Position numbers and translations under genes: made by a program. Of a stretch of DNA of 64,000 nt, positions 1-64,000 are shown one piece after another. This DNA comes from Lachnospiraceae bacterium. GTDB lineage: Bacteria > Bacillota > Clostridia > Lachnospirales > Lachnospiraceae. The DNA is taken from positions 1-64,000 of the forward strand of contig JAGAQG010000051.1 in the NCBI GenBank assembly GCA_017622875.1, written 5' to 3'. Under the pieces are notes generated by a model. That model was not told the origin of the DNA. It ran no database searches and saw only the letters and a program-made list of their open reading frames with translations. Within the stretch, counting starts at the first letter, position 1. Each line of letters opens with the position of its first letter.

Positions 1-543
1 CAACTCTGTCAATCGAATATAACGTTTTACCTGAGAACCCGAAAAACCTGCTTCCTGTCCAATAGAATTAACAGCCAACTTCGGACCTTTTTGATCCGAA
101 GTTAAGTCACGTCTGCTCCCTTGTCTCTTCATTGCATCCATTTTCATCTTATATGCAAAGGCACGTTCACTCGGTAACAATTCCTCTCGCTGAATATTCG
201 CATTGACCATAGCAATTGTTGATTCATCATCTGTCATTTCCTTTACAATTGCCGGGATGGTTTCTAAACCTAGCCTCTGTGCAGCATGCATTCTACGATG
301 ACCAGAAATCATTTCATAACCATCTTCATCATCCGGTCTTACCAGTACAGGAGTTAATATCCCCTGCAATCTAATACTTTCAATCAGTTCTTCCATTTTT
401 TCATCATCTTTGACTTTAAAGGGATGATTCTTAAAAGGAACGATTCTACTAATTTCAAGTTCAACAGAAGATTCTCCCTCGGAAATTCCCATCAAGTCAT
501 TAAATGATGTTAATTTAATCTTTTCTCCAGCTCTTTGTTTCAT
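1..543 (-). CDS. parB: ParB/Spo0J-family partition protein, cut by the window edge
   Basis: I translated this minus-strand frame myself; it starts at ATG 543 and runs off the left edge with no stop, so only the first 181 residues are visible. The ParB nuclease/CTPase domain is recognisable: an N-terminal arm, then the box containing GILTPVLVRP, then the G-H-R-R motif (the usual GERR box) around residues 78-81, then the NANIQREELLPSERAFAY helix that leads into the DNA-binding HTH. ParB proteins bind parS sites and load onto DNA to segregate it. The start overlaps the parA stop by four bases (ATGA), so the pair is translationally coupled. The neighbouring DUF6462 genes suggest an integrated or plasmid-derived element rather than the oriC soj-spo0J locus; that part is inference. 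Confidence 0.9.
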   Translation of the reverse strand, partial: MKQRAGEKIKLTSFNDLMGISEGESSVELEISRIVPFKNHPFKVKDDEKMEELIESIRLQGILTPVLVRPDDEDGYEMISGHRRMHAAQRLGLETIPAIVKEMTDDESTIAMVNANIQREELLPSERAFAYKMKMDAMKRQGSRRDLTSDQKGPKLAVNSIGQEAGFSGSQVKRYIRLTEL

Positions 544-1331
544 CTGCTCAGTACCTCCTCTGTGATTGCCTGATATGCCTTTGATACCTTACCCTTTGGT
601 TCATATACAAATATGCTTTTTCCCTCTGCACTGGTTTCCGCAGCTCTAACCGATAGTGGAACAACACTTTTAAAGATCTCAACATTAGCTCCATATGCAT
701 CACGCACTTTATTTGCAATATCTTTTGCATGATTCGTTCTCATATCAACCATAGTTAGTAAAATTCCATCAATCTTAAGTTTACGATTCAATTGACGCTT
801 TACTTTAAATATTGTTTTGATCAATTGCTCTAACCCTTTCACTGGTAAATAAGCAGCTTGTACCGGAATTACAACCGAATCAGATGCAACCAATGCATTA
901 ATCGTAACCATGCCTAATGAACTCATGCAATCAATCAGAATATAATCATAATTGTTTCTAACCATTTCAATGTATCCTCTGAGTAGCGTCTCTCGGCTCA
1001 TAACATTTACCAAAGAAACTTCCAATCCTGATAATTCAATGTTTGCCGGAAGAAAATCAATACCTTCCTCATGGTGAATAATGCCATAGTCCTCTGGAAT
1101 TTCTTCTTCGTTGATCATTGCACCGATAACAGATGCTAACGTAATTTCAATATCATCCGGTTCATCATGTCCCAAGCTAACAGTCATGCTTCCCTGTGGA
1201 TCCGCATCTATTAACAATACTCTTTTACCTGCTCTGGCTAATCCTATGCCTAAATTTACTGTTGTGGTGGTTTTTCCAACCCCACCTTTTTGGTTTACTA
1301 CCGAAACCACTTTTCCTTTATTCTTCGCCAT
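540..1331 (-). CDS. parA: ParA-family partition ATPase
   Basis: A 263-residue deviant Walker-A ATPase that works with ParB in DNA segregation. Visible motifs are the Walker A box K-G-G-V-G-K-T-T-T at residues 15-23 with the signature lysine K15, the A' motif IDADPQG at 41-47, and a Walker B-like hydrophobic run ending in D-C-M-S-S. The start was set at 1331 because AGGAGGT lies six bases upstream; an in-frame ATG 33 bases earlier has no ribosome site. There is no N-terminal HTH extension, so this resembles the short Soj/type Ib form. The upstream 60 bases carry operator-like repeats (listed separately), consistent with autoregulation. It is coupled to parB by a four-base overlap. Confidence 0.93.
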   Translation of the reverse strand: MAKNKGKVVSVVNQKGGVGKTTTTVNLGIGLARAGKRVLLIDADPQGSMTVSLGHDEPDDIEITLASVIGAMINEEEIPEDYGIIHHEEGIDFLPANIELSGLEVSLVNVMSRETLLRGYIEMVRNNYDYILIDCMSSLGMVTINALVASDSVVIPVQAAYLPVKGLEQLIKTIFKVKRQLNRKLKIDGILLTMVDMRTNHAKDIANKVRDAYGANVEIFKSVVPLSVRAAETSAEGKSIFVYEPKGKVSKAYQAITEEVLSR

Positions 1332-1350
1332 CTTCTGACCTCCTGAAATC

Positions 1351-1410
1351 AAATTCGTATACATTGGGTATATTTTTTCTCAAAATTCGTATATTTCAGG
1401 AAATATACCC
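1351..1410 (-). promoter_or_regulatory. Operator-like repeat cluster upstream of parA
   Basis: Between the DUF6462 stop and the parA ribosome site there is a perfect 8-bp inverted repeat with a 4-base centre (1389-1408, GTATATTT/AAATATAC). There is also a perfect 10-bp inverted repeat (1366-1375 and 1401-1410, GGGTATATTT/AAATATACCC), and a direct repeat of AAATTCGTATA at 1351 and 1383. Such clusters are typical of partition operators or parS-like sites. The assignment to ParA or ParB binding is inference. Confidence 0.45.
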
Positions 1411-1431
1411 GTGTTTTCATAAAAACTACCT

Positions 1432-1668
1432 TTAATATAAAAAATCATCTCTGAAATTCTCCAAATATTGGTCAACAATCTCTGTGTTAACCAGTACAAT
1501 TCCCTTTACGTGATATACGGCACCTGCGTCTCTCGCCAACTCTCGAAATGTTGTTTTACCCATAGAATAGATAGCAGCGCCCTCATCATAACGAACAAAT
1601 TTCTTTCGATGCCCCACCATCAATTTTTCCATTTTCTCCTTATCGATTTCTTTTCTAACCTTTGGCAT
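1432..1668 (-). CDS. DUF6462 family small protein (copy 2)
   Basis: A 78-residue basic protein. The core, RYDEGAAIYSMGKTTFRELA followed by a short Val/Ile-rich strand and an Asp-Gln-Tyr-Leu-Glu tail, matches the small excisionase-like DUF6462 proteins common on mobile elements of Lachnospiraceae; I recognise the family from memory only. The layout (short helix, glycine turn, recognition helix, beta wing) is that of a winged-helix DNA-binding protein. The start at 1668 is preceded by AGGAGG at six bases. It overlaps the upstream paralogue by 14 bp and precedes parA, so it probably belongs to the same transcript. Excisionase or regulator role is inference. Confidence 0.7.
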   Translation of the reverse strand: MPKVRKEIDKEKMEKLMVGHRKKFVRYDEGAAIYSMGKTTFRELARDAGAVYHVKGIVLVNTEIVDQYLENFRDDFLY

Positions 1669-1921
1669 GTCGTTTCCTCCTTTTTGGTTTTTTAATATTT
1701 TCTCGCTCCAGATATTCATCCAGGATATCCAGATCAACAATGATCCATTTTCTTTGATTGATTGTTGCACCTGCTTTTTTAGCCCATTCAGCAAAGGTCC
1801 ACGGTCCAACTCCATATTGCTCTGCACCAGATTGGTACGTTGCATAACGCTTTTTATTGCCATTTTCGATATATCCATCTAATTCAGGCTTTAAAATCAC
1901 TTGTTTTTTCTTTCTTCCCAC
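1655..1921 (-). CDS. DUF6462-like small DNA-binding protein (copy 1)
   Basis: An 88-residue protein that starts most likely at GTG 1921, six bases after AGGAGG; a second GTG immediately upstream is too close to that site. Residues about 28-75 (ATYQSGAEQYGVGPWTFAEW and following) have the same layout as the neighbouring DUF6462 protein, so the two look like diverged tandem copies. The C-terminus is strongly basic (KKPKRRKRHAKG), as in DNA-binding proteins. It is the first gene of the DUF6462-DUF6462-parA-parB run. The exact function is unknown; an excisionase-like or regulatory role is inferred from fold and context. Confidence 0.6.
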   Translation of the reverse strand: MGRKKKQVILKPELDGYIENGNKKRYATYQSGAEQYGVGPWTFAEWAKKAGATINQRKWIIVDLDILDEYLERENIKKPKRRKRHAKG

Positions 1922-2244
1922 CACTTTCCTCCTGCTTTTCAAATATCTATGAGACAAATCGCAAATCTCCAGAAATGAAAAAAAGACACCTCGAACCAAT
2001 ATTTCTATTGATTACGAAGTGTCTTATACTTCTCAATCTTAAGCTACTCCTCAAGATTATTCTTTATTTAGTTGATATTCCATAAGCGATTTCGTTCCGA
2101 CAAGCTCCGAAAACGAAATGCTTATTTTTACATAGAGACTCGACAAAATCCATGAAACACATCCGAATTTATAGTAGTTCTATGGCATCCATAGAAGCTC
2201 ATTTGGGATGTCGGGGACTGTCGTCTTTACCATGGAAATTGACG
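1922..2244. other. Gene-free, palindrome-rich junction between the par element and lysS
   Basis: No credible coding sequence is present. The stretch holds the lysS-side terminator (1983-2025); a 14-15 bp inverted repeat with one mismatch (2082-2096 with 2112-2125, ATAAGC..TTTCGTT against AACGAAAT..CTTAT); and a perfect 8-bp palindrome with a 3-base loop (2178-2196, TTCTATGG/CCATAGAA). The last is nested in weaker outer arms (2159-2170 with 2201-2211). It could be a small non-autonomous element or the junction of the par element with the core chromosome. Neither can be proved from this window. Confidence 0.5.
1975..2025 (-). terminator. Rho-independent terminator for the lysS operon
   Basis: Inverted arms AAGACACCTCG (1983-1993) and CGAAGTGTCTT (2015-2025) differ at one position, and the inner AACCAAT/ATTGATT extends the stem. 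On the minus strand the hairpin is followed by seven T residues. It sits upstream of the DUF6462 genes, so it insulates them from lysS transcription. Confidence 0.75.
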
Positions 2245-3732
2245 TTACTGTAAACTTTTCATCGTCGGGAACAGGAGCACATCGCGGATCGCCTGTGAGT
2301 CAGTCAGCAACATACATAATCTGTCGATTCCGTATCCGATACCGCCTGTAGGTGGCATACCGATTTCCAGTGCATTTAAGAAGTCTTCATCTGTTGTGTT
2401 CGCTTCTTCATTACCCTGTGCCAGCATTTCTTCCTGAGCTTTGAAACGTTCTCTCTGATCGATCGGGTCATTTAACTCAGAGTATGCATTACACATTTCC
2501 CATCCGTTCATAAACATTTCAAAACGTTCAACGTATTCAGGATTTTCTGGTTTCTTCTTTGTTAATGGAGAGATTTCAATTGGATGATCCATAACAAATG
2601 TAGGCTGAATTAAGTGGTGTTCTACAAACTCTTCGAAGAATAAGTTTAAGATATCACCTTTCTTATGCATTGGTTCATATTCTACATGATGTTCATCTGC
2701 AGCTGCTCTTGCTTCTTCCAGTGTGTGGATTTCATTCCAGTCAACACCGGCATATTTCTTAACAGCATCTACCATTGTGATTCTTTCAAATGGTTTGCCA
2801 AGATCCATTTCGATTCCGTTGTAAACGATCTTTGTAGTGCCAAGAACTTCCTGTGCTACATGACGGTACATGTTTTCTGTTAAATCCATCATTCCGTTGT
2901 AGTCTGTGTAAGCCTGGTATAATTCCATCAATGTGAATTCCGGATTGTGTCTTGTATCAAGACCTTCGTTACGGAATACACGACCGATTTCGTAAACCTT
3001 TTCCATACCGCCAACGATGAGACGCTTTAAGTAAAGTTCGAGAGAAATACGAAGCTTTAAGTCTTCATCCAGTGCGTTGAAATGTGTTTCGAATGGTCTT
3101 GCTGCTGCACCGCCTGCATTAGATACGAGCATTGGAGTTTCTACTTCTAAGAATCCCTGTCCGTCTAAGTAACGACGAATGCTGCTGATAATTTTTGAAC
3201 GTTTGATAAATGTATCTTTTACTTCAGCGTTCATGATAAGGTCTACATATCTCTGACGGTATCTTGTATCTGTGTTTGTCAGACCATGATATTTTTCCGG
3301 TAAGATCTGTAAGCTCTTTGATAATAATGTAACTTCAGAAGCATGAATGGAGATTTCACCCATTTTTGTTCTGAATACTTCACCTGTGATACCTACGATA
3401 TCACCGATGTCCATTTTCTTGAAATCTTTGTATGGTTCTTCCCCAACACTGTCACGTGCTACGTAAGACTGGATGTTACCCTGTAAATCCTGTACTCCGC
3501 AGAAGGAAGCTTTACCCATAACTCGCTTAGACATTAAACGTCCGGCGATTGTTACAGTCTTACCTTCCATTTCTTCAAAGTTATCTTTGATTTCCATGCT
3601 GTGATGTGTCTGGTCAAATTTTGTGATCTGGAACGGATCTTTTCCGTTTGCCTGCAGGTCTGCCAGCTTTTCTCTTCTAACTTTTCTAAGCTGGTTTAAG
3701 TCCTGTACCTGTACATTCTTTTCTTCAGCCAT
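2245..3732 (-). CDS. lysS: Lysyl-tRNA synthetase, class II
   Basis: A 495-residue cytoplasmic enzyme that charges tRNA-Lys with lysine using ATP. The N-terminal OB-fold anticodon-binding domain spans about 55-140. The class II catalytic core follows, with motif 2 around 251-268 ([17 protein letters not shown]) and motif 3 near 463-475 ([10 protein letters not shown]). Length and motif order are standard for bacterial LysS. It follows greA by twelve bases and is probably cotranscribed from the consensus promoter at 4331-4359. Its terminator lies about 220 bases beyond the stop, across unusual palindromic DNA. Confidence 0.98.
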
Positions 3733-3744
3733 TGTTTTCTCCTC

Positions 3745-4227
3745 TTAGTTTGATCTCTGGATTTCCAATACCTTGTACTGAATGATTCCAGCCTGTGTTT
3801 CTACATCTACTACTGCTCCAACCTGTGCACCGATCAGTGCTTTACCAACTGGTGATTCGTTGGAAATTTTGCCCTGTAAGCTGCTTGCTTCTGAAGAACC
3901 TACGATTTTAAATTCTTCTTCTTCATCAAATTCGACATCAAGCACTTTTACTTTACAGCCTACACTGATTTTATCAAGATCAACTTCATCTTCATCAACT
4001 ACTTCAGCGTTCTTTAAGATCTTTTCAATCTGTTCGATTCTTGCTTCAATATCACGCTGTTCGTCTTTTGCAGCATCGTATTCTGCATTTTCAGATAAGT
4101 CGCCCTGTTCTCTTGCTTCTTTGATTTTCTGGGAGATTTCTTTTCTCTTAACTACTTTTAAGTCTTCCAGTTCCTCTTCAAGTTTACGAAGTCCTTCGTA
4201 AGTTAAAATGTTTTTCTTTTCTGCCAT
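3745..4227 (-). CDS. greA: Transcription elongation factor GreA
   Basis: A 160-residue factor that enters the RNA polymerase secondary channel and stimulates cleavage of backtracked transcripts. The N-terminal coiled coil (about 1-77) includes the typical [20 protein letters not shown] region at the hairpin tip, and the C-terminal FKBP-like domain holds the usual S-P-V-G-KAL-I-G loop. I chose 4227 because AGGAAGG is eight bases upstream; an in-frame GTG nine bases earlier would overlap that ribosome site. It is the first gene after a perfect sigma-A promoter and is followed by lysS, a linkage seen widely in Firmicutes. Confidence 0.97.
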
Positions 4228-4330
4228 TGTTAACACCTTCCTGTTTATCTTAAAAACTATTTTCGTCTATTTTCGGTTACTAAATGCGCAAAAAATTTCC
4301 CCAAAATCCCCCTGCGCATACAATTTTGAT

Positions 4331-4359
4331 ATTATAACAGCGAGCCCCCGAAATGTCAA
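4331..4359 (-). promoter_or_regulatory. Consensus sigma-A promoter for greA-lysS
   Basis: On the minus strand TTGACA (4359-4354) is followed after exactly 17 bases by TATAAT (4336-4331). Both hexamers are perfect consensus. The site lies in the gap between the stop of the upstream unknown gene (4365) and greA. Confidence 0.88.
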
Positions 4360-4364
4360 GGTTT

Positions 4365-5078
4365 TTAAAGGGTTTGCGCCTTTAATTTTACATTCCATTT
4401 TCCTTCTTTACACCAGTATTTCAATTCTTCGCACCGGCTTTTCCGAAAGGCAAATCCCCGAGGTGCCAAAAGAACTTCCGCAAGTGCAGGATGGATCTGA
4501 TTTTCTCCAATTTCCACACTTTTGATGTTTACCACGGTAATTCTTTCACAGCTGTTTAAAATCTCCCGTATCTTCCATTCCTTTTTATGGGGCAGAAAAC
4601 AGATGCTTCCCGCCGGATAGCAATCAGTTTTTTGCAGCTGCTCCGTAAAGTCCCACACCATATTTCCCTGAATATTTTTGTCCTCCCATGGATGTACAAG
4701 CTCTATGATCAGCCCCAGCTCTTGAAATGCCCTCTCCTGCAGACTCTCAAAGTAAGGTTTTCTGTCCGTGACAATTGTTAAAAAGTTCAGTGCCTCCAAA
4801 AATTCATATAAAAAATAATCCATTCTCCCATCATTGCCATCAATCAGCACCACACTGATCTGATGTCTTGGTATCTTTGCAAATCTGCGCAGATAATCAA
4901 AATTTTCCTTTATATAAATATAAGGAAGATAAAAGGGAACCCGCTCCATGGATTCCCTTTCGTAGTAGTCTTTTAAATATTGAAGTAGTATCTGTTTTCC
5001 AAAAAATCTTGCCTTCCACCGAATCTTCCTCGGAATTTCCGGTAAAGTTTCAGGCCTTGCCAACTTTACGATATCCAT
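4365..5078 (-). CDS. Conserved hypothetical protein between dusB and greA
   Basis: A 237-residue soluble protein that I do not recognise. Alternating hydrophobic strands (for example ISVVLIDGND near residue 75, FLTIVTDRKPYFE near 100, ERITVVNIKSVEIG near 180) suggest an alpha/beta Rossmann-like fold, but no nucleotide-binding loop or catalytic motif is evident. No signal peptide or membrane segment is seen. The start at 5078 is the first in-frame ATG after a stop, with GGAAGC upstream as a weak ribosome site. It sits 63 bases downstream of dusB on the same strand and probably belongs to that operon. Function unknown. Confidence 0.8.
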   Translation of the reverse strand: MDIVKLARPETLPEIPRKIRWKARFFGKQILLQYLKDYYERESMERVPFYLPYIYIKENFDYLRRFAKIPRHQISVVLIDGNDGRMDYFLYEFLEALNFLTIVTDRKPYFESLQERAFQELGLIIELVHPWEDKNIQGNMVWDFTEQLQKTDCYPAGSICFLPHKKEWKIREILNSCERITVVNIKSVEIGENQIHPALAEVLLAPRGFAFRKSRCEELKYWCKEGKWNVKLKAQTL

Positions 5079-5141
5079 TTCCAGCTTCCACTGCTCATTT
5101 TTTACAGTCTATGCAGGTTCGTCCATGGACATTCCTTGAAA

Positions 5142-6089
5142 TCAGCCTTTTAAAAGTGCTGTTAATTCCTCATAGGTTTCCACCTCGTTAATCTTTGCAC
5201 GAAGTTTTGCACTGTTTGGATATCCTGCAGTATACCATGCTACATGCTTGCGCATTTCACGGATACCGGTATATTCTCCTTTGCATTCAAGCTGCATTCT
5301 TGCATGCGTAAGCATCATTTCCCGCACTTCTGAAAGCGCCGGCTTCTGCGGAATCACACCGGTCTCCAGATATTCCTTAATCTGTCCAAAGATCCATGGA
5401 TTCCCTCTGGCAGCACGTCCGATCATAATGCCATCCACACCGGTCTCATCAATCATCCTTTTTGCAGATTCCGGCCCTGTCACATCACCATTTCCAATGA
5501 CCGGAATAGAAACTGCTTCTTTTACCTGACGGATAATATCCCAGTCAGCTTTTCCGCTGTAATACTGCTCTCTTGTCCTTCCATGAACCGCGACTGCTGC
5601 CGCACCGCAGTCTTCGATAATCTTCGCAATTTCCACTGCATTCACATGAGCATCGTCAAAGCCCTTACGAATCTTTACCGTAACCGGTTTTTCAATCGCT
5701 TTTACCACTTTCGACACAATTTCCCGCACAAGTTCCGGATTTTTCATAAGTGCCGAGCCTTCCCCGTTACCTGCTACCTTCGGCACTGGACAGCCCATGT
5801 TAATGTCCAGAATATCAAATGGCTTTTCCTCAATCTTTTTTGCCATTTCACTCATAATATCCGCATCTGAGCCAAAAAGCTGTAAAGATACCGGACGCTC
5901 TCTCTCATCGATTTCCATGAGTGCTTCTGTATTTTTGTTATTATAGTAAATTGCCTTGGCACTGACCATTTCCATGCAGAGCAGTCCTGCTCCCTGTTCT
6001 TTGCAGAGCAGACGAAATGGCAGGTCTGTGACTCCTGCCATTGGTGCCAAGATAATAGGATTGTCTAAAATTACATTTCCAATTCTCAT
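5142..6089 (-). CDS. dusB: tRNA-dihydrouridine synthase B
   Basis: A 315-residue FMN-dependent enzyme that reduces specific uridines in the tRNA D loop. Visible family features are the N-terminal APMAGVTDLPFR strand-loop of the TIM barrel at 15-26, the INMGCPVPKV segment with the catalytic cysteine C100, the FMN-contacting K in VKIRKGFDD, and VHGRTREQ/GNGDV/IGRAARGNPWIF phosphate-binding segments in order. The C-terminal helical domain carries the REMRKHVAWY motif. Length is typical for DusB. The start overlaps the stop of the DUF6145 gene by four bases, so translation is coupled. Confidence 0.97.
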   Translation of the reverse strand: MRIGNVILDNPIILAPMAGVTDLPFRLLCKEQGAGLLCMEMVSAKAIYYNNKNTEALMEIDERERPVSLQLFGSDADIMSEMAKKIEEKPFDILDINMGCPVPKVAGNGEGSALMKNPELVREIVSKVVKAIEKPVTVKIRKGFDDAHVNAVEIAKIIEDCGAAAVAVHGRTREQYYSGKADWDIIRQVKEAVSIPVIGNGDVTGPESAKRMIDETGVDGIMIGRAARGNPWIFGQIKEYLETGVIPQKPALSEVREMMLTHARMQLECKGEYTGIREMRKHVAWYTAGYPNSAKLRAKINEVETYEELTALLKG

Positions 6090-6424
6090 ACTTCTTCCAG
6101 TTTTTCCCCCAGGAAAAATACTTTAAAATAAGTTTCCAGACTTTCCAGCAATGCTGATCTTGTTCTCTGAATTTCTTTGATTTTTAATTCACTGCCGATC
6201 TCGTCAAATAACAGATCACCCTCATCACAGGTCACATTTAAAGTCAGGGTTCCATCCGGCTCAAATCCAAAGGTTAAGATTCCTCCAACATCCTCTGTAA
6301 AGAGTACGCACAGAATCTGCAGATCATCCTTGATTGTTTTTGGCAGTCCCATGAATTCCGGATTCAAATAATATTTCTTTTCGTAGGAATTCGATACGCA
6401 AAGAACGGTCATCTTATCTTCCAT
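6086..6424 (-). CDS. DUF6145-like protein
   Basis: A 112-residue soluble acidic protein. The pattern of an initial VLCVSNSYEKKYY segment, a central ILCVLFTEDVGGILTFGF strand pair, and a C-terminal helix LETYFKVFFLGE resembles a family found almost only in Lachnospiraceae and annotated DUF6145; I make this match from memory. Function is unknown. GAGG lies eight bases before the start. It lies between birA and dusB and shares ATGA with dusB, so it is part of the tRNA-modification/biotin operon by position, though no functional link is established. Confidence 0.75.
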   Translation of the reverse strand: MEDKMTVLCVSNSYEKKYYLNPEFMGLPKTIKDDLQILCVLFTEDVGGILTFGFEPDGTLTLNVTCDEGDLLFDEIGSELKIKEIQRTRSALLESLETYFKVFFLGEKLEEV

Positions 6425-6441
6425 TTACAGTTCCTCTCTAT

Positions 6442-7230
6442 CTATACATACCCGTAGATGCCCCGAACAGACACCTCACCGGAATAAACTTCTTTTTCAG
6501 TTCCATCTTCACAGACAACGATCAGGTTTCCTGCAGAATTAATTCCCTTTGCAGTTCCTTTGTATGGCTCCTTCGGGTCAAGAACATTTACTTCTCTGTT
6601 CTTATTTGCCAGCATACTTTCATACTGCTCCTTCAGAAGTGCCAAATCTTCTGTCTGTTCGTAAATCTCATAATAGTTTTCGAAGCACTCCATCACCGAA
6701 GCAATCAGTGCCTCTCTGGAAATCTCTGCTCCGGTCTCCAGTTTCAGGGAACTGGCTGTTCCTTTAATATCTTCTGGAAATCCAGTGTTGTTCACGTTGA
6801 TTCCCACGCCGATCACTACGATATATCCACCGTCTTTAAAGCACATTTCTGTTAAGATTCCACAGATTTTCCGACCATTTAAGACAATATCATTTGGCCA
6901 TTTGATCTGCGGCTCCCTGCCAGTCACTTTTTTGATTCCCTCTGCCACTGCAAGGGCCATAACTAATGTAAGACCAGCTGCATGTTCTGTGCGAAGCTTC
7001 GGTTCCAGACAAAGGCTCATAGCAATATTGGCACCCTTTTCGCTCTGCCAGGAACGCCCCCTTCTGCCTCTTCCGGCAGTCTGTTCCTCTGCCAGAATCA
7101 GGGTTCCATGCACAGGTTCTTTTTTTCCAAGTTCTTTTCCATAGTTCTGGGTCGATTCCATTGAATCAAAGCAAAGGCAGGTTTTCCCTGCCCATGCTGT
7201 CTCTAACTGTTCTAACTCCAAGTTTCTCAT
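6442..7230 (-). CDS. birA: Biotin--[acetyl-CoA carboxylase] ligase, monofunctional
   Basis: A 262-residue enzyme that activates biotin with ATP and attaches it to biotin carboxyl carrier proteins. The ATP/biotin loop G-R-G-R-R-G-R-S-W is at 53-61, the KWPNDI motif near 115, and the C-terminal SH3-like domain is present with the GTAKGINSAGNL turn. The N-terminal winged helix of bifunctional BirA repressors (about 60 residues) is absent: the protein opens directly with the catalytic domain. Its start overlaps the stop of the upstream membrane protein by four bases. A repressor of biotin genes, if any, must be encoded elsewhere. Confidence 0.95.
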   Translation of the reverse strand: MRNLELEQLETAWAGKTCLCFDSMESTQNYGKELGKKEPVHGTLILAEEQTAGRGRRGRSWQSEKGANIAMSLCLEPKLRTEHAAGLTLVMALAVAEGIKKVTGREPQIKWPNDIVLNGRKICGILTEMCFKDGGYIVVIGVGINVNNTGFPEDIKGTASSLKLETGAEISREALIASVMECFENYYEIYEQTEDLALLKEQYESMLANKNREVNVLDPKEPYKGTAKGINSAGNLIVVCEDGTEKEVYSGEVSVRGIYGYV

Positions 7231-7502
7231 ACAAAATAACGAACTGCCAGAATCAATGCAGCGACTAAAAAGACGCCGCAGACTATGGCATAAATATTTC
7301 CCCGTACTCTTTTTTTCTCTGAAAAGCTGACAGTTGCACCGATAAAATTTTCCACCGCTGCCAGTGCAAAGAGCAGCACTTCAAAAATTTCTGTTCCTTC
7401 TTTTTTGATCAGTACTGCGAACAACAGCCCAAGGATCGTAATTCCTAAGATCAGGTTAAAGATTCGGGTATACAAAAACGGTTCTTTCACCTTCTGGTTC
7501 AT
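7227..7502 (-). CDS. Small integral membrane protein of unknown function
   Basis: A 91-residue protein with three predicted transmembrane segments: about 12-28 (FNLILGITILGLLFAVL), 38-57 (FEVLLFALAAVENFIGATV) and 69-89 (IYAIVCGVFLVAALILAV). Short charged loops separate them. I recognise no functional motif. Its ATG shares one base with the argF stop (TAATG) and its own stop overlaps birA by four bases, so it is made in step with both enzymes. Conserved position in this operon suggests a real gene. Confidence 0.8.
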   Translation of the reverse strand: MNQKVKEPFLYTRIFNLILGITILGLLFAVLIKKEGTEIFEVLLFALAAVENFIGATVSFSEKKRVRGNIYAIVCGVFLVAALILAVRYFV

Positions 7503-8509
7503 TAAGATACTCCAATCGTTGCAAGCATCACTGCTTTGATCGTATGCATACGGTTTTCTGCTTCATCAAACACAACCGACTGTTCAGATTCAAACACTTC
7601 ATTTGTTACTTCCATTTCAGAAATACCAAATTTTTCGTAAATTTCTTTTCCAACAGTTGTTTCAAGATCATGGAATGCCGGAAGGCAATGCATAAAGATT
7701 GCTGTCGGTTTTGCATTGTCCATGACTGCTTTATTTACCTGATATGGCATCAGCTCTTTAATACGTGTTTCCCATACTTCATCCGGTTCGCCCATAGACA
7801 CCCATACGTCTGTGTAAATGATATCCGCATCTTTGGTTGCAGCTTTTACATCTTCTGTTAATGTAATGCTTCCGCCTGTCTGTGCTGCAATAGCGCCGCA
7901 GGTCGCAACAAGTTCCGGATTAGGGAAGTAATTTCTTGGTGCACAAGCCACAAAATTCATACCCATTTTTGCACAGGTTACCATCCATGAGTTGCCCATA
8001 TTGTAGCGAGCGTCACCCATATATACCAGCTTTTTGCCTTTTACATCACCAAGATGCTCTCTGATCGTTAAAAGATCTGCTAACATCTGTGTTGGATGGA
8101 ATTCATTTGTCAAACCGTTCCATACAGGTACTCCTGCATATTTTGCAAGGGTTTCTACTCTTTCCTGCTCAAATCCGCGGTATTCAATACCTTCGTACAT
8201 TCTTCCCAGAACACGTGCAGTATCGGCAATGCTTTCTTTTTTGCCAATCTGAGATGCTTTTGGATCAAGATAAGTACAGCCCATGCCAAGATCATGTGCT
8301 GCAGTTTCAAAAGAGCAGCGCGTTCTTGTACTTGTCTTCTCAAAGATCAGTACAATGTTTTTGCTTGCAAGATAATCCACGCGGATGCCTTTTTTCTTTC
8401 TTTCCTTCAAGTCTGCAGCCAGATCTAATAAATATTCAATTTCTTCCGGTGTGAAATCCAGAAGCTTTAAAAAGTTGCGTCCTTTTAATAAATCCCAGTT
8501 TCTAACCAT
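7502..8509 (-). CDS. argF: Ornithine carbamoyltransferase
   Basis: A 335-residue cytoplasmic enzyme that makes citrulline from ornithine and carbamoyl phosphate in arginine synthesis. The carbamoyl-phosphate site S-T-R-T-R is at 60-64, the [13 protein letters not shown] segment contacts the second phosphate region, and the catalytic H-C-L-P motif begins near 274. I set the start at the second internal ATG (protein opening MVRNWDLL), seven bases after AGGAG; earlier in-frame starts lie too close to or before that site. It could serve catabolically (arcB) but no arcA or arcC is nearby, so argF is preferred. Confidence 0.95.
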
Positions 8510-8670
8510 ATTCATTCTCCTAAAATCTTCTTTATGTTTCCTTTTATGCACCTTCCGCACAAAAAGAAGATAGCAAGTATTTTACTATATTTCTCTACGT
8601 TTTACAACTTTAACTTGCTGAATTTGTGGGAAAATCCTGCATAAATATGCAGTTTATAAAAGGGCACACA

Positions 8671-8693
8671 AAAAGGCATCCCGAAGGATGCCT
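8671..8693 (-). terminator. Terminator after the SleB-type hydrolase gene
   Basis: Perfect 8-bp stem AGGCATCC/GGATGCCT (8674-8681, 8686-8693) closed by a UUCG-type loop on the minus strand, with a T-rich tail. It lies nine bases beyond the stop of the gene at 8702. Confidence 0.9.
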
Positions 8694-8701
8694 GAATCTG
8701 T

Positions 8702-9724
8702 TTAGTAAAATACGTGTCCGCCGATTACAATGCTTGCCCCATTGACGCTTGATCCTGCTGACTTAAAGTGCGTGAAACTGCCTATATTGCTCACACCATT
8801 TATTGCTTCCTGTGCAGCCTGAAGGCAAGATGCTTTGACACCTCGTGCCATCACCTCATGTACCTTTGTGCTTGCATATGGGAACTGCCCCGCTGCATAG
8901 ATTACATCTGCAATCGTATTTGGATAGCGACCGCTTCTTACACGGTTCATAACAACTGCACCGACTGCAAGCTGACCTTCGTATGGCTGATTGCCGGATT
9001 CAATCTGAATCAGCGCACCAAGTAACTGCACTTCATTGCCGCTTGCTTTCACTGCTTCATAGTTTTTCTTTAATTCCGCTTTCTTTCTGGCAGCCTCTGC
9101 AGCCTCTTCTGCTGCTTTGATCTGCTCCATGGTCTGAGCTTCGCCAACCTCAAATTCCACAGTGGCATATTCCGCTTTGATATAAGCTCCTTCTTCGCCA
9201 TATTCAATTTTCAGCCAGCCATCTTCTTCGTCCAGTACATTCACCTTTTCTCCAAGGCCGATCAAATCTCTGGTCTTAGAATCCTCTGAAGCTTCTGCAC
9301 GAATCTTTAAGGTATCCGCAGTAATCGTAGCCACATAGCTGCAGTCTCTCTCTGCAATCTCTTTTGCGTCTGCGCCAAATTCCAGATATTCATTGGAAAT
9401 ATAACCCTCGCAGTCGCCGGATACGACTTTTGTCCATTCATCGCCCTGCTCAAGTACCTCTGCCGCACCGCCCTTGTATAAGCGTCCCACTGCTTCAGAT
9501 TCTGCACTCGCTTCTGAACGAATTGTTACATATTCTTTAACATTTGGCATACAGAGGTTTCTCCACTCTTCGAGGACCTCGTAATTTTCAAACTGTTCAC
9601 TTGTCATTGGTTCTACAACGTCCGCAATTCCTGCGTTTGCTGCTTCTCCCCAAGATACAAATCCGCAGGTGGTCAGCCATATAAATGTCAATACCAGCAG
9701 ACCTGTGATCTGTTTTCCTTTCAT
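8702..9724 (-). CDS. Secreted SH3-domain cell wall hydrolase (SleB family)
   Basis: A 340-residue exported protein. An N-terminal signal peptide (about 1-29, KGK then a hydrophobic run) is followed by two bacterial SH3 domains (roughly 60-115 and 130-185, each with an IRSEAS or IRAEAS start). An alanine/glutamate-rich coiled coil follows (about 193-225), then a C-terminal hydrolase_2 domain of the SleB/CwlJ type with QIESGNQPYEG and VVMNRVRSGRYP. SleB proteins are lytic transglycosylases acting on spore cortex or cell wall. The start at 9724 follows GGAGGG by eight bases. A cortex-specific role is not shown; the SH3 domains suggest general wall binding. Confidence 0.9.
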   Translation of the reverse strand: MKGKQITGLLVLTFIWLTTCGFVSWGEAANAGIADVVEPMTSEQFENYEVLEEWRNLCMPNVKEYVTIRSEASAESEAVGRLYKGGAAEVLEQGDEWTKVVSGDCEGYISNEYLEFGADAKEIAERDCSYVATITADTLKIRAEASEDSKTRDLIGLGEKVNVLDEEDGWLKIEYGEEGAYIKAEYATVEFEVGEAQTMEQIKAAEEAAEAARKKAELKKNYEAVKASGNEVQLLGALIQIESGNQPYEGQLAVGAVVMNRVRSGRYPNTIADVIYAAGQFPYASTKVHEVMARGVKASCLQAAQEAINGVSNIGSFTHFKSAGSSVNGASIVIGGHVFY

Positions 9725-9867
9725 GATAATACCCTCCATAATGTTACGAAAATATTACGCAATCTTTTTTGATTGTAACAAACATTTTAATATATGTCAA
9801 ATTTGCCCAGAATATGCTTGAAAATCCGCAGTTTCCAAAAAACATTACATCCGCTTTAAGCGCATAA

Positions 9868-9893
9868 AAAGGACCTGCATTTGCAGGTCCCTT
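9868..9893 (-). terminator. Terminator after the TrmH-family methyltransferase
   Basis: Perfect 9-bp stem GGACCTGCA/TGCAGGTCC (9871-9879, 9882-9890) with a T tract on the minus strand, directly after the stop at 9897. Confidence 0.93.
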
Positions 9894-9896
9894 AAA

Positions 9897-10670
9897 CTAT
9901 CTTCTCTGTCTGGAAGCCTCATACATAAGAATCGCCGCCGCTACCGCCGCATTTAAAGATTCCAGTTTCCCTTCCATCGGAATTTTAATATATTGTTTTG
10001 CTTTTTCTGAAAGCTCATCACTCAGCCCATTTCCCTCGTTGCCAATCAGAAATGCAGTCGGCCCCTGGTAGGACTCTTCATCGTAAAAACCCTCGCCCTT
10101 CAAATGAGCTGCGTAGGTTGTAATTCCCTTCCTATGGAGCTTATCCATATCCTCCAGCAGACTGTCTGTATAAAGGAATGGTACACGGTAGATGGATCCC
10201 ATGGTGGATCGAATGGTCTTTGGATTATAAATATCCACACAGCCGCGACTAAGCAGCACCCCTGTCACCCCGGCACCTTCTGCAGTCCGCATCATAGTTC
10301 CTAAGTTTCCAGGATCCTGGAGATTCTCAAGGACCAGCAGCAGCGGAGCCTCCCCGTCAGTCAGCTCATCCAGCGTATATTTTTTCTGCTTCATCACACA
10401 CAGTACACCCTGCGGTGTTTTTGTATCTGCCACATGATTAAAAACTTCTGTTTTCAGCACTTCATAAGGAATCCACTCAAGACAGTTTTTCAACGTGCCC
10501 TTTTCATAAAGTTCTTCTGAAATGTACGCCTTTACGATCTCATCCCTTGGTGCTTCCTGAAACATTTTGACACCTTCTACCACGTAGACGCCCTGTTCCG
10601 TGCGGACCTTTGATTTTTTGATTAACTGTGCCAGGTTCTTTACCTGAGCATTTGCTGTACTTGTGATCAT
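9897..10670 (-). CDS. TrmH/SpoU-family RNA 2'-O-methyltransferase
   Basis: A 257-residue SPOUT methyltransferase that modifies ribose 2'-hydroxyls in rRNA or tRNA with S-adenosylmethionine. All three SpoU motifs are visible: motif 1 NLQDPGNLGTMMRTAEGAG around 117-135, motif 2 FLIGNEGNGLS near 205-215, and motif 3 IPMEGKLESLNAAVAAAI near 230-247, forming the trefoil knot. The N-terminal substrate-binding domain (about 1-95) starts with STANAQVKNLAQL. The target nucleotide is not predictable. It begins one base after the pfkA stop, so it is cotranscribed with pfkA. Confidence 0.93.
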   Translation of the reverse strand: MITSTANAQVKNLAQLIKKSKVRTEQGVYVVEGVKMFQEAPRDEIVKAYISEELYEKGTLKNCLEWIPYEVLKTEVFNHVADTKTPQGVLCVMKQKKYTLDELTDGEAPLLLVLENLQDPGNLGTMMRTAEGAGVTGVLLSRGCVDIYNPKTIRSTMGSIYRVPFLYTDSLLEDMDKLHRKGITTYAAHLKGEGFYDEESYQGPTAFLIGNEGNGLSDELSEKAKQYIKIPMEGKLESLNAAVAAAILMYEASRQRR

Positions 10671-10671
10671 A

Positions 10672-11670
<999 letters not shown>

Positions 11671-14600
11671 TTAAGTCCTCGTTATAGCTTTTAGAGTTCT
11701 GATTTTAATGTTCTGCTCACCGAATTGCTGCTTTAATGCTGCGATCAGGGGATCGGCAAGCGATATATTTCTGTTTGGCGGGTATTTTTTCCACTGCTTT
11801 TCCTTCGCAAGATAGGCCACTACCGGCACATCTCCCTCGTACGCTTTTAGGGAGTTGAGCATACGAACTTCCTGCTTTGCAAATGTTTCCTTATCCGCAA
11901 ACTGAATCCATAATTCTTTTTTCTCCTGCTCGAACGGAATGATTTTTTCACAGATCAATCTGCTTGGCTTATCATCCTCACAGGAGACACGTCCCTGTAC
12001 AAATGCCTTTGCATCCTGCTCTAATGCAGCCGCATTGTTTTCGTAGTCACGTGGAAACACAATCACTTCTACGGTTCCAAGCAAATCTTCAATGGTAAGA
12101 TATGCCATCTGTTTACTTGTCTTCGTTAATTTTACACTCTTTTCACTAATAATACCACCAATGATTGCTTTTTCTCCATCCATGACCTTGGTGGTTCCGG
12201 TCTCTTCGTCCAGCATGAAATCTGCGGAAGTATGGGAGATTGCTTTTCTCCAGCGTTCTTCACATTCCTCCAAAGGATGTCCGCTAAGGTAAACACCCAG
12301 AACCTCTTTTTCAAAGGAAAGACGCTCACTCTGGTCAAATTCTCCTACGTCCGGCATCTGAATTTCCATCGATGCCTTGACATCCTCATCTACGAAATCG
12401 AATAATGAGAGCTGCCCTGTTAAAGAATTTTTCTTATCTCTGGCTGCTTCATCCATAATTCGCACATAGATGATCATTTTCTGTTTTCTGGTTCCTTCCA
12501 GGCAATCGAGGGCACCGGATTTAATAAAGTTTTCAATCGTTCGCTTATTGACTTCTTTATTACTTAATCGGGTAATAAAATCTTTCAGGCTTGTATAAAT
12601 ACCATTTTCTTTACGTTCTGCAACGATTGCATCAATGACAGAACGTCCAATGCTCTTAATGGCGGAAAGTCCATAATGAATTCCTTTTTCGGAAACAGAA
12701 AATCCCGCATATCCCACATTGATATCCGGCGGCAGGATTGCAATGCCCATGCTCTTACAAGTCAGAATATATTCTGCCACTTTTGATGGATTATCAATCA
12801 CGGAAGTCATCAGGGCCGCCATAAATTCTACCGGATAATAATATTTTAACCATGCGGTCTGGTAAGATACCACTGCATAAGCTGCCGCATGAGATTTATT
12901 AAATGCGTATTTCGCAAAATCTGTCATATCATCGAAGATCTTGTTTGCAGTCTTTTCAGGAATGCCTCGGGAAATACAGCCAGGAACTCCTTCCGCCTCA
13001 TTTCCATAGACAAAGTTCTTACGCTCCTGTTCCATAACGGAAGCTTTTTTCTTACTCATAGCTCGACGCACAAGGTCCGCTCGGCCAAGGGTATAACCTG
13101 CCAGTTTCTGTACAATCTGCATTACCTGTTCCTGATATACAATACAGCCATAGGTCGGCTCTAAGATGCTTCGAAGCTCTTCACAGTCATAGGTAATGGT
13201 CTCCGGATGATCTTTTCCTTTAATATATTGCGGAATGAAATCCATTGGGCCAGGTCGGTAAAGGGAAATTCCCGCGATGATATCTTCCAGGCTCTTCGGT
13301 TTTAACTCCTTCATGAAGCTTTTCATGCCCGCACTTTCAAGCTGGAAGATACCGTCACACTTTCCTGTGCCGATAGAAGCTAAAACTTTTTTATCATCAT
13401 AATCTATTTTATCAATATCAATAGCAACGCCTTTGGTCTTTTTTACCATGTTAACAGCATTTTGAATTACTGTCAGTGTTCGAAGACCAAGGAAATCCAT
13501 TTTCAGAAGTCCCAATTCTTCCAGTGTTGTCATGGTAAACTGAGTGGTAATGGAACCGTCAGAACCTCTGGACAATGGAACATATTCATCCACCGATTTC
13601 TGACTGATCACGACTCCGGCAGCATGCATGGAGGTATGTCTCGGAAGTCCCTCCAGACGTTTTGCCATGTCGATCAGTTCGTGAACATCCGGATTCTCTT
13701 CGTAGTTTTTCCGAAGCTCCGGATTGACTTTTAACGCTCTGTCAATCGTAATATTTAATTCCTGCGGAATCTGTTTTGCCGTCTGATCGCAGAGCTGGTA
13801 TGGAAGATCCATGGCGCGTCCGACATCACGGATCGCGTTGCGGGCTGCCAGCGTACCAAAGGTAACAATCTGTACCACACGGTCTTTTCCATATTTTTCT
13901 ACAACGTAATCAATGACTTCCTGACGTCTTTCAAAGCAGAAGTCAACGTCGATATCAGGCATAGATACTCGTTCCGGGTTTAGGAATCGCTCAAACAGCA
14001 GACTGTATTTCATCGGGTCGATGGTTGTAATCCCAAGGGTATAAGAAACAATACTTCCCGCAGCACTTCCTCGTCCCGGTCCTACCGCAATACCGTGATC
14101 TTTGGCATATTTGATAAAATCCCAAACAATCAGGAAATAGTCTACATAACCCATTTTCTGAATGATGCCAAGCTCATAAGTCAACTGATCTTCTAATTCT
14201 TTTTCATGATTCGGATAACATCTCTCCAAACCTTCAAAGCAAAGCTTGTTTAAATATTCCCAGGACGTATACCCTTCCGGCACATCGTATTTTGGAAGCT
14301 TTGTTACACCAAATTCAATTTCCACATTACAGCGTTCCGCAATTTTATGGGTATTTTCCAGGGCTTGCAGCGCATATGGAAAAAGTTCTGCCATCTCTTC
14401 CGGCGTTTTTATATAATATTGTCCGCCCTCGTAACGCATACGATTTTCATCAGATAATTTTTTGCCAGTCTGTAAACAGAGTAAAATATCATGAGGCTTT
14501 TCATCCTCTGCGTAAGTGTAATGAACATCGTTTGTCGCGACCAGTTCAATGCCCGTATCCTGGCTGAGACGTAAAAGCTCCATATTTACACGCTTCTGCT

Positions 14601-15144
14601 CAGGCAGGCCATGATCCTGCAATTCCAGGAAGAAATTTCCTTTTCCGAAAATGCTTTCATAGCGAAGGGCTGCTTTTTTACCTTCTTCATAAAAGCCTCT
14701 ATTTAAATATTTCTGTACTTCTCCGGCAAGACAGGCACTTAATGCAATAATCCCTTCATGGTATTTTTCCAATACCTCCATATCTACTCGAGGCTTATAA
14801 TAATACCCTTCTGTGAAACCTTTTGAGACAATCTTCATCAGATTGCTATAGCCTTCATTGTTCTCTGCCAGAAGTACCAGATGATAATATCTGTCTTCGT
14901 TATTCCCGATTTCTCTGTCAAAACGGGAATTAGGAGTCACATAAACCTCACAGCCTAAGATCGGACGGATTCCCTCCGCTTTGGCAGCACGATAAAAGTC
15001 AATGACTCCGAACATGACTCCGTGATCAGTAATTGCCACGCTGTCCATGCCAAGCTCTTTGACTCTTAAAACACATTCTTTAATTTTGTTGGAACCGTCC
15101 AGAAGACTGTATTCCGTATGCACGTGCAGATGTGTGAAATTCAT
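11671..15144 (-). CDS. dnaE: DNA polymerase III alpha subunit, DnaE type
   Basis: A 1157-residue replicative polymerase. The N-terminal PHP domain opens with HLHVHTEYSLLDG and keeps further metal-binding histidines. The C-family polymerase active site includes PDIDVDFCFERR near residue 405 and GPGRGSAAGS just before it. Helix-hairpin-helix and an OB-fold domain (GGIISEKSVKLTK region) occupy the C-terminal quarter. The start was set at the ATG giving MNFTHLHVH, which begins the PHP domain; the longer frame adds 23 non-conserved residues across a promoter-like AT-rich stretch. A separate PolC is expected elsewhere in the genome, as in other Firmicutes. Confidence 0.97.
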   Translation of the reverse strand: MNFTHLHVHTEYSLLDGSNKIKECVLRVKELGMDSVAITDHGVMFGVIDFYRAAKAEGIRPILGCEVYVTPNSRFDREIGNNEDRYYHLVLLAENNEGYSNLMKIVSKGFTEGYYYKPRVDMEVLEKYHEGIIALSACLAGEVQKYLNRGFYEEGKKAALRYESIFGKGNFFLELQDHGLPEQKRVNMELLRLSQDTGIELVATNDVHYTYAEDEKPHDILLCLQTGKKLSDENRMRYEGGQYYIKTPEEMAELFPYALQALENTHKIAERCNVEIEFGVTKLPKYDVPEGYTSWEYLNKLCFEGLERCYPNHEKELEDQLTYELGIIQKMGYVDYFLIVWDFIKYAKDHGIAVGPGRGSAAGSIVSYTLGITTIDPMKYSLLFERFLNPERVSMPDIDVDFCFERRQEVIDYVVEKYGKDRVVQIVTFGTLAARNAIRDVGRAMDLPYQLCDQTAKQIPQELNITIDRALKVNPELRKNYEENPDVHELIDMAKRLEGLPRHTSMHAAGVVISQKSVDEYVPLSRGSDGSITTQFTMTTLEELGLLKMDFLGLRTLTVIQNAVNMVKKTKGVAIDIDKIDYDDKKVLASIGTGKCDGIFQLESAGMKSFMKELKPKSLEDIIAGISLYRPGPMDFIPQYIKGKDHPETITYDCEELRSILEPTYGCIVYQEQVMQIVQKLAGYTLGRADLVRRAMSKKKASVMEQERKNFVYGNEAEGVPGCISRGIPEKTANKIFDDMTDFAKYAFNKSHAAAYAVVSYQTAWLKYYYPVEFMAALMTSVIDNPSKVAEYILTCKSMGIAILPPDINVGYAGFSVSEKGIHYGLSAIKSIGRSVIDAIVAERKENGIYTSLKDFITRLSNKEVNKRTIENFIKSGALDCLEGTRKQKMIIYVRIMDEAARDKKNSLTGQLSLFDFVDEDVKASMEIQMPDVGEFDQSERLSFEKEVLGVYLSGHPLEECEERWRKAISHTSADFMLDEETGTTKVMDGEKAIIGGIISEKSVKLTKTSKQMAYLTIEDLLGTVEVIVFPRDYENNAAALEQDAKAFVQGRVSCEDDKPSRLICEKIIPFEQEKKELWIQFADKETFAKQEVRMLNSLKAYEGDVPVVAYLAKEKQWKKYPPNRNISLADPLIAALKQQFGEQNIKIRTLKAITRT

Positions 15145-15192
15145 GGTTTTCTCTCTTTCAAAATTTTTGCGTATAATCGGTTTTATTATACA

Positions 15193-15225
15193 CAAAAAAA
15201 GGGAAACACACAATCGTTGTTTCCC
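15193..15225 (-). terminator. Terminator after the HPr-like gene
   Basis: Stem GGGAAAC/GTTTCCC (15201-15207, 15219-15225) followed on the minus strand by seven T residues. It separates the HPr-like gene from dnaE. Confidence 0.88.
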
Positions 15226-15255
15226 CTCATTTATTACTTTTCTATATTGCGTAAA

Positions 15256-15492
15256 TTATTCGCCATCCATCATGAAGTTAATTAACTTGTCGATATCTTC
15301 TCTTTCGTATGCAATGACTTCCAGTTCTGGAATTTCTCCATTAGAGAAAATGTTTGCCATAGATACGTACTGGCATAATTTGGATTTCAGGTTCAGTCTG
15401 TCGCCTTCGCCTGTTACTAACTCAACTTTTCCTTTGCAGGAATCTACGACTTTAAAAAATCCATTGATATTTGTGATATTAGTTACTTTCAT
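15256..15492 (-). CDS. Degenerate HPr-like small protein
   Basis: A 78-residue protein whose pattern resembles the HPr fold: a strand with an Asn (NINGFFKVV), a glycine-rich turn (CKGKVELVTGEGD), the helix N-L-K-S-K-L at about 34-39, and a final ELEVIAYEREDIDKLINFM strand-helix. The phosphocarrier histidine of true HPr is missing, so it cannot act in the PTS phosphorelay. Similar HPr-like paralogues occur upstream of dnaE in Lachnospiraceae; that is from memory. GGAGG lies before the start. It may have a regulatory or structural role; function unknown. Confidence 0.6.
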   Translation of the reverse strand: MKVTNITNINGFFKVVDSCKGKVELVTGEGDRLNLKSKLCQYVSMANIFSNGEIPELEVIAYEREDIDKLINFMMDGE

Positions 15493-15654
15493 TGTGATTC
15501 CTCCTCTTTATTTTCACATCGTTTCGTAAACTTCGTTTACACCGTCAGTATAGCATTGTTACCAAAATTTGCAAGCTAATTTTGTGCAAAATCACAATTT
15601 TGTGAATTTTTCATCAATTGCCCAAAAGGCAAAATCTGTTTTTGGAAATTTTTA

Positions 15655-16491
15655 CTATTTTACTTTTAAAATACGGTTTTCAGTTATCTCAATTTTGCCT
15701 TCTTTATAGAGTTTTCCTACTGCACGTTTGAATGCATTTTTACTCATTTTGAATTCTCTCTGGATGATTTCCGGGGATACTTTATCATTAAATGGAAGAA
15801 CTCCTTCGAATTCGTCGATGACCTGCATGACGTACTGCGCATCTTCGTCCATCTGTAAATGTGCTTTCTGTCGAATGCTTAAATCCAGCTTGCCATCTGC
15901 TTTCACTGCAGTAACTCGTGCTTCTACCATGTCACCAATTTCATATTCTCCGTGAAATTCCTTTGCAGGAATCAGGGCAGAATATTGATTATCTACTGCT
16001 ACAAATGCTCCAAAATTCTTGCTGATCTCATAAATAACACCTTTTACAGTATCTTCTTTTTTATAAGGTGAATCTTTTTTCAAATATTCGTATACGTTCA
16101 TGGTCGCACAAAGACGGCTGCTCTTATCAATATACATTGCAGCCAGAACCTCTTCTCCCGTGCGTACCTTTCTTGTCTGCTGTTTAAATGGCAGGAATAA
16201 ATCCTTTTCCAGACCACAGTCTAAGAATGCACCGATCTTTCCTACTTCTTTTACTGTCAGCACTGCCAGCTCGCCTAACGTAATCTTCGGCACTGCTGTG
16301 GTAGCAATGAGACGGTCTTTGGAATCTCTATAGATAAATACTTCGATTTTACTTCCATTTTCTATTCCTTCCGGTACCTGTTTCTTTGGAAGGAGCACTT
16401 TATCTGTACTTCCCGCTTCTTCTGCAAGATAGACTCCGAATTCTACCTTCTTTACAACTTCCAGTGTCTGTTTCTTTCCTAATTCGATCAT
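15655..16491 (-). CDS. S1 RNA-binding protein of the CvfB/YitL family
   Basis: A 278-residue protein with three tandem S1-type OB folds (about 1-62, 65-130 and 138-205; the third has the canonical GVIYEISKNFGAFVAVD strand pattern). A C-terminal winged helix (about 212-278, with VSPEIIQREFKMSKNAFKRA) completes it, the domain order of CvfB. CvfB proteins bind RNA and affect virulence or regulatory gene expression in Staphylococcus; the role here is unknown. I chose 16491 because GAGG lies nine bases upstream and the conserved MIELG opening begins there. It follows the thioesterase gene on the same strand. Confidence 0.87.
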   Translation of the reverse strand: MIELGKKQTLEVVKKVEFGVYLAEEAGSTDKVLLPKKQVPEGIENGSKIEVFIYRDSKDRLIATTAVPKITLGELAVLTVKEVGKIGAFLDCGLEKDLFLPFKQQTRKVRTGEEVLAAMYIDKSSRLCATMNVYEYLKKDSPYKKEDTVKGVIYEISKNFGAFVAVDNQYSALIPAKEFHGEYEIGDMVEARVTAVKADGKLDLSIRQKAHLQMDEDAQYVMQVIDEFEGVLPFNDKVSPEIIQREFKMSKNAFKRAVGKLYKEGKIEITENRILKVK

Positions 16492-16531
16492 GTTTTTCGT
16501 CCTCTCTTCATATTGCACTTATCGTTTTTTA

Positions 16532-17242
16532 CTATTTACGTGCCAAAAATTCTACTACAGTAAACGCATTGTCCGCTTCGTCATTCAGGCTGACAATGAC
16601 TTTTTTATCTTCATAATGTACCTGCGGACAGATCTTATCACCTAACAAGGCAGATTTTTTATATTCCGCTCTCATCTGTGCGATTTCGAAATCCTTTGGC
16701 AAATACAGACCGGCCATCTTTACATACTGCCCGTTGTTTACATGATGATTTGTATCCAGATGATGAATTTCTACCGAAAATGCAGGCTCGCTCACCATTC
16801 CCTCCGGCAGTGCAATCTTTCTGTCTGCATATTCCATATCATATTTTGGTTCTAATGTATAGAGTTTTATCACTTCATCATCTACTCTGACCGGACGGCC
16901 TGTTTCTGAATTTAAATAGGTCCAGAGGCTGTTTGCATAGGCAAGAACCCGTCCATCCTCTCCATACATGATGAAATTACGACTGCCTAAAAACCTGTTG
17001 TAATCATATGGCCAGGTTCCTGTTGTAATCTTTTCTCCAATCTTTGGATATTCATTGACAACGATCTGCCAGGATGAAAGCACCCACACACGATGCAGGG
17101 CTTCTACCGCTTCCATACCGTTTCCAAGGTCCTCCGACTGAAAGGTACTGCAGTCCTGAAAATAATTGACGATGCTGTCTAATGTCAGGCGCTTGTCCTC
17201 GCCCACTTCACTGAATCTGACTCTTCCGTCCCATTTGTACAT
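16532..17242 (-). CDS. Acyl-ACP thioesterase
   Basis: A 236-residue double hot-dog enzyme of the FatA/FatB-like family (acyl-ACP_TE), which releases free fatty acids from acyl carrier protein. The first hot-dog includes LDSIVNYFQDCSTFQSEDLG (about 21-40) and the second carries the catalytic segment HHLDTNHHVNNGQY near 160-175, with the conserved Asn and His. The W-P-Y-D-Y-N-R-F-L-G-S-R motif near 77-88 is also typical. It is cytoplasmic and without a targeting peptide, as in anaerobic Firmicutes. The gene is first in a two-gene run with the CvfB-like gene. Confidence 0.92.
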   Translation of the reverse strand: MYKWDGRVRFSEVGEDKRLTLDSIVNYFQDCSTFQSEDLGNGMEAVEALHRVWVLSSWQIVVNEYPKIGEKITTGTWPYDYNRFLGSRNFIMYGEDGRVLAYANSLWTYLNSETGRPVRVDDEVIKLYTLEPKYDMEYADRKIALPEGMVSEPAFSVEIHHLDTNHHVNNGQYVKMAGLYLPKDFEIAQMRAEYKKSALLGDKICPQVHYEDKKVIVSLNDEADNAFTVVEFLARK

Positions 17243-17395
17243 GTATCTTCCTCCTGTTCATACGGTAATAGTATACATGAAATCCCATAGATTTCCTACT
17301 AAAATCTTTCTAAAATCAGGAAATCTCCTTTGACTATCTGCGTAACATTTTTTATACTGAATTTAAGGGTATTTATTTTTTCGGGGGAACACAAA

Positions 17396-18256
17396 ATGAA
17401 TTTTGATTTTAAAAAAGACATAAAGAGAATTGTTGTCATTTGTATTGCTTCGGTGGTCATGGCTCTAAACATCAAGACCTTTGTCCGTACCGGCGGGCTG
17501 TATCCGGGCGGTGCTACGGGGCTTACGATTCTGATCCAGAGCATTGCATCGCAGTTTTTTCATATTGAACTTCCATATACGGTCATCAATCTTTTGCTGA
17601 ATGCATTTCCCGTTTACATTGGATTTAAATTTATCGGCAAAAAATTTACTTTATTTTCTTTACTGACGATCGTATTGACCAGTACCTTAACGGACATCCT
17701 GCCAGGTTATCCAATTACCTATGATACACTTTTGATCAGTATTTTTGGCGGTATCATCAATGGTGCAGCCATCAGCCTTGTACTTTCTGTGGATGCTACC
17801 ACCGGCGGAACAGATTTTATCGGAATCTTCCTTTCTCAAAAAAAAGGCGTAGATTCCTGGAATATGGTTCTCGGTATCAATGCATGCATCATCGGTATCG
17901 CAGGTCTATTATTTGGATGGGACAAGGCACTGTACTCTATTATTTATCAGTATGCTTCTACCCAGATGCTGCATATGCTTTATCAGAAATTCCAGAAAAC
18001 TACGCTTTTTATCGTTACCAATAAGCCGCACCTTGTTTGTCAGATGATCAAGGAGATCACCCATCACGGTGCGACCATTATGGAAGGGGAAGGCTCTTAC
18101 GAACACAAGGAACGAAGTGTTGTATACTCCGTCGTTTCCCGAGGGGAGACTGATAAAATCGTACATACGATCCGCCAGATCGATAAAAAAGCGTTTATTA
18201 ATACGATCAAGACCGATCAGGTGGCTGGACGATTTTATCAGGCACCGACGGATTAA
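17396..18256 (+). CDS. YitT-family membrane protein
   Basis: A 286-residue integral membrane protein with about five transmembrane helices in the first 180 residues (YitT/DUF161 domain, with the GGLYPGGATG loop near 33-42 and TTGGTDFIGIF near 138). A soluble C-terminal DUF2179 domain of about 75 residues follows. YitT proteins are widespread in Firmicutes and often multicopy; transport activity is suspected but the substrate is unknown. The start at 17396 follows GGGGGA by seven bases. The gene points away from the thioesterase operon and converges with the SIS-domain gene, ending two bases before its stop. Confidence 0.9.
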   Translation: MNFDFKKDIKRIVVICIASVVMALNIKTFVRTGGLYPGGATGLTILIQSIASQFFHIELPYTVINLLLNAFPVYIGFKFIGKKFTLFSLLTIVLTSTLTDILPGYPITYDTLLISIFGGIINGAAISLVLSVDATTGGTDFIGIFLSQKKGVDSWNMVLGINACIIGIAGLLFGWDKALYSIIYQYASTQMLHMLYQKFQKTTLFIVTNKPHLVCQMIKEITHHGATIMEGEGSYEHKERSVVYSVVSRGETDKIVHTIRQIDKKAFINTIKTDQVAGRFYQAPTD

Positions 18257-18258
18257 TT

Positions 18259-18864
18259 TTAGTCTTGTTTTATACTGGCACCCAGGGTTCCACCCGGGTG
18301 CCATTTTACGTACTGCTTTGGTGTCAGACCTTTTTCATTCTGGAGCAGAATACTTAAGCACTGTAAGATGATGATTTCTGCCAGAATAGAAGCTCGAGGA
18401 GGTTTATTCAGAAAATCCCCCTCCTGCGCTACTCCTGCTGTCAAAACCACATCTCCCTGCTTCGCCAGCCACGAATGAGCGTTTCCTGTCACAGAAATGA
18501 TTTTTGCACCATTTCCTTTCAGAGTCTCCACGGTCGCTTTTAATTCTGTCGTTTCTCCACTGTTACTGATAGAGATCACCACATCCCCGGAAGCTACCTG
18601 CCCGGAGCTTCCATGGACCGCTTCCGTACCATGAAGCTCATAGCATCTCGTACCTGTAGAAGACAAAAGGGACGCGATATATCCCGCTACGTGACCGGGC
18701 TTTCCAATCCCGGTCACATGGACCCGGTTTCCCTCGCTTTCCGCTTCCAGAATGAGCATTTTTGCTTTTTCCAATGCTCCATAATCAATCTTTTCAATGA
18801 ATCTGCTTATTTCTTCTGTTTCAATACGCAGAAATTCCTTCACCTGCTGCTCTGTATTTCCCAT
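18259..18864 (-). CDS. SIS-domain phosphosugar isomerase (KpsF/GutQ-like)
   Basis: A 201-residue sugar isomerase domain protein. The SIS fold spans about 35-165, with GIGKPGHVA near 52-60 and the sugar-phosphate loop SNSGETTE near 98-105, plus HPGGTLG close to the C-terminus, all hallmarks of the KpsF/GutQ arabinose-5-phosphate isomerase group. The CBS pair of full-length KpsF is absent. It is the last gene of the PTS operon, ten bases after the aldolase. It probably interconverts an aldose and a ketose phosphate in the pathway for the transported sugar; the substrate is not known. AAGGAG precedes the start. Confidence 0.88.
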   Translation of the reverse strand: MGNTEQQVKEFLRIETEEISRFIEKIDYGALEKAKMLILEAESEGNRVHVTGIGKPGHVAGYIASLLSSTGTRCYELHGTEAVHGSSGQVASGDVVISISNSGETTELKATVETLKGNGAKIISVTGNAHSWLAKQGDVVLTAGVAQEGDFLNKPPRASILAEIIILQCLSILLQNEKGLTPKQYVKWHPGGTLGASIKQD

Positions 18865-18873
18865 AGGACTCCT

Positions 18874-19626
18874 TTACAGCTCTTCATATTCTTTCACTGC
18901 ATTTTTAAGACCAGCCCTCAAAATACCCAAATCGTCTGCACCGATTAAAATAGACAGATCATCCTTAAAATATCTGAGCATATTCATCTTACCGATGATT
19001 CCCCAGGGTTTCTGATATTTTTTACAGGCATCTGATACTCTCTGTATCATCTCTAGTTCCTTTTCATCCATCAAATCATCCGGATTGCCCATAGAATTTG
19101 CCAGATCACACGGTCCTACAATGATTGCATCGATTCCATCCACACTTAGGATTTCCTCAATGTTTTCTATGCCTCTCACCGTTTCGATCTGAACAATGGC
19201 GATAGTCCGCTCATTCATTTCCACCATATTTGCAGAATGAGCTCCACTGGAATCATAATGGGTATTTGCTCCACTGGAATAGCTTCTGCGTCCGATTGGC
19301 GGATATTTGCTCCATCCGGCCAGCTTTTCTGCCTCTTCTTTTGTCTCGATCATGGGAACCATCACTCCTGTGGCACCATAATCTAGAATTCTGGATACTT
19401 CCCTTTTGGAAAGTTCAGGCACACGAACGATCGTCGGAAAATCATTGCAATTTCCTAATACCATCAGATCATGAAGTCTTTCTTCATCTAAAATTCCATG
19501 CTCTCCGTCGTAAAAGATAAAATCCATCCCACATTGCTGTGTCAAGATCACCATTGCAGGAAATGCCATGGTCTTTACAAAAACGCCTTTGACTTTTCCG
19601 TTTTTCATCAAATCTTTCAGATTCAT
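18874..19626 (-). CDS. HpcH/HpaI-family class II aldolase
   Basis: A 250-residue TIM-barrel aldolase of the HpcH/HpaI family, which cleaves 2-keto-3-deoxy acids such as 2-dehydro-3-deoxyglucarate using a divalent metal. Key features are FYDGEHGILDEERL (about 38-51), the PMIET segment, the metal-binding IVQIETVRGIENI near 145-157, and VGPCDLANSMG near 170-180. The neighbours are a complete PTS transporter upstream and a SIS isomerase downstream, so it most likely cleaves a phosphorylated keto-deoxy sugar acid derived from the PTS substrate. Exact substrate is inference. Confidence 0.9.
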   Translation of the reverse strand: MNLKDLMKNGKVKGVFVKTMAFPAMVILTQQCGMDFIFYDGEHGILDEERLHDLMVLGNCNDFPTIVRVPELSKREVSRILDYGATGVMVPMIETKEEAEKLAGWSKYPPIGRRSYSSGANTHYDSSGAHSANMVEMNERTIAIVQIETVRGIENIEEILSVDGIDAIIVGPCDLANSMGNPDDLMDEKELEMIQRVSDACKKYQKPWGIIGKMNMLRYFKDDLSILIGADDLGILRAGLKNAVKEYEEL

Positions 19627-19640
19627 AAGCTGCCTTTCCG

Positions 19641-20927
19641 TTACGCAAAAATTCCCAAAATCCAGTTCAAAATACTTCCGATAATGTTATAGTCCACATT
19701 CGGGAAGGAAGCACCTGCAATGCCAAGCTGGGCAAATGCAGGGTAGAGAATCAGCGGCAGACCAGTCAGTGCCATACCAACAATAAAGGAAGCAAGAAGT
19801 GCCCCTTTCCAACCGCCATGCACATTTCCAAAGATACCGCAGGTACCACCCGAGAAGAAGCAGATACCAGCAGCCGGAATCATGATGACAGAACTGTCAA
19901 AAACAACCATCAGGCCCATGGCAGCCAGACCGCCAAGGAATGCACCTACAAACCCAATGAGTACCGCTGTTGGTGCAAACGGAAAAAGTGCCGGACAGTC
20001 AACTGCCGGTTTGGAATTCGGAATGTATTTTTCAGAAATCGCAACAAATGCCGCGGTAATTTCTGCAATGAACTGACGAACACCGTAAATTAATACGCTC
20101 ATACCTGCCGCAAACTGAAGTCCCTGAAGGAATGGGTATAAGAACCAGATATCCGTTCCTGCTTTTTCAAGAACAAAATCCATATGTCCGTTCACAACAC
20201 ATGCAATGACTGCAATATAGAATAAAACGATCATAAAAAGTGCCACAGAGAAAATAAAATCTCTGAACAGGTCAAAGAATTTCGGCATTTTTACAGAACT
20301 GGAATCCTTCTGTTCTTTTCCTTTGCCGAACATTCCGACCAGTTTTCCGATATATCCGGACAATGCATAGCCGATACAGTTAAAGTGTCCGATGGACAGA
20401 TTATCCGCACCGATAATCTTCTTTACGAAAGGCTGACAGATTGTCGGAAGGGCTGCACCACAGAAGCCCAAAATGATACCGCCCAAAATAACCGTCAGGG
20501 CTGGCGGCATATCATTGGCAATAAATACAAGTGCGATGACACATGCAAAGTATAAGAAATGCTGTCCTGTCAGGAAAATAGATTTGAACCTCGTGAATTT
20601 TGCAAACAGCAGGTTCATCACAAATCCCAGCAGCATTACCATTGCAACCTCTGTACCATAAGTATTCAGCGCCAGGCCGGTGGCAACCTCTACCTGAGTC
20701 GTTACACCGGTAATTCCAAAGGCTGTATTAAATAATTCCGTAAATGTCGTTACCACAGAAGACATTGCATTGGAACCGATATTAAATACCATAAATCCAA
20801 TGACTGTTTTTAATGTTCCGCTGATGACGTCATTGGCGGATTTTTTCTGAAGCAGCAAACCGATCATAGCAATGAGGCCCATGATCAATGCAGTATTTCT
20901 CGCCTGCACTAAAATAGCGTCTAACAT
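19641..20927 (-). CDS. PTS EIIC, ascorbate (SgaT/UlaA) family
   Basis: A 428-residue polytopic membrane permease with about eleven hydrophobic segments. The opening ILVQARNTALIMGLIAMIGL and the conserved TGQHFLYFACV (about 117-127) and GHFNCIGYALSG (near 177) place it in the SgaT/UlaA group of IIC proteins. These transport L-ascorbate or other sugar acids with phosphorylation. It lies in a IIA-IIB-IIC order on the minus strand, with AGGAGA before the start. Because the operon lacks UlaD/E/F enzymes and has an HpcH-type aldolase instead, the substrate may not be ascorbate. Confidence 0.9.
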   Translation of the reverse strand: MLDAILVQARNTALIMGLIAMIGLLLQKKSANDVISGTLKTVIGFMVFNIGSNAMSSVVTTFTELFNTAFGITGVTTQVEVATGLALNTYGTEVAMVMLLGFVMNLLFAKFTRFKSIFLTGQHFLYFACVIALVFIANDMPPALTVILGGIILGFCGAALPTICQPFVKKIIGADNLSIGHFNCIGYALSGYIGKLVGMFGKGKEQKDSSSVKMPKFFDLFRDFIFSVALFMIVLFYIAVIACVVNGHMDFVLEKAGTDIWFLYPFLQGLQFAAGMSVLIYGVRQFIAEITAAFVAISEKYIPNSKPAVDCPALFPFAPTAVLIGFVGAFLGGLAAMGLMVVFDSSVIMIPAAGICFFSGGTCGIFGNVHGGWKGALLASFIVGMALTGLPLILYPAFAQLGIAGASFPNVDYNIIGSILNWILGIFA

Positions 20928-20940
20928 TCAAATCTCTCCT

Positions 20941-21222
20941 CTACGATTCTCTAGCTGCTAAAAATTCTTCCATTTTTGCTTTCATTTCTTTTTTATCCAG
21001 AATATTGCGAATTCCCAATGCATAAGGAACCTTGTTTTTCAATTCGTCTGACAGGTCATCCATCGTGATGATCAGATCTCCGGTAAAACCGGCCAGAGAG
21101 TCCAGATTCCCATGCTCTGTCACGATCGGAAAATTATTTTCGCTGATCACCTGATCAGCCTTAATCTTAAGGAGCATACTGCTGCCCATGCCCGCACGAC
21201 AGCACACCAATGCTTTGTACAT
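20941..21222 (-). CDS. PTS EIIB, lactose/ascorbate type
   Basis: A 93-residue phosphocarrier. The active-site loop L-V-C-C-R-A-G-M-G-S-S begins at residue 5; the phosphorylated cysteine should be C8, the one placed in the C-x-x-G-x-G-S-S pattern. The fold is the small four-stranded P-loop of the IIB SgaB group. It passes phosphate from EIIA to the sugar acid bound by EIIC. AAGGAGG precedes the start; spacing to the neighbours is 11-13 bases, consistent with one operon. Confidence 0.9.
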   Translation of the reverse strand: MYKALVCCRAGMGSSMLLKIKADQVISENNFPIVTEHGNLDSLAGFTGDLIITMDDLSDELKNKVPYALGIRNILDKKEMKAKMEEFLAARES

Positions 21223-21233
21223 ATCTCGCCTCC

Positions 21234-21674
21234 TTACCTGTTGATATAATCCATTACCTCTTTTGCTGACTTTGCTTTATCCAGCATCCTAAAAAACTGC
21301 TCATCCTCCAGTAGACCGGCCAGTTCAGCCAATGCCTCCAGGTGCTTTTCGTTATCGACAGCACTTAGAGGGAATAAGTATTTTACGGGATCGTTTGATG
21401 CATTGCCAAAACAGACGGGAGTTCTTAAGGTCACAATTCCAATGGCAGATTCCAGGGCTCCGGCCTCCGGTCTTGCGTGAGGAAGCGCCACATGCTCTGT
21501 CAGCACAATGTAAGGCCCCAGTTCTTTTACGCCCACAACGATATCTTCCAGATACGACTGCTTTACTTTCCCTTCATCGATCAGGGGCTGGGACGCTTTA
21601 CGAACCGCATCTTCCCAGTCTTCTGCTTCGATATTTAACTGCACCAGCTTTTCGTTTGTCAGATTTTTTAACAT
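21234..21674 (-). CDS. PTS EIIA, fructose/mannitol-ascorbate type
   Basis: A 146-residue PTS_EIIA type 2 protein. The phosphoacceptor histidine lies in EHVALPHARPE at H66, with the supporting ELGPYIVLTE strand before it. It receives phosphate from HPr and hands it to EIIB. I place the start at 21674, after AAGGTGAAGG; a longer in-frame extension reads through AT-rich non-conserved sequence toward the terminator hairpin at 21779-21805. It is first in the five-gene operon. No PRD regulator or repressor is encoded next to it, unlike most ula operons. Confidence 0.9.
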   Translation of the reverse strand: MLKNLTNEKLVQLNIEAEDWEDAVRKASQPLIDEGKVKQSYLEDIVVGVKELGPYIVLTEHVALPHARPEAGALESAIGIVTLRTPVCFGNASNDPVKYLFPLSAVDNEKHLEALAELAGLLEDEQFFRMLDKAKSAKEVMDYINR

Positions 21675-21771
21675 ATCCTTCACCTTCTTTTGGAATATTT
21701 TATTCCGGAGAAAGCATGACATATTCCCTGAGCAGCTTTTCCAACAGAAAATGAAAATCGATATTTTTAGA

Positions 21772-21806
21772 CACAAAAAACTCAGTAGATATTCTCTACT
21801 GAGTTC
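21772..21806 (-). terminator. Terminator hairpin, third copy of the tRNA-Gln terminator
   Basis: Perfect 11-bp arms AACTCAGTAGA/TCTACTGAGTT (21779-21789, 21795-21805) with a T tract on the minus strand. The stem and the 3' flank (ACACAAAAAA on plus) are shared with the hairpins at 22830 and 26255. The TAG stop of the small gene at 21796 falls inside the right arm, so the gene reads into the terminator. Confidence 0.85.
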
Positions 21807-22020
21807 CCAATTCATTCTCTATCAAATCCTCTGCAAGGTACTTTGCATCCATATTCTCGATACCGCATTTTCCTTCTGAAATCTGTTCAGCCAATCGGCT
21901 CGAATAATAAATATCAAAAGCCTTGCGCAATTCGATGCCTTTTACCTCGGCAATATATTTAATAATATCATTTTCCAAATTCTGTTTATACACTAGCGCG
22001 AGCTGTTCTCTATCTACCAT
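21796..22020 (-). CDS. Small protein of the DUF3990/DUF3791 module, 3' end fused to the terminator hairpin
   Basis: A 74-residue acidic helical protein (DIIKYIAEVKGIELRKAFDI then LAEQISEGKCGIENM). Small partners of this type sit beside DUF3990 genes in Clostridia, some annotated DUF3791; I recall this from family knowledge. Its start codon shares one base with the DUF3990 stop (TAATG), implying coupled synthesis as for an antidote or partner. The last codons ACT CAG TAG come from the terminator stem, so the C-terminus may have been created by a recombination that joined the gene to the hairpin. Function unknown; antitoxin-like role is inference. Confidence 0.7.
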   Translation of the reverse strand: MVDREQLALVYKQNLENDIIKYIAEVKGIELRKAFDIYYSSRLAEQISEGKCGIENMDAKYLAEDLIENELGTQ

Positions 22021-22502
22021 TATGGCTCCACCTCATACGACTTTTGAAAAGTCAGCACCTCTTCTAACACTTTTTGATTTACAATGCAAATCTGATCATT
22101 CATTTTGTAGTATCTTAATTCTTCCAGTACCTTCTTTTTATCCCAAAGTCCACGGAAATACATATCAACGGTCTTAAACACATCATCGTTAGCGACATTA
22201 CCTACACTAATATCATAGTCCTGATTAATAGTTTCGCCTTTTCTGCCTGCACAAACAAAATCTAACCACTGTTCATTCTCTTTCTCAAAGGATAGCACTT
22301 TAAATCCATTCCAGTTATCCTTCAATTCGTAAACATTTACAATACCTTGCTTTTCTTGACGCATTCCTTTACGAAGCGCCCACTTTTTTGCTTGACTTTC
22401 AAAGGTAGTTAAATAAAAGCCTTTTCCAAAATCAAGATATTTTTTAGAAAATTTCACATCAGGCTTTTCAATTATTTCTGTTGTTCCATGATAAACAATC
22501 AT
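22020..22502 (-). CDS. DUF3990 family protein, ADP-ribosyltransferase-like
   Basis: A 160-residue protein with the N-terminal signature V-Y-H-G-T-T at 3-8 and D-F-G-K-G-F-Y-L-T-T at 24-33, followed by a helix with QAKKWA. This histidine/tyrosine-glycine layout is that of the DUF3990 family, which is related to the ART (ADP-ribosyltransferase) fold and is often paired with DUF3791. A late acidic position that could act as the catalytic Glu is not obvious to me. Start overlaps the upstream DUF3791 stop by four bases and its stop overlaps the downstream small gene. A toxin-like role is inference. Base composition is AT-rich relative to the flanking PTS genes. Confidence 0.82.
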   Translation of the reverse strand: MIVYHGTTEIIEKPDVKFSKKYLDFGKGFYLTTFESQAKKWALRKGMRQEKQGIVNVYELKDNWNGFKVLSFEKENEQWLDFVCAGRKGETINQDYDISVGNVANDDVFKTVDMYFRGLWDKKKVLEELRYYKMNDQICIVNQKVLEEVLTFQKSYEVEP

Positions 22503-22732
22503 ATATTAACCCCTTTTTCACGGACAAATTCAGTAATATCCTCGACGAGATATTCCTTTCCCTGAGTATGCAACATATCATATCCAGCAATAATATAATT
22601 ATCTAAAATACCTGTTGAATTTAATATTTTATATACAGTAGCAGGTGTCATCTTCCATTTTTCAGCCAATGCATACAATATAAAAATAGAAAAGCTTAGC
22701 TCTCTTTCTTTACACAAATCTGCCATCTCCAT
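22499..22732 (-). CDS. DUF3791 family small protein
   Basis: A 77-residue protein with the DUF3791 hallmarks: an N-terminal helix FSIFILYALAEKW, an HTH-like segment TPATVYKILNSTGILDNYI, and the conserved Y-D-M-L-H-T-Q-G-K-E-Y-L-V-E-D-I box. The family is found next to DUF3990 in many Firmicutes and is probably its partner. The ATG at 22732 is preferred over an upstream TTG and a second ATG at 22726; none has a strong ribosome site. It is the first gene of the three-gene module and is coupled to DUF3990 by ATGA. Confidence 0.82.
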   Translation of the reverse strand: MEMADLCKERELSFSIFILYALAEKWKMTPATVYKILNSTGILDNYIIAGYDMLHTQGKEYLVEDITEFVREKGVNI

Positions 22733-22823
22733 TTTAAACAAAAACTAATATATATTATTATATATTATACATTTTTGTCTCTCATAAAACAACCAAAAGA
22801 ACTTTTATCATTGATTTCCAGAC

Positions 22824-22905
22824 ACAAAAAACTCAGCAGAATCAATCTACTGAGTTCACTTAGCAGGGCTACAAGGATTCGAACCTTGAAATGACGGAGT
22901 CAGAG
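22824..22905 (-). repeat. Direct-repeat copy of the tRNA-Gln 3' half plus terminator (putative attR)
   Basis: This 82-base block matches 26249-26330 at all but four positions. It contains, on the minus strand, the tRNA-Gln sequence from the anticodon loop (CTCTGA) through the T arm to the discriminator, then the terminator hairpin AACTCAGCAGA/TCTACTGAGTT (22830-22840, 22846-22856). Identity stops exactly in the anticodon loop, a usual crossover site of tyrosine recombinases. One acceptor-stem base is changed and the 5' half is missing, so no tRNA is made from it. Confidence 0.88.
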
Positions 22906-23013
22906 ACAGTATGTTTTGGCTCCGCAAATGCCTGTAAATGCTGGGGTTGCAGGCATCTCAAAAATTCTTTTCACTATCTTTTGTGCAATGTTTACAAAAA
23001 TGTATTTTTAAAT

Positions 23014-23826
23014 TTATTTTCTGCTTTCAATAATTCTATCACTTCCTATAAAATGTGTACGAATCGGATATTCTTGACCCTCATACATTATAACATCATT
23101 GGAAATATATGGGTTATACTCGTCATTAAGATATAAATATAAAGAAAACGACTCTTTCTTTATTTCAAAATAGTCTGTGCAAAAAGTAATATAACTAAGT
23201 TTTATATTTTGTTCGTTGCAGATCTTTGATATTTCAACCACTGTTTCTCTATCAATTTCAAGGATATTCCCAAAAATAACTTCTTCTATACAATTTTGAG
23301 GAAAATAGAAAAACGGTTCTGAAGTCTTCTCAATTATACGGTACTCGTATTCGTATTTCCAATTCTTACTTTTATAAAGCAAATTTTTTTTAATGATAGA
23401 TTCAAATTCTTTATCTGTAACAATGTCTCTTTCATCAATATACTTAAATCTTTTAGATGTGTATTTCACTTCTCTTGCATTTAAAAACACATCATTATAT
23501 TTAAATGCAATACAAATACCTTTATAATTATTTGCATAATGAGCCCACATCTGCATATTGTTCCAAGTTCGTGACAATGACAAAATACGGTATTCTTCTA
23601 GCAATTCATTAAATTCTGGTTGCAAATATCCATTCTCTATAAAATAGGTGCTTCCCAACGTGTGAAAATGAATTGGTTGAATAACGCCTTCTAACGGATC
23701 GTTCAATCCTGACCGAGTAGGAAAATATAAGCAATGATTCTTCAAAATGTCAAACACGTATTCTTTATTTACTAATGAACGATACTTATATAAATATGGT
23801 ATATGCTTATTTAAAACATCTGTCAT
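23014..23826 (-). CDS. DUF2971 family protein
   Basis: A 270-residue soluble protein with the DUF2971 signature: YKYRSL near 13-18, YFPTRSGLNDPLEG near 34-47, the LSRTWNNMQMWAHYANNYKGICIAF block near 83-107, and KSKNWKYEYEYRII near 152-165. The family is of unknown biochemical function, is frequent in phage-defence and toxin contexts, and contains conserved charged residues suggestive of an enzyme. GAGGG lies five bases before the start. It is the last gene of the islet, 19 bases after the ATPase gene, and is clearly AT-rich. A defence role is inference from context. Confidence 0.85.
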   Translation of the reverse strand: MTDVLNKHIPYLYKYRSLVNKEYVFDILKNHCLYFPTRSGLNDPLEGVIQPIHFHTLGSTYFIENGYLQPEFNELLEEYRILSLSRTWNNMQMWAHYANNYKGICIAFKYNDVFLNAREVKYTSKRFKYIDERDIVTDKEFESIIKKNLLYKSKNWKYEYEYRIIEKTSEPFFYFPQNCIEEVIFGNILEIDRETVVEISKICNEQNIKLSYITFCTDYFEIKKESFSLYLYLNDEYNPYISNDVIMYEGQEYPIRTHFIGSDRIIESRK

Positions 23827-23845
23827 TTTGTCCCTCTATATTTTT

Positions 23846-25204
23846 TCATGCTTTGAAACTTATTCTATCTGCCAAACAAAGTGGCATAGTAAAAATATTA
23901 TCTCCCGCAATTCCACCCTTTGTATCACCTTTCAACAAATACAAATAATCAAGCTTCTTATTATCCAAAAGTTTTCTCGCAGTCTTTGCCGCAGCATCTG
24001 TGCTTTTCACTTCGATACCATAGTTTTTATAATCCAAAAGACTTCTTGCATAAAAGTCAAGTTCTCCTTTTGTTTTTTCATCAGATGCAAACCAAGGTGC
24101 AATACCTGCAATCTCTGCATTTTCAACTCGTCTTCTCAAAGTCAGATACACAAAATTCTCAGCAAGCAGCCCTTTGATTGTTTCATAAGGTGCGCCTGTT
24201 CTGCTCAAGAAATGATAAGCAACACCCATATCAAGGAAATAGTATCTGCTATTATCCTTAATCTGCTTATAATCACAATCTACTGCTTTTGAAGCATAAC
24301 CGATAATATGCGATTCCTGAAGCCAGCTAATTGCATGATTAAGCATTTTCTTAGTCATACGACCACTATCTTCTTGATAAGCAATCTTACTAAGCTCTGC
24401 TGTCAGATCTCTAACTCCCTGCTTTTCTTGTATCATTAAAAGCGCAATGGCATTAAAGAGTTTCTGAAACATATTCATATCAATAATGTCCGTAAAATAG
24501 CGTTTGGATTCATTTGTAAAAATCTCAATCAATCTTCGAACCATTTCATAACATTTATTCAAATCTTTTTCTTCCGCATAGGAAACAACTACTGCCGGAT
24601 AGCCGCCAATTTTTTGATAAACTTCGTAATAGTCCATCAGCTTTTTGTAATCATCACTATCACTTCCGCCAAAGAGGTCTATTTTCTCATACAGTTCTCT
24701 TTCTCCGAAAACATCAAGGAATTCATCAAATGTCAATGTTTCCATTGTAAGATGATCCATGTCTCCTGCCGGAAGAAAGAATTCTCTCTCAACAGTTCTT
24801 CCAAGATAACTTCCTGTTACAATTACATAAGCCTTAAACTCTCTCGCCAGCGGACGAATCTGGTTGTACACCTCTGCTGATTCCTGAATCTCATCAATAA
24901 TTACCACTGTATTTTCATCATCTGTAAATGTCTGATTGTACAGCTTGAATGCTTCATGGAGAGGACTTTCAGGTCTTGGATTGCCAGGTTCCCATTCACT
25001 TGCTATTTCGTAGCAACGCAAAAAATCTTTTCCTGATTTTTCAGCCATGTTAATATAAATCATATTCCGAAAATTTTCTTTTCCAAATTTCTTCAGAATA
25101 TATGTTTTTCCAACCTGTCTTGCACCCTGAAGCTCCAGTACATGTCCTGTATTCTGTTTTTTCCATTCAATCAGTTTGTCGTATATGTTTCTTCTAAGTT
25201 CCAT
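23846..25204 (-). CDS. AAA-family ATPase with C-terminal DUF4143 domain
   Basis: A 452-residue protein. The N-terminal AAA_14 ATPase has a Walker A GARQVGKT at 27-34 and Walker B VVIIDEIQES beginning near 100, followed by a sensor region VIVTGSYLG. The C-terminal third carries a DUF4143 domain with the nuclease-like strand KTKGELDFYARSLLDYKNYGIEVKS, which has the E...D...ExK spacing of PD-(D/E)xK enzymes. I chose the ATG giving MELRRNIYDKL (GGGGAAG eight bases upstream); ATGs at 25219 and 25255 are alternatives. The family is common and of unclear role; some members occur with mobile elements. In the islet it lies between GIY-YIG and DUF2971. Confidence 0.85.
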   Translation of the reverse strand: MELRRNIYDKLIEWKKQNTGHVLELQGARQVGKTYILKKFGKENFRNMIYINMAEKSGKDFLRCYEIASEWEPGNPRPESPLHEAFKLYNQTFTDDENTVVIIDEIQESAEVYNQIRPLAREFKAYVIVTGSYLGRTVEREFFLPAGDMDHLTMETLTFDEFLDVFGERELYEKIDLFGGSDSDDYKKLMDYYEVYQKIGGYPAVVVSYAEEKDLNKCYEMVRRLIEIFTNESKRYFTDIIDMNMFQKLFNAIALLMIQEKQGVRDLTAELSKIAYQEDSGRMTKKMLNHAISWLQESHIIGYASKAVDCDYKQIKDNSRYYFLDMGVAYHFLSRTGAPYETIKGLLAENFVYLTLRRRVENAEIAGIAPWFASDEKTKGELDFYARSLLDYKNYGIEVKSTDAAAKTARKLLDNKKLDYLYLLKGDTKGGIAGDNIFTMPLCLADRISFKA

Positions 25205-25335
25205 ACCAAACTTCCCCATTCTTTCTTTATTCAGGACTTGTTTGTATTCTATCATAATTTTTTTAATATATCTATGGATTCCAAATTTTCCGAATACAAA
25301 AAACGGACGGATAGAACAAACTACCCTTCCGTTCT

Positions 25336-26187
25336 CTAATTATCGTTATATCCATTTTTTATTGTATCAAAACATCTTTTCCAATATTGTTCTCGCTCAA
25401 CGATTTTTTGAGGATCATATGATAAACCGAAATATTCCAATAATGTGAATGTGAAATTTTTTTCGAAATATTCAGATCCTTTTTGACTGTATAATGAAAT
25501 TAACTTTTTGTTTCCACCATGTTTTGAATCAAGATAATTTCCCCAGCGTTGAGCAACACCTTCCGTTCCGGTTGCCGAGCCAATATAGAGTTTTCCTGTA
25601 TGGGTGTCTGTAAGACAATATACACCAGTTACTTTTTTTAATGCGTCATGATATGTAGGCAATATTTTTCCGTTAAAAATATCTGACAGTCTATGATATG
25701 GTAAATGAACCTTATCATAGCCTTCAAATTTTTCACCGTTATATAGGCAAGGAAGGATTTCTTTTACTACTGCCTGTTCAAGATATCTGTTAAGATTAAA
25801 CGTATACCTCGAAAAAGTATTACCTTTTTTACACTTTATGATTACTCTCCCAAAAAACGGAGTGAATTTTTTCAAAACCTTCGTAATAGCCCATGTATTA
25901 GCTGGCACATCCAAAACTTCAGCAGCTGAAATAAATAGCCATTCATCATCTGTAATACGAGCAAAACTAAAAACCCATTGTCCAGAAAAAAAGTTATGTT
26001 GGTTTCCATACCATCCCCAATAAGAACATTCAGCACATGTTCCCGCCATTTTATCAACTTCATTACATTTGAGCCAGCGGTCAAGAAATGGTTCGCCGCT
26101 GCCGCCTACGTGCATATTAAATTCAATTTTACTATTTTTAATCTCTTCTGTAGTTAGATTTAAAATATTGTTCAATAATAAATCCAT
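25336..26187 (-). CDS. GIY-YIG nuclease with an unassigned N-terminal domain
   Basis: A 283-residue protein. The C-terminal GIY-YIG domain has GVY at 188-190 and YIG at 201-203, the catalytic Arg R214 in AQRWGNY, Glu at 264 or 266 in VEREQYW, and the closing NGYN at 278-281; all expected catalytic positions are present. The first ~180 residues form a domain I cannot name, with a CAEC pair at 51-54 that could bind metal and a beta-rich stretch. Such fusions can be restriction-like or homing nucleases. It is first in the islet, about 100 bases from the tRNA. The start has no strong ribosome site. Confidence 0.82.
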   Translation of the reverse strand: MDLLLNNILNLTTEEIKNSKIEFNMHVGGSGEPFLDRWLKCNEVDKMAGTCAECSYWGWYGNQHNFFSGQWVFSFARITDDEWLFISAAEVLDVPANTWAITKVLKKFTPFFGRVIIKCKKGNTFSRYTFNLNRYLEQAVVKEILPCLYNGEKFEGYDKVHLPYHRLSDIFNGKILPTYHDALKKVTGVYCLTDTHTGKLYIGSATGTEGVAQRWGNYLDSKHGGNKKLISLYSQKGSEYFEKNFTFTLLEYFGLSYDPQKIVEREQYWKRCFDTIKNGYNDN

Positions 26188-26248
26188 AACTAATTGTCCA
26201 ATCTTTTTATTATGTAACCGATATTTTATCGTTCATTATTTTTTAGGT

Positions 26249-26330
26249 ACAAAAAACTCAGTAGAATTAATCTACTGAGTTCATTTAGCAGCGCTACAAG
26301 GATTCGAACCTTGAAATGACGGAGTCAGAG
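26249..26330 (-). repeat. Direct-repeat copy overlapping the intact tRNA-Gln (putative attL)
   Basis: 82 bases that match 22824-22905 with four mismatches. It comprises the 3' half of the functional tRNA-Gln gene from the anticodon loop onward and the terminator hairpin (arms 26255-26265 and 26271-26281). Integration has restored an intact tRNA on this side. Confidence 0.88.
26250..26281 (-). terminator. tRNA-Gln terminator
   Basis: Perfect 11-bp stem AACTCAGTAGA/TCTACTGAGTT with an ATTAA loop, followed on the minus strand by six T residues, eight bases after the tRNA 3' end. Confidence 0.93.
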
Positions 26331-26360
26331 TCCGTTGCCTTACCGTTTGGCGATAGCGCT
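26289..26360 (-). tRNA. tRNA-Gln (anticodon CTG)
   Basis: A 72-base cloverleaf on the minus strand. The acceptor arms AGCGCTA/TAGCGCT pair fully; the D arm is GCC/GGC; the anticodon arm ACGGA/TCCGT encloses CTCTGAC, so positions 34-36 read CTG; the T arm is CAAGG/CCTTG with TTCGAAT. The discriminator is G. CCA is not encoded. It decodes CAG. The gene is the integration target of the adjacent islet. Confidence 0.96.
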
Positions 26361-26454
26361 ATATTTTGTTGTTTTGTATCGACCGTTCGTCTCAACAATG
26401 GCTAGTATATATCATCATCTCAAAAAATGCAAGCATTTTTTTGAATTTTTTTTA

Positions 26455-26496
26455 ATTTTTTTCGGGACCCAAATTTTATCCTTTTGAGTCCCGAAA
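26455..26496 (-). terminator. Terminator after pncB
   Basis: Arms TTCGGGAC (26461-26468) and GTCCCGAA (26488-26495) form an 8-bp stem; on the minus strand it is followed by a long T tract. It starts eleven bases after the pncB stop. Confidence 0.88.
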
Positions 26497-26505
26497 TTCT
26501 AACCC

Positions 26506-27966
26506 TTATTCTTCGTCTAAATCACTTAATTCTTCTAAAAGATCTGCCTTCATCTTATAAAGCTTGTCAGATAAATCCACATAAACTTCATGAGGATTTA
26601 CAAGACGTCTGGATTCTTCCCAAACAGTCTCCTGTTCTTTCTTACAGTATTCTCTCATTTCCATAACGCTTGGAGATTCATATACACATTCTCCATCTCT
26701 GAATACTTCCACAAGCAGTTCTCTCATTTCATAAGATCCTGCTTTATATCTTGTCTTCTTCCATGTTTCGATTGGATCGAAAATACGAAGGTCTTCATTG
26801 ATGTCAAATGTTTCGTCTGCAAGACAAATCAGGTCAGCATTTAACATGCCTGTTTCTTTATCATAGATACGATAAACAGTTTTATTACCCGGATTTGTCA
26901 CCTTTGCTGTATTTTCAGAAAGCTTGATCTTTGGAATAAATGTTCCATCTTCTTTCTTAATTGCTGCAAGTTTATATACACCGCCGAATGCCGGCTGGTC
27001 CTTGGATGTGATCAGGTTTGTACCTACACCCCAGGATCTGATTTCAGCCCCCTGTGCTTTTAAGCTGTCAATCAGATGTTCGTCCAGGTCGCTGGAAGCA
27101 GAAATCACTGCATCCGGGAATCCAGCCTTATCTAACATTTTTCTAGCTCTCTTTGAAAGATATGCAAGGTCACCGCTGTCCAGGCGAATTCCATATTTCG
27201 TTAATGGGATTCCTGCTTCACGCATTTCTTTGAATACACGGATTGCATTTGGTACACCGGATTTCAATGTATCGTAGGTGTCTACAAGCAGGGTACATGC
27301 ATTTGGATAAAGCTCTGCATATTTCTTAAATGCAGTATATTCATCCGGGAAGCTCATGATCCAGCTGTGTGCGTGGGTTCCAAGTACCGGAACATCGAAA
27401 AGCTGTCCTGCCAGTACGTTAGAAGTACCGATACATCCGCCAATCATGGCTGCTCTGGCACCATAAACACCTGCATCCGGTCCCTGCGCACGGCGAAGAC
27501 CAAATTCCATAACACCGTCACCCTTTGCCGCATAGACAACGCGCGCTGCTTTTGTAGCAATCAAACTCTGGTGGTTTACAATATTTAAAATCGCTGTTTC
27601 AATCAACTGCGCCTGCATAATTGGTGCAATGACTTTAATCAAAGGTTCTCTCGGGAACACAACCGTTCCTTCAGGAATCGCATACACACTTCCTGTGAAT
27701 TTAAAATCAGCTAAATATTCCAGAAAGTCTTCATCGAAGATCTTTAATCCTCTCAAATATTCAATATCTTCAGAGCTAAAGTGCAGATTTTTCAGGTAAT
27801 CGATTACCTGCTCTAAGCCCGCTGCAATCGCAAAGCCGTTACCGCTTGGGTTGGTTCTGTAAAATGCATCGAATACAACAGTATCATTGTTCTTGTTTTT
27901 AAAGTATCCCTGCATCATGGTCAATTGGTAGAGATCAGTTAACAGGGTCAGATTCATGGTACTCAT
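26506..27966 (-). CDS. pncB: Nicotinate phosphoribosyltransferase
   Basis: A 486-residue enzyme of NAD salvage, which joins nicotinate to PRPP with ATP use. The N-terminal LLTDLYQLTMMQGYF segment (about 8-22), the central GVYGARAAMIGGCIGTSNVLAG block with the following GTHAHSWI (catalytic histidine region), and GIRLDSGDLAYLS then SSDLDE match the long PncB family of Firmicutes. The C-terminal 100 residues form the cysteine-containing extension typical of type 2/3 enzymes. AAGGAG lies seven bases before the start. It is monocistronic, with its own terminator, next to tRNA-Gln. Confidence 0.96.
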   Translation of the reverse strand: MSTMNLTLLTDLYQLTMMQGYFKNKNNDTVVFDAFYRTNPSGNGFAIAAGLEQVIDYLKNLHFSSEDIEYLRGLKIFDEDFLEYLADFKFTGSVYAIPEGTVVFPREPLIKVIAPIMQAQLIETAILNIVNHQSLIATKAARVVYAAKGDGVMEFGLRRAQGPDAGVYGARAAMIGGCIGTSNVLAGQLFDVPVLGTHAHSWIMSFPDEYTAFKKYAELYPNACTLLVDTYDTLKSGVPNAIRVFKEMREAGIPLTKYGIRLDSGDLAYLSKRARKMLDKAGFPDAVISASSDLDEHLIDSLKAQGAEIRSWGVGTNLITSKDQPAFGGVYKLAAIKKEDGTFIPKIKLSENTAKVTNPGNKTVYRIYDKETGMLNADLICLADETFDINEDLRIFDPIETWKKTRYKAGSYEMRELLVEVFRDGECVYESPSVMEMREYCKKEQETVWEESRRLVNPHEVYVDLSDKLYKMKADLLEELSDLDEE

Positions 27967-28068
27967 GCTTCTTCTCCTTTTGTAATTTTGTTTTCACAGA
28001 AGTATATCACATTCTTTCCATAAATCCTAGTATTTTTTTACAGAATCTTTACAGCTGTCTTGTCATCT

Positions 28069-28617
28069 TTATTCTTCCATCTGACGTCCGAGAAAACCTG
28101 CGGCACAATAGGAAAGTTTCTTTTCAAGCTCTCCCATCTTTGTTCTGGCATCCTTTGCAAGCAATACGACCGAACCGATCACATCTCCCTGACAGATGAT
28201 TGGACAGATTGTCTGGGCATATTTTTCCGCAACCGGTTCCTTTAATATTGGTACATATTTTTTCTCTTCCGGAACCGCCTGACTCTGCATACGGTCCTCA
28301 ATCTGCTGATCCAGTTTTTCACTGATTGCTTTCCCCAGGTAATCCTTTTTTGCACCGCCTGCTGCCGCAATGACCTGCTCAAGATCCGTAATACAGACCA
28401 TCATTCCGGTTGTCTGGGCCAGACTATCTGCATATTGCTGTGCAAATGCTACCAGCTCTCCCATAGGAGAATATTTTCTTAAAATGATCTCTCCATTTTT
28501 TTCTGTAAATATTTCTAAAGGCGTACCCTCACGGATACGTAAGGTTCTTCGAATTTCCTTTGGGATAACGATTCTTCCCAATTCATCAATCTTACGAGTG
28601 ATTCCAGTTGCTTTCAT
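28069..28617 (-). CDS. spoVT: Stage V sporulation protein T
   Basis: A 182-residue transcription factor. Residues 1-50 are an AbrB-type swapped-hairpin DNA-binding domain (GITRKIDELGRIVIPKEIRR then LRIREGTPLEIF), and about 56-180 form the GAF-like regulatory domain. In Bacillus, SpoVT acts in the forespore to tune sigma-G genes. The start at 28617 follows AAGGAG by eight bases. Its presence supports a spore-forming lineage. It is monocistronic in this window. Confidence 0.95.
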   Translation of the reverse strand: MKATGITRKIDELGRIVIPKEIRRTLRIREGTPLEIFTEKNGEIILRKYSPMGELVAFAQQYADSLAQTTGMMVCITDLEQVIAAAGGAKKDYLGKAISEKLDQQIEDRMQSQAVPEEKKYVPILKEPVAEKYAQTICPIICQGDVIGSVVLLAKDARTKMGELEKKLSYCAAGFLGRQMEE

Positions 28618-28715
28618 ATAATTTTCTCCTTTTTGATTTGTAATCTGCAATTAGTATCACTCATTTTTTAGAAATTATGAGGGGATTTTCCAGTTTTCAC
28701 AAAATTATCAATTTA

Positions 28716-28742
28716 AAAAGCTGACCCAAACAGGCCAGCCTT
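28716..28742 (-). terminator. Terminator between ddh and spoVT
   Basis: An imperfect GC-rich hairpin on the minus strand (arms around AGGCTGGCC and GGGTCAGCTT) followed by five T residues. It lies 120 bases beyond the ddh stop. Confidence 0.7.
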
Positions 28743-28860
28743 TCTCTTTTCCCTTATTTACGAATGATCATCTAAGTTACCTCTTCTGTACTGTTTTTAC
28801 CACCACATCCGGCAATTCATCGGCATTTGAGGTATCGATCATTCATCATGTTCCTGGATT

Positions 28861-29853
28861 TTATAACATATGCTCTCTTAAATATGCTGGATCGTATGCA
28901 CTTAACTGTGCTGGTGCAATATCCAGAACTGTCTTACATCCGCTCATGCCTTCTTTTGCCATGCGGTATGCTGCTCTTGCATAGGCCACGATGACGCTGG
29001 AAGTAAATGCAGGATTAGAATCCAGTTTTAAGCTGTATTCGATTACATTGCTGTATTCTTCGTTCCAGCCTGTTTTACCGCTTCTGATCACAAATCCGCC
29101 ATGTGGAATACCGCTGTGGTTCGCTTTCATTTCTTCCATAGAAATGAAATGTACAGTTGTATCATAATCTGCAAAGTAGTTTGGCATTGTTACGATTTCT
29201 TTTTCAATGCGTGCAAGATCTGCGCCTTCTTCTGCTACTACAAAGCATTCTCTTGTATGTTTCTGACGTGTCGTAAGTTCCGGGTTAGAACCGCTTCTTA
29301 CCTGTTCTAATGCTTCATCCACAGGAATTGTATACTGTCTTGCATCTACAACGCCTTCAATACGGCGAACTGCATCGGAATGACCCTGGCTTACACCCTT
29401 GCCCCAGAATGTATAGTCTTTTCCGTTCGGAAGAACTGCACTCGCATAAACTCTGTTCAATGAGAACATTCCCGGATCCCATCCACAGGAAATGATTCCG
29501 ATTTTTCCACTTGCCTTTGCCGCTGCATCTACATTTGCAAAGTGTTCCGGAATTCTTGCGTGAGTATCAAAGCTGTCGATCACGTTGAAATATTTTACCA
29601 TTTCAGGTGTCTGTTCCGGAAGGTCTGTTGCACTTCCCCCACAAAGAATGAGTACGTCAACTTCATTCGCATGAGCTGCTGCATCTGCTGCTGAATAAAC
29701 CGGTACTCCTTCTGTTAAAATTTTTAAGCTTTCCGGTGCACGTCTTGTAAATACCGCTGTTAATTTCATATCTTCGTTCTGCTTTACAGCACATTCTACA
29801 CCTTTTCCCAGGTTTCCGTATCCTAAGATACCGATTCTGATCTGTTCTTTCAT
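28861..29853 (-). CDS. ddh: meso-Diaminopimelate D-dehydrogenase
   Basis: A 330-residue NADPH enzyme that forms meso-diaminopimelate from tetrahydrodipicolinate in a single step, giving both lysine and peptidoglycan precursor. The Rossmann loop GILGYGNLGKG is at 8-18, VDVLILCGGSATDLP near 65-79, and the family motifs SCGWDPGMFS and GKGVSQGHSDAVR follow. This bypasses the succinylase/acetylase branches and is limited to some Firmicutes and Corynebacteria. AGGAGG precedes the start. It reads away from the PAP2 gene, with a divergent promoter region between them. Confidence 0.95.
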   Translation of the reverse strand: MKEQIRIGILGYGNLGKGVECAVKQNEDMKLTAVFTRRAPESLKILTEGVPVYSAADAAAHANEVDVLILCGGSATDLPEQTPEMVKYFNVIDSFDTHARIPEHFANVDAAAKASGKIGIISCGWDPGMFSLNRVYASAVLPNGKDYTFWGKGVSQGHSDAVRRIEGVVDARQYTIPVDEALEQVRSGSNPELTTRQKHTRECFVVAEEGADLARIEKEIVTMPNYFADYDTTVHFISMEEMKANHSGIPHGGFVIRSGKTGWNEEYSNVIEYSLKLDSNPAFTSSVIVAYARAAYRMAKEGMSGCKTVLDIAPAQLSAYDPAYLREHML

Positions 29854-29966
29854 CCTTTATTCCTCCTAAAAGCTTCACGAGTCTTTTTCGATATCCAAAA
29901 GTATATATCAAAACCTCAAAATATCCAAGAAAAAATTATACTTTTCTTAAATTATTCTAAACTTCC

Positions 29967-29994
29967 TTGACTTCGCATTTTCTAGTGATAGAAT
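29967..29994 (+). promoter_or_regulatory. Promoter of the PAP2 gene
   Basis: TTGACT (29967-29972), 16-base spacer, TAGAAT (29989-29994), about 30 bases before the PAP2 start. Good sigma-A match with slightly short spacing. Confidence 0.6.
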
Positions 29995-30023
29995 AACTTC
30001 AGATTTAATCAGGATGGTGGATT

Positions 30024-30689
30024 ATGGAATTAAAAGAACTTTTGAAACGAATGAAAGGAATTATTATTTTCGGAATCGTATATCTGGCAACCTTCTTTTT
30101 TATGGAAGCGAGGGATGTGCCAGTCAATATTATTCATACAAAATTGGATGATATGATTCCATTCTGTGAATATTTTATAATTCCTTACGTGATCTGGTAC
30201 GTATATGTATGTGGGACAGTCCTATATCTTGGACTGACGGATAAAAGCCTTAAAGAATACAAACGATTTATTGCGAATATGATGCTTGGGATGATTGTTT
30301 TTGTCATCACTTCCCTTATATATCCAAACGGTCAGAATCTGCGACCGGAAATCGTGGTAGATGGATTCTTTACCTGGGCAGTCAATTTACTGTACACCAT
30401 TGATACTTCCACCAATATCCTGCCAAGCCTTCATGTATTTGCCACTGTAGCCTGTGATATCGCACTTTGCAGAGATGAGCGATTTAAAAAACACCCATCT
30501 TGGAAATGGGCGTCTCATATCGTGGCTGTTTTGATCTGCTTATCTACCATGTTCTTAAAACAGCACAGCGTGATTGATGTCATCGCTGCACTGCTTTGTA
30601 ACATTGTATTTTACCCACTGGTTTACCATTGGGAAGCTATTTCAGCACGACTGTCTGGTAAGGCTTCAAGGAAACCACTCCATTCGTAA
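30024..30689 (+). CDS. PAP2-family membrane phosphatase
   Basis: A 221-residue protein with about five to six transmembrane segments. The PAP2 active-site parts are present: LPSLHVFA with S135 and H137, and KQHSVID at 179-185 with the final histidine and aspartate of motif 3; motif 1 is weak. The family dephosphorylates lipid phosphates such as phosphatidate or undecaprenyl pyrophosphate. The 3' end runs 53 bases into the convergent glucosidase gene, so the last ~17 codons are antisense to it. GGATGGTG-like ribosome site lies just upstream. Confidence 0.88.
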   Translation: MELKELLKRMKGIIIFGIVYLATFFFMEARDVPVNIIHTKLDDMIPFCEYFIIPYVIWYVYVCGTVLYLGLTDKSLKEYKRFIANMMLGMIVFVITSLIYPNGQNLRPEIVVDGFFTWAVNLLYTIDTSTNILPSLHVFATVACDIALCRDERFKKHPSWKWASHIVAVLICLSTMFLKQHSVIDVIAALLCNIVFYPLVYHWEAISARLSGKASRKPLHS

Positions 30690-32310
30690 CTTCAAGGCCA
30701 TGATAGTTGTTTAATAAAATTTCATCAAAGGAAGATTTTAATTTTAAATCATATGCAGAGTTCTGGTAGTTCGAAATTACCAGAACTTTTTTCTGTCCAT
30801 CTTTTGAAACACGTTCATAAGCAAAAATGTGATCTTCTTCTGTAAAAACAGGTTTTGTATTTCCCTCCACAAACACATCTTCATATTCTGGTGTTTTTCT
30901 AAGTGCGATCAGTTTCTTATAAAAATTGAAAACGGACTTTTCAGATGCTCTATCTTTTTCCACATTGATTTCTTTGTAATTTGGATTCATATAGAACCAT
31001 GGGGTTCCCGTGGTAAATCCGGCATTTTCGGTGCCATTCCACTGCATCGGTGTTCTTGCATTGTCCCGGCTGTACTGACAGCAGACCTTCATGGCCGCAT
31101 CCACGCTGTGACCTTTTGCCAGAGCCTGTTTGTACTGTTCCAATGTGCTGATATCCTCATAACGGTCCGCACTGTCAAAGCGGCAGTTTCTCATACCAAT
31201 TTCCTGCCCCTGATAGAGAAATGGAATGCCTTTCAACATCAGCATCAATGCAGCCAGCGCTGTGACACTCTCATAAGAATAATCCTCTTCCGGAATGAAA
31301 TAGCTTACCCCACGGGTCTGGTCATGATTTTCAATAATGTTCGCCTCAAACGCCAGATCATTTACAAATACCTGATTGTTTAAGACCACATCTCTCCATT
31401 TTTTGAAATCAAAGGGTACATTGTCGCACCAGTGTGCTCCTGCATAAGTCGTCAGGCAGTGTTCAAATTCAAACATGGTAGAAAAGAAGCCGTTTTCGCC
31501 GATAAATTCTTCCAACTGCTCCGGTGTTGAATTGAATACCTCTCCTACTGTAAATGCATTGTGCGGAATGAAGCATCGGTCACGAAGTTCCCCTAAAAAC
31601 TCCCCAATTCCATGGGCGCGCTTATTTGTTTCAAATACGCTGACGGTCCCATCTGCACTGTCCGGCGGAAGAGATGCCCATGTTAAATCCTTCTTGACAT
31701 TAATGATCGCATCAATTCGAAATCCCGAGATTCCCTTATCCAGCCACCAGTTTACCATTTTATAAATTTCTTCTCTGACTTCCTTGTTTTCCCAGTTCAA
31801 ATCCGGCTGTTCTTTTGCAAAGGTATGGAAATAGAATTTATTATCATAACCAGGAACCTTGTCCCAGCAGCTTCCGCCAAATTCCGCTCTCCAGTTGTTT
31901 GGCGGATTGCCGTCTTTGCCGTCCATGATATAGAAATATTTTCCGTATTTTCCATCCGGGTCCTGCATGGCTTTTTTGAACCATTCGTGCTGATCAGAGC
32001 AGTGATTTACTACCAGATCCATCAGAATATGCATATCACGTTTCTTTGCTTCTGCAAGAAGCTCATCAAAATCCTCCATGGTTCCAAAACATGGATTGAT
32101 TGCATAATAATCTGATATATCATAGCCCTGATCCACCATCGGAGACGCATAAATCGGACAGATCCAGACAATGTCTGCACCTAATTCTTTTAAATAATCC
32201 AGCTTACTTGTAATTCCTTTGATATCACCGATTCCATCACCGTTGGTATCCAGAAAGCTCTTTGGATAGATCTCATAAGCAATCTTATTATGCCACCACT
32301 GTTTTTTCAT
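30637..32310 (-). CDS. Alpha-glucosidase / oligo-1,6-glucosidase, GH13
   Basis: A 557-residue cytoplasmic GH13 (subfamily 31-like) glucosidase. The barrel starts with AYEIYPKSFLDTNGDGIGD at 11-29, and the catalytic residues are visible: nucleophile D200 in GFRIDAI, acid/base E257 in TVGEVF, and transition-state D330 in IENHDQ. The long B domain with NHCSDQHEW is typical. Substrates are isomalto-oligosaccharides, sucrose-like sugars or trehalose 6-phosphate; the exact one is not clear and no transporter is adjacent. GGAGG precedes the start. Its 3' end overlaps the PAP2 gene by 53 bases. Confidence 0.92.
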   Translation of the reverse strand: MKKQWWHNKIAYEIYPKSFLDTNGDGIGDIKGITSKLDYLKELGADIVWICPIYASPMVDQGYDISDYYAINPCFGTMEDFDELLAEAKKRDMHILMDLVVNHCSDQHEWFKKAMQDPDGKYGKYFYIMDGKDGNPPNNWRAEFGGSCWDKVPGYDNKFYFHTFAKEQPDLNWENKEVREEIYKMVNWWLDKGISGFRIDAIINVKKDLTWASLPPDSADGTVSVFETNKRAHGIGEFLGELRDRCFIPHNAFTVGEVFNSTPEQLEEFIGENGFFSTMFEFEHCLTTYAGAHWCDNVPFDFKKWRDVVLNNQVFVNDLAFEANIIENHDQTRGVSYFIPEEDYSYESVTALAALMLMLKGIPFLYQGQEIGMRNCRFDSADRYEDISTLEQYKQALAKGHSVDAAMKVCCQYSRDNARTPMQWNGTENAGFTTGTPWFYMNPNYKEINVEKDRASEKSVFNFYKKLIALRKTPEYEDVFVEGNTKPVFTEEDHIFAYERVSKDGQKKVLVISNYQNSAYDLKLKSSFDEILLNNYHGLEVTNGVVSLKPYQTVVLK

Positions 32311-32446
32311 ATCAAACTCCTCCAGAATATATTTTTCTTATATTAGATATGATTTTATCATCATTTTTTCAGTAAATATAGAATGAAATATTCAAAAACA
32401 TAGTACAAAATCTTCGATTCACAAATTCCTTACGTATCTTAAATAT

Positions 32447-32483
32447 TAAAAAGGGAATCCGTTCATTTCGGATTCCCTAAAAA
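32447..32483 (-). terminator. Terminator after the PrsA-like gene
   Basis: Perfect 9-bp stem AGGGAATCC/GGATTCCCT (32452-32460, 32470-32478) flanked by A/T tracts on both strands, so it may work both ways. Confidence 0.92.
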
Positions 32484-32497
32484 ATACAAGCTAAATT

Positions 32498-33496
32498 TTA
32501 CTGTGCTGCATCGTAGCTTCTGTTAAATACAACCTTTTCCCAAACAGAATCTACAACTGTCAATGGATATTCTTCCTTCCATGTTTCTAAAACACCATTG
32601 TAATATTCATTTTCTTTTGTTGTTTTTAATGTTTCTTTTCTTGATTCAGTTGCTTCTTCATCAAATTCTGATGTCAACTGCGCAAGGTACAGTGCAGAAT
32701 CGGTTTCGATAACTTCTGTAACTTCACCTTCTTTTAATGCATCTACTGCACTGATGAGTTCTGCTGCATAGTAGTCAGAATTTCCTTCACCATAGGTTAC
32801 CGGATATGCTGTAAGCTCTGCTTCTACTGCTGCACCTTCCATTTCATTTCCTGCTTTGACCTGTTCTGCAACACCAGCCAGGATTTCTTTCTTTTCCTGA
32901 ATTTCTTCGTCAGTTAATGCAGAATCATCGCTTCCTTTGGAGATTGTAATGTATGTGAATGCTCTCTGAGCGGCCTCTTCATCAGTTACTGTTACAGCGG
33001 CCTCTTCCTTCACTTTCGCTGATACTTTTGTACCAATGGTCATTAAAGTGAGAACTCTTTCTACAGTTTCCTGATCTGCTGTCATCTGTTCTTTTGTTGC
33101 TTTTTCATTCGCATCTAAGAACGCTTCTGCTGCTTCTGTGATTGCAGCAGTTTCTTCATCTGTTAAAACAATACCGTAGTCTGCTGCTTTTTCTTCAAGA
33201 ATGTAGTATTCCTGCATCTGATCCATGACATCTTCTTTAAATACCTGACTGTAGGTTGTACCATCGCCATATAAGTCCATATCATAGAACCCTTCACCTA
33301 CAAGGCTTTCATAATAGCTTTCTGTCTGTACCTGCTGGTATCTGAGAAGGAAATTTGCTTCCCCTAGTGTCATTTCTTTTTCTCCAACTGCTGCAACAAT
33401 CTGGCTTCCATCTAATGCATCATTTCCGCATCCTGTCATGCCAAGTGCCATGCATACACAAAGACCTGCTGCAACCAGTGCTTTATATACTTTCAT
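32498..33496 (-). CDS. PrsA/SurA-like foldase lipoprotein
   Basis: A 332-residue exported lipoprotein: a signal peptide ends in a lipobox G-M-T-G-C with lipidated C23. The N-terminal helical SurA_N-like region spans about 35-190, with many acidic repeats. A C-terminal parvulin-like part follows (ALKEGEVTEVIETDSALYLAQL near 255-275), though it is shorter and weaker than a classical rotamase domain. Such proteins fold secreted proteins at the outer membrane face. AGGAGG precedes the start. It follows mfd on the same strand at about 90 bases. Confidence 0.85.
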   Translation of the reverse strand: MKVYKALVAAGLCVCMALGMTGCGNDALDGSQIVAAVGEKEMTLGEANFLLRYQQVQTESYYESLVGEGFYDMDLYGDGTTYSQVFKEDVMDQMQEYYILEEKAADYGIVLTDEETAAITEAAEAFLDANEKATKEQMTADQETVERVLTLMTIGTKVSAKVKEEAAVTVTDEEAAQRAFTYITISKGSDDSALTDEEIQEKKEILAGVAEQVKAGNEMEGAAVEAELTAYPVTYGEGNSDYYAAELISAVDALKEGEVTEVIETDSALYLAQLTSEFDEEATESRKETLKTTKENEYYNGVLETWKEEYPLTVVDSVWEKVVFNRSYDAAQ

Positions 33497-33588
33497 CGTA
33501 TATGCCTCCTAATTTTAAACTTCTGTATCGTATTATAGGTTTTTTTCGTCTCCGAAGCAACCTTATTTCGGGAATTTTCATACTTTTT

Positions 33589-36500
33589 TCACGCTTCTTC
33601 TTCTAAAAGCAGCTTCATATCATCCAAAAGGTACGACAATGTCTTTAAAACATTCATCTCACTCGTCTTATTGTTTTTGCGTTCATAAATAAAGTACGGT
33701 GCTTCTGCCGCCTGGAATTTGAGTGCTCCCTGATAGCGTCCGATAAACTCCGGAATCTTTGTGACCACAATATTCGCCTTTTCATACATGGTAAGCTTCA
33801 AACGGTTCGGATTACCGGACACCTCTGTAATATAGAGGCTGTGGGCCTGTGCTTTTAGTCTTGCAATCTCTAAAAGGTTCATAACTGCCTTCGGTGTGTC
33901 TCCAAAACGGTCGGTCAGCTCCTCTAACATATCTTCGCATTCTTCTGCATTCTCCAGCCCTGCAATGCGCTTGTAAATATCAAGCTTCTGGGCTTCATTT
34001 TTAATGTAAGAATCCGGAATGTAAGCATCTGTCTCCAAGTCCAGCACGGTTTCAAATTTATCTTCCACCTTCGCAGTACCTTTTAATTCTTTTACTGCTT
34101 CATTTAACATCTTACAGTACAGGTCATAACCGACTGCCTGCATATGTCCATGCTGTTCTGCACCAAGCAGATTCCCTGCTCCTCGGATTTCCAAGTCCCT
34201 CATGGCAATCTTAAAGCCACTTCCAAGATCGGTAAACTCTCTGATTGCATGCAGACGTTTTTCGGCAATTTCCGACAAATATTTTCCCCGTCGGTAAAGT
34301 AAAAATGCATAGGCAGTTCTGTTGGAACGGCCTACACGTCCGCGAAGCTGGTAAAGCTGTGACAAGCCCATCTGGTCCGCATCATGAATGATCATGGTAT
34401 TTACATTGGAGATATCCAGACCTGTCTCGATAATCGTCGTGGATACCAGAACATCCGTCTCTCCGGAAATGAACTCATACATTTTCTTTTCCAGTTCCTT
34501 TTCACTCATCTGGCCATGGGCAAATGCTACATTGGCTTCCGGAACCAGTTTTTCAATGTGAGCCGCCATATCCGCTATGGTATTGACTCTGTTGTATACA
34601 AAGTACACCTGTCCTCCTCTGGCAAGCTCTCTGTGAATCGCGGCACGCACCATCTCGTCATCATATTCCATGACATAGGTCTGAATCGGCAAACGGTCCT
34701 GCGGCGCTTCCTCCAGTACACTCATATCGCGAATTCCAATCAGGCTCATGTGGAGCGTTCTTGGAATCGGTGTAGCTGTCAGTGTGAGCACATCAATATT
34801 TTCCTTTAGCTTCTTAATCTTTTCCTTATGAGCAACTCCAAAGCGCTGTTCCTCATCAATGATCAAAAGGCCCAAATCCTTATACTGTACATCCTTTGAA
34901 AGAACTCTGTGAGTACCGATAACAATGTCTACCAGTCCTCGCTTTAAATCCTCCAGAGTCTTTTTCTGCTGGGCCGGTGTTCTGAATCTGCACAATAAAT
35001 CCACTCGCACCGGAAATTCCTTCATACGCTGTACAAATGTATTGTAATGCTGCTGCGCAAGAATCGTTGTCGGGACAAGATAAACGACCTGTTTATTTTC
35101 CTGTACCGCTTTGAACGCAGCACGAATGGCAATTTCTGTCTTTCCATAGCCTACATCCCCGCAGATCAGACGATCCATGATCTTTGTGCTTTCCATGTCA
35201 CGCTTTGTCGCTTCAATAGCCGCGATCTGGTCCTCTGTTTCCTCAAATGGGAACATTTCTTCAAATTCCGTCTGCCATACGGTATCTTCCCCATAAACAA
35301 AACCATTCCGCTCTGCTCTGGCTGCATAAAGGTCTACCAAGTCTTTTGCAATATCCTGTACCGCACTTCGTACTTTCGTTTTCGTGCGACTCCATTCGTT
35401 GCCGCCTAACTTATTTAGCTTCGGCTTCTTTGCATCCGCGGATGCGTACTTTTGCAAGGTCTCCAGCTGGGTAGCCAGAATATACAGATTTCCGCTGCCC
35501 GCATATTCTATCTTAATATAATCTTTTAATTTCTTTTCAACCTCTACCTTTTCAATTCCACGGTAGATTCCAAGTCCATGGTTTTCATGAACCACATAGT
35601 CCCCGATGGAAAGCTCTGAAAAACTCTGAATCTTCTGTCCCTCGTATCGGGTCTGTTTTTTCTTTTTCTTCTTTTTCTCTCCGCCAAAAATATCCGTTTC
35701 TGAAAGCACTGCAAATTTCAGCATCGGATACTCATAACCGTTTTTTACATTTCCATATAAAAGAATGATTTCTCCCGGACTTACCACACGGGCTTCTTCA
35801 TCCGTATAGAATGCATTTAAACCTTCATTCTGTAAGTCCTGAGCAAGTCTCTTTGCTCTTGTTCTGGAAGAACACAAAAGAACTGTTCTGTATTTTTCCT
35901 TTTTCCAGCGCTTTAAGTCTTTCGTAAGCAGTTCAAAACTGTTTTGATAGCTGTTAATGCCCTTGACCTCCAGCGCAAACTTATTTTTCACTATAAATTC
36001 TTTGATTTTTACATCCAGCATGCAAAATGCCATACTGTGGCATCTCTCTAATTTTGCCAGAACCTCTGCTGCTCCCGAAACCGCATAGGCTTCCTCTGGC
36101 GCTGCCTTTCCCTGGGCGATTCGATTCTGAATGCTCTCGCAGAATTCCTTTTCTACTGTATCTGCTTTTTCAATCAGACGATTTGGTTCATCTAAGAAAA
36201 CTACACTGTCTTTGTCCGCAAAATATTCCAGAAAACTGATACTTTCCCCCTGAAGCTTCGCCTCCGGCTCTTTTGCCGGATAAATCTTCACACTGTCCAG
36301 ATTTTCGATAGAGCGCTGGCTCTGTACATCAAAGCTTCGGATAGAATCCACTTCCTCATCCCAAAGCTCAATACGTACCGGAACATCTTCTGTCAGCGGA
36401 AAAATATCAATGATACCGCCGCGAACCGCAAATTGTCCCTTGCTCTCAACCTGACCTTCACGCTCATAGCCCATATCTGCCAAAACCATTTTTAATGCGT

Positions 36501-36942
36501 CCAATTCGATTACACTGTCCATTCCAATGGCCAGCACCTGATTTTTCAGTTCCTGCAGCGGCTTTACTTTTCCCATGCAGCCATCAATGGTGGTGACAAT
36601 CGTCACTTCTTCCTTTTCCATGAGCGCCTGCAAAGCCTGCATCCTCTGTTCTTCCAAAAGCTTTCCCTGAATATCCGCATGGAAAAAAAGAAAATCCTTT
36701 GCCGGATACAAATACACTCCTTTGCCGAAGATTTTGTATTCTTCAAAGATTTCCTTTGCTTTCAGTTCATTGTAGGTGACAATCAGCTTCTTCTTAAAAT
36801 TCTCACCGATAGCATAAGCCAGATGAGTCTTCTGAGAATCAATACAACCACTTAACAGTTGAACGCCTGTCTCCTTATTTAGTTTTTCTATCGCTCTGGA
36901 GAGTGACTCCAGCTGCATTAATGGGGCTGTTAAACTTTTCAT
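33589..36942 (-). CDS. mfd: Transcription-repair coupling factor
   Basis: A 1117-residue SF2 translocase that removes stalled RNA polymerase and recruits UvrA. In order: UvrB-like domains 1-3 (about 1-400), the CarD/RID RNA-polymerase binding domain starting IGDYVVHENHGLGIYRG (near 450), the helicase core with Walker A GDVGYGKTE and the DEEQRFG box, motif TATPIPRTL, and the C-terminal TRCF domain (D7). An uninterrupted run of seven lysines (near residue 425) sits in the linker before RID. It begins one base after the pth stop and shares its transcript with pth. Confidence 0.97.
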   Translation of the reverse strand: MKSLTAPLMQLESLSRAIEKLNKETGVQLLSGCIDSQKTHLAYAIGENFKKKLIVTYNELKAKEIFEEYKIFGKGVYLYPAKDFLFFHADIQGKLLEEQRMQALQALMEKEEVTIVTTIDGCMGKVKPLQELKNQVLAIGMDSVIELDALKMVLADMGYEREGQVESKGQFAVRGGIIDIFPLTEDVPVRIELWDEEVDSIRSFDVQSQRSIENLDSVKIYPAKEPEAKLQGESISFLEYFADKDSVVFLDEPNRLIEKADTVEKEFCESIQNRIAQGKAAPEEAYAVSGAAEVLAKLERCHSMAFCMLDVKIKEFIVKNKFALEVKGINSYQNSFELLTKDLKRWKKEKYRTVLLCSSRTRAKRLAQDLQNEGLNAFYTDEEARVVSPGEIILLYGNVKNGYEYPMLKFAVLSETDIFGGEKKKKKKKQTRYEGQKIQSFSELSIGDYVVHENHGLGIYRGIEKVEVEKKLKDYIKIEYAGSGNLYILATQLETLQKYASADAKKPKLNKLGGNEWSRTKTKVRSAVQDIAKDLVDLYAARAERNGFVYGEDTVWQTEFEEMFPFEETEDQIAAIEATKRDMESTKIMDRLICGDVGYGKTEIAIRAAFKAVQENKQVVYLVPTTILAQQHYNTFVQRMKEFPVRVDLLCRFRTPAQQKKTLEDLKRGLVDIVIGTHRVLSKDVQYKDLGLLIIDEEQRFGVAHKEKIKKLKENIDVLTLTATPIPRTLHMSLIGIRDMSVLEEAPQDRLPIQTYVMEYDDEMVRAAIHRELARGGQVYFVYNRVNTIADMAAHIEKLVPEANVAFAHGQMSEKELEKKMYEFISGETDVLVSTTIIETGLDISNVNTMIIHDADQMGLSQLYQLRGRVGRSNRTAYAFLLYRRGKYLSEIAEKRLHAIREFTDLGSGFKIAMRDLEIRGAGNLLGAEQHGHMQAVGYDLYCKMLNEAVKELKGTAKVEDKFETVLDLETDAYIPDSYIKNEAQKLDIYKRIAGLENAEECEDMLEELTDRFGDTPKAVMNLLEIARLKAQAHSLYITEVSGNPNRLKLTMYEKANIVVTKIPEFIGRYQGALKFQAAEAPYFIYERKNNKTSEMNVLKTLSYLLDDMKLLLEEEA

Positions 36943-36943
36943 A

Positions 36944-37513
36944 CTATTTCTTTCCGTTGAATTTGTTCATGGCAGAATCAATGCCTTCTGTCATGATAGT
37001 GACTGCTGCCGCACCTGCCTCTTTGAAGGCCTCGTCCATCAGCTTCTGATCTTCCTTTGAGAAATGTCCAAGCACATAGTCTGCAAGGTCATATTCTGCC
37101 GGCTTTTCACCTACGCCGACTCTGACACGAGGGAATTTCTGTCCGCCTGTGTGCAGAATGATGTTTTTAATTCCGTTGTGGCCGCCGGCACTTCCTTTTC
37201 CTCGTACTCTAAGCTGGCCTGGTGCCAGGGAGATGTCATCATATATCACGATCATTTCTTCTTCCGGGTCGATCTTATAGAAATCAATGCACGCTCGAAT
37301 ACTTTCACCACTTAGATTCATAAACGTCTGTGGTTTTAGCAAAATGACCTTTTGGCCTTCAATATAGCCGCTGCCATATAAGCCCTTATAGCCTGCCTGT
37401 TTCACCGGAATATTATACTTTTCTGATAAATAATCTATTACACAAAATCCTGCGTTATGTCTTGTATTTTCATACTGTTTGGTTGGATTTCCAAGTCCTG
37501 CGATAATGTACAT
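36944..37513 (-). CDS. pth: Peptidyl-tRNA hydrolase
   Basis: A 189-residue enzyme that releases peptides from prematurely dissociated peptidyl-tRNA. The catalytic His is H19 in NTRHNAGF, Asn N10 is in GLGNPTKQY, and the downstream motifs LKPQTFMNLSGESI and YDDISLAPGQLRVRGKGSAGGHNGIK are complete. Length is standard. AGGAAA precedes the start. It is followed at once by mfd, the conserved Firmicute order pth-mfd. Confidence 0.97.
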   Translation of the reverse strand: MYIIAGLGNPTKQYENTRHNAGFCVIDYLSEKYNIPVKQAGYKGLYGSGYIEGQKVILLKPQTFMNLSGESIRACIDFYKIDPEEEMIVIYDDISLAPGQLRVRGKGSAGGHNGIKNIILHTGGQKFPRVRVGVGEKPAEYDLADYVLGHFSKEDQKLMDEAFKEAGAAAVTIMTEGIDSAMNKFNGKK

Positions 37514-37559
37514 ATTTTTCCTGCTCTCTATTCCTAATTTTTCACATTAACAGTATATA

Positions 37560-37590
37560 AAAAGGGAACCTGAAAATCAAGTTCCCCACT
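37560..37590 (-). terminator. Terminator after spoVG
   Basis: Hairpin GGGAACCTG/CAAGTTCCC (37564-37586) followed by five T residues on the minus strand, just beyond the spoVG stop. Confidence 0.88.
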
Positions 37591-37600
37591 TTTGTAAATC

Positions 37601-37876
37601 TTATTCTTCTGAAGCTTCCAGCATAGCCTCTGCATATTTTTCCAGTATCAGCTTCTGCATCTTTTCCCTTGTTGCGGAATTGATCGGATGTGCTGTATCA
37701 CGATATTCTCCATCTGCTGCCTTTCTGCTCGGCATTGCAATAAATAATCCTTTTTCTCCTTCAATGACTTTAATATCATGTACCACAAATTCATCATCAA
37801 TTGTAATCGATACAACTGCCTTTAATTTTCCCTCTTTTGCTACGACTTTACGTACCCTTACATCCGTAATCTGCAT
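37601..37876 (-). CDS. spoVG: Septation/RNA-binding protein SpoVG
   Basis: A 91-residue protein matching SpoVG across its length: [11 protein letters not shown], the hydrophobic strand [20 protein letters not shown], and the very conserved [10 protein letters not shown] near 46-55 and [13 protein letters not shown] near 63-75. SpoVG binds DNA and RNA and affects septation and sporulation. AAGGAG precedes the start. It lies between glgD and pth on the same strand with its own terminator. Confidence 0.96.
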
Positions 37877-37900
37877 ACCTTTCTCCTTACCCCCTGAAAT

Positions 37901-39019
37901 TTAAATATTGTACCTTTCGCTGTTTTCTACAACAACCTTAATTTCGCCTTCTCCTTTATAGGTGGTATTTGCGCGAATTGTCGTATTACTTTCTACCACA
38001 CAGTTTTCAATGTACGTATTGTCCCCCAAATATACGTCATTCATAATGATAGAATTCTTTACAACACAGTTGTTTCCAATGAAAACTTTTTTGAACAGCA
38101 GTGAATTTTCTACTGTACCATTTATGATAGAACCGCTTCCAATGAGCGCATTTCTAACTTCGGAACCCGGGTTATATTTTGCCGGAGGTAAGTCATGGAC
38201 CTTCGAATAAATGGTCGGATAATCTTTTAAGAAATGCTTTCTGATATCCGGTTTTAAGAAATCCATGTTTGCTTCATAATAGGATTCTACAGAAGCAATG
38301 TTATTCCAGTAGGAATCCATTTTGTAACCGTAAATTCTTTTTACATTTTTATAGCGGATCAAAATATCTGTTACAAAATTATAATGATCTTCTTTTGCGC
38401 TTTTTTCAATGAGTTCGATCAGCTGTCTTCTGCGGATGACATAGATACCACAGGAAACACATCTGGAATCTGTCACCATCGGTTTTTCTTCCATATTAAC
38501 GATGCGGCCATCCTCGTCCATAGTCACGACACCAAAACGGCTGATGTCTGTATCTGCAGGCATCTCTTTGCATACCACTGTGATGTCTGCTTTCTTTTCA
38601 ATATGGTATTCCAATACCTTGTTATAGTCCATTTTATAAATACCATCACCGGATGCAATGACTACATACGGTTCGTGGCATTCCTTTAACCAATCAAGAT
38701 TCTGATAAATGGAATCTGCAGTTCCGCGATACCAGGAACTGTTCTCTGCTGTGATCGTCGGAGCGAATACATATAAGCCGCCCTGTTTTCTTCCGAAATC
38801 CCACCATTTTGCAGAATTCAGGTGTTCATTTAAGGAACGTGAGTTATACTGTGTCAAAACTGCTACCCTGTTAATCTTAGAGTTAGACATATTGCTTAAA
38901 ACAAAGTCAATACTGCGATAGCTTCCTGCAAATGGCATTGCTGCAACTGCACGCTTGTTTGACAGTTCTCGCATTCTGTGGTTGTTGCCACCTGCTAAAA
39001 TAATACCGACTGCTCTCAT
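37901..39019 (-). CDS. glgD: Glucose-1-phosphate adenylyltransferase regulatory subunit GlgD
   Basis: A 372-residue nucleotidyltransferase-like protein that pairs with GlgC to make ADP-glucose for glycogen synthesis. The N-terminal [28 protein letters not shown] differs from the GlgC loop, as in GlgD: several glycine and arginine positions of the catalytic signature (G-x-G-T-R) are replaced. A left-handed beta-helix of hexapeptide repeats forms the C-terminus. It overlaps glgC by four bases and is translated after it. The GlgC/GlgD pair is a Firmicutes feature and the subunits form a hetero-oligomer. Confidence 0.95.
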
Positions 39020-40290
39020 ACTCTGTCACCTGCCTTGATAATAGATTTTCCGCTTTCCAGAATTCCGTCCGGATAATCCGACCGTGTGGTATTTCCTGAA
39101 ATCGCTGTATTTTTACCAATCTTTACATTTGGCGGGATATAAGAATCTTCCCCTACAGTTACAAGACCAAAGGAGTAAATCTTTGGCTGGAGCTGGTTCG
39201 GAACCTCTTCGCCGATACCCATGACAACACCTTCGCCAACTTCAACATCCTCTGCGATGATAGCTTTGTCAATGACCGCACCTTTTCCAATGGTAGTTCC
39301 CTTCATAATAATGGAGTCACGTACGATCGCACCCTCTTCAATGGTTACATTCGAACCGATAACAGAACCGCTGACCTCACCACAGATGGTTGATGCACCG
39401 CTGATTAAGCTTCGTGTTACCTTTGCATCCGCAGAAATATATTCCGGTGCAATGGCATCACTCTTTGTATAAATCTTCCAGAATTCTTCATATAAATTAA
39501 ATTCCGGAATGATGTCGATCAGTTCCATGTTTGCTTCCCAGTAAGAACCTAAGGTTCCTACATCTTTCCAGTAGCCGTTAAATTCATAGGCAAACATCGG
39601 ATTTCCATTTTCGAAGCAATATGGAATGATATGTTTTCCAAAATCACAGCTCGGCTGTTCTCTCTTATCAATGAGCGCCTGACGAAGTACCGGCCAACTG
39701 AAAATGTAGATACCCATGGAAGCCAAATTGCTTCTTGGATGTTCCGGCTTTTCTTCAAATTCTGTAATCTGTCCGTTCTCATCTGTGATGACAATCCCAA
39801 AGCGGCTTGCCTCTTCCATAGGAACCGGCATGGCAGCGATGGTTACATCTGCACCATTTTCTTTATGGAAGTCAAGCATCAGCTCGTAGTCCATTTTATA
39901 GATATGGTCACCAGAAAGAATCAAAACATAATCCGGATTATATGTATCAATGTAATCAATATTCTGATAAATGGCATTGGCTGTACCTGTATACCATTCA
40001 CTGTTCGTACTTTTTTCATATGGCGGAAGCACTGTCACACCGCCATTATTTCTGTCCAAATCCCAAGGCATTCCGATACCGATATGGGTATTTAATCGAA
40101 GCGGCTGATACTGGGTCAGTACACCAACCGTATCAATTCCTGAGTTAATACAGTTACTCAGTGGAAAATCGATAATACGATATTTTGCCCCAAAGGACAC
40201 TGCTGGTTTTGCCACCTTTGCTGTTAAGACTCCGAGCCGGCTGCCCTGACCGCCTGCCAGAAGCATTGCAATCATTTCTTTTTTAATCAC
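39016..40290 (-). CDS. glgC: Glucose-1-phosphate adenylyltransferase GlgC
   Basis: A 424-residue enzyme that makes ADP-glucose from ATP and glucose 1-phosphate, the committed step of glycogen synthesis. The ATP loop [20 protein letters not shown] is at 11-30, followed by [10 protein letters not shown], the [10 protein letters not shown] motif near 127-136, and FEEKP near 192. C-terminal hexapeptide repeats ([19 protein letters not shown]) are complete. It starts at GTG, five bases after AGGTG. A promoter with TATAAT lies near 40360-40365 on the minus strand. glgD follows with a four-base overlap. Confidence 0.95.
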
Positions 40291-40442
40291 GCTATCACCT
40301 CTTAAGTTGTTTTCGAAACTACTTCACGACTTCTCGCATCGCAGATATTTTTATATGGAATTATTATAGCATATTTTCCTATAAAGTGAATAAATTTTCT
40401 TACCTTTCCAATCCCTATTTCTCTTTTTTATCATATCTATAT

Positions 40443-40489
40443 TATGGTTTGAAAAACCATATGATTCGGGGTATAATCAAACCGAATCA
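40443..40489 (+). promoter_or_regulatory. murC promoter overlapped by two palindromes
   Basis: TTGAAA (40449-40454), 17-base spacer, TATAAT (40472-40477). A perfect 8-bp palindrome with a 3-base centre, TATGGTTT/AAACCATA (40443-40461), covers the -35 box, and a second perfect 8-bp inverted repeat, TGATTCGG/CCGAATCA (40462-40469, 40482-40489), brackets the -10 box. Operator function is inferred. Confidence 0.65.
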
Positions 40490-40520
40490 ATCTTAAAAAA
40501 CTCATGAAAGGTGGACTTTT

Positions 40521-41900
40521 ATGTATCAGATAAACTTTAATAAACCAGAACACATTCATTTTATCGGCATCGGCGGCATCAGCATGAGCGGCCTTGCAGA
40601 AATCCTCTTAGGGGCAGGCTTTACTGTCTCAGGCTCTGATTCCAAGCCATCAGATTTAACTGCACATCTGGAAAAAATGGGCGCAAAAGTATTTTACGGA
40701 CAATGTGCAGAAAATATCTCCGCAGATTATCACTGTGTCGTATACACAGCCGCAATCCATCCGGATAACCCGGAATATGCACGCTGCGTAGAACGAAACC
40801 TGCCAATGTTATCCCGTGCAGAGCTGCTTGGACAGATCATGAAAAATTACCAGACTGCCATTGCAGTTTCCGGTACTCACGGAAAAACTACCACAACTTC
40901 CATGATTTCTTCCATTTTACTTGCCGCACAAGCTGACCCGACGATCTCTGTAGGCGGTATTCTGGAAGCAATCGGGGGCAATATCCGTGTCGGAAAATCC
41001 GAAACCTTTATTACAGAAGCATGCGAATATACAAACAGTTTCTTATCCTTCTTCCCGACCATGAGTATCATTCTGAATATCGAGGAAGACCATATGGACT
41101 TTTTTAAAGATCTAGCTGACATTATGAACTCTTTCAGACTCTTTGCACAAAAACTTCCAAAGGATGGTGTCCTTATTATTAATAAGGAAATTAAAAATTA
41201 TGAAACTGTTACCGACGGACTGGAATGTAAAGTCATTACCTATGGTATGGATGACTCCTGCGACTACTATCCTGCAAATGTTTCTTACAATGAACATGCA
41301 TGCGGACAGTTCGATGTCATGTATCACGGAGAATGTTTAGGTCATGTGATTTTAAGTGTCACTGGCAAGCATAATGTTTCAAATGCACTTTCCGCCATTG
41401 CAGCAGCAAGATACTTAAATATTCCAATGGAGCAGATTCAGGCAGGACTTCTTGGCTTTAGCGGAACCAACCGACGCTTCCAGTACAAAGGAACCTTAAA
41501 TGGCGTGACAATTGTCGATGATTATGCGCACCATCCGACAGAAATCCGGGCGACCTTAGAGGCCGCAAAGAATTATCCACACAGAGAAATCTGGTGTGTT
41601 TTCCAGCCACATACTTATACCAGAACAAAGGCATTTTTTAAAGAGTTTGCCGAAAGCTTATCACTGGCTGATCATGTTGTCCTTGCCGACATCTATGCGG
41701 CCCGTGAAACTGACACTCTGGGAATGAGCTCTGAACTTCTTGCGAAAGAAATCGAAGGACTTGGTACAGATTCTCACTATTTCCCAAGTTTTGGCGAAAT
41801 TGAAGAATTTTTAAAATCACACTGTATCCACGGAGACCTGTTGATAACTATGGGCGCCGGAGACGTTGTAAACATTGGAGAAAACTTACTTAATGTATAA
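40521..41900 (+). CDS. murC: UDP-N-acetylmuramate--L-alanine ligase
   Basis: A 459-residue cytoplasmic Mur ligase that adds L-alanine to UDP-MurNAc. The N-terminal Rossmann domain begins HFIGIGGISMSGLAEIL (about 12-28); the ATP loop SGTHGKTTTTSMI is at 114-126; the central EACEYTNSFLSF and NIEEDHMDFF are typical; the C-terminal domain has DDYAHHPTEI and FQPHTYTRT. AAAGGTGG precedes the start. It lies divergent from glgC, behind a palindrome-rich promoter, and is followed by a DnaA-box cluster. Confidence 0.97.
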   Translation: MYQINFNKPEHIHFIGIGGISMSGLAEILLGAGFTVSGSDSKPSDLTAHLEKMGAKVFYGQCAENISADYHCVVYTAAIHPDNPEYARCVERNLPMLSRAELLGQIMKNYQTAIAVSGTHGKTTTTSMISSILLAAQADPTISVGGILEAIGGNIRVGKSETFITEACEYTNSFLSFFPTMSIILNIEEDHMDFFKDLADIMNSFRLFAQKLPKDGVLIINKEIKNYETVTDGLECKVITYGMDDSCDYYPANVSYNEHACGQFDVMYHGECLGHVILSVTGKHNVSNALSAIAAARYLNIPMEQIQAGLLGFSGTNRRFQYKGTLNGVTIVDDYAHHPTEIRATLEAAKNYPHREIWCVFQPHTYTRTKAFFKEFAESLSLADHVVLADIYAARETDTLGMSSELLAKEIEGLGTDSHYFPSFGEIEEFLKSHCIHGDLLITMGAGDVVNIGENLLNV

Positions 41901-41970
41901 TTATCCACATTATCCACATCTCATAGGGGAAAATTATCCCTGTTGATATGTGGATAATTTTGTGGAAACA
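41901..41970. promoter_or_regulatory. Cluster of DnaA boxes between murC and dnaD
   Basis: Three perfect TTATCCACA boxes: two in tandem on the plus strand at 41901-41909 and 41910-41918, one inverted (TGTGGATAA) at 41949-41957. Weaker matches lie at 41934 (TTATCCCTG) and 41961 (TGTGGAAAC). The outer boxes form an 11-bp inverted repeat, so the DNA could also act as a murC terminator, but a strong T tract is missing. Confidence 0.7.
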
Positions 41971-42006
41971 GGGAACGAACTTCTTATTCCAATGGGATTT
42001 TGAATG

Positions 42007-42015
42007 TGCTATAAT
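42007..42015 (+). promoter_or_regulatory. Extended -10 promoter for dnaD
   Basis: TGCTATAAT gives a perfect TATAAT at 42010-42015 with the extended TGN, 31 bases before the dnaD start. No good -35 box is seen at the right distance; the upstream DnaA boxes may control it. Confidence 0.6.
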
Positions 42016-42045
42016 TGCACTGCTAAAGCTTAGGGGGAACGCAGA

Positions 42046-43077
42046 ATGGCAGATTTTAAGATCACAAAATCCGGCTATCAGTCTGTGACTACGGTACCGG
42101 ATGACTTTATTGAAAACTACATGCCGATGGCGAATGGTGACTATGTAAAGATCTATCTTTACCTGCTTCATTGCGTCAAAAGCGACAAAATACTTTCTGT
42201 TTCATCCTTGGCAGATTTATTTCAGTGTACAGAAAATGACATTAAACGTGCTTTAAAATACTGGGAAAGCAAGCAGCTTTTATCTATTGAAGAAGATATT
42301 TCCGGAGAAATTACGGGGCTCTTTTTAACAGATGAAAAGACGGTCAATGCATCGGTTCCTGAAAAAAATGCCGCTGTCTGCCCAGTACCGGAACCTGTAC
42401 CTGAAAAACACAGCTATTCTGCTGATGAAATGAAGAAATTCAAAGAACAAGAAGAAATCAAACAGCTTCTTTTTGTATGTGAACAGTACCTTGGCAAGCA
42501 GTTGACCAGAACTGATATAGAAACATTGCTGTATTTCTATGACGAGCTTCATTTTTCCACAGATTTGATCGAATATCTTGTAGATTACAGTGTTTCCAGA
42601 GGAAAAAACAGTTTTCATTATATGCAGACTGTTGCCCTGGAATGGCACAAAAAAGGACTTCGAACAGTAGATGAAGCAAAACTTGATTCCAAACCATATG
42701 CCAAGGAATGCTACCAGGTTTTAAAGGCACTTGGCATTAATAATCATGATCCGCTCCCGACAGAGGTTTCTTACGTTGACCGCTGGATGAAGGAATATGG
42801 ATTTACCATTGACATCATTTTGGAGGCATGTAACCGCACCATCATGCAGATACATAAACCAAAATTTGAATATGTAGACGGAATCTTAAAGGCCTGGAAG
42901 AACGCTGGCGTGCGCTATCTTTCTGATGTAGAAAAGCTTACCGCAGAACACAAGAACCGCGCCGCTTCCAAAACACAGCAAAAATCAGACAAGCCATTTA
43001 CCACAAGATTCCATAACTTTGAACAGCATAGCTATAATTTCGAGGAACTCGAGAAAAAATTATTTATTAACCAGTAG
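42046..43077 (+). CDS. DnaD-family replication initiation protein with two DnaD-like C-terminal domains
   Basis: A 343-residue protein. The N-terminal winged helix (about 18-90, with SSLADLFQCTENDIKRALKY) is DnaD/DnaB-like. Two DDBH2 (DnaB_2) domains follow: about 150-205 with YMQTVALEW, and about 235-295 with YVDGILKAW. Each carries the Y-x-x-x-I/V-x-x-x-W signature. In Bacillus, DnaD remodels oriC DNA and helps load helicase; two copies of DDBH2 are seen in some Clostridia and phage relatives. GGGGGAA precedes the start. It is followed after 14 bases by a helicase loader gene, so the pair is a primosome operon. DnaA boxes lie just upstream. Confidence 0.9.
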   Translation: MADFKITKSGYQSVTTVPDDFIENYMPMANGDYVKIYLYLLHCVKSDKILSVSSLADLFQCTENDIKRALKYWESKQLLSIEEDISGEITGLFLTDEKTVNASVPEKNAAVCPVPEPVPEKHSYSADEMKKFKEQEEIKQLLFVCEQYLGKQLTRTDIETLLYFYDELHFSTDLIEYLVDYSVSRGKNSFHYMQTVALEWHKKGLRTVDEAKLDSKPYAKECYQVLKALGINNHDPLPTEVSYVDRWMKEYGFTIDIILEACNRTIMQIHKPKFEYVDGILKAWKNAGVRYLSDVEKLTAEHKNRAASKTQQKSDKPFTTRFHNFEQHSYNFEELEKKLFINQ

Positions 43078-43091
43078 GAGGAAATTGCATC

Positions 43092-44063
43092 GTGAATCTC
43101 TCAGCAGCACATTACGATTCTATTATGCGGGAATACGACAATCAGCGTCTTGAAAACATGCACGCTCTGAACGAGCGCACGCAGAAAGTCTATGACAGAT
43201 TCCCGGAAATCAGGCAGATTGACGAGCAGATTTCAGATCTGGCAAAAGCTTACGCCAGCTCCTTTACCTCGGAAGGGCATATGAGTTTTGAAGAGTATAA
43301 AGATAAGCTTTCTGACCTTCGTATGGAAAAGGAAGCGCTTTTAAAGTGCTGCCGCATTGCACCTGAAACACTGGCACTGCAGTACCGCTGTCCGGACTGT
43401 CAGGATACCGGATACATTGACAATGAAAAATGTCACTGCTTCCGGCAGCGCATCATAGATGAAATGTATCAGCAGTCTAACCTGCGGGAAATTTTAAAGG
43501 CAGAGAATTTTTCTACACTTTCCTACGAATATTATGACAAAGAGAACCTCGAAAAAATGCAGGTTGCTATCGAAACCTGTAAAAAATTTACAGAAAATTT
43601 TGACAAAACCTTTGAAAACATTTTATTATGTGGTACTGTAGGGATTGGAAAGACATTCCTTTCCAACTGTATTGCAAAGGAAATCCTGGATCAGGGACAC
43701 AGTGTATTATACTTGTCCGCATTCCAGCTCTTTGATCTGATGGCAAAAAATTCGTTTTCAGGCAACACACCAAAGGAAGATTCCGTAGCAAAGCAGTATC
43801 CACACATTTTTGAAAGTGACCTGCTCATCATTGATGATCTGGGCACCGAATTAGCAAACAGTTTTACAATGGCAGGTTTTTTTCTCGTGATCAACGAGCG
43901 AATCTTACGCAAGAAATCTACACTGATTTCTACCAACCTGTCACCAGAAGAAATATTAACTACTTATACTGAGCGAACTGCTTCCCGCATCATTTCCAAT
44001 TATACGATGCTAAAGCTTTCCGGAAGCGACATTCGTCTCAAAAAGAAATTAGGAGGATTTTAG
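43092..44063 (+). CDS. Helicase loader, DnaC/DnaI-like AAA+ ATPase
   Basis: A 323-residue protein. An N-terminal helical part is followed by a zinc-binding knuckle (CPDCQDTGYIDNEKCHC, about 98-114). The AAA+ core has Walker A CGTVGIGKT near 178-186 and Walker B LLIIDDLGTE near 247-256, and the C-terminal Arg finger region TERTASRIISNY. This is the DnaI/DnaC loader that opens or places DnaB helicase. It starts at GTG 43092, ten bases after AGGAGG, so initiation may be weak. The gene follows dnaD and precedes prs by one base, forming one transcript. Confidence 0.9.
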   Translation: MNLSAAHYDSIMREYDNQRLENMHALNERTQKVYDRFPEIRQIDEQISDLAKAYASSFTSEGHMSFEEYKDKLSDLRMEKEALLKCCRIAPETLALQYRCPDCQDTGYIDNEKCHCFRQRIIDEMYQQSNLREILKAENFSTLSYEYYDKENLEKMQVAIETCKKFTENFDKTFENILLCGTVGIGKTFLSNCIAKEILDQGHSVLYLSAFQLFDLMAKNSFSGNTPKEDSVAKQYPHIFESDLLIIDDLGTELANSFTMAGFFLVINERILRKKSTLISTNLSPEEILTTYTERTASRIISNYTMLKLSGSDIRLKKKLGGF

Positions 44064-44064
44064 A

Positions 44065-45255
44065 ATGACACAACAGCGTAGTCTTCGCACAATCGACACA
44101 ATTCCAGTAGGGCCACTTGGGATCATCCCATTAAAGAGCTGCTCTGAACTGGGAAAAAAGGTAGATGAATATCTTGTAAACTGGCGTCACGCAAACACTT
44201 CTGAACATAAATCAAATATTATCTTCTCAGGCTATGAGAAAGAATCTTATATTGTGGATGCTTCTGTTCCACGTTTTGGTTCAGGTGAAGCAAAAGCGAT
44301 CATTAATGAATCTGTTCGTGGACAGGATGTTTATTTAATCGTTGACGTATGTAACTACAGCCTGACCTATTCTTTATGTGGTCATGAAAACCATATGTCT
44401 CCAGATGATCATTATCAGGATTTAAAACGTGTAATCGCAGCGATCGCAGGTAAAGCAAGAAGAATTAATGTAATTATGCCTTTCCTTTATGAAAGCAGAC
44501 AGCACAAACGTTCTTCCCGAGAATCCTTAGACTGTGCATTGGCACTTCAGGAACTTGTGAGCATGGGTGTTGATAACATCATCACATTCGATGCACATGA
44601 CCCTCGTGTACAGAACGCAATTCCTTTAAACGGATTTGAAACGGTTACTCCTGTTTATCAGATGATCAAAGGCCTTTTAAACAATGTCGATGACATTCAG
44701 TTGGACAGCGACCACTTAATGGTTATCAGCCCGGATGAAGGTGCTACAAGCCGTGCAATCTATCTTGCAAGTATTTTAGGCGTTGATATGGGTATGTTCT
44801 ACAAACGCCGCGACTATACAAAGATCGTAAACGGAAAGAATCCAATCGTTGCCCATGAATTCTTAGGCTCCGATTTAAACGGAAAAGATGCGATCATCAT
44901 CGATGATATGATTTCTTCCGGTGACAGTATGTTAGACGTTGCAAAACAGCTGAAGGCTCGTGGTGCAGGAAGAATCTTCGTATTCTCTACTTTCGGTCTT
45001 TTCACAAGCGGTATTGAAAGATTTGACGTTGCTTACGAAAGCGGTCTTATCCACAGAATCTGTACAACAAACACTGTTTATCAGACACCGGAACTCTTAT
45101 CAAGAGAATGGTACGTAAGCTGCGATATGAGCAAATACATTGCACTTCTGATTGATACATTGAACCATGACGGTTCTATCAGTGAGCTTTTGGAGCCATA
45201 TGGAAGAATTAATGCTTTTGTGGAAAAATATAAAGAAAAACAGAACAACAAATAA
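44065..45255 (+). CDS. prs: Ribose-phosphate pyrophosphokinase, long clostridial form
   Basis: A 396-residue PRPP synthetase, longer than the usual ~315. The catalytic flexible loop region, the RRDYTKIV segment near 251, and the PRPP-binding motif IIDDMISSGDSM near 278-289 are clear; YESRQHKRSSRES near 139 and FDAHDPRVQNA near 173 are the ATP/Mg sites. An N-terminal extension of ~50 residues precedes the core. It makes PRPP for nucleotide and NAD synthesis. AGGAGG overlaps the end of the upstream loader gene, so translation is coupled. A bidirectional terminator follows. Confidence 0.94.
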   Translation: MTQQRSLRTIDTIPVGPLGIIPLKSCSELGKKVDEYLVNWRHANTSEHKSNIIFSGYEKESYIVDASVPRFGSGEAKAIINESVRGQDVYLIVDVCNYSLTYSLCGHENHMSPDDHYQDLKRVIAAIAGKARRINVIMPFLYESRQHKRSSRESLDCALALQELVSMGVDNIITFDAHDPRVQNAIPLNGFETVTPVYQMIKGLLNNVDDIQLDSDHLMVISPDEGATSRAIYLASILGVDMGMFYKRRDYTKIVNGKNPIVAHEFLGSDLNGKDAIIIDDMISSGDSMLDVAKQLKARGAGRIFVFSTFGLFTSGIERFDVAYESGLIHRICTTNTVYQTPELLSREWYVSCDMSKYIALLIDTLNHDGSISELLEPYGRINAFVEKYKEKQNNK

Positions 45256-45269
45256 GCGCGTATAAAACA

Positions 45270-45300
45270 ATTCAAGGCAGGTCGTAATGACCTGCCTTAC
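45270..45300. terminator. Shared terminator between prs and the siroheme reductase gene
   Basis: Perfect 10-bp stem AAGGCAGGTC/GACCTGCCTT (45274-45283, 45289-45298) with a GTAAT loop. It lies between convergent genes and could serve both. Confidence 0.92.
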
Positions 45301-45303
45301 TTA

Positions 45304-46224
45304 TTAACCGTTAATAATCTGTTCTTTTCTTTCTAATAGGTCATTGGAGAGAAGCTGCTTTTCTGCTTCTTCAAACCCAATTCTTGCAATCGTATCTGCA
45401 AAACGTTCTCCAGCCACTCCCTGTTCACGGAATAAAAGAATTGCCTTTTCTACAACATCCAGTACCTCTTCTTCTGATGTAAAGATTTTGGATAATGGTC
45501 TGCCCTGTGCAACCTTTTTGCCCCATCTTCCGCCGACGTAAACTTTGAATCCTGGGGTGCCGTCTTTGATTGCTCCGAATGGACATTTTCCTACGCAGCG
45601 TCCGCAATGGTTACAGATTTCTTCATCTCTTACCATGACACCGTCAACTACCTTCGGCGCTCCCATTGGACAATTCTTTTCAATCTGACATTTTTTACAG
45701 CCTTTACAGCTTTCTGCATCAAAGTTTGGAATCAGCTGTCCTACGATTCCCAAATCATTTAAATCCGGTTTTACACAGTTGTTTGGACATCCGCCTGCAG
45801 CAATTTTAAATTTGTGTGGAAGCGCTACGCTGCGGTATCCAATGTAAAATCTTTCATGGATCTTTTCTGATAAGGAAAATGTATCATATAAACCATACTG
45901 ACAGGTTGTTCCCTTACAGGATACGATCGGACGAACCTTTGCACCTGTTCCTCCTGTGGTAAGTCCTGCTTTTCCGACAAATTCACGGAATGGTTCGATA
46001 TTGTCGAAATGAATTCCTTTTACTTCTACAGTCAGACGTGTGGTAAATGTTACTTCTCCACTACCGTACTTTTCTGCTGCTTCTGCGATCACTTTCATCT
46101 GTTCTGCTGTGATCTTACCATTCACTGTAATTACACGACCATTGAATAAATCGGTTCCTTTGTTATTTAAAAATCCGAGACCTTTTACACGTTTAATTTC
46201 ATCTGCACTGATTGTACATGCCAT
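45304..46224 (-). CDS. Siroheme-type nitrite/sulfite reductase with ferredoxin domain
   Basis: A 306-residue redox protein. The NIR_SIR ferredoxin-like domain (about 40-95, TTRLTVEVKGIHFDN) is followed by the siroheme/4Fe-4S core with C-K-G-T-T-C and G-G-C-P-N-N-C near 110 and 148, and then two 4Fe-4S ferredoxin motifs, CKGCKKCQIEKNCP and CNHCGRCVGKCP, near 172-215. The layout resembles anaerobic sulfite reductase AsrC and related small siroheme reductases. The electron partner AsrA/AsrB is not encoded here. AAGGAGG precedes the start. It lies divergent from a LysR gene. Confidence 0.9.
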   Translation of the reverse strand: MACTISADEIKRVKGLGFLNNKGTDLFNGRVITVNGKITAEQMKVIAEAAEKYGSGEVTFTTRLTVEVKGIHFDNIEPFREFVGKAGLTTGGTGAKVRPIVSCKGTTCQYGLYDTFSLSEKIHERFYIGYRSVALPHKFKIAAGGCPNNCVKPDLNDLGIVGQLIPNFDAESCKGCKKCQIEKNCPMGAPKVVDGVMVRDEEICNHCGRCVGKCPFGAIKDGTPGFKVYVGGRWGKKVAQGRPLSKIFTSEEEVLDVVEKAILLFREQGVAGERFADTIARIGFEEAEKQLLSNDLLERKEQIING

Positions 46225-46358
46225 ACCTTTTTTTCCTCCTTGTACACGACCATCTGTTACACTATTAACAATAATAGCACTTGTTCTTTCAGACGTAAAA
46301 TAGTAAAATTTTATGTGTAATATAGGTTTTTTCTTATAGTTTGATCAGGGGAGATTTT

Positions 46359-47249
46359 ATGGCAACACTCAGACAATTGAAAACTTTTGTCGCCACAGCA
46401 GAATATAAAAATATGAGTCAGGCAGCCAAACATTTATATGTTTCCCAGCCTACCATCAGTCAGATCATTTCTGAACTTGAAAAAGAATATGACACTGCCC
46501 TTTTTGAGCGTCATGCGAAGGAGCTTCACATTACTCCCGCAGGAATGCTTCTTTTGGAAAATGCCAAGCAGATCATTGCCATTCACGAAACATTGGAACA
46601 GCATATGAAGACTATCAAATCCAACCGCCCTTTGCGCATCGGTGCCACTATGACCGTTGGTTCCAATATCATGGGAAAGATTATTCAGGAACTGGAAGCT
46701 TTTCGTCCAGACATTGACTGCTTTGTAACCGTCACCAACACAGACCATATTGAAGAAATGCTTCTTCATAATGAGCTGGATATCGCTCTGGTAGAGGGAA
46801 TTATTAATCATGAAGAAATTATTACCAATCCCGCCTTTGATGACAATCTTTGTATGATTTGTGGAAAAGCGCACCCGTTTTCTGAAAAAGGTATCGTCAC
46901 CCCAGACGAACTGCATAACCAGAATTTTATTTTAAGAGAAAAAGGCAGTGGAACCCGTGCCATCTTTGAGCAGCTGATGCGCTCCCACCACGTTCCGTAT
47001 AAAGTCAAATGGGAAAGCAATAGTACTCCCGCCATCATCGATGCGGTTTCCAGAAATCTGGGCCTTGGGTTCGTTTCCGAGCGATGTGTTGCAGAAAAAA
47101 TAGAAAACGGACTGATCTATCGCTGTCCGGTCCAGAATATGAATCTGAAACGATTTTTCTACATCTGCTACCATCAGTATCATCCGGTAACTTCCCAGAT
47201 GCAGGATTTTATAAATTATATCAATTCCCTGCCTACGGATTTTCATTAA
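46359..47249 (+). CDS. LysR-family transcriptional regulator
   Basis: A 296-residue regulator. The N-terminal HTH (about 1-60) contains LRQLKTFVATAEYKNMSQAAKHLYVSQPTIS, and the substrate-binding domain runs about 90-290 (type PBP2_CysL-like). The start at 46359 follows GGGGAGA. It is transcribed away from the reductase gene, 134 bases apart, and its 3' end overlaps the convergent precorrin-2 dehydrogenase by 17 bases. By position it most likely regulates the reductase; the effector may be a sulfur or nitrogen oxide, which is inference. Confidence 0.92.
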   Translation: MATLRQLKTFVATAEYKNMSQAAKHLYVSQPTISQIISELEKEYDTALFERHAKELHITPAGMLLLENAKQIIAIHETLEQHMKTIKSNRPLRIGATMTVGSNIMGKIIQELEAFRPDIDCFVTVTNTDHIEEMLLHNELDIALVEGIINHEEIITNPAFDDNLCMICGKAHPFSEKGIVTPDELHNQNFILREKGSGTRAIFEQLMRSHHVPYKVKWESNSTPAIIDAVSRNLGLGFVSERCVAEKIENGLIYRCPVQNMNLKRFFYICYHQYHPVTSQMQDFINYINSLPTDFH

Positions 47250-47811
47250 TCGCAGACTTTAAAAGCTCTGTAAACTCTTCTTCTGATAACGCACGGTCAT
47301 TGGCCATGCAGATTTCAGACAATTGATAATAAAATGCAAATCTTTGTTTTTTGTTATTCAGCGCCTGCGCAATTGCCGGGCGCTTTTTCTGTAAGAAATC
47401 CAAAATTTCTTCAATGTTCTCTGGAATCTGAGACTCTATTTTTCTTTTCAAAAGGACTCCCGTGGCAGGGCTCGCCCCATTGGTACAGATACCGACAGAC
47501 AGATTTCCATGAGAAATCAGTGACGGGAAAATAAAATCACAGTATTCCTGATCATCTACCACATTCACAAGGATTCTTTTTGCCCTGCAAAGCTCTGCAA
47601 TTCGATGATTCTGATTTTTATCTTCCCCAGCCACGATCACAAAAGCAGGCAGGCTATCCAGATCACTCTCCTTAAAATTCTTTTCTTCGATTACGGTCAG
47701 TTCCGGGCCATAAGGGGCTAATCTTTCGATTTTTTCCTGTGCATGTTTTCCGCTTCCGATAATCAGACCAGCTTTTCCTTCTATATTCATAAAAAATGGG
47801 AATAATGCCAT
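47233..47811 (-). CDS. Precorrin-2 dehydrogenase (siroheme synthase N-terminal type)
   Basis: A 192-residue Met8p/CysG-N-like enzyme that oxidises precorrin-2 to sirohydrochlorin using NAD. The start FPFFMNIEGKAGLIIGSGKHA (Rossmann loop, with the second glycine site GSGKHA) and NVVDDQEYCDFIFPSLISHGNLSVGICTNGASPATG are typical. It would supply siroheme for the reductase at 45304. The upstream ABC transporter may provide iron or a corrinoid. AGGAG lies seven bases before the start. Its stop overlaps the LysR gene by 17 bases on the opposite strand. Confidence 0.92.
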   Translation of the reverse strand: MALFPFFMNIEGKAGLIIGSGKHAQEKIERLAPYGPELTVIEEKNFKESDLDSLPAFVIVAGEDKNQNHRIAELCRAKRILVNVVDDQEYCDFIFPSLISHGNLSVGICTNGASPATGVLLKRKIESQIPENIEEILDFLQKKRPAIAQALNNKKQRFAFYYQLSEICMANDRALSEEEFTELLKSAINENP

Positions 47812-47821
47812 AATGTTTCTC

Positions 47822-48589
47822 CTATGTTTCTAATAAGGAACAGAGATAATGCCAGCCGCTCTTTGTGTGGACACGCTCCACCTCTACGCCGAAAGCTCTC
47901 TGCAGGCTGCCGCTTTCATAAATCTCATCCGAGGTTCCCTGTGCAATGATTTTTCCTTCTTTCAGTACCACGACCTGATCTGCAATTTGAAGTGCCTGTG
48001 TCAGATCATGAAGCACCATAACGACAGCCTTTCCTGCCTTTGCAAGCTGACGTGCCATTTCCATCAATCTTAGCTGATGCACTACATCCAGATAAGTAGT
48101 CGGTTCGTCCATCAGAATCGTATCTGCATCCTGTGCCAATGCCATGGCAATGTATACCTTCTGCTGCATACCGCCGGACAATTTACTGACGATTTTTTCA
48201 GACTCTGCTTCCATGCCCGCCCATTTCAAAGCATTTTTTGCAATTTCTATATCTTTTTGCCGATACTTTCTAGGGTAACTTAAATGTGCAAATCTTCCAT
48301 GAAGCACCATTTTCATTACGGAAATATCCGGTGCCTTTTTATTCTGTGCAAGATAGGCCACATTTCTGGCAAGCTGCTTTTGATCCATTTTCTGAATAGA
48401 TACACCGCCGATCAAAATTTCTCCTGAGGAATGAGGATTAATCCGGACAAGCGATTTTAACAGTGTACTTTTACCGCATCCATTCGGTCCCACCAGCACC
48501 GTAATCTTTCCTGGTTCAAAGGACACATTGGCATCATGAAGCACTGTTTTTCCATCATATCCGGCACACACATTTTTTAATTCAATCAT
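47822..48589 (-). CDS. FecE/FepC-type ABC transporter ATPase
   Basis: A 255-residue ATPase of the iron-chelate/cobalamin importer family. Walker A GPNGCGKSTLL is at 34-44, signature LSGGMQQ near 136, Walker B ILMDEPT near 158, and the H-loop histidine LHDLTQ near 190. It pairs with the FecCD permease whose stop it overlaps by four bases. It ends eleven bases before the precorrin-2 dehydrogenase start, so all four genes form one operon. Confidence 0.94.
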   Translation of the reverse strand: MIELKNVCAGYDGKTVLHDANVSFEPGKITVLVGPNGCGKSTLLKSLVRINPHSSGEILIGGVSIQKMDQKQLARNVAYLAQNKKAPDISVMKMVLHGRFAHLSYPRKYRQKDIEIAKNALKWAGMEAESEKIVSKLSGGMQQKVYIAMALAQDADTILMDEPTTYLDVVHQLRLMEMARQLAKAGKAVVMVLHDLTQALQIADQVVVLKEGKIIAQGTSDEIYESGSLQRAFGVEVERVHTKSGWHYLCSLLET

Positions 48590-49587
48590 ACGGAATGTCC
48601 TCCTTTTCTGTTGATAAGCAGGAAAAGGAAGAATGGTCCTCCAATAAAGGACATCAAAATTCCTACCGGTATTTCATAAGGCGAGAACATGGTTCTGGCC
48701 AACAAATCACAGATTGTTACAAATCCAGCACCAACAATAGCGCAAAATGGCAAAAGTTTTCCACTTTCATTGGTCACCAGCTTTCTGGCCACATGAGGAA
48801 CGATCAGCCCCACAAATCCAAGCAGCCCGGAAAAGCTCACCGCTGCCCCTGCAAGAAGAGCAGACAATCCCAAAAATACCGTCCGAATTTTTTTTACAGG
48901 CATCCCCAGTCCCTGGGCTGTATCTTCTCCTAAGGAAATCACATCCAGTTCATTGGTCAGCGTAAAAAGTACACACAGCCCCACAAGAATCAGGATTCCT
49001 GCCGGAAGCAGTCTTGCATAAGCCACGTTTGAGAATCCGCCTACCCTAAAATCCGCTGCCTGCATTCCAGCATCCGGCACTAAGATTGAGATTGCCTCCG
49101 ATGCCGCATTTAAGCAGCTGTTGACTGCCACGCCGCCTAAGATCACGGTGGTTCTTGACGCGCCGATTTTCTGCGCTGTCAGAGCCACCAGCATGACAGC
49201 GGCGATGGCGCCGCCAAAGGCTGCGCCCGCAATGGCCCATCCCGAAAATGCACCAAAGGCACAGCAGATGGTTACTGCCAGGCCTGCCCCTGCATTCACT
49301 CCGATAATTCCTGGGGATGCCAGTTTATTCGTCAGAACGCCCTGTATTACCGCTCCCGAAACCGCTAATGCTGCTCCAGAGAGTACACAGGCCGCAGTTC
49401 TTGGAAGTCTGGCATACCAGAAAATTCTCGCTGCAGGTGTTGCCACATTTCCAATTCCCAGCTGAATGACTTCCATAAGTTCCGCAAAAGATATTCGGAC
49501 ACTGCCAAGACAGGTACTTAATAGGATTGATAAAAGTAAAAGAAGTACCGCTCCTGTAAACAGGAGCTTCTCTTTGTATTTATTCAT
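48586..49587 (-). CDS. FecCD-type ABC transporter permease
   Basis: A 333-residue polytopic permease with about nine to ten transmembrane segments. Family marks are WYARLPRTAACVLSGAALAVSGAVIQGVLTNKLASPGIIGVNAGAG (residues 53-97, given only as a span) and GLLGFVGLIVPHVARKL near 265. It transports an iron siderophore, heme or vitamin B12. It overlaps the substrate-binding gene by eight bases and the ATPase gene by four. Confidence 0.94.
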   Translation of the reverse strand: MNKYKEKLLFTGAVLLLLLSILLSTCLGSVRISFAELMEVIQLGIGNVATPAARIFWYARLPRTAACVLSGAALAVSGAVIQGVLTNKLASPGIIGVNAGAGLAVTICCAFGAFSGWAIAGAAFGGAIAAVMLVALTAQKIGASRTTVILGGVAVNSCLNAASEAISILVPDAGMQAADFRVGGFSNVAYARLLPAGILILVGLCVLFTLTNELDVISLGEDTAQGLGMPVKKIRTVFLGLSALLAGAAVSFSGLLGFVGLIVPHVARKLVTNESGKLLPFCAIVGAGFVTICDLLARTMFSPYEIPVGILMSFIGGPFFLFLLINRKGGHSV

Positions 49588-50548
49588 TTGACAATATTTC
49601 CTCTAATTTTTCGTAAGCTTCTCCCCAACGGTCATTCGGTTTTAAAGCATACAGCGCTTTGTCCAGCAGATACACTCTGCCTTCCTTCACTGCCGTCAAT
49701 TCTGACCATGCAGGATTTTCCGCAATAAAGCTTTCTATATTTGCTTTTGTTCCCTCTTCGTTGTCCCCCTGTTGGATAAAGAAAATATAGTCCGGATCCT
49801 GTAGGATGATCTGTTCTATACTTAGATTTTCAAGCAGCGACTCTTCACTATCCGCTATGTTGACACATCCAAGTGCTGCAAGCATCTCACCAAGCACATT
49901 GTTCTTACTGTTTTTTGCTCTGATATAGGTAGAGGATGCGCGAAGACTTAATACAGTCGGAGCCTCACCGGCATTTTCGATACGTTCTTTGCTCTGCGCA
50001 ATCACATCCTCAATCTGTTTTTGAATCGCCAGACCATTTGTTTCATATAAATCCGTTCTTCCGGTAATATCCGTACAGATTTTCAGAACATTCAGATAAT
50101 CCTCAAAATCATTGACTTCAAAATAGGCCACATTGATTCCCGCAGACTCTAAAGTTTCCAGCCATTCCACATTTCCCTGCGTATTACTGCTTGCCAGCAC
50201 AAAGTCAGGATCCGCTTCAAACAGCTTTTCCAGACTCAATTCCTTTGTCATTCCTAAATTTACCGCATCGTCTTTCATCGGCAGATCAAAATCATCCCAC
50301 GCATCATCCGCAGAGGCAATGACTTCTCCCCCTGCCAGATACCAGATATCCGCAAAGCTGCCCAGCAGCGCTGCTACACGTTTGGGCTGATTTACGACAA
50401 CAGTTCTTCCCAGAACATCTGTAAATACATAATCCCAACCTGCTTCTTCCTCCACTTTCTGCACCGTCTCTAAATCGGACTGTGTATCTTTATTTCCACA
50501 GCCGGTCAGAAAAAGGGCAAGCAGCATCAGATAGATTATTTTCTTCAT
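49580..50548 (-). CDS. Periplasmic-binding lipoprotein of the FepB/BtuF type
   Basis: A 322-residue lipoprotein with lipobox L-F-L-T-G-C near residue 15-18 and a class III substrate-binding fold joined by a long helix. The family signature VFTDVLGRTVVVNQPKRVAAL begins near 42, and the binding cleft includes TYIRAKNSKNNVLGEMLAALG. I set the start at 50548 because AGGAG is nine bases upstream; the ATG six bases earlier is too near the ribosome site. Ligand is not predictable: heme, siderophore or cobalamin. A structured leader RNA precedes it. Confidence 0.88.
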   Translation of the reverse strand: MKKIIYLMLLALFLTGCGNKDTQSDLETVQKVEEEAGWDYVFTDVLGRTVVVNQPKRVAALLGSFADIWYLAGGEVIASADDAWDDFDLPMKDDAVNLGMTKELSLEKLFEADPDFVLASSNTQGNVEWLETLESAGINVAYFEVNDFEDYLNVLKICTDITGRTDLYETNGLAIQKQIEDVIAQSKERIENAGEAPTVLSLRASSTYIRAKNSKNNVLGEMLAALGCVNIADSEESLLENLSIEQIILQDPDYIFFIQQGDNEEGTKANIESFIAENPAWSELTAVKEGRVYLLDKALYALKPNDRWGEAYEKLEEILSNE

Positions 50549-50609
50549 TTTCATTCTCTCCTCTTTTACAAAAATTCTGTCACGGGCTGCCTGATACCCC
50601 ACATACAAA

Positions 50610-50735
50610 CTGCCGGATTACAAAAGACATAATGAGCCCATGATTTCTAAAGGTTTCCCTTGATGAAATACATTTTAAGGCCTTACATCGTCTCTTTTGC
50701 GATCCGGCAGATTTCTATCAATCTTAATTATTTTC
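50610..50735 (-). ncRNA. Structured 5' leader, candidate riboswitch of unknown class
   Basis: The minus-strand leader has a long imperfect stem: 50710-50691 pairs with 50628-50610 (CTGCCGGAT..CAAAAGA..GAC against GTCTTTTG..ATCCGGCAG), with one 2x2 internal loop. It encloses a hairpin capped by a GAAA tetraloop (AAGG-GAAA-CCTT, near 50648-50661) and a GGCC element. A well-formed promoter lies upstream. I compared it from memory with cobalamin, TPP, FMN, c-di-GMP-I, SAM and Moco consensus and found no match. Confidence 0.6.
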
Positions 50736-50741
50736 TAATGT

Positions 50742-50770
50742 ATTATATAGAATGTTTCTCAAATTTACAA
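50742..50770 (-). promoter_or_regulatory. Promoter of the ABC transporter operon
   Basis: On the minus strand TTGTAA, a 17-base spacer and TATAAT (50747-50742). This predicts a transcript start near 50735 and an untranslated leader of about 190 bases. Confidence 0.75.
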
Positions 50771-50790
50771 GTGTTACTTACAGAGGTTAG

Positions 50791-51480
50791 CTAGACCTTA
50801 AATCTGTAGCCGACTCCCCAAATCGTTTCAATGTACTGCGGTTTGGATGTGTCGTACTCGATCTTCTCACGAATCTTCTTAATATGCACTGTAACTGTTG
50901 CGATGTCTCCGATGGATTCCATATCCCAGATTTCCTGGAACAATTCTTCCTTGGTATACACATGATTTGGATTCTGTGCGAGGAATGTCAAAAGGTCAAA
51001 TTCTTTGGAAGTAAAGTTTGTTTCCTCTCCATTGACCCATACACGTCTCGCTGTCTTATCAATCTTAATGCCACGAATCTCAATAATGTCATTGCTTGGC
51101 ATACCGCTGCTGATGAGTCTTTCGTATCTTGCAAGGTGCGCTTTTACACGTGCTACCATTTCGCTTGGACTAAATGGCTTTGTCATGTAATCATCTGCGC
51201 CCATTCCAAGTCCTCGAATCTTATCAATATCATCCTTCTTTGCAGATACAATAATGATCGGTGTATTTTTTGTCTCACGAATCTTGCGGCAGATTTCAAA
51301 TCCGTCCACGCCTGGAAGCATTAAATCCAGAATAATCAGGTCAAAGTCTTCCTTCAGTGCACGAAGGAGTCCCAAATCGCCCTGATTTACAACCTCTACC
51401 TCAAAGCCGCTAAGCTCTAAATAATCTTTCTCAAGCTCCGCAATTGCCACTTCATCTTCTACAATTAAAATTTTACTCAT
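50791..51480 (-). CDS. OmpR/PhoB-family response regulator
   Basis: A 229-residue regulator. The receiver domain (1-118) has acidic residues E9-D10, phosphoacceptor D52 and K101-region TKPF; the C-terminal winged helix (about 130-228) ends in YIETIWGVGYRF, typical of OmpR-type DNA-binding domains. It follows its histidine kinase and overlaps its stop by eight bases, so the pair is translated together. The signal is unknown; the neighbours metK and the transporter do not show a clear target. Confidence 0.95.
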   Translation of the reverse strand: MSKILIVEDEVAIAELEKDYLELSGFEVEVVNQGDLGLLRALKEDFDLIILDLMLPGVDGFEICRKIRETKNTPIIIVSAKKDDIDKIRGLGMGADDYMTKPFSPSEMVARVKAHLARYERLISSGMPSNDIIEIRGIKIDKTARRVWVNGEETNFTSKEFDLLTFLAQNPNHVYTKEELFQEIWDMESIGDIATVTVHIKKIREKIEYDTSKPQYIETIWGVGYRFKV

Positions 51481-52621
51481 TTACCGGAACCTCCTGATAT
51501 TTTCTAATTACAAGGTACATTACCGTACCAATTCCTTCTTTGCTTGTAACCCAGATCTTTCCGCCATGGTCTTCCATGATTTTCTTTACGATAGAAAGAC
51601 CAATGCCGCTTCCTCCTTTAGATGAATTTCTAGAAGCGTCTGTTCGATAGAAACGGTCAAAAATATACGGCAGATCTTTTGCTGCAATTCCTTTTCCGTT
51701 GTCTTCGATTTCCACCTGCACGAAATCGCCTACATCCTTGACAGTCATCCGAATCTTTGTCTCCTGCTTGTCAGAGTATTTCTTTGAATTTCCTATAATA
51801 TTATTAATGACACGTTTAATCTGCTCTGCATCCGCAATCATCTGCACCGAATCGTCTACGTAATTCTGGTATGTGAATCCGATGTGCTCATCTTCAAGTT
51901 CCAGACTCAGCTCTTCTGCACAGTCCTCAAAATAGCCGACTACATTGATACGATTAAATGTATATGGAATCTTATTTGTATCGATCTTTGAGTAAAAGGT
52001 CAGTTCATTGATCAGATGATCCATATCAATCGCTTTATTATAAACTGTCTGCAGATATTTCTGCTGCTTTTCCGGTGTATCTGCTACTCCATCTAACAGT
52101 CCTTCTACGTAACCTTTAATAGCCGTAATTGGCGTCTTCAGATCATGGGAAATATTACTGATCAATTCTTTATTCTGCTGGTCTGTGCGGACTTTTTCTT
52201 CTGCATTGTCTTTGAGACGCTTTCTCATTTCCTCAAAGTCCTCGCAAAGCTCGCCAATTTCATCTTTATTATGAACCTGTACTTCAAAGTCCAGGTTTCC
52301 ATTTTTAATATTCTGCGTTGCAACCTGCAGCATATGAATCGGTGTAACAATGCTGTGGTAGATCCAGAATACCAAACAGATTACGATGATTGGAACTACC
52401 AGACAAATGACCAGCATCAGATCAGAAATGTATTCTCTTACCTGGCTGGCAAATAATTTTCCTGCTTCCGCAACTTCTGCTGCTGTCGCAGCCTCCAGCT
52501 GAAGTTCGTATAATTCATCCATGTGGTACTGGGTAAATGTGACGACCCCTGCACTTAACAGGATCATCGGAATCCCAATAATTAAAAAGAATGCTAAAAA
52601 AAGTTTTGATCTTAACTTCAT
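51473..52621 (-). CDS. Sensor histidine kinase
   Basis: A 382-residue membrane kinase. Two transmembrane segments (about 8-30 and 66-88) flank a short extracellular part of only about 35 residues, then HAMP (about 88-142), HisKA with H159 in ISHDLKTP, and HATPase_c with N, G1 (EDNGKGI) and G2 (GGSGIGL) boxes. The small sensor loop suggests that it senses the membrane or a partner protein rather than a large ligand. The kinase gene comes before the regulator gene, the reverse of the common order. Confidence 0.95.
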   Translation of the reverse strand: MKLRSKLFLAFFLIIGIPMILLSAGVVTFTQYHMDELYELQLEAATAAEVAEAGKLFASQVREYISDLMLVICLVVPIIVICLVFWIYHSIVTPIHMLQVATQNIKNGNLDFEVQVHNKDEIGELCEDFEEMRKRLKDNAEEKVRTDQQNKELISNISHDLKTPITAIKGYVEGLLDGVADTPEKQQKYLQTVYNKAIDMDHLINELTFYSKIDTNKIPYTFNRINVVGYFEDCAEELSLELEDEHIGFTYQNYVDDSVQMIADAEQIKRVINNIIGNSKKYSDKQETKIRMTVKDVGDFVQVEIEDNGKGIAAKDLPYIFDRFYRTDASRNSSKGGSGIGLSIVKKIMEDHGGKIWVTSKEGIGTVMYLVIRKYQEVPVNE

Positions 52622-52707
52622 GATATCATCTCCATATTCTTAATAATTATAACATGCAATCGGCCATTCAGCACATAAACAATTCATAACTTTCTAAAGT
52701 TTTCCTA

Positions 52708-52748
52708 AAAAATAAGGACAGCGAATTCTTTCATTTCGCTGTCCCCAT
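52708..52748 (-). terminator. Terminator after metK
   Basis: Perfect 10-bp stem GGACAGCGAA/TTCGCTGTCC (52716-52725, 52735-52744) followed by a T-rich tract on the minus strand, about 30 bases after the metK stop. Confidence 0.9.
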
Positions 52749-52776
52749 TTTGGGCAATTTTATATGCTTTATTTTC

Positions 52777-53964
52777 TTATAAATAGCTCTTTAAGATTTC
52801 TGCTTTGTCTGTCTTTTCCCAAGGAAGATCAAGGTCTGTTCTTCCAAAGTGTCCATAAGCTGCTGTCTGTTTGTAGATTGGACGACGAAGGTCAAGCATT
52901 TTGATGATTCCGGCTGGACGGAGGTCGAAGTTTTCACGAATCATTTCAACCAGCTTTTCTTCTGAAACTTTACCTGTGCCGAATGTGTCAACCATGATAG
53001 ATGTTGGATGAGCAACACCGATAGCATAGGATAACTGAATTTCACATTTATCAGCAAGACCAGCTGCTACGATGTTCTTTGCAACGTAACGTGCTGCATA
53101 TGCTGCAGAACGGTCTACCTTTGTACAGTCCTTACCAGAGAATGCACCACCGCCGTGACGAGCATATCCGCCATAAGTATCTACGATGATCTTACGTCCT
53201 GTCAGACCACTGTCTCCGTGAGGTCCGCCGATTACGAAACGTCCTGTAGGATTAATGAAGAATTTTGTATTTTCATCTACCATATCCTGTGGAAGGATTA
53301 CATCAAATACGTGTTTTTTGATATCTTCATGAATCTGTTCCTGTGTTACATCTTCACTGTGCTGTGTAGATAATACAACTGCATCCAGACGTGCCGGCTT
53401 GCCGTTTTCATCATATTCTACAGTAACCTGTGTCTTTCCATCCGGACGAAGGTATTTTAATGTTCCGTTCTTACGAACTTCTGTCAGGCGAAGTGCCAGT
53501 TTGTGTGCTAAAGAGATCGCATATGGCATCAGTTCCGGTGTTTCATTGGATGCATAGCCAAACATCATACCCTGGTCACCAGCGCCGATTGCTTCAATTT
53601 CGTCTTCGCTCATACGGTTTTCTTTTGCTTCTAAAGCTTTGTTAACACCCATTGCAATGTCTGTAGACTGTTCGTCAATTGCTGTGATAACTGCACAGTT
53701 GTCAGCATCAAAGCCGAATTTTCCTCTTGTATAACCGATTTCACGGATTGTTTCACGTACGATTTTCTGAATATCTACATAAGCGTTTGTTGTAATTTCA
53801 CCCATAACAAGTACAAGACCTGTAGTTGTTGCTGTTTCGCATGCTACACGGCTGTTTGGGTCAGCTTCCATCAGTGCATCTAAGATAGCATCTGAAATCT
53901 GGTCGCAGATTTTGTCTGGATGGCCTTCAGTTACGGACTCGGAAGTAAATAAAAATTTTTCCAT
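52777..53964 (-). CDS. metK: S-adenosylmethionine synthetase
   Basis: A 395-residue enzyme that makes SAM from methionine and ATP. Motifs: [20 protein letters not shown] at 9-28, [12 protein letters not shown] near 117-128, [21 protein letters not shown] near 248-268 and [20 protein letters not shown] near 272-291. It is preceded by a SAM-I riboswitch and terminator, so it is switched off when SAM is abundant. AAAGGAG precedes the start. Confidence 0.98.
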
Positions 53965-54007
53965 GGTTCTTTTCTCCTTTTCTTAGTGTCGAAAGAATCT
54001 CTTACGG

Positions 54008-54042
54008 ATTCAAAAAAACAGGTCCGCATAAGCGGACCTGAA
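54008..54042 (-). terminator. Riboswitch-controlled terminator upstream of metK
   Basis: Perfect 9-bp stem CAGGTCCGC/GCGGACCTG (54019-54027, 54032-54040) followed by seven T residues on the minus strand. It lies between the SAM-I aptamer and metK. Confidence 0.95.
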
Positions 54043-54062
54043 CATGTTTTATATATTCAAAT

Positions 54063-54161
54063 CCTCTTATTGTTCGATTGCTCGCTCAGGTTGGCACCTT
54101 CCGTTTCCGGGGTTGCCGTGGCTTCTCAGATCCTTTGTATCTCCACCACTCTGAATAAGAG
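54063..54161 (-). promoter_or_regulatory. SAM-I (S-box) riboswitch
   Basis: The 99-base aptamer on the minus strand shows the S-box hallmarks. P1 is formed by CTCTTATT and AATAAGAG, followed by CAGAG-TGG-TGGAG, GCCACGGCAACC and GGAAGGTGCCAACCTG; AGCGAGC precedes the 3' P1 strand. It binds SAM and favours the downstream terminator. Confidence 0.97.
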
Positions 54162-54193
54162 ACTTCTTTCTTTATTCAATTGATACCTTGGAC

Positions 54194-54222
54194 ATTCTAT
54201 TATAAGCACTATAGGATGTCAA
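54194..54222 (-). promoter_or_regulatory. metK promoter
   Basis: TTGACA (54222-54217), 17-base spacer, TAGAAT (54199-54194) on the minus strand. A nearby TATAAT is only 12 bases from TTGACA and is less likely. Confidence 0.75.
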
Positions 54223-54249
54223 GTATTTTCTTTATATTTCATTTCAAGT

Positions 54250-55266
54250 TTAATTAAATCCTACCACCATCTGCGCAACCTTATATGCTGCTACAGAAAG
54301 TTTGCGTCCACCCTTGCCTGGAAGGTTCATGGTGTTGCCCATAACGCTTCTGCGGATTCTGTAATAAAGCTTGGAATCTCTCGCCTTCAAATACTGCCAG
54401 AGCTCTTTTTTCTTCGCAAGATTTTCTTCTGTCTTGGAACGGATTGCCAAAATCGAAGAAACAGTCATCATAATTTCAATATAACTAATCATGTAATTGC
54501 GAAGCTTTTTATTTTTCAGCTTCCACACATCGCAGTCGTCAATGATAATCTTTGTAACAAGCAGCTGCTGGTCAATGCGTCCGATCATGACCTTTTCCTG
54601 AACAGACTGACCTTCGCGGCCAATGTAATATCTGTAGAAGTTCACATCCATATAGTACATTTTCTTAACGTATGGCAATGGATGATATACATAGATGTTG
54701 TCCACATAGAACGTATGCTTTGGAAGCTCCAACGCACAGTCTTTTAACATCTGTGTACGGTAAATCACTGAATGCATTAAAATATACTGCCCTACATGAA
54801 GGAATTTTACATCATCCCATGTAAACACCTTGTCTGTTGGGAACGCAGTACGATACTGCATTACTTTTTTACGTTTTTTGCCTTCCTTTTCATACACATA
54901 GTTGCTGATAAACATATCTACCATCTCGCCGGATTTTACCAGCTTGGCCAATGTTTCTAAAATTTTCAGATATGCTTCCTCATTTACCCAGTCATCACTG
55001 TCTACAACTTTATAATACAGACCTGTTGCATTACGAAGCCCCGCGTTTACCGCTTCTCCATGACCGCCATTTTCCTGATGAACTGCCTTTACGATGGTCG
55101 GATATTTTGCCGCATACTCATCTGCAATGGCTCCTGTACCATCTTTTGAACCATCATTTACAATGATAATTTCCACATCTTCTCCGCCCGGCAGTAAGGA
55201 TTCAATACAATTTCTCATAAATCCCTCTGAATTGTAGGACGGAATCGCAACTGATAATAATTTCAT
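54250..55266 (-). CDS. Family 2 glycosyltransferase
   Basis: A 338-residue GT-A enzyme. It opens with LLSVAIPSYNSEGFMRNCI and shows the nucleotide-sugar motifs IIVNDGSKDGT near 33-43 and the DxD-type V-V-D-S-D-D-W near 89-95, followed by acceptor-side basic residues and an HTFYVDNIYVY segment. No transmembrane helix is seen, so it acts at the inner face of the membrane. Acceptor unknown. GAGGTG precedes the start. It follows mutY on the same strand by 13 bases. Confidence 0.92.
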   Translation of the reverse strand: MKLLSVAIPSYNSEGFMRNCIESLLPGGEDVEIIIVNDGSKDGTGAIADEYAAKYPTIVKAVHQENGGHGEAVNAGLRNATGLYYKVVDSDDWVNEEAYLKILETLAKLVKSGEMVDMFISNYVYEKEGKKRKKVMQYRTAFPTDKVFTWDDVKFLHVGQYILMHSVIYRTQMLKDCALELPKHTFYVDNIYVYHPLPYVKKMYYMDVNFYRYYIGREGQSVQEKVMIGRIDQQLLVTKIIIDDCDVWKLKNKKLRNYMISYIEIMMTVSSILAIRSKTEENLAKKKELWQYLKARDSKLYYRIRRSVMGNTMNLPGKGGRKLSVAAYKVAQMVVGFN

Positions 55267-55279
55267 CTTTTCACCTCAT

Positions 55280-56341
55280 TTACCTTTTGTTGCCCAGTAT
55301 AATATTCATATGTTTTGCGTAGGCTGCAAACGCTGCCGGAATCGGATATTCCCTCTCTACCGTTTCCCTGTCAATAAACAGCATACCTTCCGCGTCTCCC
55401 TCTAATTCTTCCACACGCACCGCATAACCGGTCATGTGCCATTCTTTATGTGTAAAAATATGTTTGGAATCTTCCAGTCTCTGAATGAACAGCGGTGCCA
55501 ATCCATAAGATCTGATCAGCTTAAGCACCTCATCTTCTGACAATTCTCCTTCCACATTTGGAAGCTCATACAATCCTGCCAGCAGCCCTTTTTTCGGACG
55601 CTTGCGAATCGCTACTTTTTCCCCATCTTTGATTAAAAGTACTGTCTTTTTCTCGATGGTCCTAGCTTTTTTCGGTGCTTTCTTTGGAAGCTCCATTACG
55701 ATATTTTGTTTCCTTGCTTCGCACAAATGCGCCACCGGACATTCACTGCATTTTGCAGGACCATTCGGCACACACACAATTGCTCCAAGCTCAATCAGCG
55801 CCTGATTAAAATCCCCCGCTCTTCGCATCGGAATGATTTCCTGAATATCCCTCGCAATGGCCTGTTTTACAGAATCCTTTGCAATATCTCTTTCATCTGC
55901 AGTAATCCTTGTGATCACACGGAGTACATTTCCATCCACCGCTGGTACCGGAATACCAAACGCAATCGACGAAATCGCACCGGCGGTATATTTGCCAATC
56001 CCCGGAAGCTTGATCAATTCCTCAAACTGTGCCGGAACCTCACCCTTATTTTCTTTTACAAGAATCTGCGCAGCCTTTTGCATATTTCGTACTCTATTAT
56101 AATAGCCAAGCCCTTCCCAAAGCTTCAAAAGCTCTTCTTCCGGGCAGGCTGCCAGCTTTTTCACCGTCGGCAGTTCTTTCATAAATCTTGCAAAATATGG
56201 CTTGACTGCCTCTACTCTCGTCTGCTGCAGCATGATTTCCGAAACCCACACACGGTAAGGTGTCGGCTTACTGCGCCATGGCAATGTACGTTTCTGTTTA
56301 TCATACCATTCCAAAAGCGGAACTACGATTTCTTCCAGCAT
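55280..56341 (-). CDS. mutY: A/G-specific adenine glycosylase
   Basis: A 353-residue base-excision enzyme that removes A opposite 8-oxoguanine. The HhH domain has LPGIGKYTAGAISS near 112-125 and catalytic Asp in VPAVDGNVLRV; the 4Fe-4S cluster cysteines are in CVPNGPAKCSECPVAHLC (near 190-207). The C-terminal NUDIX-like domain (about 225-350) recognises 8-oxoG. It starts directly after the sfsA stop (TAA then ATG), so they are cotranscribed. Confidence 0.95.
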   Translation of the reverse strand: MLEEIVVPLLEWYDKQKRTLPWRSKPTPYRVWVSEIMLQQTRVEAVKPYFARFMKELPTVKKLAACPEEELLKLWEGLGYYNRVRNMQKAAQILVKENKGEVPAQFEELIKLPGIGKYTAGAISSIAFGIPVPAVDGNVLRVITRITADERDIAKDSVKQAIARDIQEIIPMRRAGDFNQALIELGAIVCVPNGPAKCSECPVAHLCEARKQNIVMELPKKAPKKARTIEKKTVLLIKDGEKVAIRKRPKKGLLAGLYELPNVEGELSEDEVLKLIRSYGLAPLFIQRLEDSKHIFTHKEWHMTGYAVRVEELEGDAEGMLFIDRETVEREYPIPAAFAAYAKHMNIILGNKR

Positions 56342-57022
56342 TTACAATCTGACCTCTACTTCATTCATAATTTCCATGGAATCTGTCGTTATGCGACAAT
56401 CCCTCGCCATCACATGCACGCCCATTTTTGCTGCCTCCCTCAAGGCATCACCAAAGGCTTTGTGTGTCACATCATTCGGCTCCAGATATTTCACGGGACT
56501 CATCTGAATCACAAAGAGAATATAAGCTTCATAACCATCCTCTATACATTTCATCAGTTCTCTGATGTGCTTTACGCCACGCTCTGTAGGCGCATCAGGG
56601 AATCGGCATACACCATCGATTTCCAGTGTAACGCCTTTTACTTCCATGAAAGCTTTTCGTTCCCCGTCCTCAATATAAAAATCGAAGCGGGAATCTCCGT
56701 AAGTTTTTTCAGAATAAATCTTTGCATTTTCTGAAAACAGATTTCCTGCCTGCAGCCATTCCTTTACTGCCACATTCGGTGCCTGAGAATCCATATTTAC
56801 CAAATATTGATTCTTCTCCACACCAATCAGATCCAGTTTCGTCTTTCTGGCAGGATTCTCATTTCTCTGTACATAGACTACCGCATCCGGTGTCAAAAGT
56901 TCTTTGCATCGTCCTGTATTTTTCACATGACAGATTTCTCTGCCATTCGCTGTTTGCACATATGCAATGAATCGATTTGGGCGCTCTTTAAAACGCGCCT
57001 GCTCCATATTTAAGTATTTCAT
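56342..57022 (-). CDS. sfsA: Sugar fermentation stimulation protein homologue SfsA
   Basis: A 226-residue protein with the SfsA order: RFKERPNRFIAYV near 7-19, GRCKELL near 33-39, and the nuclease-like core RFDFYIEDGERKAFMEVKGVTLE near 107-129, then FPDAPTERGVKHI. The core resembles a restriction-like nuclease fold; biochemical function is unresolved and the name is historic. I used ATG 57022 after GAGGAG; a GTG twelve bases earlier is also in frame but lies before the ribosome site. It is followed at once by mutY. Confidence 0.92.
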   Translation of the reverse strand: MKYLNMEQARFKERPNRFIAYVQTANGREICHVKNTGRCKELLTPDAVVYVQRNENPARKTKLDLIGVEKNQYLVNMDSQAPNVAVKEWLQAGNLFSENAKIYSEKTYGDSRFDFYIEDGERKAFMEVKGVTLEIDGVCRFPDAPTERGVKHIRELMKCIEDGYEAYILFVIQMSPVKYLEPNDVTHKAFGDALREAAKMGVHVMARDCRITTDSMEIMNEVEVRL

Positions 57023-57178
57023 AAAGCTCCTCACTTAATTAGGTAGTATAACATACTTTTCAAAACAAATCCTTACTGAAATGTTAATAATTCCGAAAAT
57101 TTTAAGAATTTATTGCTTTTCCTAAGAAAATTCTATACACTGAGAGGGAAAAATATAATTTTTTAAGCGAGGAAATCT

Positions 57179-57799
57179 ATGGATTGTATAATTTTAGATA
57201 TTGATGGAACTTTATGGGATACAACTCCAGTGGTTGCGAATGCATGGGCTGAGGCTTTGGAAGGCAGAGATGATATTGCATGGCGTCCGACAGCCGATAA
57301 CCTAAAGAAAATGTTCGGCCGCCCAATGTGGGTCATCGCTTCTATGGCATTTCCAGAACTCTCGCCGGAAGATCAGATGAAGCTGATGGACGAGTGTTGT
57401 GCAAATGAGGAAGAAATTCTGGAAAGGAACCCTGGAAATATTTTTGAAGGTGTTGTGGAAACGATTCGCGAGCTTTCGAAGAAATATAAAATTTGCATCG
57501 TGAGCAACTGCCAGGCGGGATACATTGAACTGACTATGAAATCTCTTGGCATTGAAGACTGTATTACTGATTTTGAATGTCCAGGTTATACCGGACTTCC
57601 AAAAGGGGAAAACTGCAAGCTTGTGATGGAACGCAACGGTTTTCAATCTGCCGTTTACGTAGGTGATACACAGGGAGATGCAGACGCAGCAGCTTTCGCA
57701 GGAATCCCATTCGTATTCTGCGAGTATGGTTTCGGGGAAGTAGAAAAATATGATTACAGTATTAAAAAGTTCCCAGAGCTGCTCGAATTATTCAAATAA
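57179..57799 (+). CDS. HAD-superfamily phosphatase
   Basis: A 206-residue hydrolase. Motif I is D-I-D-G-T-L (nucleophile D7, general acid D9), motif II is IVSNC near 100-104, and motifs III/IV are K142-region and VGDTQGDADAAAFAG near 162-176. A helical cap of C1 type follows motif I. It resembles phosphoglycolate phosphatase (Gph). Substrate unknown. The gene is alone on the plus strand, between sfsA and the TSCPD gene, and ends in a bidirectional hairpin. Confidence 0.9.
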   Translation: MDCIILDIDGTLWDTTPVVANAWAEALEGRDDIAWRPTADNLKKMFGRPMWVIASMAFPELSPEDQMKLMDECCANEEEILERNPGNIFEGVVETIRELSKKYKICIVSNCQAGYIELTMKSLGIEDCITDFECPGYTGLPKGENCKLVMERNGFQSAVYVGDTQGDADAAAFAGIPFVFCEYGFGEVEKYDYSIKKFPELLELFK

Positions 57800-57811
57800 C
57801 CTTTATAATAC

Positions 57812-57845
57812 AACTGCCCCGGCAAAAGCCGAGGCAGTTATTTTA
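57812..57845. terminator. Bidirectional terminator after the HAD gene
   Basis: Arms AACTGCC..CGGC and GCCG..GGCAGTT (57812-57839) with an AAAA loop, followed by ATTTT. It lies between convergent genes. Confidence 0.88.
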
Positions 57846-57850
57846 TCATC

Positions 57851-58114
57851 TTATTTGTTTAATTCTTCGTATGCCTTACGTACACCTTGTGCTAACTGGT
57901 CCGCGCAGGAAGTATTTCTCATACCGCAGGTATTGCCTTTTAAGTAGCTTTCGATCTGTTCTACTGTCATGCCTTCTACCAGCTTGCTGATCGCTTTTAA
58001 GTTACCGTTGCAGCCACCCTGAAAAGATACGTTTGTTACCACATTTCCTTCTAAATCAAATTTAATCATGCTTGAGCATACATTTTTTGTTTTGTACTGA
58101 CATGTTGTTGCCAT
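57851..58114 (-). CDS. TSCPD-domain protein (TIGR03905 type)
   Basis: An 87-residue cysteine-containing protein. Cys residues occur in ATTCQYKTKNVCSS, GGCNGNLKAI and GNTCGMRNTSCADQL, the conserved T-S-C-(P/A)-D pattern near 65-69. TSCPD domains are related to the zinc-binding end of B12-dependent ribonucleotide reductases and often stand alone in Clostridia; function unknown. The start at 58114 follows AGGAGG by eight bases. Confidence 0.85.
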   Translation of the reverse strand: MATTCQYKTKNVCSSMIKFDLEGNVVTNVSFQGGCNGNLKAISKLVEGMTVEQIESYLKGNTCGMRNTSCADQLAQGVRKAYEELNK

Positions 58115-58147
58115 TTCTATTTCCTCCTGTTTGTATATCAATTTTTC

Positions 58148-59263
58148 TTATTTTAAGTTTTCCGGATTTAAGCCTGAAAGCTCTGGAATGACAAATCTTC
58201 CATCCTTTCTGATCAGCACATCATCGAACCAGATTTCTCCACCGCCATATTCCGGTGTCTGGATCATGACCAGATCCCAATGAATTGCTGATTTGTTTCC
58301 GTTATAAGCATCATCATAACACTGTCCCGGTGTAAAGTGAATAGAGCCCATGATCTTTTCATCAAAAAGAATCTCTTTCATCGGTTTTAAAATATATGGA
58401 TTAATGCCGATGGCAAATTCACCCACATATCTCGCACCTTCGTCAGTGTCGAATACTTTATTGATTCGCTCTGTATCGTTTGCGGTCGCATTTACAATCT
58501 TACCGTTTTCAAATTCCAGACATACATTTTCGTAGGTAAATCCCTGAAGTACGGATGGTGTGTTGTAGGTAATCTTACCATTGATAGAATCACGTACTGG
58601 TGCAGTATAAACCTCTCCATCCGGAATATTCATATGACCGCAGCATGGCACTGCCGGAATATCCTTAATAGAGAATGTAAGGTCTGTACCAGCTCCTGTA
58701 AGTCTTACTTTATCTGTGCGGTTCATCAAATCAACCAGTGCTTCAGATGCTTTTTCCATTTTACTGTAATCAAGATTACATACATTGTAATAGAAGTTTT
58801 CAAATGCTTCAAAACTCATATTGCTAAGCTGTGCCATAGCAGTGGTCGGGAAACGAAGCACTACCCACTTCGTCTTTGGAATACGGATTCCATGATGAAC
58901 CGGTGTACTGTAGAGCTTTTCATACATTTCCATCTTTTCTGCAGGAACATCAGACAGTTCCGCACTGTTATCATTGCCGCGGACACCGATAAATGCATCC
59001 ATCTGGGCCATTTCTGCACAGTCACGATCTGCCATTAATTTTAACTGTTCCTCTGTACAGTTCAAAAGCAGCTCTCTTAAGATTCTTGGATTTTCATAAT
59101 GCTCAAACGGAATCGCTCCCGCTGCATACACTTCGCGAATCAGCGCCTTTGCAATATCCTCTGTGGCATTTCCAATATGATTGATCCATACCTTTTCCCC
59201 TGGTTTGATCTCGCAGGAATTCTGCACCAGATTTCTGGCTAAAATTTTAACTCTTTCGTCCAT
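58148..59263 (-). CDS. M29-family aminopeptidase
   Basis: A 371-residue metallo-aminopeptidase of the thermophilic AmpS/M29 family. Characteristic segments are NSCEIKPGEKVWI near 15-27, VPAEKMEMYEKLYSTPVHHGIRIPKTKWVV (residues ~105-135), FENGKIVNATA, and the metal-binding EGARYVGEFAIGIN then GSIHFTPGQCYDDAYNGNKSAIHWDLVMI near 300-330 with Glu and His ligands. It removes N-terminal residues from peptides. AGGAGG precedes the start. It follows the 840-residue protein gene by 12 bases. Confidence 0.9.
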   Translation of the reverse strand: MDERVKILARNLVQNSCEIKPGEKVWINHIGNATEDIAKALIREVYAAGAIPFEHYENPRILRELLLNCTEEQLKLMADRDCAEMAQMDAFIGVRGNDNSAELSDVPAEKMEMYEKLYSTPVHHGIRIPKTKWVVLRFPTTAMAQLSNMSFEAFENFYYNVCNLDYSKMEKASEALVDLMNRTDKVRLTGAGTDLTFSIKDIPAVPCCGHMNIPDGEVYTAPVRDSINGKITYNTPSVLQGFTYENVCLEFENGKIVNATANDTERINKVFDTDEGARYVGEFAIGINPYILKPMKEILFDEKIMGSIHFTPGQCYDDAYNGNKSAIHWDLVMIQTPEYGGGEIWFDDVLIRKDGRFVIPELSGLNPENLK

Positions 59264-59275
59264 GATTGCCTCCTG

Positions 59276-61798
59276 TTATTCTAAAAAGCTGAAAAATACA
59301 TTTCCGCATGCTTCATAAGCTGCTGCGGCATCCTTCTGACCGACCTTTGTCATCTGCCCGGTTAACGGATTTAAAACATAAATATTCTGTGCATCATAAC
59401 CCACAATCAGTTCTGCACTGTTTGCATCAGTCATTGCAAGCACATAATTTCCCTGACTTACATAGTACAATACAGAAGATAAATTGCAGCCTGTAAAGTT
59501 TTCCGGCTGTTTTCCTGAATTCTGCTTCAAAATCTGATATGGACTTCTTCCACTGTCCAAAGAAGCTCTCACATCTGTATATACGCCTTCCTGTTCTAAC
59601 AGAATCCGTAATGCACCTTCCAGACTGTTTGAAGCCTCCTCAGGTTCTGTCCCATTTGCCAGTTCCAGCACGGAACGTGTTTTACGTCCGCCGCGTTCCC
59701 ACACAACTTCTCCGTTATGATCAGTTACAACTCCCATATCGTCGTATGCAGCCAAAATCGCATACCGAAGTTCACTATAAACGCCTGTCACCTTGCCTTT
59801 CCCATAAGCATGGAAGTTCTGATGTTCTTCCTCTTCAAGTACAAGGTTACGATTTTCTTCGAAAACAATCTGTTTTGGTGTAATGAGCTTTCTCTTACCT
59901 TCTGCTTTTATTCCAAAGGTAAACACCTGCTCCACCTTTTTTGCACTGTCCTTCACCTCAGAAAGTGCAATGCTGCTTACAGCTTCTTCTTCACTGCTTG
60001 TAATAGCTTCCGCCAACGCTTCCGAATAAGTTCCATCCGCATTTTTGGTAATACATTGTAAATCAATACGGTTATTCTGCATACTTGCTGAAACTATATA
60101 TTTATTTTTAGATAGATAATCAAAATCTCTGATCAGCGTTCCTTTGCTGTCCACAATTTCCACACGGTACATCGGGAATAACGTGTTGCCCGCAAAGTCT
60201 TCCGAAACATCCGCTTCATCGCAGACTCCATAGATAAAATCGTCACCGCTAAATCCAAGTGGGCGTAAATATTCTCCTTCCTTGGCTGTATACGTATGAC
60301 GCACGCCAGTCTTCATATCCATGGTCGTAATCCTGGTGGAGGAAAATCTATCCTCTCCATGCTGCCATGCAATCATATCTCCATGTCTGGAAATAAGATA
60401 CTCTCCTGCTGACAAATCTTCCGTCAATGTTTCCACAGTCTTTGCATTCAGATCAATGGCAAAAATATCACCTGAAAGAGAAATATACATTTTATCATCA
60501 AAACTGATATAGATTAATTCCCCTACAGTCTGAGACAGCACATCAGCGCATTCCTTACTTTCTATAAACAGCAACTCTTCCGTCGTATTTGTCAGACTGT
60601 CATACCTCATGACTGCAACACCAGTTTCCCCCTCATGACGTCCGCGGTTCATGTAGCCCTTCACGATAAAATCCATACTTCCGGAATCATCCATATTCAC
60701 CATCTGAATCTCAAATTCGTCATGAAGTCCTCTTTGGTCATTTCCATTTTTAAAACTGAACACTTTTGACAGCTTATTCTGAGCAATATCATAGCTCCAA
60801 AGTTCATCAGATACGACAAAATTAACAACGCTGCCCTCTTCATTGGACATATGAGGAACTTCTTCCCACTGAATGCCCAAATTCAGGCTCTTTTCGTCAA
60901 ACACCTGATTGTCACTGTAGAAAATACGTTCTGCACATCTTTCGTAATCCAGCAGATACATTCGGATATTTGTCTGGCGGATACGGAAATAATCCTTTAC
61001 CTGATATTTTTCATTTTCCCCGTTTTCATTCTGGTAAGTCACCTGGTAATCCAACTGCAGGGAAACTACATCATTTTCCATTTCCAGGTAGGTAATGATC
61101 GGTGTCTGGCTTTCTTCTACAGGCATTCCATCCCAAATGATCATTTTATAACGGGAATTAATGTCTACTTTCGCAAAAGAAGTTTCTTTTCTTGTGGTAT
61201 CCGTCTCCAGATACTGAGTAATTGGATAATCGTTATATGGATCCAATGTTGCATTATGGAAATCTTTTGCAAAAGCTGTACATGCTTCGACCAGCTCATA
61301 GGATTCATTGGCGATTCTGGCAAAATACTGAACATCTTCATAGTTTTCCAGTACCACATGAAAAATCAGAAGATATTCTTCGGAATCTTCTAAAAGGTCC
61401 TTGATCTTGACTGTTCCCTTTAGATACTGTCCGGATTCTTCCAAATCAGCCACTTCACCATTCTGAATGAGGCGCTCCATATCCATGCTGCGCACTTCAT
61501 AGCTTACCGACTGAATCTTTGCATTGTATTTTTCCAATGCAATGTTCAAAATTCGTTCTTTATCCAATGGCATAATTGCGTTTCGCATACAGGAAGCATT
61601 CACTTCTGAGGTATAGCCATAGGATGGATTTACATATTCCCCGTCATGTTCAAAATACATGATTGGTAACGTTGCCTCTGCCATATGGGCCGTCATATCC
61701 AGATTTCCCTTATTATAAAAATAACTTGTGGTTATGATACCCAGAAAAAAGGCTATGATAATTGTAATGATCTTAATTATAATCTTTTTCAAATTCAT
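59276..61798 (-). CDS. Large membrane-anchored protein with C39-like C-terminal domain, function unknown
   Basis: An 840-residue protein. One N-terminal transmembrane anchor (about 5-25, an isoleucine-rich stretch) is followed by a large extracellular part. Residues ~330-620 show repeated short strands with D/N-G-D-I-F-A-I-D type blades, like a beta-propeller. The last ~130 residues resemble a peptidase C39-like fold: GRSPYQILKQNSG, a Cys-containing helix (FTGCNLSSVLYYVSQGN) and LIVGYDAQNIYVLNPLTG. The His that should precede VGYD is replaced by Glu and the usual N-terminal Cys is not evident, so catalysis is doubtful. It lies three bases after a methyltransferase gene. No known function. Confidence 0.82.
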   Translation of the reverse strand: MNLKKIIIKIITIIIAFFLGIITTSYFYNKGNLDMTAHMAEATLPIMYFEHDGEYVNPSYGYTSEVNASCMRNAIMPLDKERILNIALEKYNAKIQSVSYEVRSMDMERLIQNGEVADLEESGQYLKGTVKIKDLLEDSEEYLLIFHVVLENYEDVQYFARIANESYELVEACTAFAKDFHNATLDPYNDYPITQYLETDTTRKETSFAKVDINSRYKMIIWDGMPVEESQTPIITYLEMENDVVSLQLDYQVTYQNENGENEKYQVKDYFRIRQTNIRMYLLDYERCAERIFYSDNQVFDEKSLNLGIQWEEVPHMSNEEGSVVNFVVSDELWSYDIAQNKLSKVFSFKNGNDQRGLHDEFEIQMVNMDDSGSMDFIVKGYMNRGRHEGETGVAVMRYDSLTNTTEELLFIESKECADVLSQTVGELIYISFDDKMYISLSGDIFAIDLNAKTVETLTEDLSAGEYLISRHGDMIAWQHGEDRFSSTRITTMDMKTGVRHTYTAKEGEYLRPLGFSGDDFIYGVCDEADVSEDFAGNTLFPMYRVEIVDSKGTLIRDFDYLSKNKYIVSASMQNNRIDLQCITKNADGTYSEALAEAITSSEEEAVSSIALSEVKDSAKKVEQVFTFGIKAEGKRKLITPKQIVFEENRNLVLEEEEHQNFHAYGKGKVTGVYSELRYAILAAYDDMGVVTDHNGEVVWERGGRKTRSVLELANGTEPEEASNSLEGALRILLEQEGVYTDVRASLDSGRSPYQILKQNSGKQPENFTGCNLSSVLYYVSQGNYVLAMTDANSAELIVGYDAQNIYVLNPLTGQMTKVGQKDAAAAYEACGNVFFSFLE

Positions 61799-61801
61799 CC
61801 T

Positions 61802-62947
61802 CTATTTCTTTAATAACCTGCCAAGCATCGGATCGACCCCCAATGCCTTGCAGCAGTTGTCGTATTTTTCAAAATCAGCTTTTGTTTCTTTATTTTTTTT
61901 AACGCCGCGAATCAGAATATTTTTCGGTGTATGTTCCATATCAATAAATTCCAGTACCTGAGTATCATATCCGCACTGCTCCAGCATCTCTGCACGAAGC
62001 CCGTCTGTTACCAGCGCAGCAATACGTTCCTTCAAAAGCCCATATTTTAATACTGCTGACAGCTCTTCATTTTTCATCTGGTAGTTCAATTCGTGCTGGC
62101 AGCAAGGTACAGAAAGAATGACACTTGCACCCCATTTTACTGCTTTTTCCAGCGCATAATCAGTGGCTGTATCACATGCATGAAGTGTTACTACCATGTC
62201 CACTGCATCCACGCCAGTATAGCTTGCAATATCTCCTGTGGTGAAAGACATCTTTTCATATCCATATTTATCCTTCAATTCATTACAATATGCAATGACA
62301 TCTTCTTTCAGGTCAAGCCCGATTACCCGAATATCAAATCCTTTCATCACTTTTAAATAATGATACATTGCAAATGTCAGGTAGGATTTTCCGCAGCCAA
62401 AATCGACGATGGTAAGTTCTCTCCCCTTCGGTAAATCCTCTACAATGTCCTGAATAAACTCCAGAAACCGATTAATTTGTCGGAATTTGTCGTATCTTGA
62501 ATGAACAATTTTCCCCTCTTTTGTCTGAACACCCAAATCCACAAGAAACGGAACGGCAATTCCTTCCTCTAAAATATAGCGCTTCTTTCTATTATGAGAA
62601 AGTTCTTTTGGTTTTATTTCATTTTTCTGCTGTTTCTGTTTGATCGTTACCGTACCCTTTTTGCTCACCAGCACATTGACAATTTTTGTGGTACTCTCTA
62701 AGACCATCTGACCGAAAAAGTTTTCCATCTGATCTGCAATATAGTCGCTTGCTTCCTGTTTTTTCAGATTTTCATGAAATACCTGCTTTCCTTTGTATTC
62801 CGTTACCTGAAAATTCAGCTCTTCTTTCAATAGTACCGGGCGAATCTTTACTTTCTGCGCCAGCGCCGCACGTCTCGGATTGCTGATAATGATCTGGGAT
62901 AGATCAGCAGTTAACTGCTCTTCCAATATATTTTTTAATCTTTCCAT
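61802..62947 (-). CDS. SAM-dependent methyltransferase, Methyltransf_32 type
   Basis: A 381-residue class I methyltransferase. An N-terminal ~150-residue domain is basic (for example KQKQQKNEIKPKELSHNRKKR) and may bind RNA. The catalytic core has SAM motif I IVDFGCGKSYLT near 186-197, GLDLKEDV for motif II, and VTLHACDTATDYAL with VPCCQHEL near 258-285, the Cys/His signature of the METTL25-like Methyltransf_32 group. Substrate unknown; rRNA or tRNA is plausible. AAGGAT precedes the start. It shares an operon with the 840-residue protein. Confidence 0.85.
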   Translation of the reverse strand: MERLKNILEEQLTADLSQIIISNPRRAALAQKVKIRPVLLKEELNFQVTEYKGKQVFHENLKKQEASDYIADQMENFFGQMVLESTTKIVNVLVSKKGTVTIKQKQQKNEIKPKELSHNRKKRYILEEGIAVPFLVDLGVQTKEGKIVHSRYDKFRQINRFLEFIQDIVEDLPKGRELTIVDFGCGKSYLTFAMYHYLKVMKGFDIRVIGLDLKEDVIAYCNELKDKYGYEKMSFTTGDIASYTGVDAVDMVVTLHACDTATDYALEKAVKWGASVILSVPCCQHELNYQMKNEELSAVLKYGLLKERIAALVTDGLRAEMLEQCGYDTQVLEFIDMEHTPKNILIRGVKKNKETKADFEKYDNCCKALGVDPMLGRLLKK

Positions 62948-63073
62948 CTTTTTTATCCTTATGCAAACTGATTACTTCACTTATATCGTAACTTTTATTG
63001 TAACAACCAATCCTTAAGAGTGTCAATCCCGGTTTGTCTATGAATATATTATAAAAAAGAGAAAGGTGTTTTT

Positions 63074-63628
63074 ATGCCAACATTCAATATTTCAAATGGT
63101 ACGATACAGGATATTACTTTTGAGCGCGATACTGCTTTTGTGACCGTCACTTATATGGAAAATCGTGATAATCTTGGAAACCGTAGAAACGAACAGACCA
63201 TTGTGCTTATCGTAAGACCCCGCACAGTGATCTTAAATTCTAATGGAATTCCCGTGCCGGTAACAACGCTTCGACGAGGAATGATTATTAACGCAAATGT
63301 TTCTTCCGCGATGACACGAAGTATTCCGCCGCAGGCAAATGCATATGTGATTCGGATTTTGAGAAGGCAGCCACAGGAAAGCATCACAGTTGGACGGATT
63401 CTTGAAATTGACCGTCGAAACCGCAGCTTTACTACCATCAGTGACTTAAATCCTTCCACCATCATTAGATTTAATGTCTCTGATGATACCAGAATTTTTG
63501 ACCGTTTTGGAAGACCTGCCGGATTTTCAAGGCTGAATCAGGGAATGCGGGTACGGGTTCGCCATGCAAACTTTATGACTGCAAGTATTCCGCCTCAGAC
63601 AACTGCATTTGAAGTACAGATTTTATAA
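63074..63628 (+). CDS. Internally duplicated hypothetical protein
   Basis: A 184-residue basic, beta-rich protein without signal peptide or membrane helix. It contains two copies of a ~90-residue unit: each has a strand with VT-V or GRIL-EID, a T-V-I/T-R-I-F segment, a gap, LRRGMIINANV or LNQGMRVRVRH, and ends SIPPQANAYVIRIL or SIPPQTTAFEVQIL. The units may be small beta-barrels like those of DUF5666-type proteins. I do not recognise the family. GAAAGGTG precedes the start. Confidence 0.82.
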   Translation: MPTFNISNGTIQDITFERDTAFVTVTYMENRDNLGNRRNEQTIVLIVRPRTVILNSNGIPVPVTTLRRGMIINANVSSAMTRSIPPQANAYVIRILRRQPQESITVGRILEIDRRNRSFTTISDLNPSTIIRFNVSDDTRIFDRFGRPAGFSRLNQGMRVRVRHANFMTASIPPQTTAFEVQIL

Positions 63629-63649
63629 GAAGGCTAATCTTTATTTTTT

Positions 63650-63680
63650 ATGTCAGGGAAGCCGCTGCTTCCCTGTACTT
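63650..63680 (+). terminator. Terminator after the duplicated-protein gene
   Basis: Perfect 9-bp stem CAGGGAAGC/GCTTCCCTG (63654-63662, 63667-63675). The T-rich run follows about 10 bases later. Confidence 0.7.
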
Positions 63681-63725
63681 GCCTTTCTTCTTTTTTAATG
63701 ACATAATGAGGACAATAAATTTTTA

Positions 63726-63986
63726 AACATAACGGAGTACCGTATTAACGCTGCAAAAGAAGCTTTAGCACGAGGTTATTCTAAGCGGATAACTTTAGCT
63801 TGTCTGATTCATGACGCCAGTGAAGCTTACATGTCTGATGTTCCAAGACCTTTAAAGCCTTCCATGCCGGAATATGTCCGCACAGAAGAAAGATTGCTGG
63901 ATTTAATTTATGAAAAATTCTTAGGAAGTCCTCTGAATGAAGAGGAAAAGAAACTTGTGAAAGCAATTGACAATGACTTGCTGTAA
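63726..63986 (+). pseudogene. 5'-truncated HD-domain phosphohydrolase remnant
   Basis: My own translation of the plus strand gives 86 residues ending at TAA 63984-63986. It includes the HD signature A-C-L-I-H-D-A-S-E-A-Y-M followed by DVPRPLKPSMPEY and a C-terminal helix, as in YfbR-like/HD nucleotide phosphohydrolases. There is no ATG, GTG or TTG at the proper place: an in-frame TGA occurs about 30 bases upstream and the first ~45 residues of the domain, with the first metal-binding His, are missing. It is a decayed gene fragment. The reading frame is otherwise open. Confidence 0.75.
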
Positions 63987-64000
63987 TTTGACTTAAAAAA

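Follow-up and report, generated by a model that had tools for sequence, protein, structure and literature searches.

The 3.4-kb islet adjoining the tRNA-Gln gene of this Lachnospiraceae genome is probably an att-flanked, integrase-less remnant resembling the cis-mobilizable elements (CIMEs); it has most likely become fixed and is kept for its cargo. It was studied within a window of 64,000 nucleotides, the whole stretch of DNA that was analysed. In the proposed mechanism, a circular element would have recombined with the tRNA gene via a tyrosine integrase specific for the anticodon stem-loop of tRNA-Gln(CTG). The half brought in by the element would then have made the tRNA whole, and the resident 3' half, together with its terminator, would have been displaced 3.4 kb downstream. 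The integrase would have gone from the islet, leaving three defence-like genes. We infer that the integrase was lost, rather than that the islet was delivered in trans, and that the islet is at present immobile.

For the whole window ARAGORN predicted a single tRNA gene, which lies at 26288-26360 on the minus strand and encodes tRNA-Gln(CTG). The features that define the islet ends are as follows.

26288..26360, minus strand: intact tRNA-Gln(CTG), the target gene (ARAGORN; acceptor stem AGCGCTA/TAGCGCT)
26249..26330, minus strand: attL-side repeat from anticodon loop to terminator, i.e., 3' half of the intact tRNA plus terminator (repeat comparison)
22824..22905, minus strand: attR-side repeat of 82 nt with 4 mismatches, comprising the displaced 3' half of tRNA-Gln and its terminator (acceptor strand TAGCCCT)
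22906..23013, minus strand: inner attR end of the islet (repeat comparison, own-genome search)

The repeat search of the window revealed a direct repeat of 103 nt (22808-22910 and 26233-26335, 88% identical, spacing 3425). Read in tRNA orientation, the identity sets in at base 1 of the 7-nt anticodon loop (CTCTGAC), and the first 82 nt contain four mismatches at offsets 38, 46, 62, and 68. Upstream of this onset the agreement falls to 5 of 12 and 11 of 30 bases. The interior of the islet has a GC content of 0.331 as compared to 0.414 in the window outside 21764-26480. The preliminary description had reported an intact tRNA-Gln with an 82-base copy of its 3' half and terminator 3.4 kb away, four mismatches, an identity limit in the anticodon loop and AT-rich DNA in between, and repeat search, alignment and base composition agree with it in each of these points. 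The displaced half was recovered from the own genome with E = 1.7e-28, and in a local-alignment scan with 124 tRNA-Gln genes the window copy scored 146 against a background maximum of 33 (excluding second intact tRNAs, displaced halves and a third terminator copy in the window), so that a chance origin of the repeat is negligible.

Three genes lie between the repeats.

25336..26187, minus strand: UzuA-like protein of 283 aa with a C-terminal GIY-YIG nuclease domain (Pfam PF01541, 2.2e-6; PADLOC UzuA, 3.2e-42)
23846..25255, minus strand: AAA_14/DUF4143 ATPase of 469 aa, PDC-S01 defence candidate (Pfam, PADLOC)
23014..23826, minus strand: DUF2971 protein of 270 aa, PDC-S31 defence candidate (Pfam, PADLOC)

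Pfam bears out the three protein families named before from the letters alone, and all three genes matched PADLOC models (UzuA, PDC-S01, and PDC-S31). The first matched the UzuA model PDLC03973, which stands for a protein of the Uzume defence system, with E 3.2e-42 over residues 66-283 of 283. Judged from these models, the three are likely anti-phage defence genes. The DUF2971 gene starts 19 nt past the stop codon of the ATPase gene, and the two perhaps form one operon. Relatives of the GIY-YIG protein were found in 7 of 298 other genomes of the family, the best matches being about 40% identical, and no tRNA gene was found near the three best of these loci (12-16 kb inspected each). Its homologues in phage records were 28-37% identical among the matches listed, and the only solved structures that it matched were two short GIY-YIG chains (E 3e-4 and 8e-4). 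None of the three ORFs matched Pfam families of phage or satellite packaging, replication or capsid proteins.

The tRNA-Gln site was compared across other genera, the own genus of the window being represented by one genome. In 62 of 91 linked loci the junction is uninterrupted, with a thioesterase/CvfB gene pair within 420 bp of tRNA-Gln. Seven further displaced halves were found, all starting within the same anticodon stem-loop. Three of them bound elements with an integrase, namely those of G087 (16.7 kb), G656 (10.0 kb, integrase plus relaxase) and G651 (20.8 kb, the displaced half being followed by thioesterase and CvfB); one further half is cut by contig ends. The remaining three bound islets without integrase, whose cargo consists of a DUF4143 ATPase, a HATPase_c_4/Fic-like fragment, DUF4160 and DUF2442 in G190, of AbiEi/AbiEii in G120, where the displaced half is interrupted, and of ABC/FtsX, acyltransferase and DcuC in G657. 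The halves of G656, G651, G657, and G658 were found by a core-motif search, and independent BLAST starts (query 39-43) agree. Paired halves in L126-L132, L135-L137, L199, and L088 proved to be second intact tRNA genes; L242 (G467), whose tRNA remnant includes part of the 5' half, and the halves of G640 and G662, which lie at contig ends, were left out of the count. L176 and L243 showed weak terminator-only similarities (scores 33 and 31).

Continuous identity sets in 0-5 nt ahead of the anticodon loop in each of the eight elements (0 in the window; 1 in G120, G656, and G657; 2 in G190; 3 in G087 and G658; 5 in G651), although in G190 nine of the 12 positions preceding the core agree as well, which makes that boundary less sharp. 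This bears on an origin without any integrase, in which incoming DNA with a tRNA-Gln half at its end would have recombined homologously or illegitimately and so produced the repeat. The shortness of the repeat and the lack of a mobility gene would fit such an event, but random breakpoints would scatter, whereas the onsets of all eight elements, three of them integrase-bearing, occupy a span of six bases in the anticodon stem-loop, and we regard this origin as very improbable. Since uninterrupted junctions, integrase-bearing elements and integrase-less elements all occur at this site, comparison of the loci indicates that the tRNA-Gln anticodon stem-loop is a genuine integrase target occurring in empty, full and integrase-less states. 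The checks on related genomes proposed beforehand thus yielded uninterrupted sites (62/91), other cargoes (G190, G120, and G657) and integrase elements with the same core (G087, G656, and G651), and the junctions, cargoes and elements of the other genera support the entry of the islet at the anticodon stem-loop by a tyrosine-integrase-type event.

No recombinase was found in the islet, either by Pfam on the three ORFs or by an integrase HMM on ORFs of at least 60 aa, as already noted from the translations. An integrase screen with the own-genome integrases alone was insensitive and missed those of G656 and G651, which are 36% identical to each other. In G193 a further integrase of this clade is encoded on the contig that holds the tRNA-Gln gene, at a distance of about 9.5 kb from it. 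A wider integrase model that included several of the found proteins was run on 3610 ORFs and matched only in L021, L054, L235, L240, L241, L300, and L301/L302; truncated or very divergent integrases may escape it. The own genome (88% complete) contains ten PF00589 matches, nine of them above the cut-off, all off the contig of the tRNA-Gln half. The own-genome integrase nearest to that of G087 was considered as a tRNA-Gln user and rejected, as it adjoins tRNA-Leu(TAA). By BLAST, no further tRNA-Gln half was found in the own genome (88% complete) beyond a terminator-only copy.

The preliminary description had left open whether the islet is cargo moved by an integrase supplied in trans or a decayed remnant. 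As a live hitch-hiking islet it would consist of three genes and two att cores moved in trans by integrases that use the same core. Four integrase-less islets that share this boundary and come from three genera, each from a different genome (window, G190, G120, and G657), undamaged repeats in two of the four and the presence of integrase-bearing core users in the family speak for this reading. On the other hand, the own-genome PF00589 proteins lie on other contigs and none belongs to the G651/G656 clade at E 1e-30, although the islet may still be served by one of the ten; the nearest relative of the G087 integrase adjoins tRNA-Leu, and the cargo differs from islet to islet. Moreover, the inner ends of attL and attR have no repeat of at least 11 nt in common in the window, G190 or G120, whereas those of G087 share 15- and 16-mers. 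The missing inner repeats are weak evidence, because the integrase-bearing G656 has no clear ones either and the 13-mer of G651 is within the shuffled maximum (13). Between the inner ends of the window islet and those of G120 or G087 only 12-mers were common, within the shuffled maximum of 13, and no sequence link from the islet inner ends to any integrase-bearing element was found. The inner attR end had no second copy in the own genome, other matches being short with E 0.05 or worse.

Excision of the window islet is predicted to yield a joined site whose acceptor stem has a C·C mismatch, i.e., a mismatched tRNA. The G190 repeat has no mismatch in 75 nt and that of G657 none in its first 56, excision would restore a paired tRNA in both, and these insertions look young. 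Since neither carries an integrase, integrase-less delivery may happen. The acceptor pair C3:G70 was considered as proof of an imported half and rejected, as it also occurs in a few relatives and drift in the displaced copy could equally explain it. Taken together, the drift of attR, the lack of paired inner repeats, the C·C mismatch and the absence of another half in the own genome favour a fixed remnant over trans movement of the window islet, and we consider the hitch-hiking reading unlikely. Slightly less likely still is the broader proposal that Lachnospiraceae-like gut bacteria harbour integrase-less tRNA-Gln islets as a permanent class of hitch-hikers, which various tRNA-Gln integrases resident in the cell exchange in trans. 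If it were true, compact cargo units with no boundary other than the core, in many cases defence genes, would swap at the site without mobility genes. With the candidate integrases of G651 and G656, trans-mobilisation is directly testable.

Three matches of the tRNA half in phage records, considered as attP, were all intact tRNA-Gln genes, and the islet inner end alone gave chance-level matches only. In viral contigs an exact 35-mer and 27-mer of the tRNA-Gln half and a 25-mer of the islet end gave no matches, and an alignment search found no relative of the G651/G656 integrases there. Among plasmids, 11 records matched weakly (best E 1e-3).

On the best reading the islet resembles a CIME as defined in PMC5704250. 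It has both attL and attR (an 82-nt repeat, the same core flanking G087, G656, and G651) and stands at a tRNA 3' end, with a possible islet tandem. Pfam on the three ORFs and the integrase HMM recovered neither integration or transfer genes nor the own integrase that would mark an IME or an integrase-bearing island. It differs from CIMEs in being only 3.4 kb long and in lacking recognisable paired inner repeats and a recognised parent ICE/IME; its cis-mobilisation is putative. Dehalococcoides ssrA islands, of which 15 lack an integration module and were termed possible cis-mobilizable elements (PMC3146451), likewise combine integrase-bearing and integrase-less islands with varied cargo at one RNA gene; there ssrA and serine recombinases are involved, here the tRNA-Gln anticodon stem-loop, tyrosine integrases and defence-like cargo. 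CALIN cassette arrays (PMC11389934) also carry cargo without an own integrase and may rely on an enzyme provided in trans, but consist of attC sites served by integron integrases instead of a single islet with tRNA-derived repeats. In E. coli defence hotspot 37, 68.0% of cases have no detectable mobile element and many have integrase/recombinase genes; the movement of defence genes without a visible mobile element is an acknowledged gap (PMC10121019). Both hotspot and islet hold defence genes at a fixed site with an unclear mode of mobilisation, but the islet has att-type repeats that reveal its entry route and no integrase left. At this one tRNA, the route of entry can be read plainly from att-type scars, uninterrupted junctions and integrase elements. 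The host is a gut bacterium.

Downstream of the islet the following features were found.

22499..22741, minus strand: DUF3791 protein, PDC-M13A-like, of a possible second islet, B (Pfam, PADLOC)
22020..22502, minus strand: DUF3990 protein, PDC-M13B-like, of the same possible islet B (Pfam, PADLOC)
21796..22020, minus strand: ORF of 74 aa with its stop codon inside the third terminator copy (no Pfam match at E 0.01)
21764..21806, minus strand: third copy, consisting of the terminator only (81% and 86% against the two others; score 57 in the tRNA-Gln scan)
17330..21815, no strand assigned: YitT, SIS, aldolase and PTS IIC/IIB/IIA genes, missing from the usual tRNA-Gln/thioesterase junction in other genera
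15655..17242, minus strand: acyl-ACP thioesterase and CvfB-like genes, which in other genera usually follow tRNA-Gln

Relative to the arrangement at 62 of the 91 linked loci of other genera, everything from position 17243 up to the tRNA is additional DNA that separates tRNA-Gln from its customary downstream genes. It is possible, though doubtful, that 17243-26240 is a composite island in which the PTS block, islet B and the islet described above (A) accreted by successive insertions at tRNA-Gln, A being the last. The closeness of the thioesterase to tRNA-Gln in other genera and the position of the third terminator copy, with islet B on one side and the PTS block on the other, point in this direction, as do the matches of islet B to the PDC-M13A/B defence-candidate models and its AT-rich composition (GC 0.329). 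The third copy is possibly a remnant of an older displaced end; however, it lacks a tRNA half and is no att repeat as it stands, BLAST of the own genome gave no copy beyond it, and the YitT and PTS genes are of ordinary GC. The composite island is compatible with the preferred reading of islet A as a fixed remnant. Both the third terminator copy and the extra DNA between 17243 and the tRNA lie beyond the account given in the preliminary description.

The only tRNA gene of the window, tRNA-Gln(CTG), lies on the minus strand at 26288-26360, and its 3' half recurs, together with the terminator, downstream, at lower coordinates (22824-22905), with a spacing of 3425 bases. In the orientation of the tRNA, the two copies match from the first base of the anticodon loop over 82 nt, apart from four mismatches, whereas upstream of the loop the match between the two copies drops to 5 of 12 bases. 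The islet interior has a GC content of 0.331, compared to 0.414 in the window outside 21764-26480. It carries three ORFs that match defence-system models of PADLOC, where PDC in a model name presumably denotes a candidate system:

25336-26187, minus strand, GIY-YIG ORF (UzuA, 3.2e-42)
23846-25255, minus strand, AAA_14/DUF4143 ORF (PDC-S01, 1.9e-60)
23014-23826, minus strand, DUF2971 ORF (PDC-S31, 3.2e-42)

No recombinase was detected by a domain search of these ORFs or by an integrase HMM applied to ORFs of 60 aa or more. The stretch has the anatomy of an att-flanked islet that lacks an integrase. As far as the parts of the sources consulted describe them, the closest in anatomy are the cis-mobilizable elements (CIMEs) of PMC5704250, two of whose four defining features are present here, and the ssrA islands without integrase in Dehalococcoides (PMC3146451). 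Among the papers listed in literature searches, no title reported integrase-less islets at tRNA-Gln in Lachnospiraceae.

Orthologues of the thioesterase (16532-17242) and CvfB-like (15655-16518) genes of the window typically lie downstream of tRNA-Gln(CTG), on its strand, in other genera. The sample of 199 loci was non-random: 80 were obtained through the window gene at 26506-27966, which we take to be a nicotinate phosphoribosyltransferase, and the remainder through tRNA-Gln matches. The tRNA was present in 131 of the 199. One or both genes lay downstream, on the stretch read, in 91 of the 131; the gene or genes started no more than 420 bp from the tRNA in 62 of these (an uninterrupted junction) and was preceded by extra DNA in 29, including the window, these being counts of loci and not of genomes (a few genomes were counted twice), with the genus of the window represented by its own genome alone. 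In G467 (L242 3335-4260), two small genes, nucleotidyltransferase/HEPN-like by eye, lie between tRNA-Gln and a tRNA remnant.

Elements with a displaced tRNA-Gln half in other genomes:

G190, 2.85 kb
G120, 3.2 kb, half broken by an insert of ~75 nt
G087, 16.7 kb
G656, 10.0 kb
G651, 20.8 kb
G657, 9.5 kb
G658, cut by contig ends

Because of the displaced half in G120, its genus was searched (31 genomes; 20 stretches from 18 compared), which yielded G656, G651, G657 and G658. In all eight elements, window included, unbroken identity sets in 0-5 nt before the anticodon loop; in G190, 9 of 12 upstream bases also match, and its edge is therefore less sharp. Two congeners of G190 (G633 and G634) have ordinary-looking genes after tRNA-Gln (4-4.5 kb, named by eye), which differ from the neighbours in G190; a third, G637, gave a single strong match at search level. 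The insert in G120 (L165 4300-4380) is hairpin-like by eye. An ORF adjoining the displaced half in G658 (L304 9329-9793) looks similar to the HATPase_c_4-type fragment in the islet of G190, as judged by eye.

Integrases were identified in G087 (PF00589, 1.3e-23), G656 (PF00589, 9.8e-17, together with a MobA-type relaxase) and G651 (414 aa, 36% identity to that of G656). None was found in G190, G120 or G657 by scanning 4 ORFs, 3 ORFs and 7 of the 8 ORFs that reach 70 aa, respectively, or by the integrase HMM on ORFs of 60 aa or more. The clean repeats without an integrase in G190 and G657 count against fixation as a rule. In G120 the cargo resembles defence or toxin-antitoxin genes (AbiEii, 1.4e-127; AbiEi, 1.5e-84; a third ORF without match), as it partly does in G190; in G087 it is GmrSD-type. 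G657 carries an ABC transporter, an acyltransferase and a split DcuC, which are not defence-like; the tRNA-Gln site is therefore not reserved for defence. At E 1e-30, the G651/G656-clade integrase was found in 4 of 397 genomes and not in the own genome of the window. One such integrase (G193:C43 8137-9342, L323; 1.4e-131) lies ~9.5 kb from tRNA-Gln on the same contig, with no tRNA half found within the flanks read.

In the window islet, in G190 and in G120, the two inner ends have no exact repeat of at least 11 nt in common. Those of G657 share one A-rich 12-mer and nothing else, those of G087 repeats of 16 and 15 nt (TGTCCACGAT units), and those of G651 a 13-mer that is repeated on one side. 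Missing inner repeats are weak evidence, because shuffled window ends also reach 13 and the integrase-bearing G656 shares only an 11-mer. Excision products were modelled by joining the flanks in silico, followed by ARAGORN. At the joined window site, the third acceptor pair of the resulting tRNA-Gln was a C·C mismatch; the G120 site gave no recognisable tRNA, and those of G190, G657, G087, G656 and G651 still gave a tRNA; the drawings of the window, G190, G657 and G087 were inspected in full. At other positions, the own genome carries two tRNA-Gln(TTG) genes; as glutamine codons can be read by wobble, the CTG gene may not be an absolute requirement.

A third, terminator-only copy without tRNA half lies at 21764-21806. 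It scored 57 in a sensitive scan with 124 tRNA-Gln genes, in which matches that were neither a second intact tRNA nor a displaced half reached at most 33. Between it and the displaced half lie DUF3791 and DUF3990 genes (PADLOC PDC-M13A/B) and a 74-aa ORF. This stretch may represent an older islet (B) that has since lost its att half, with 21764-21806 as its eroded end. Directly inside the displaced half, 22911-22960 contains a TGCCTG/CAGGCA motif; no second copy of this stretch was found in the own genome, phage records gave chance-level matches only, and viral contigs gave none (one 25-mer).

Matches to the tRNA-Gln half in the own genome (87.7% complete) occur at three places, all on the contig of the window, and its ten PF00589 matches all lie on other contigs. 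On contig C14 (L240 16075-18240), an integrase adjoins tRNA-Leu(TAA), with a tRNA-like 3' half ~2 kb further on by eye, and this stretch may be a near integrase-only element.
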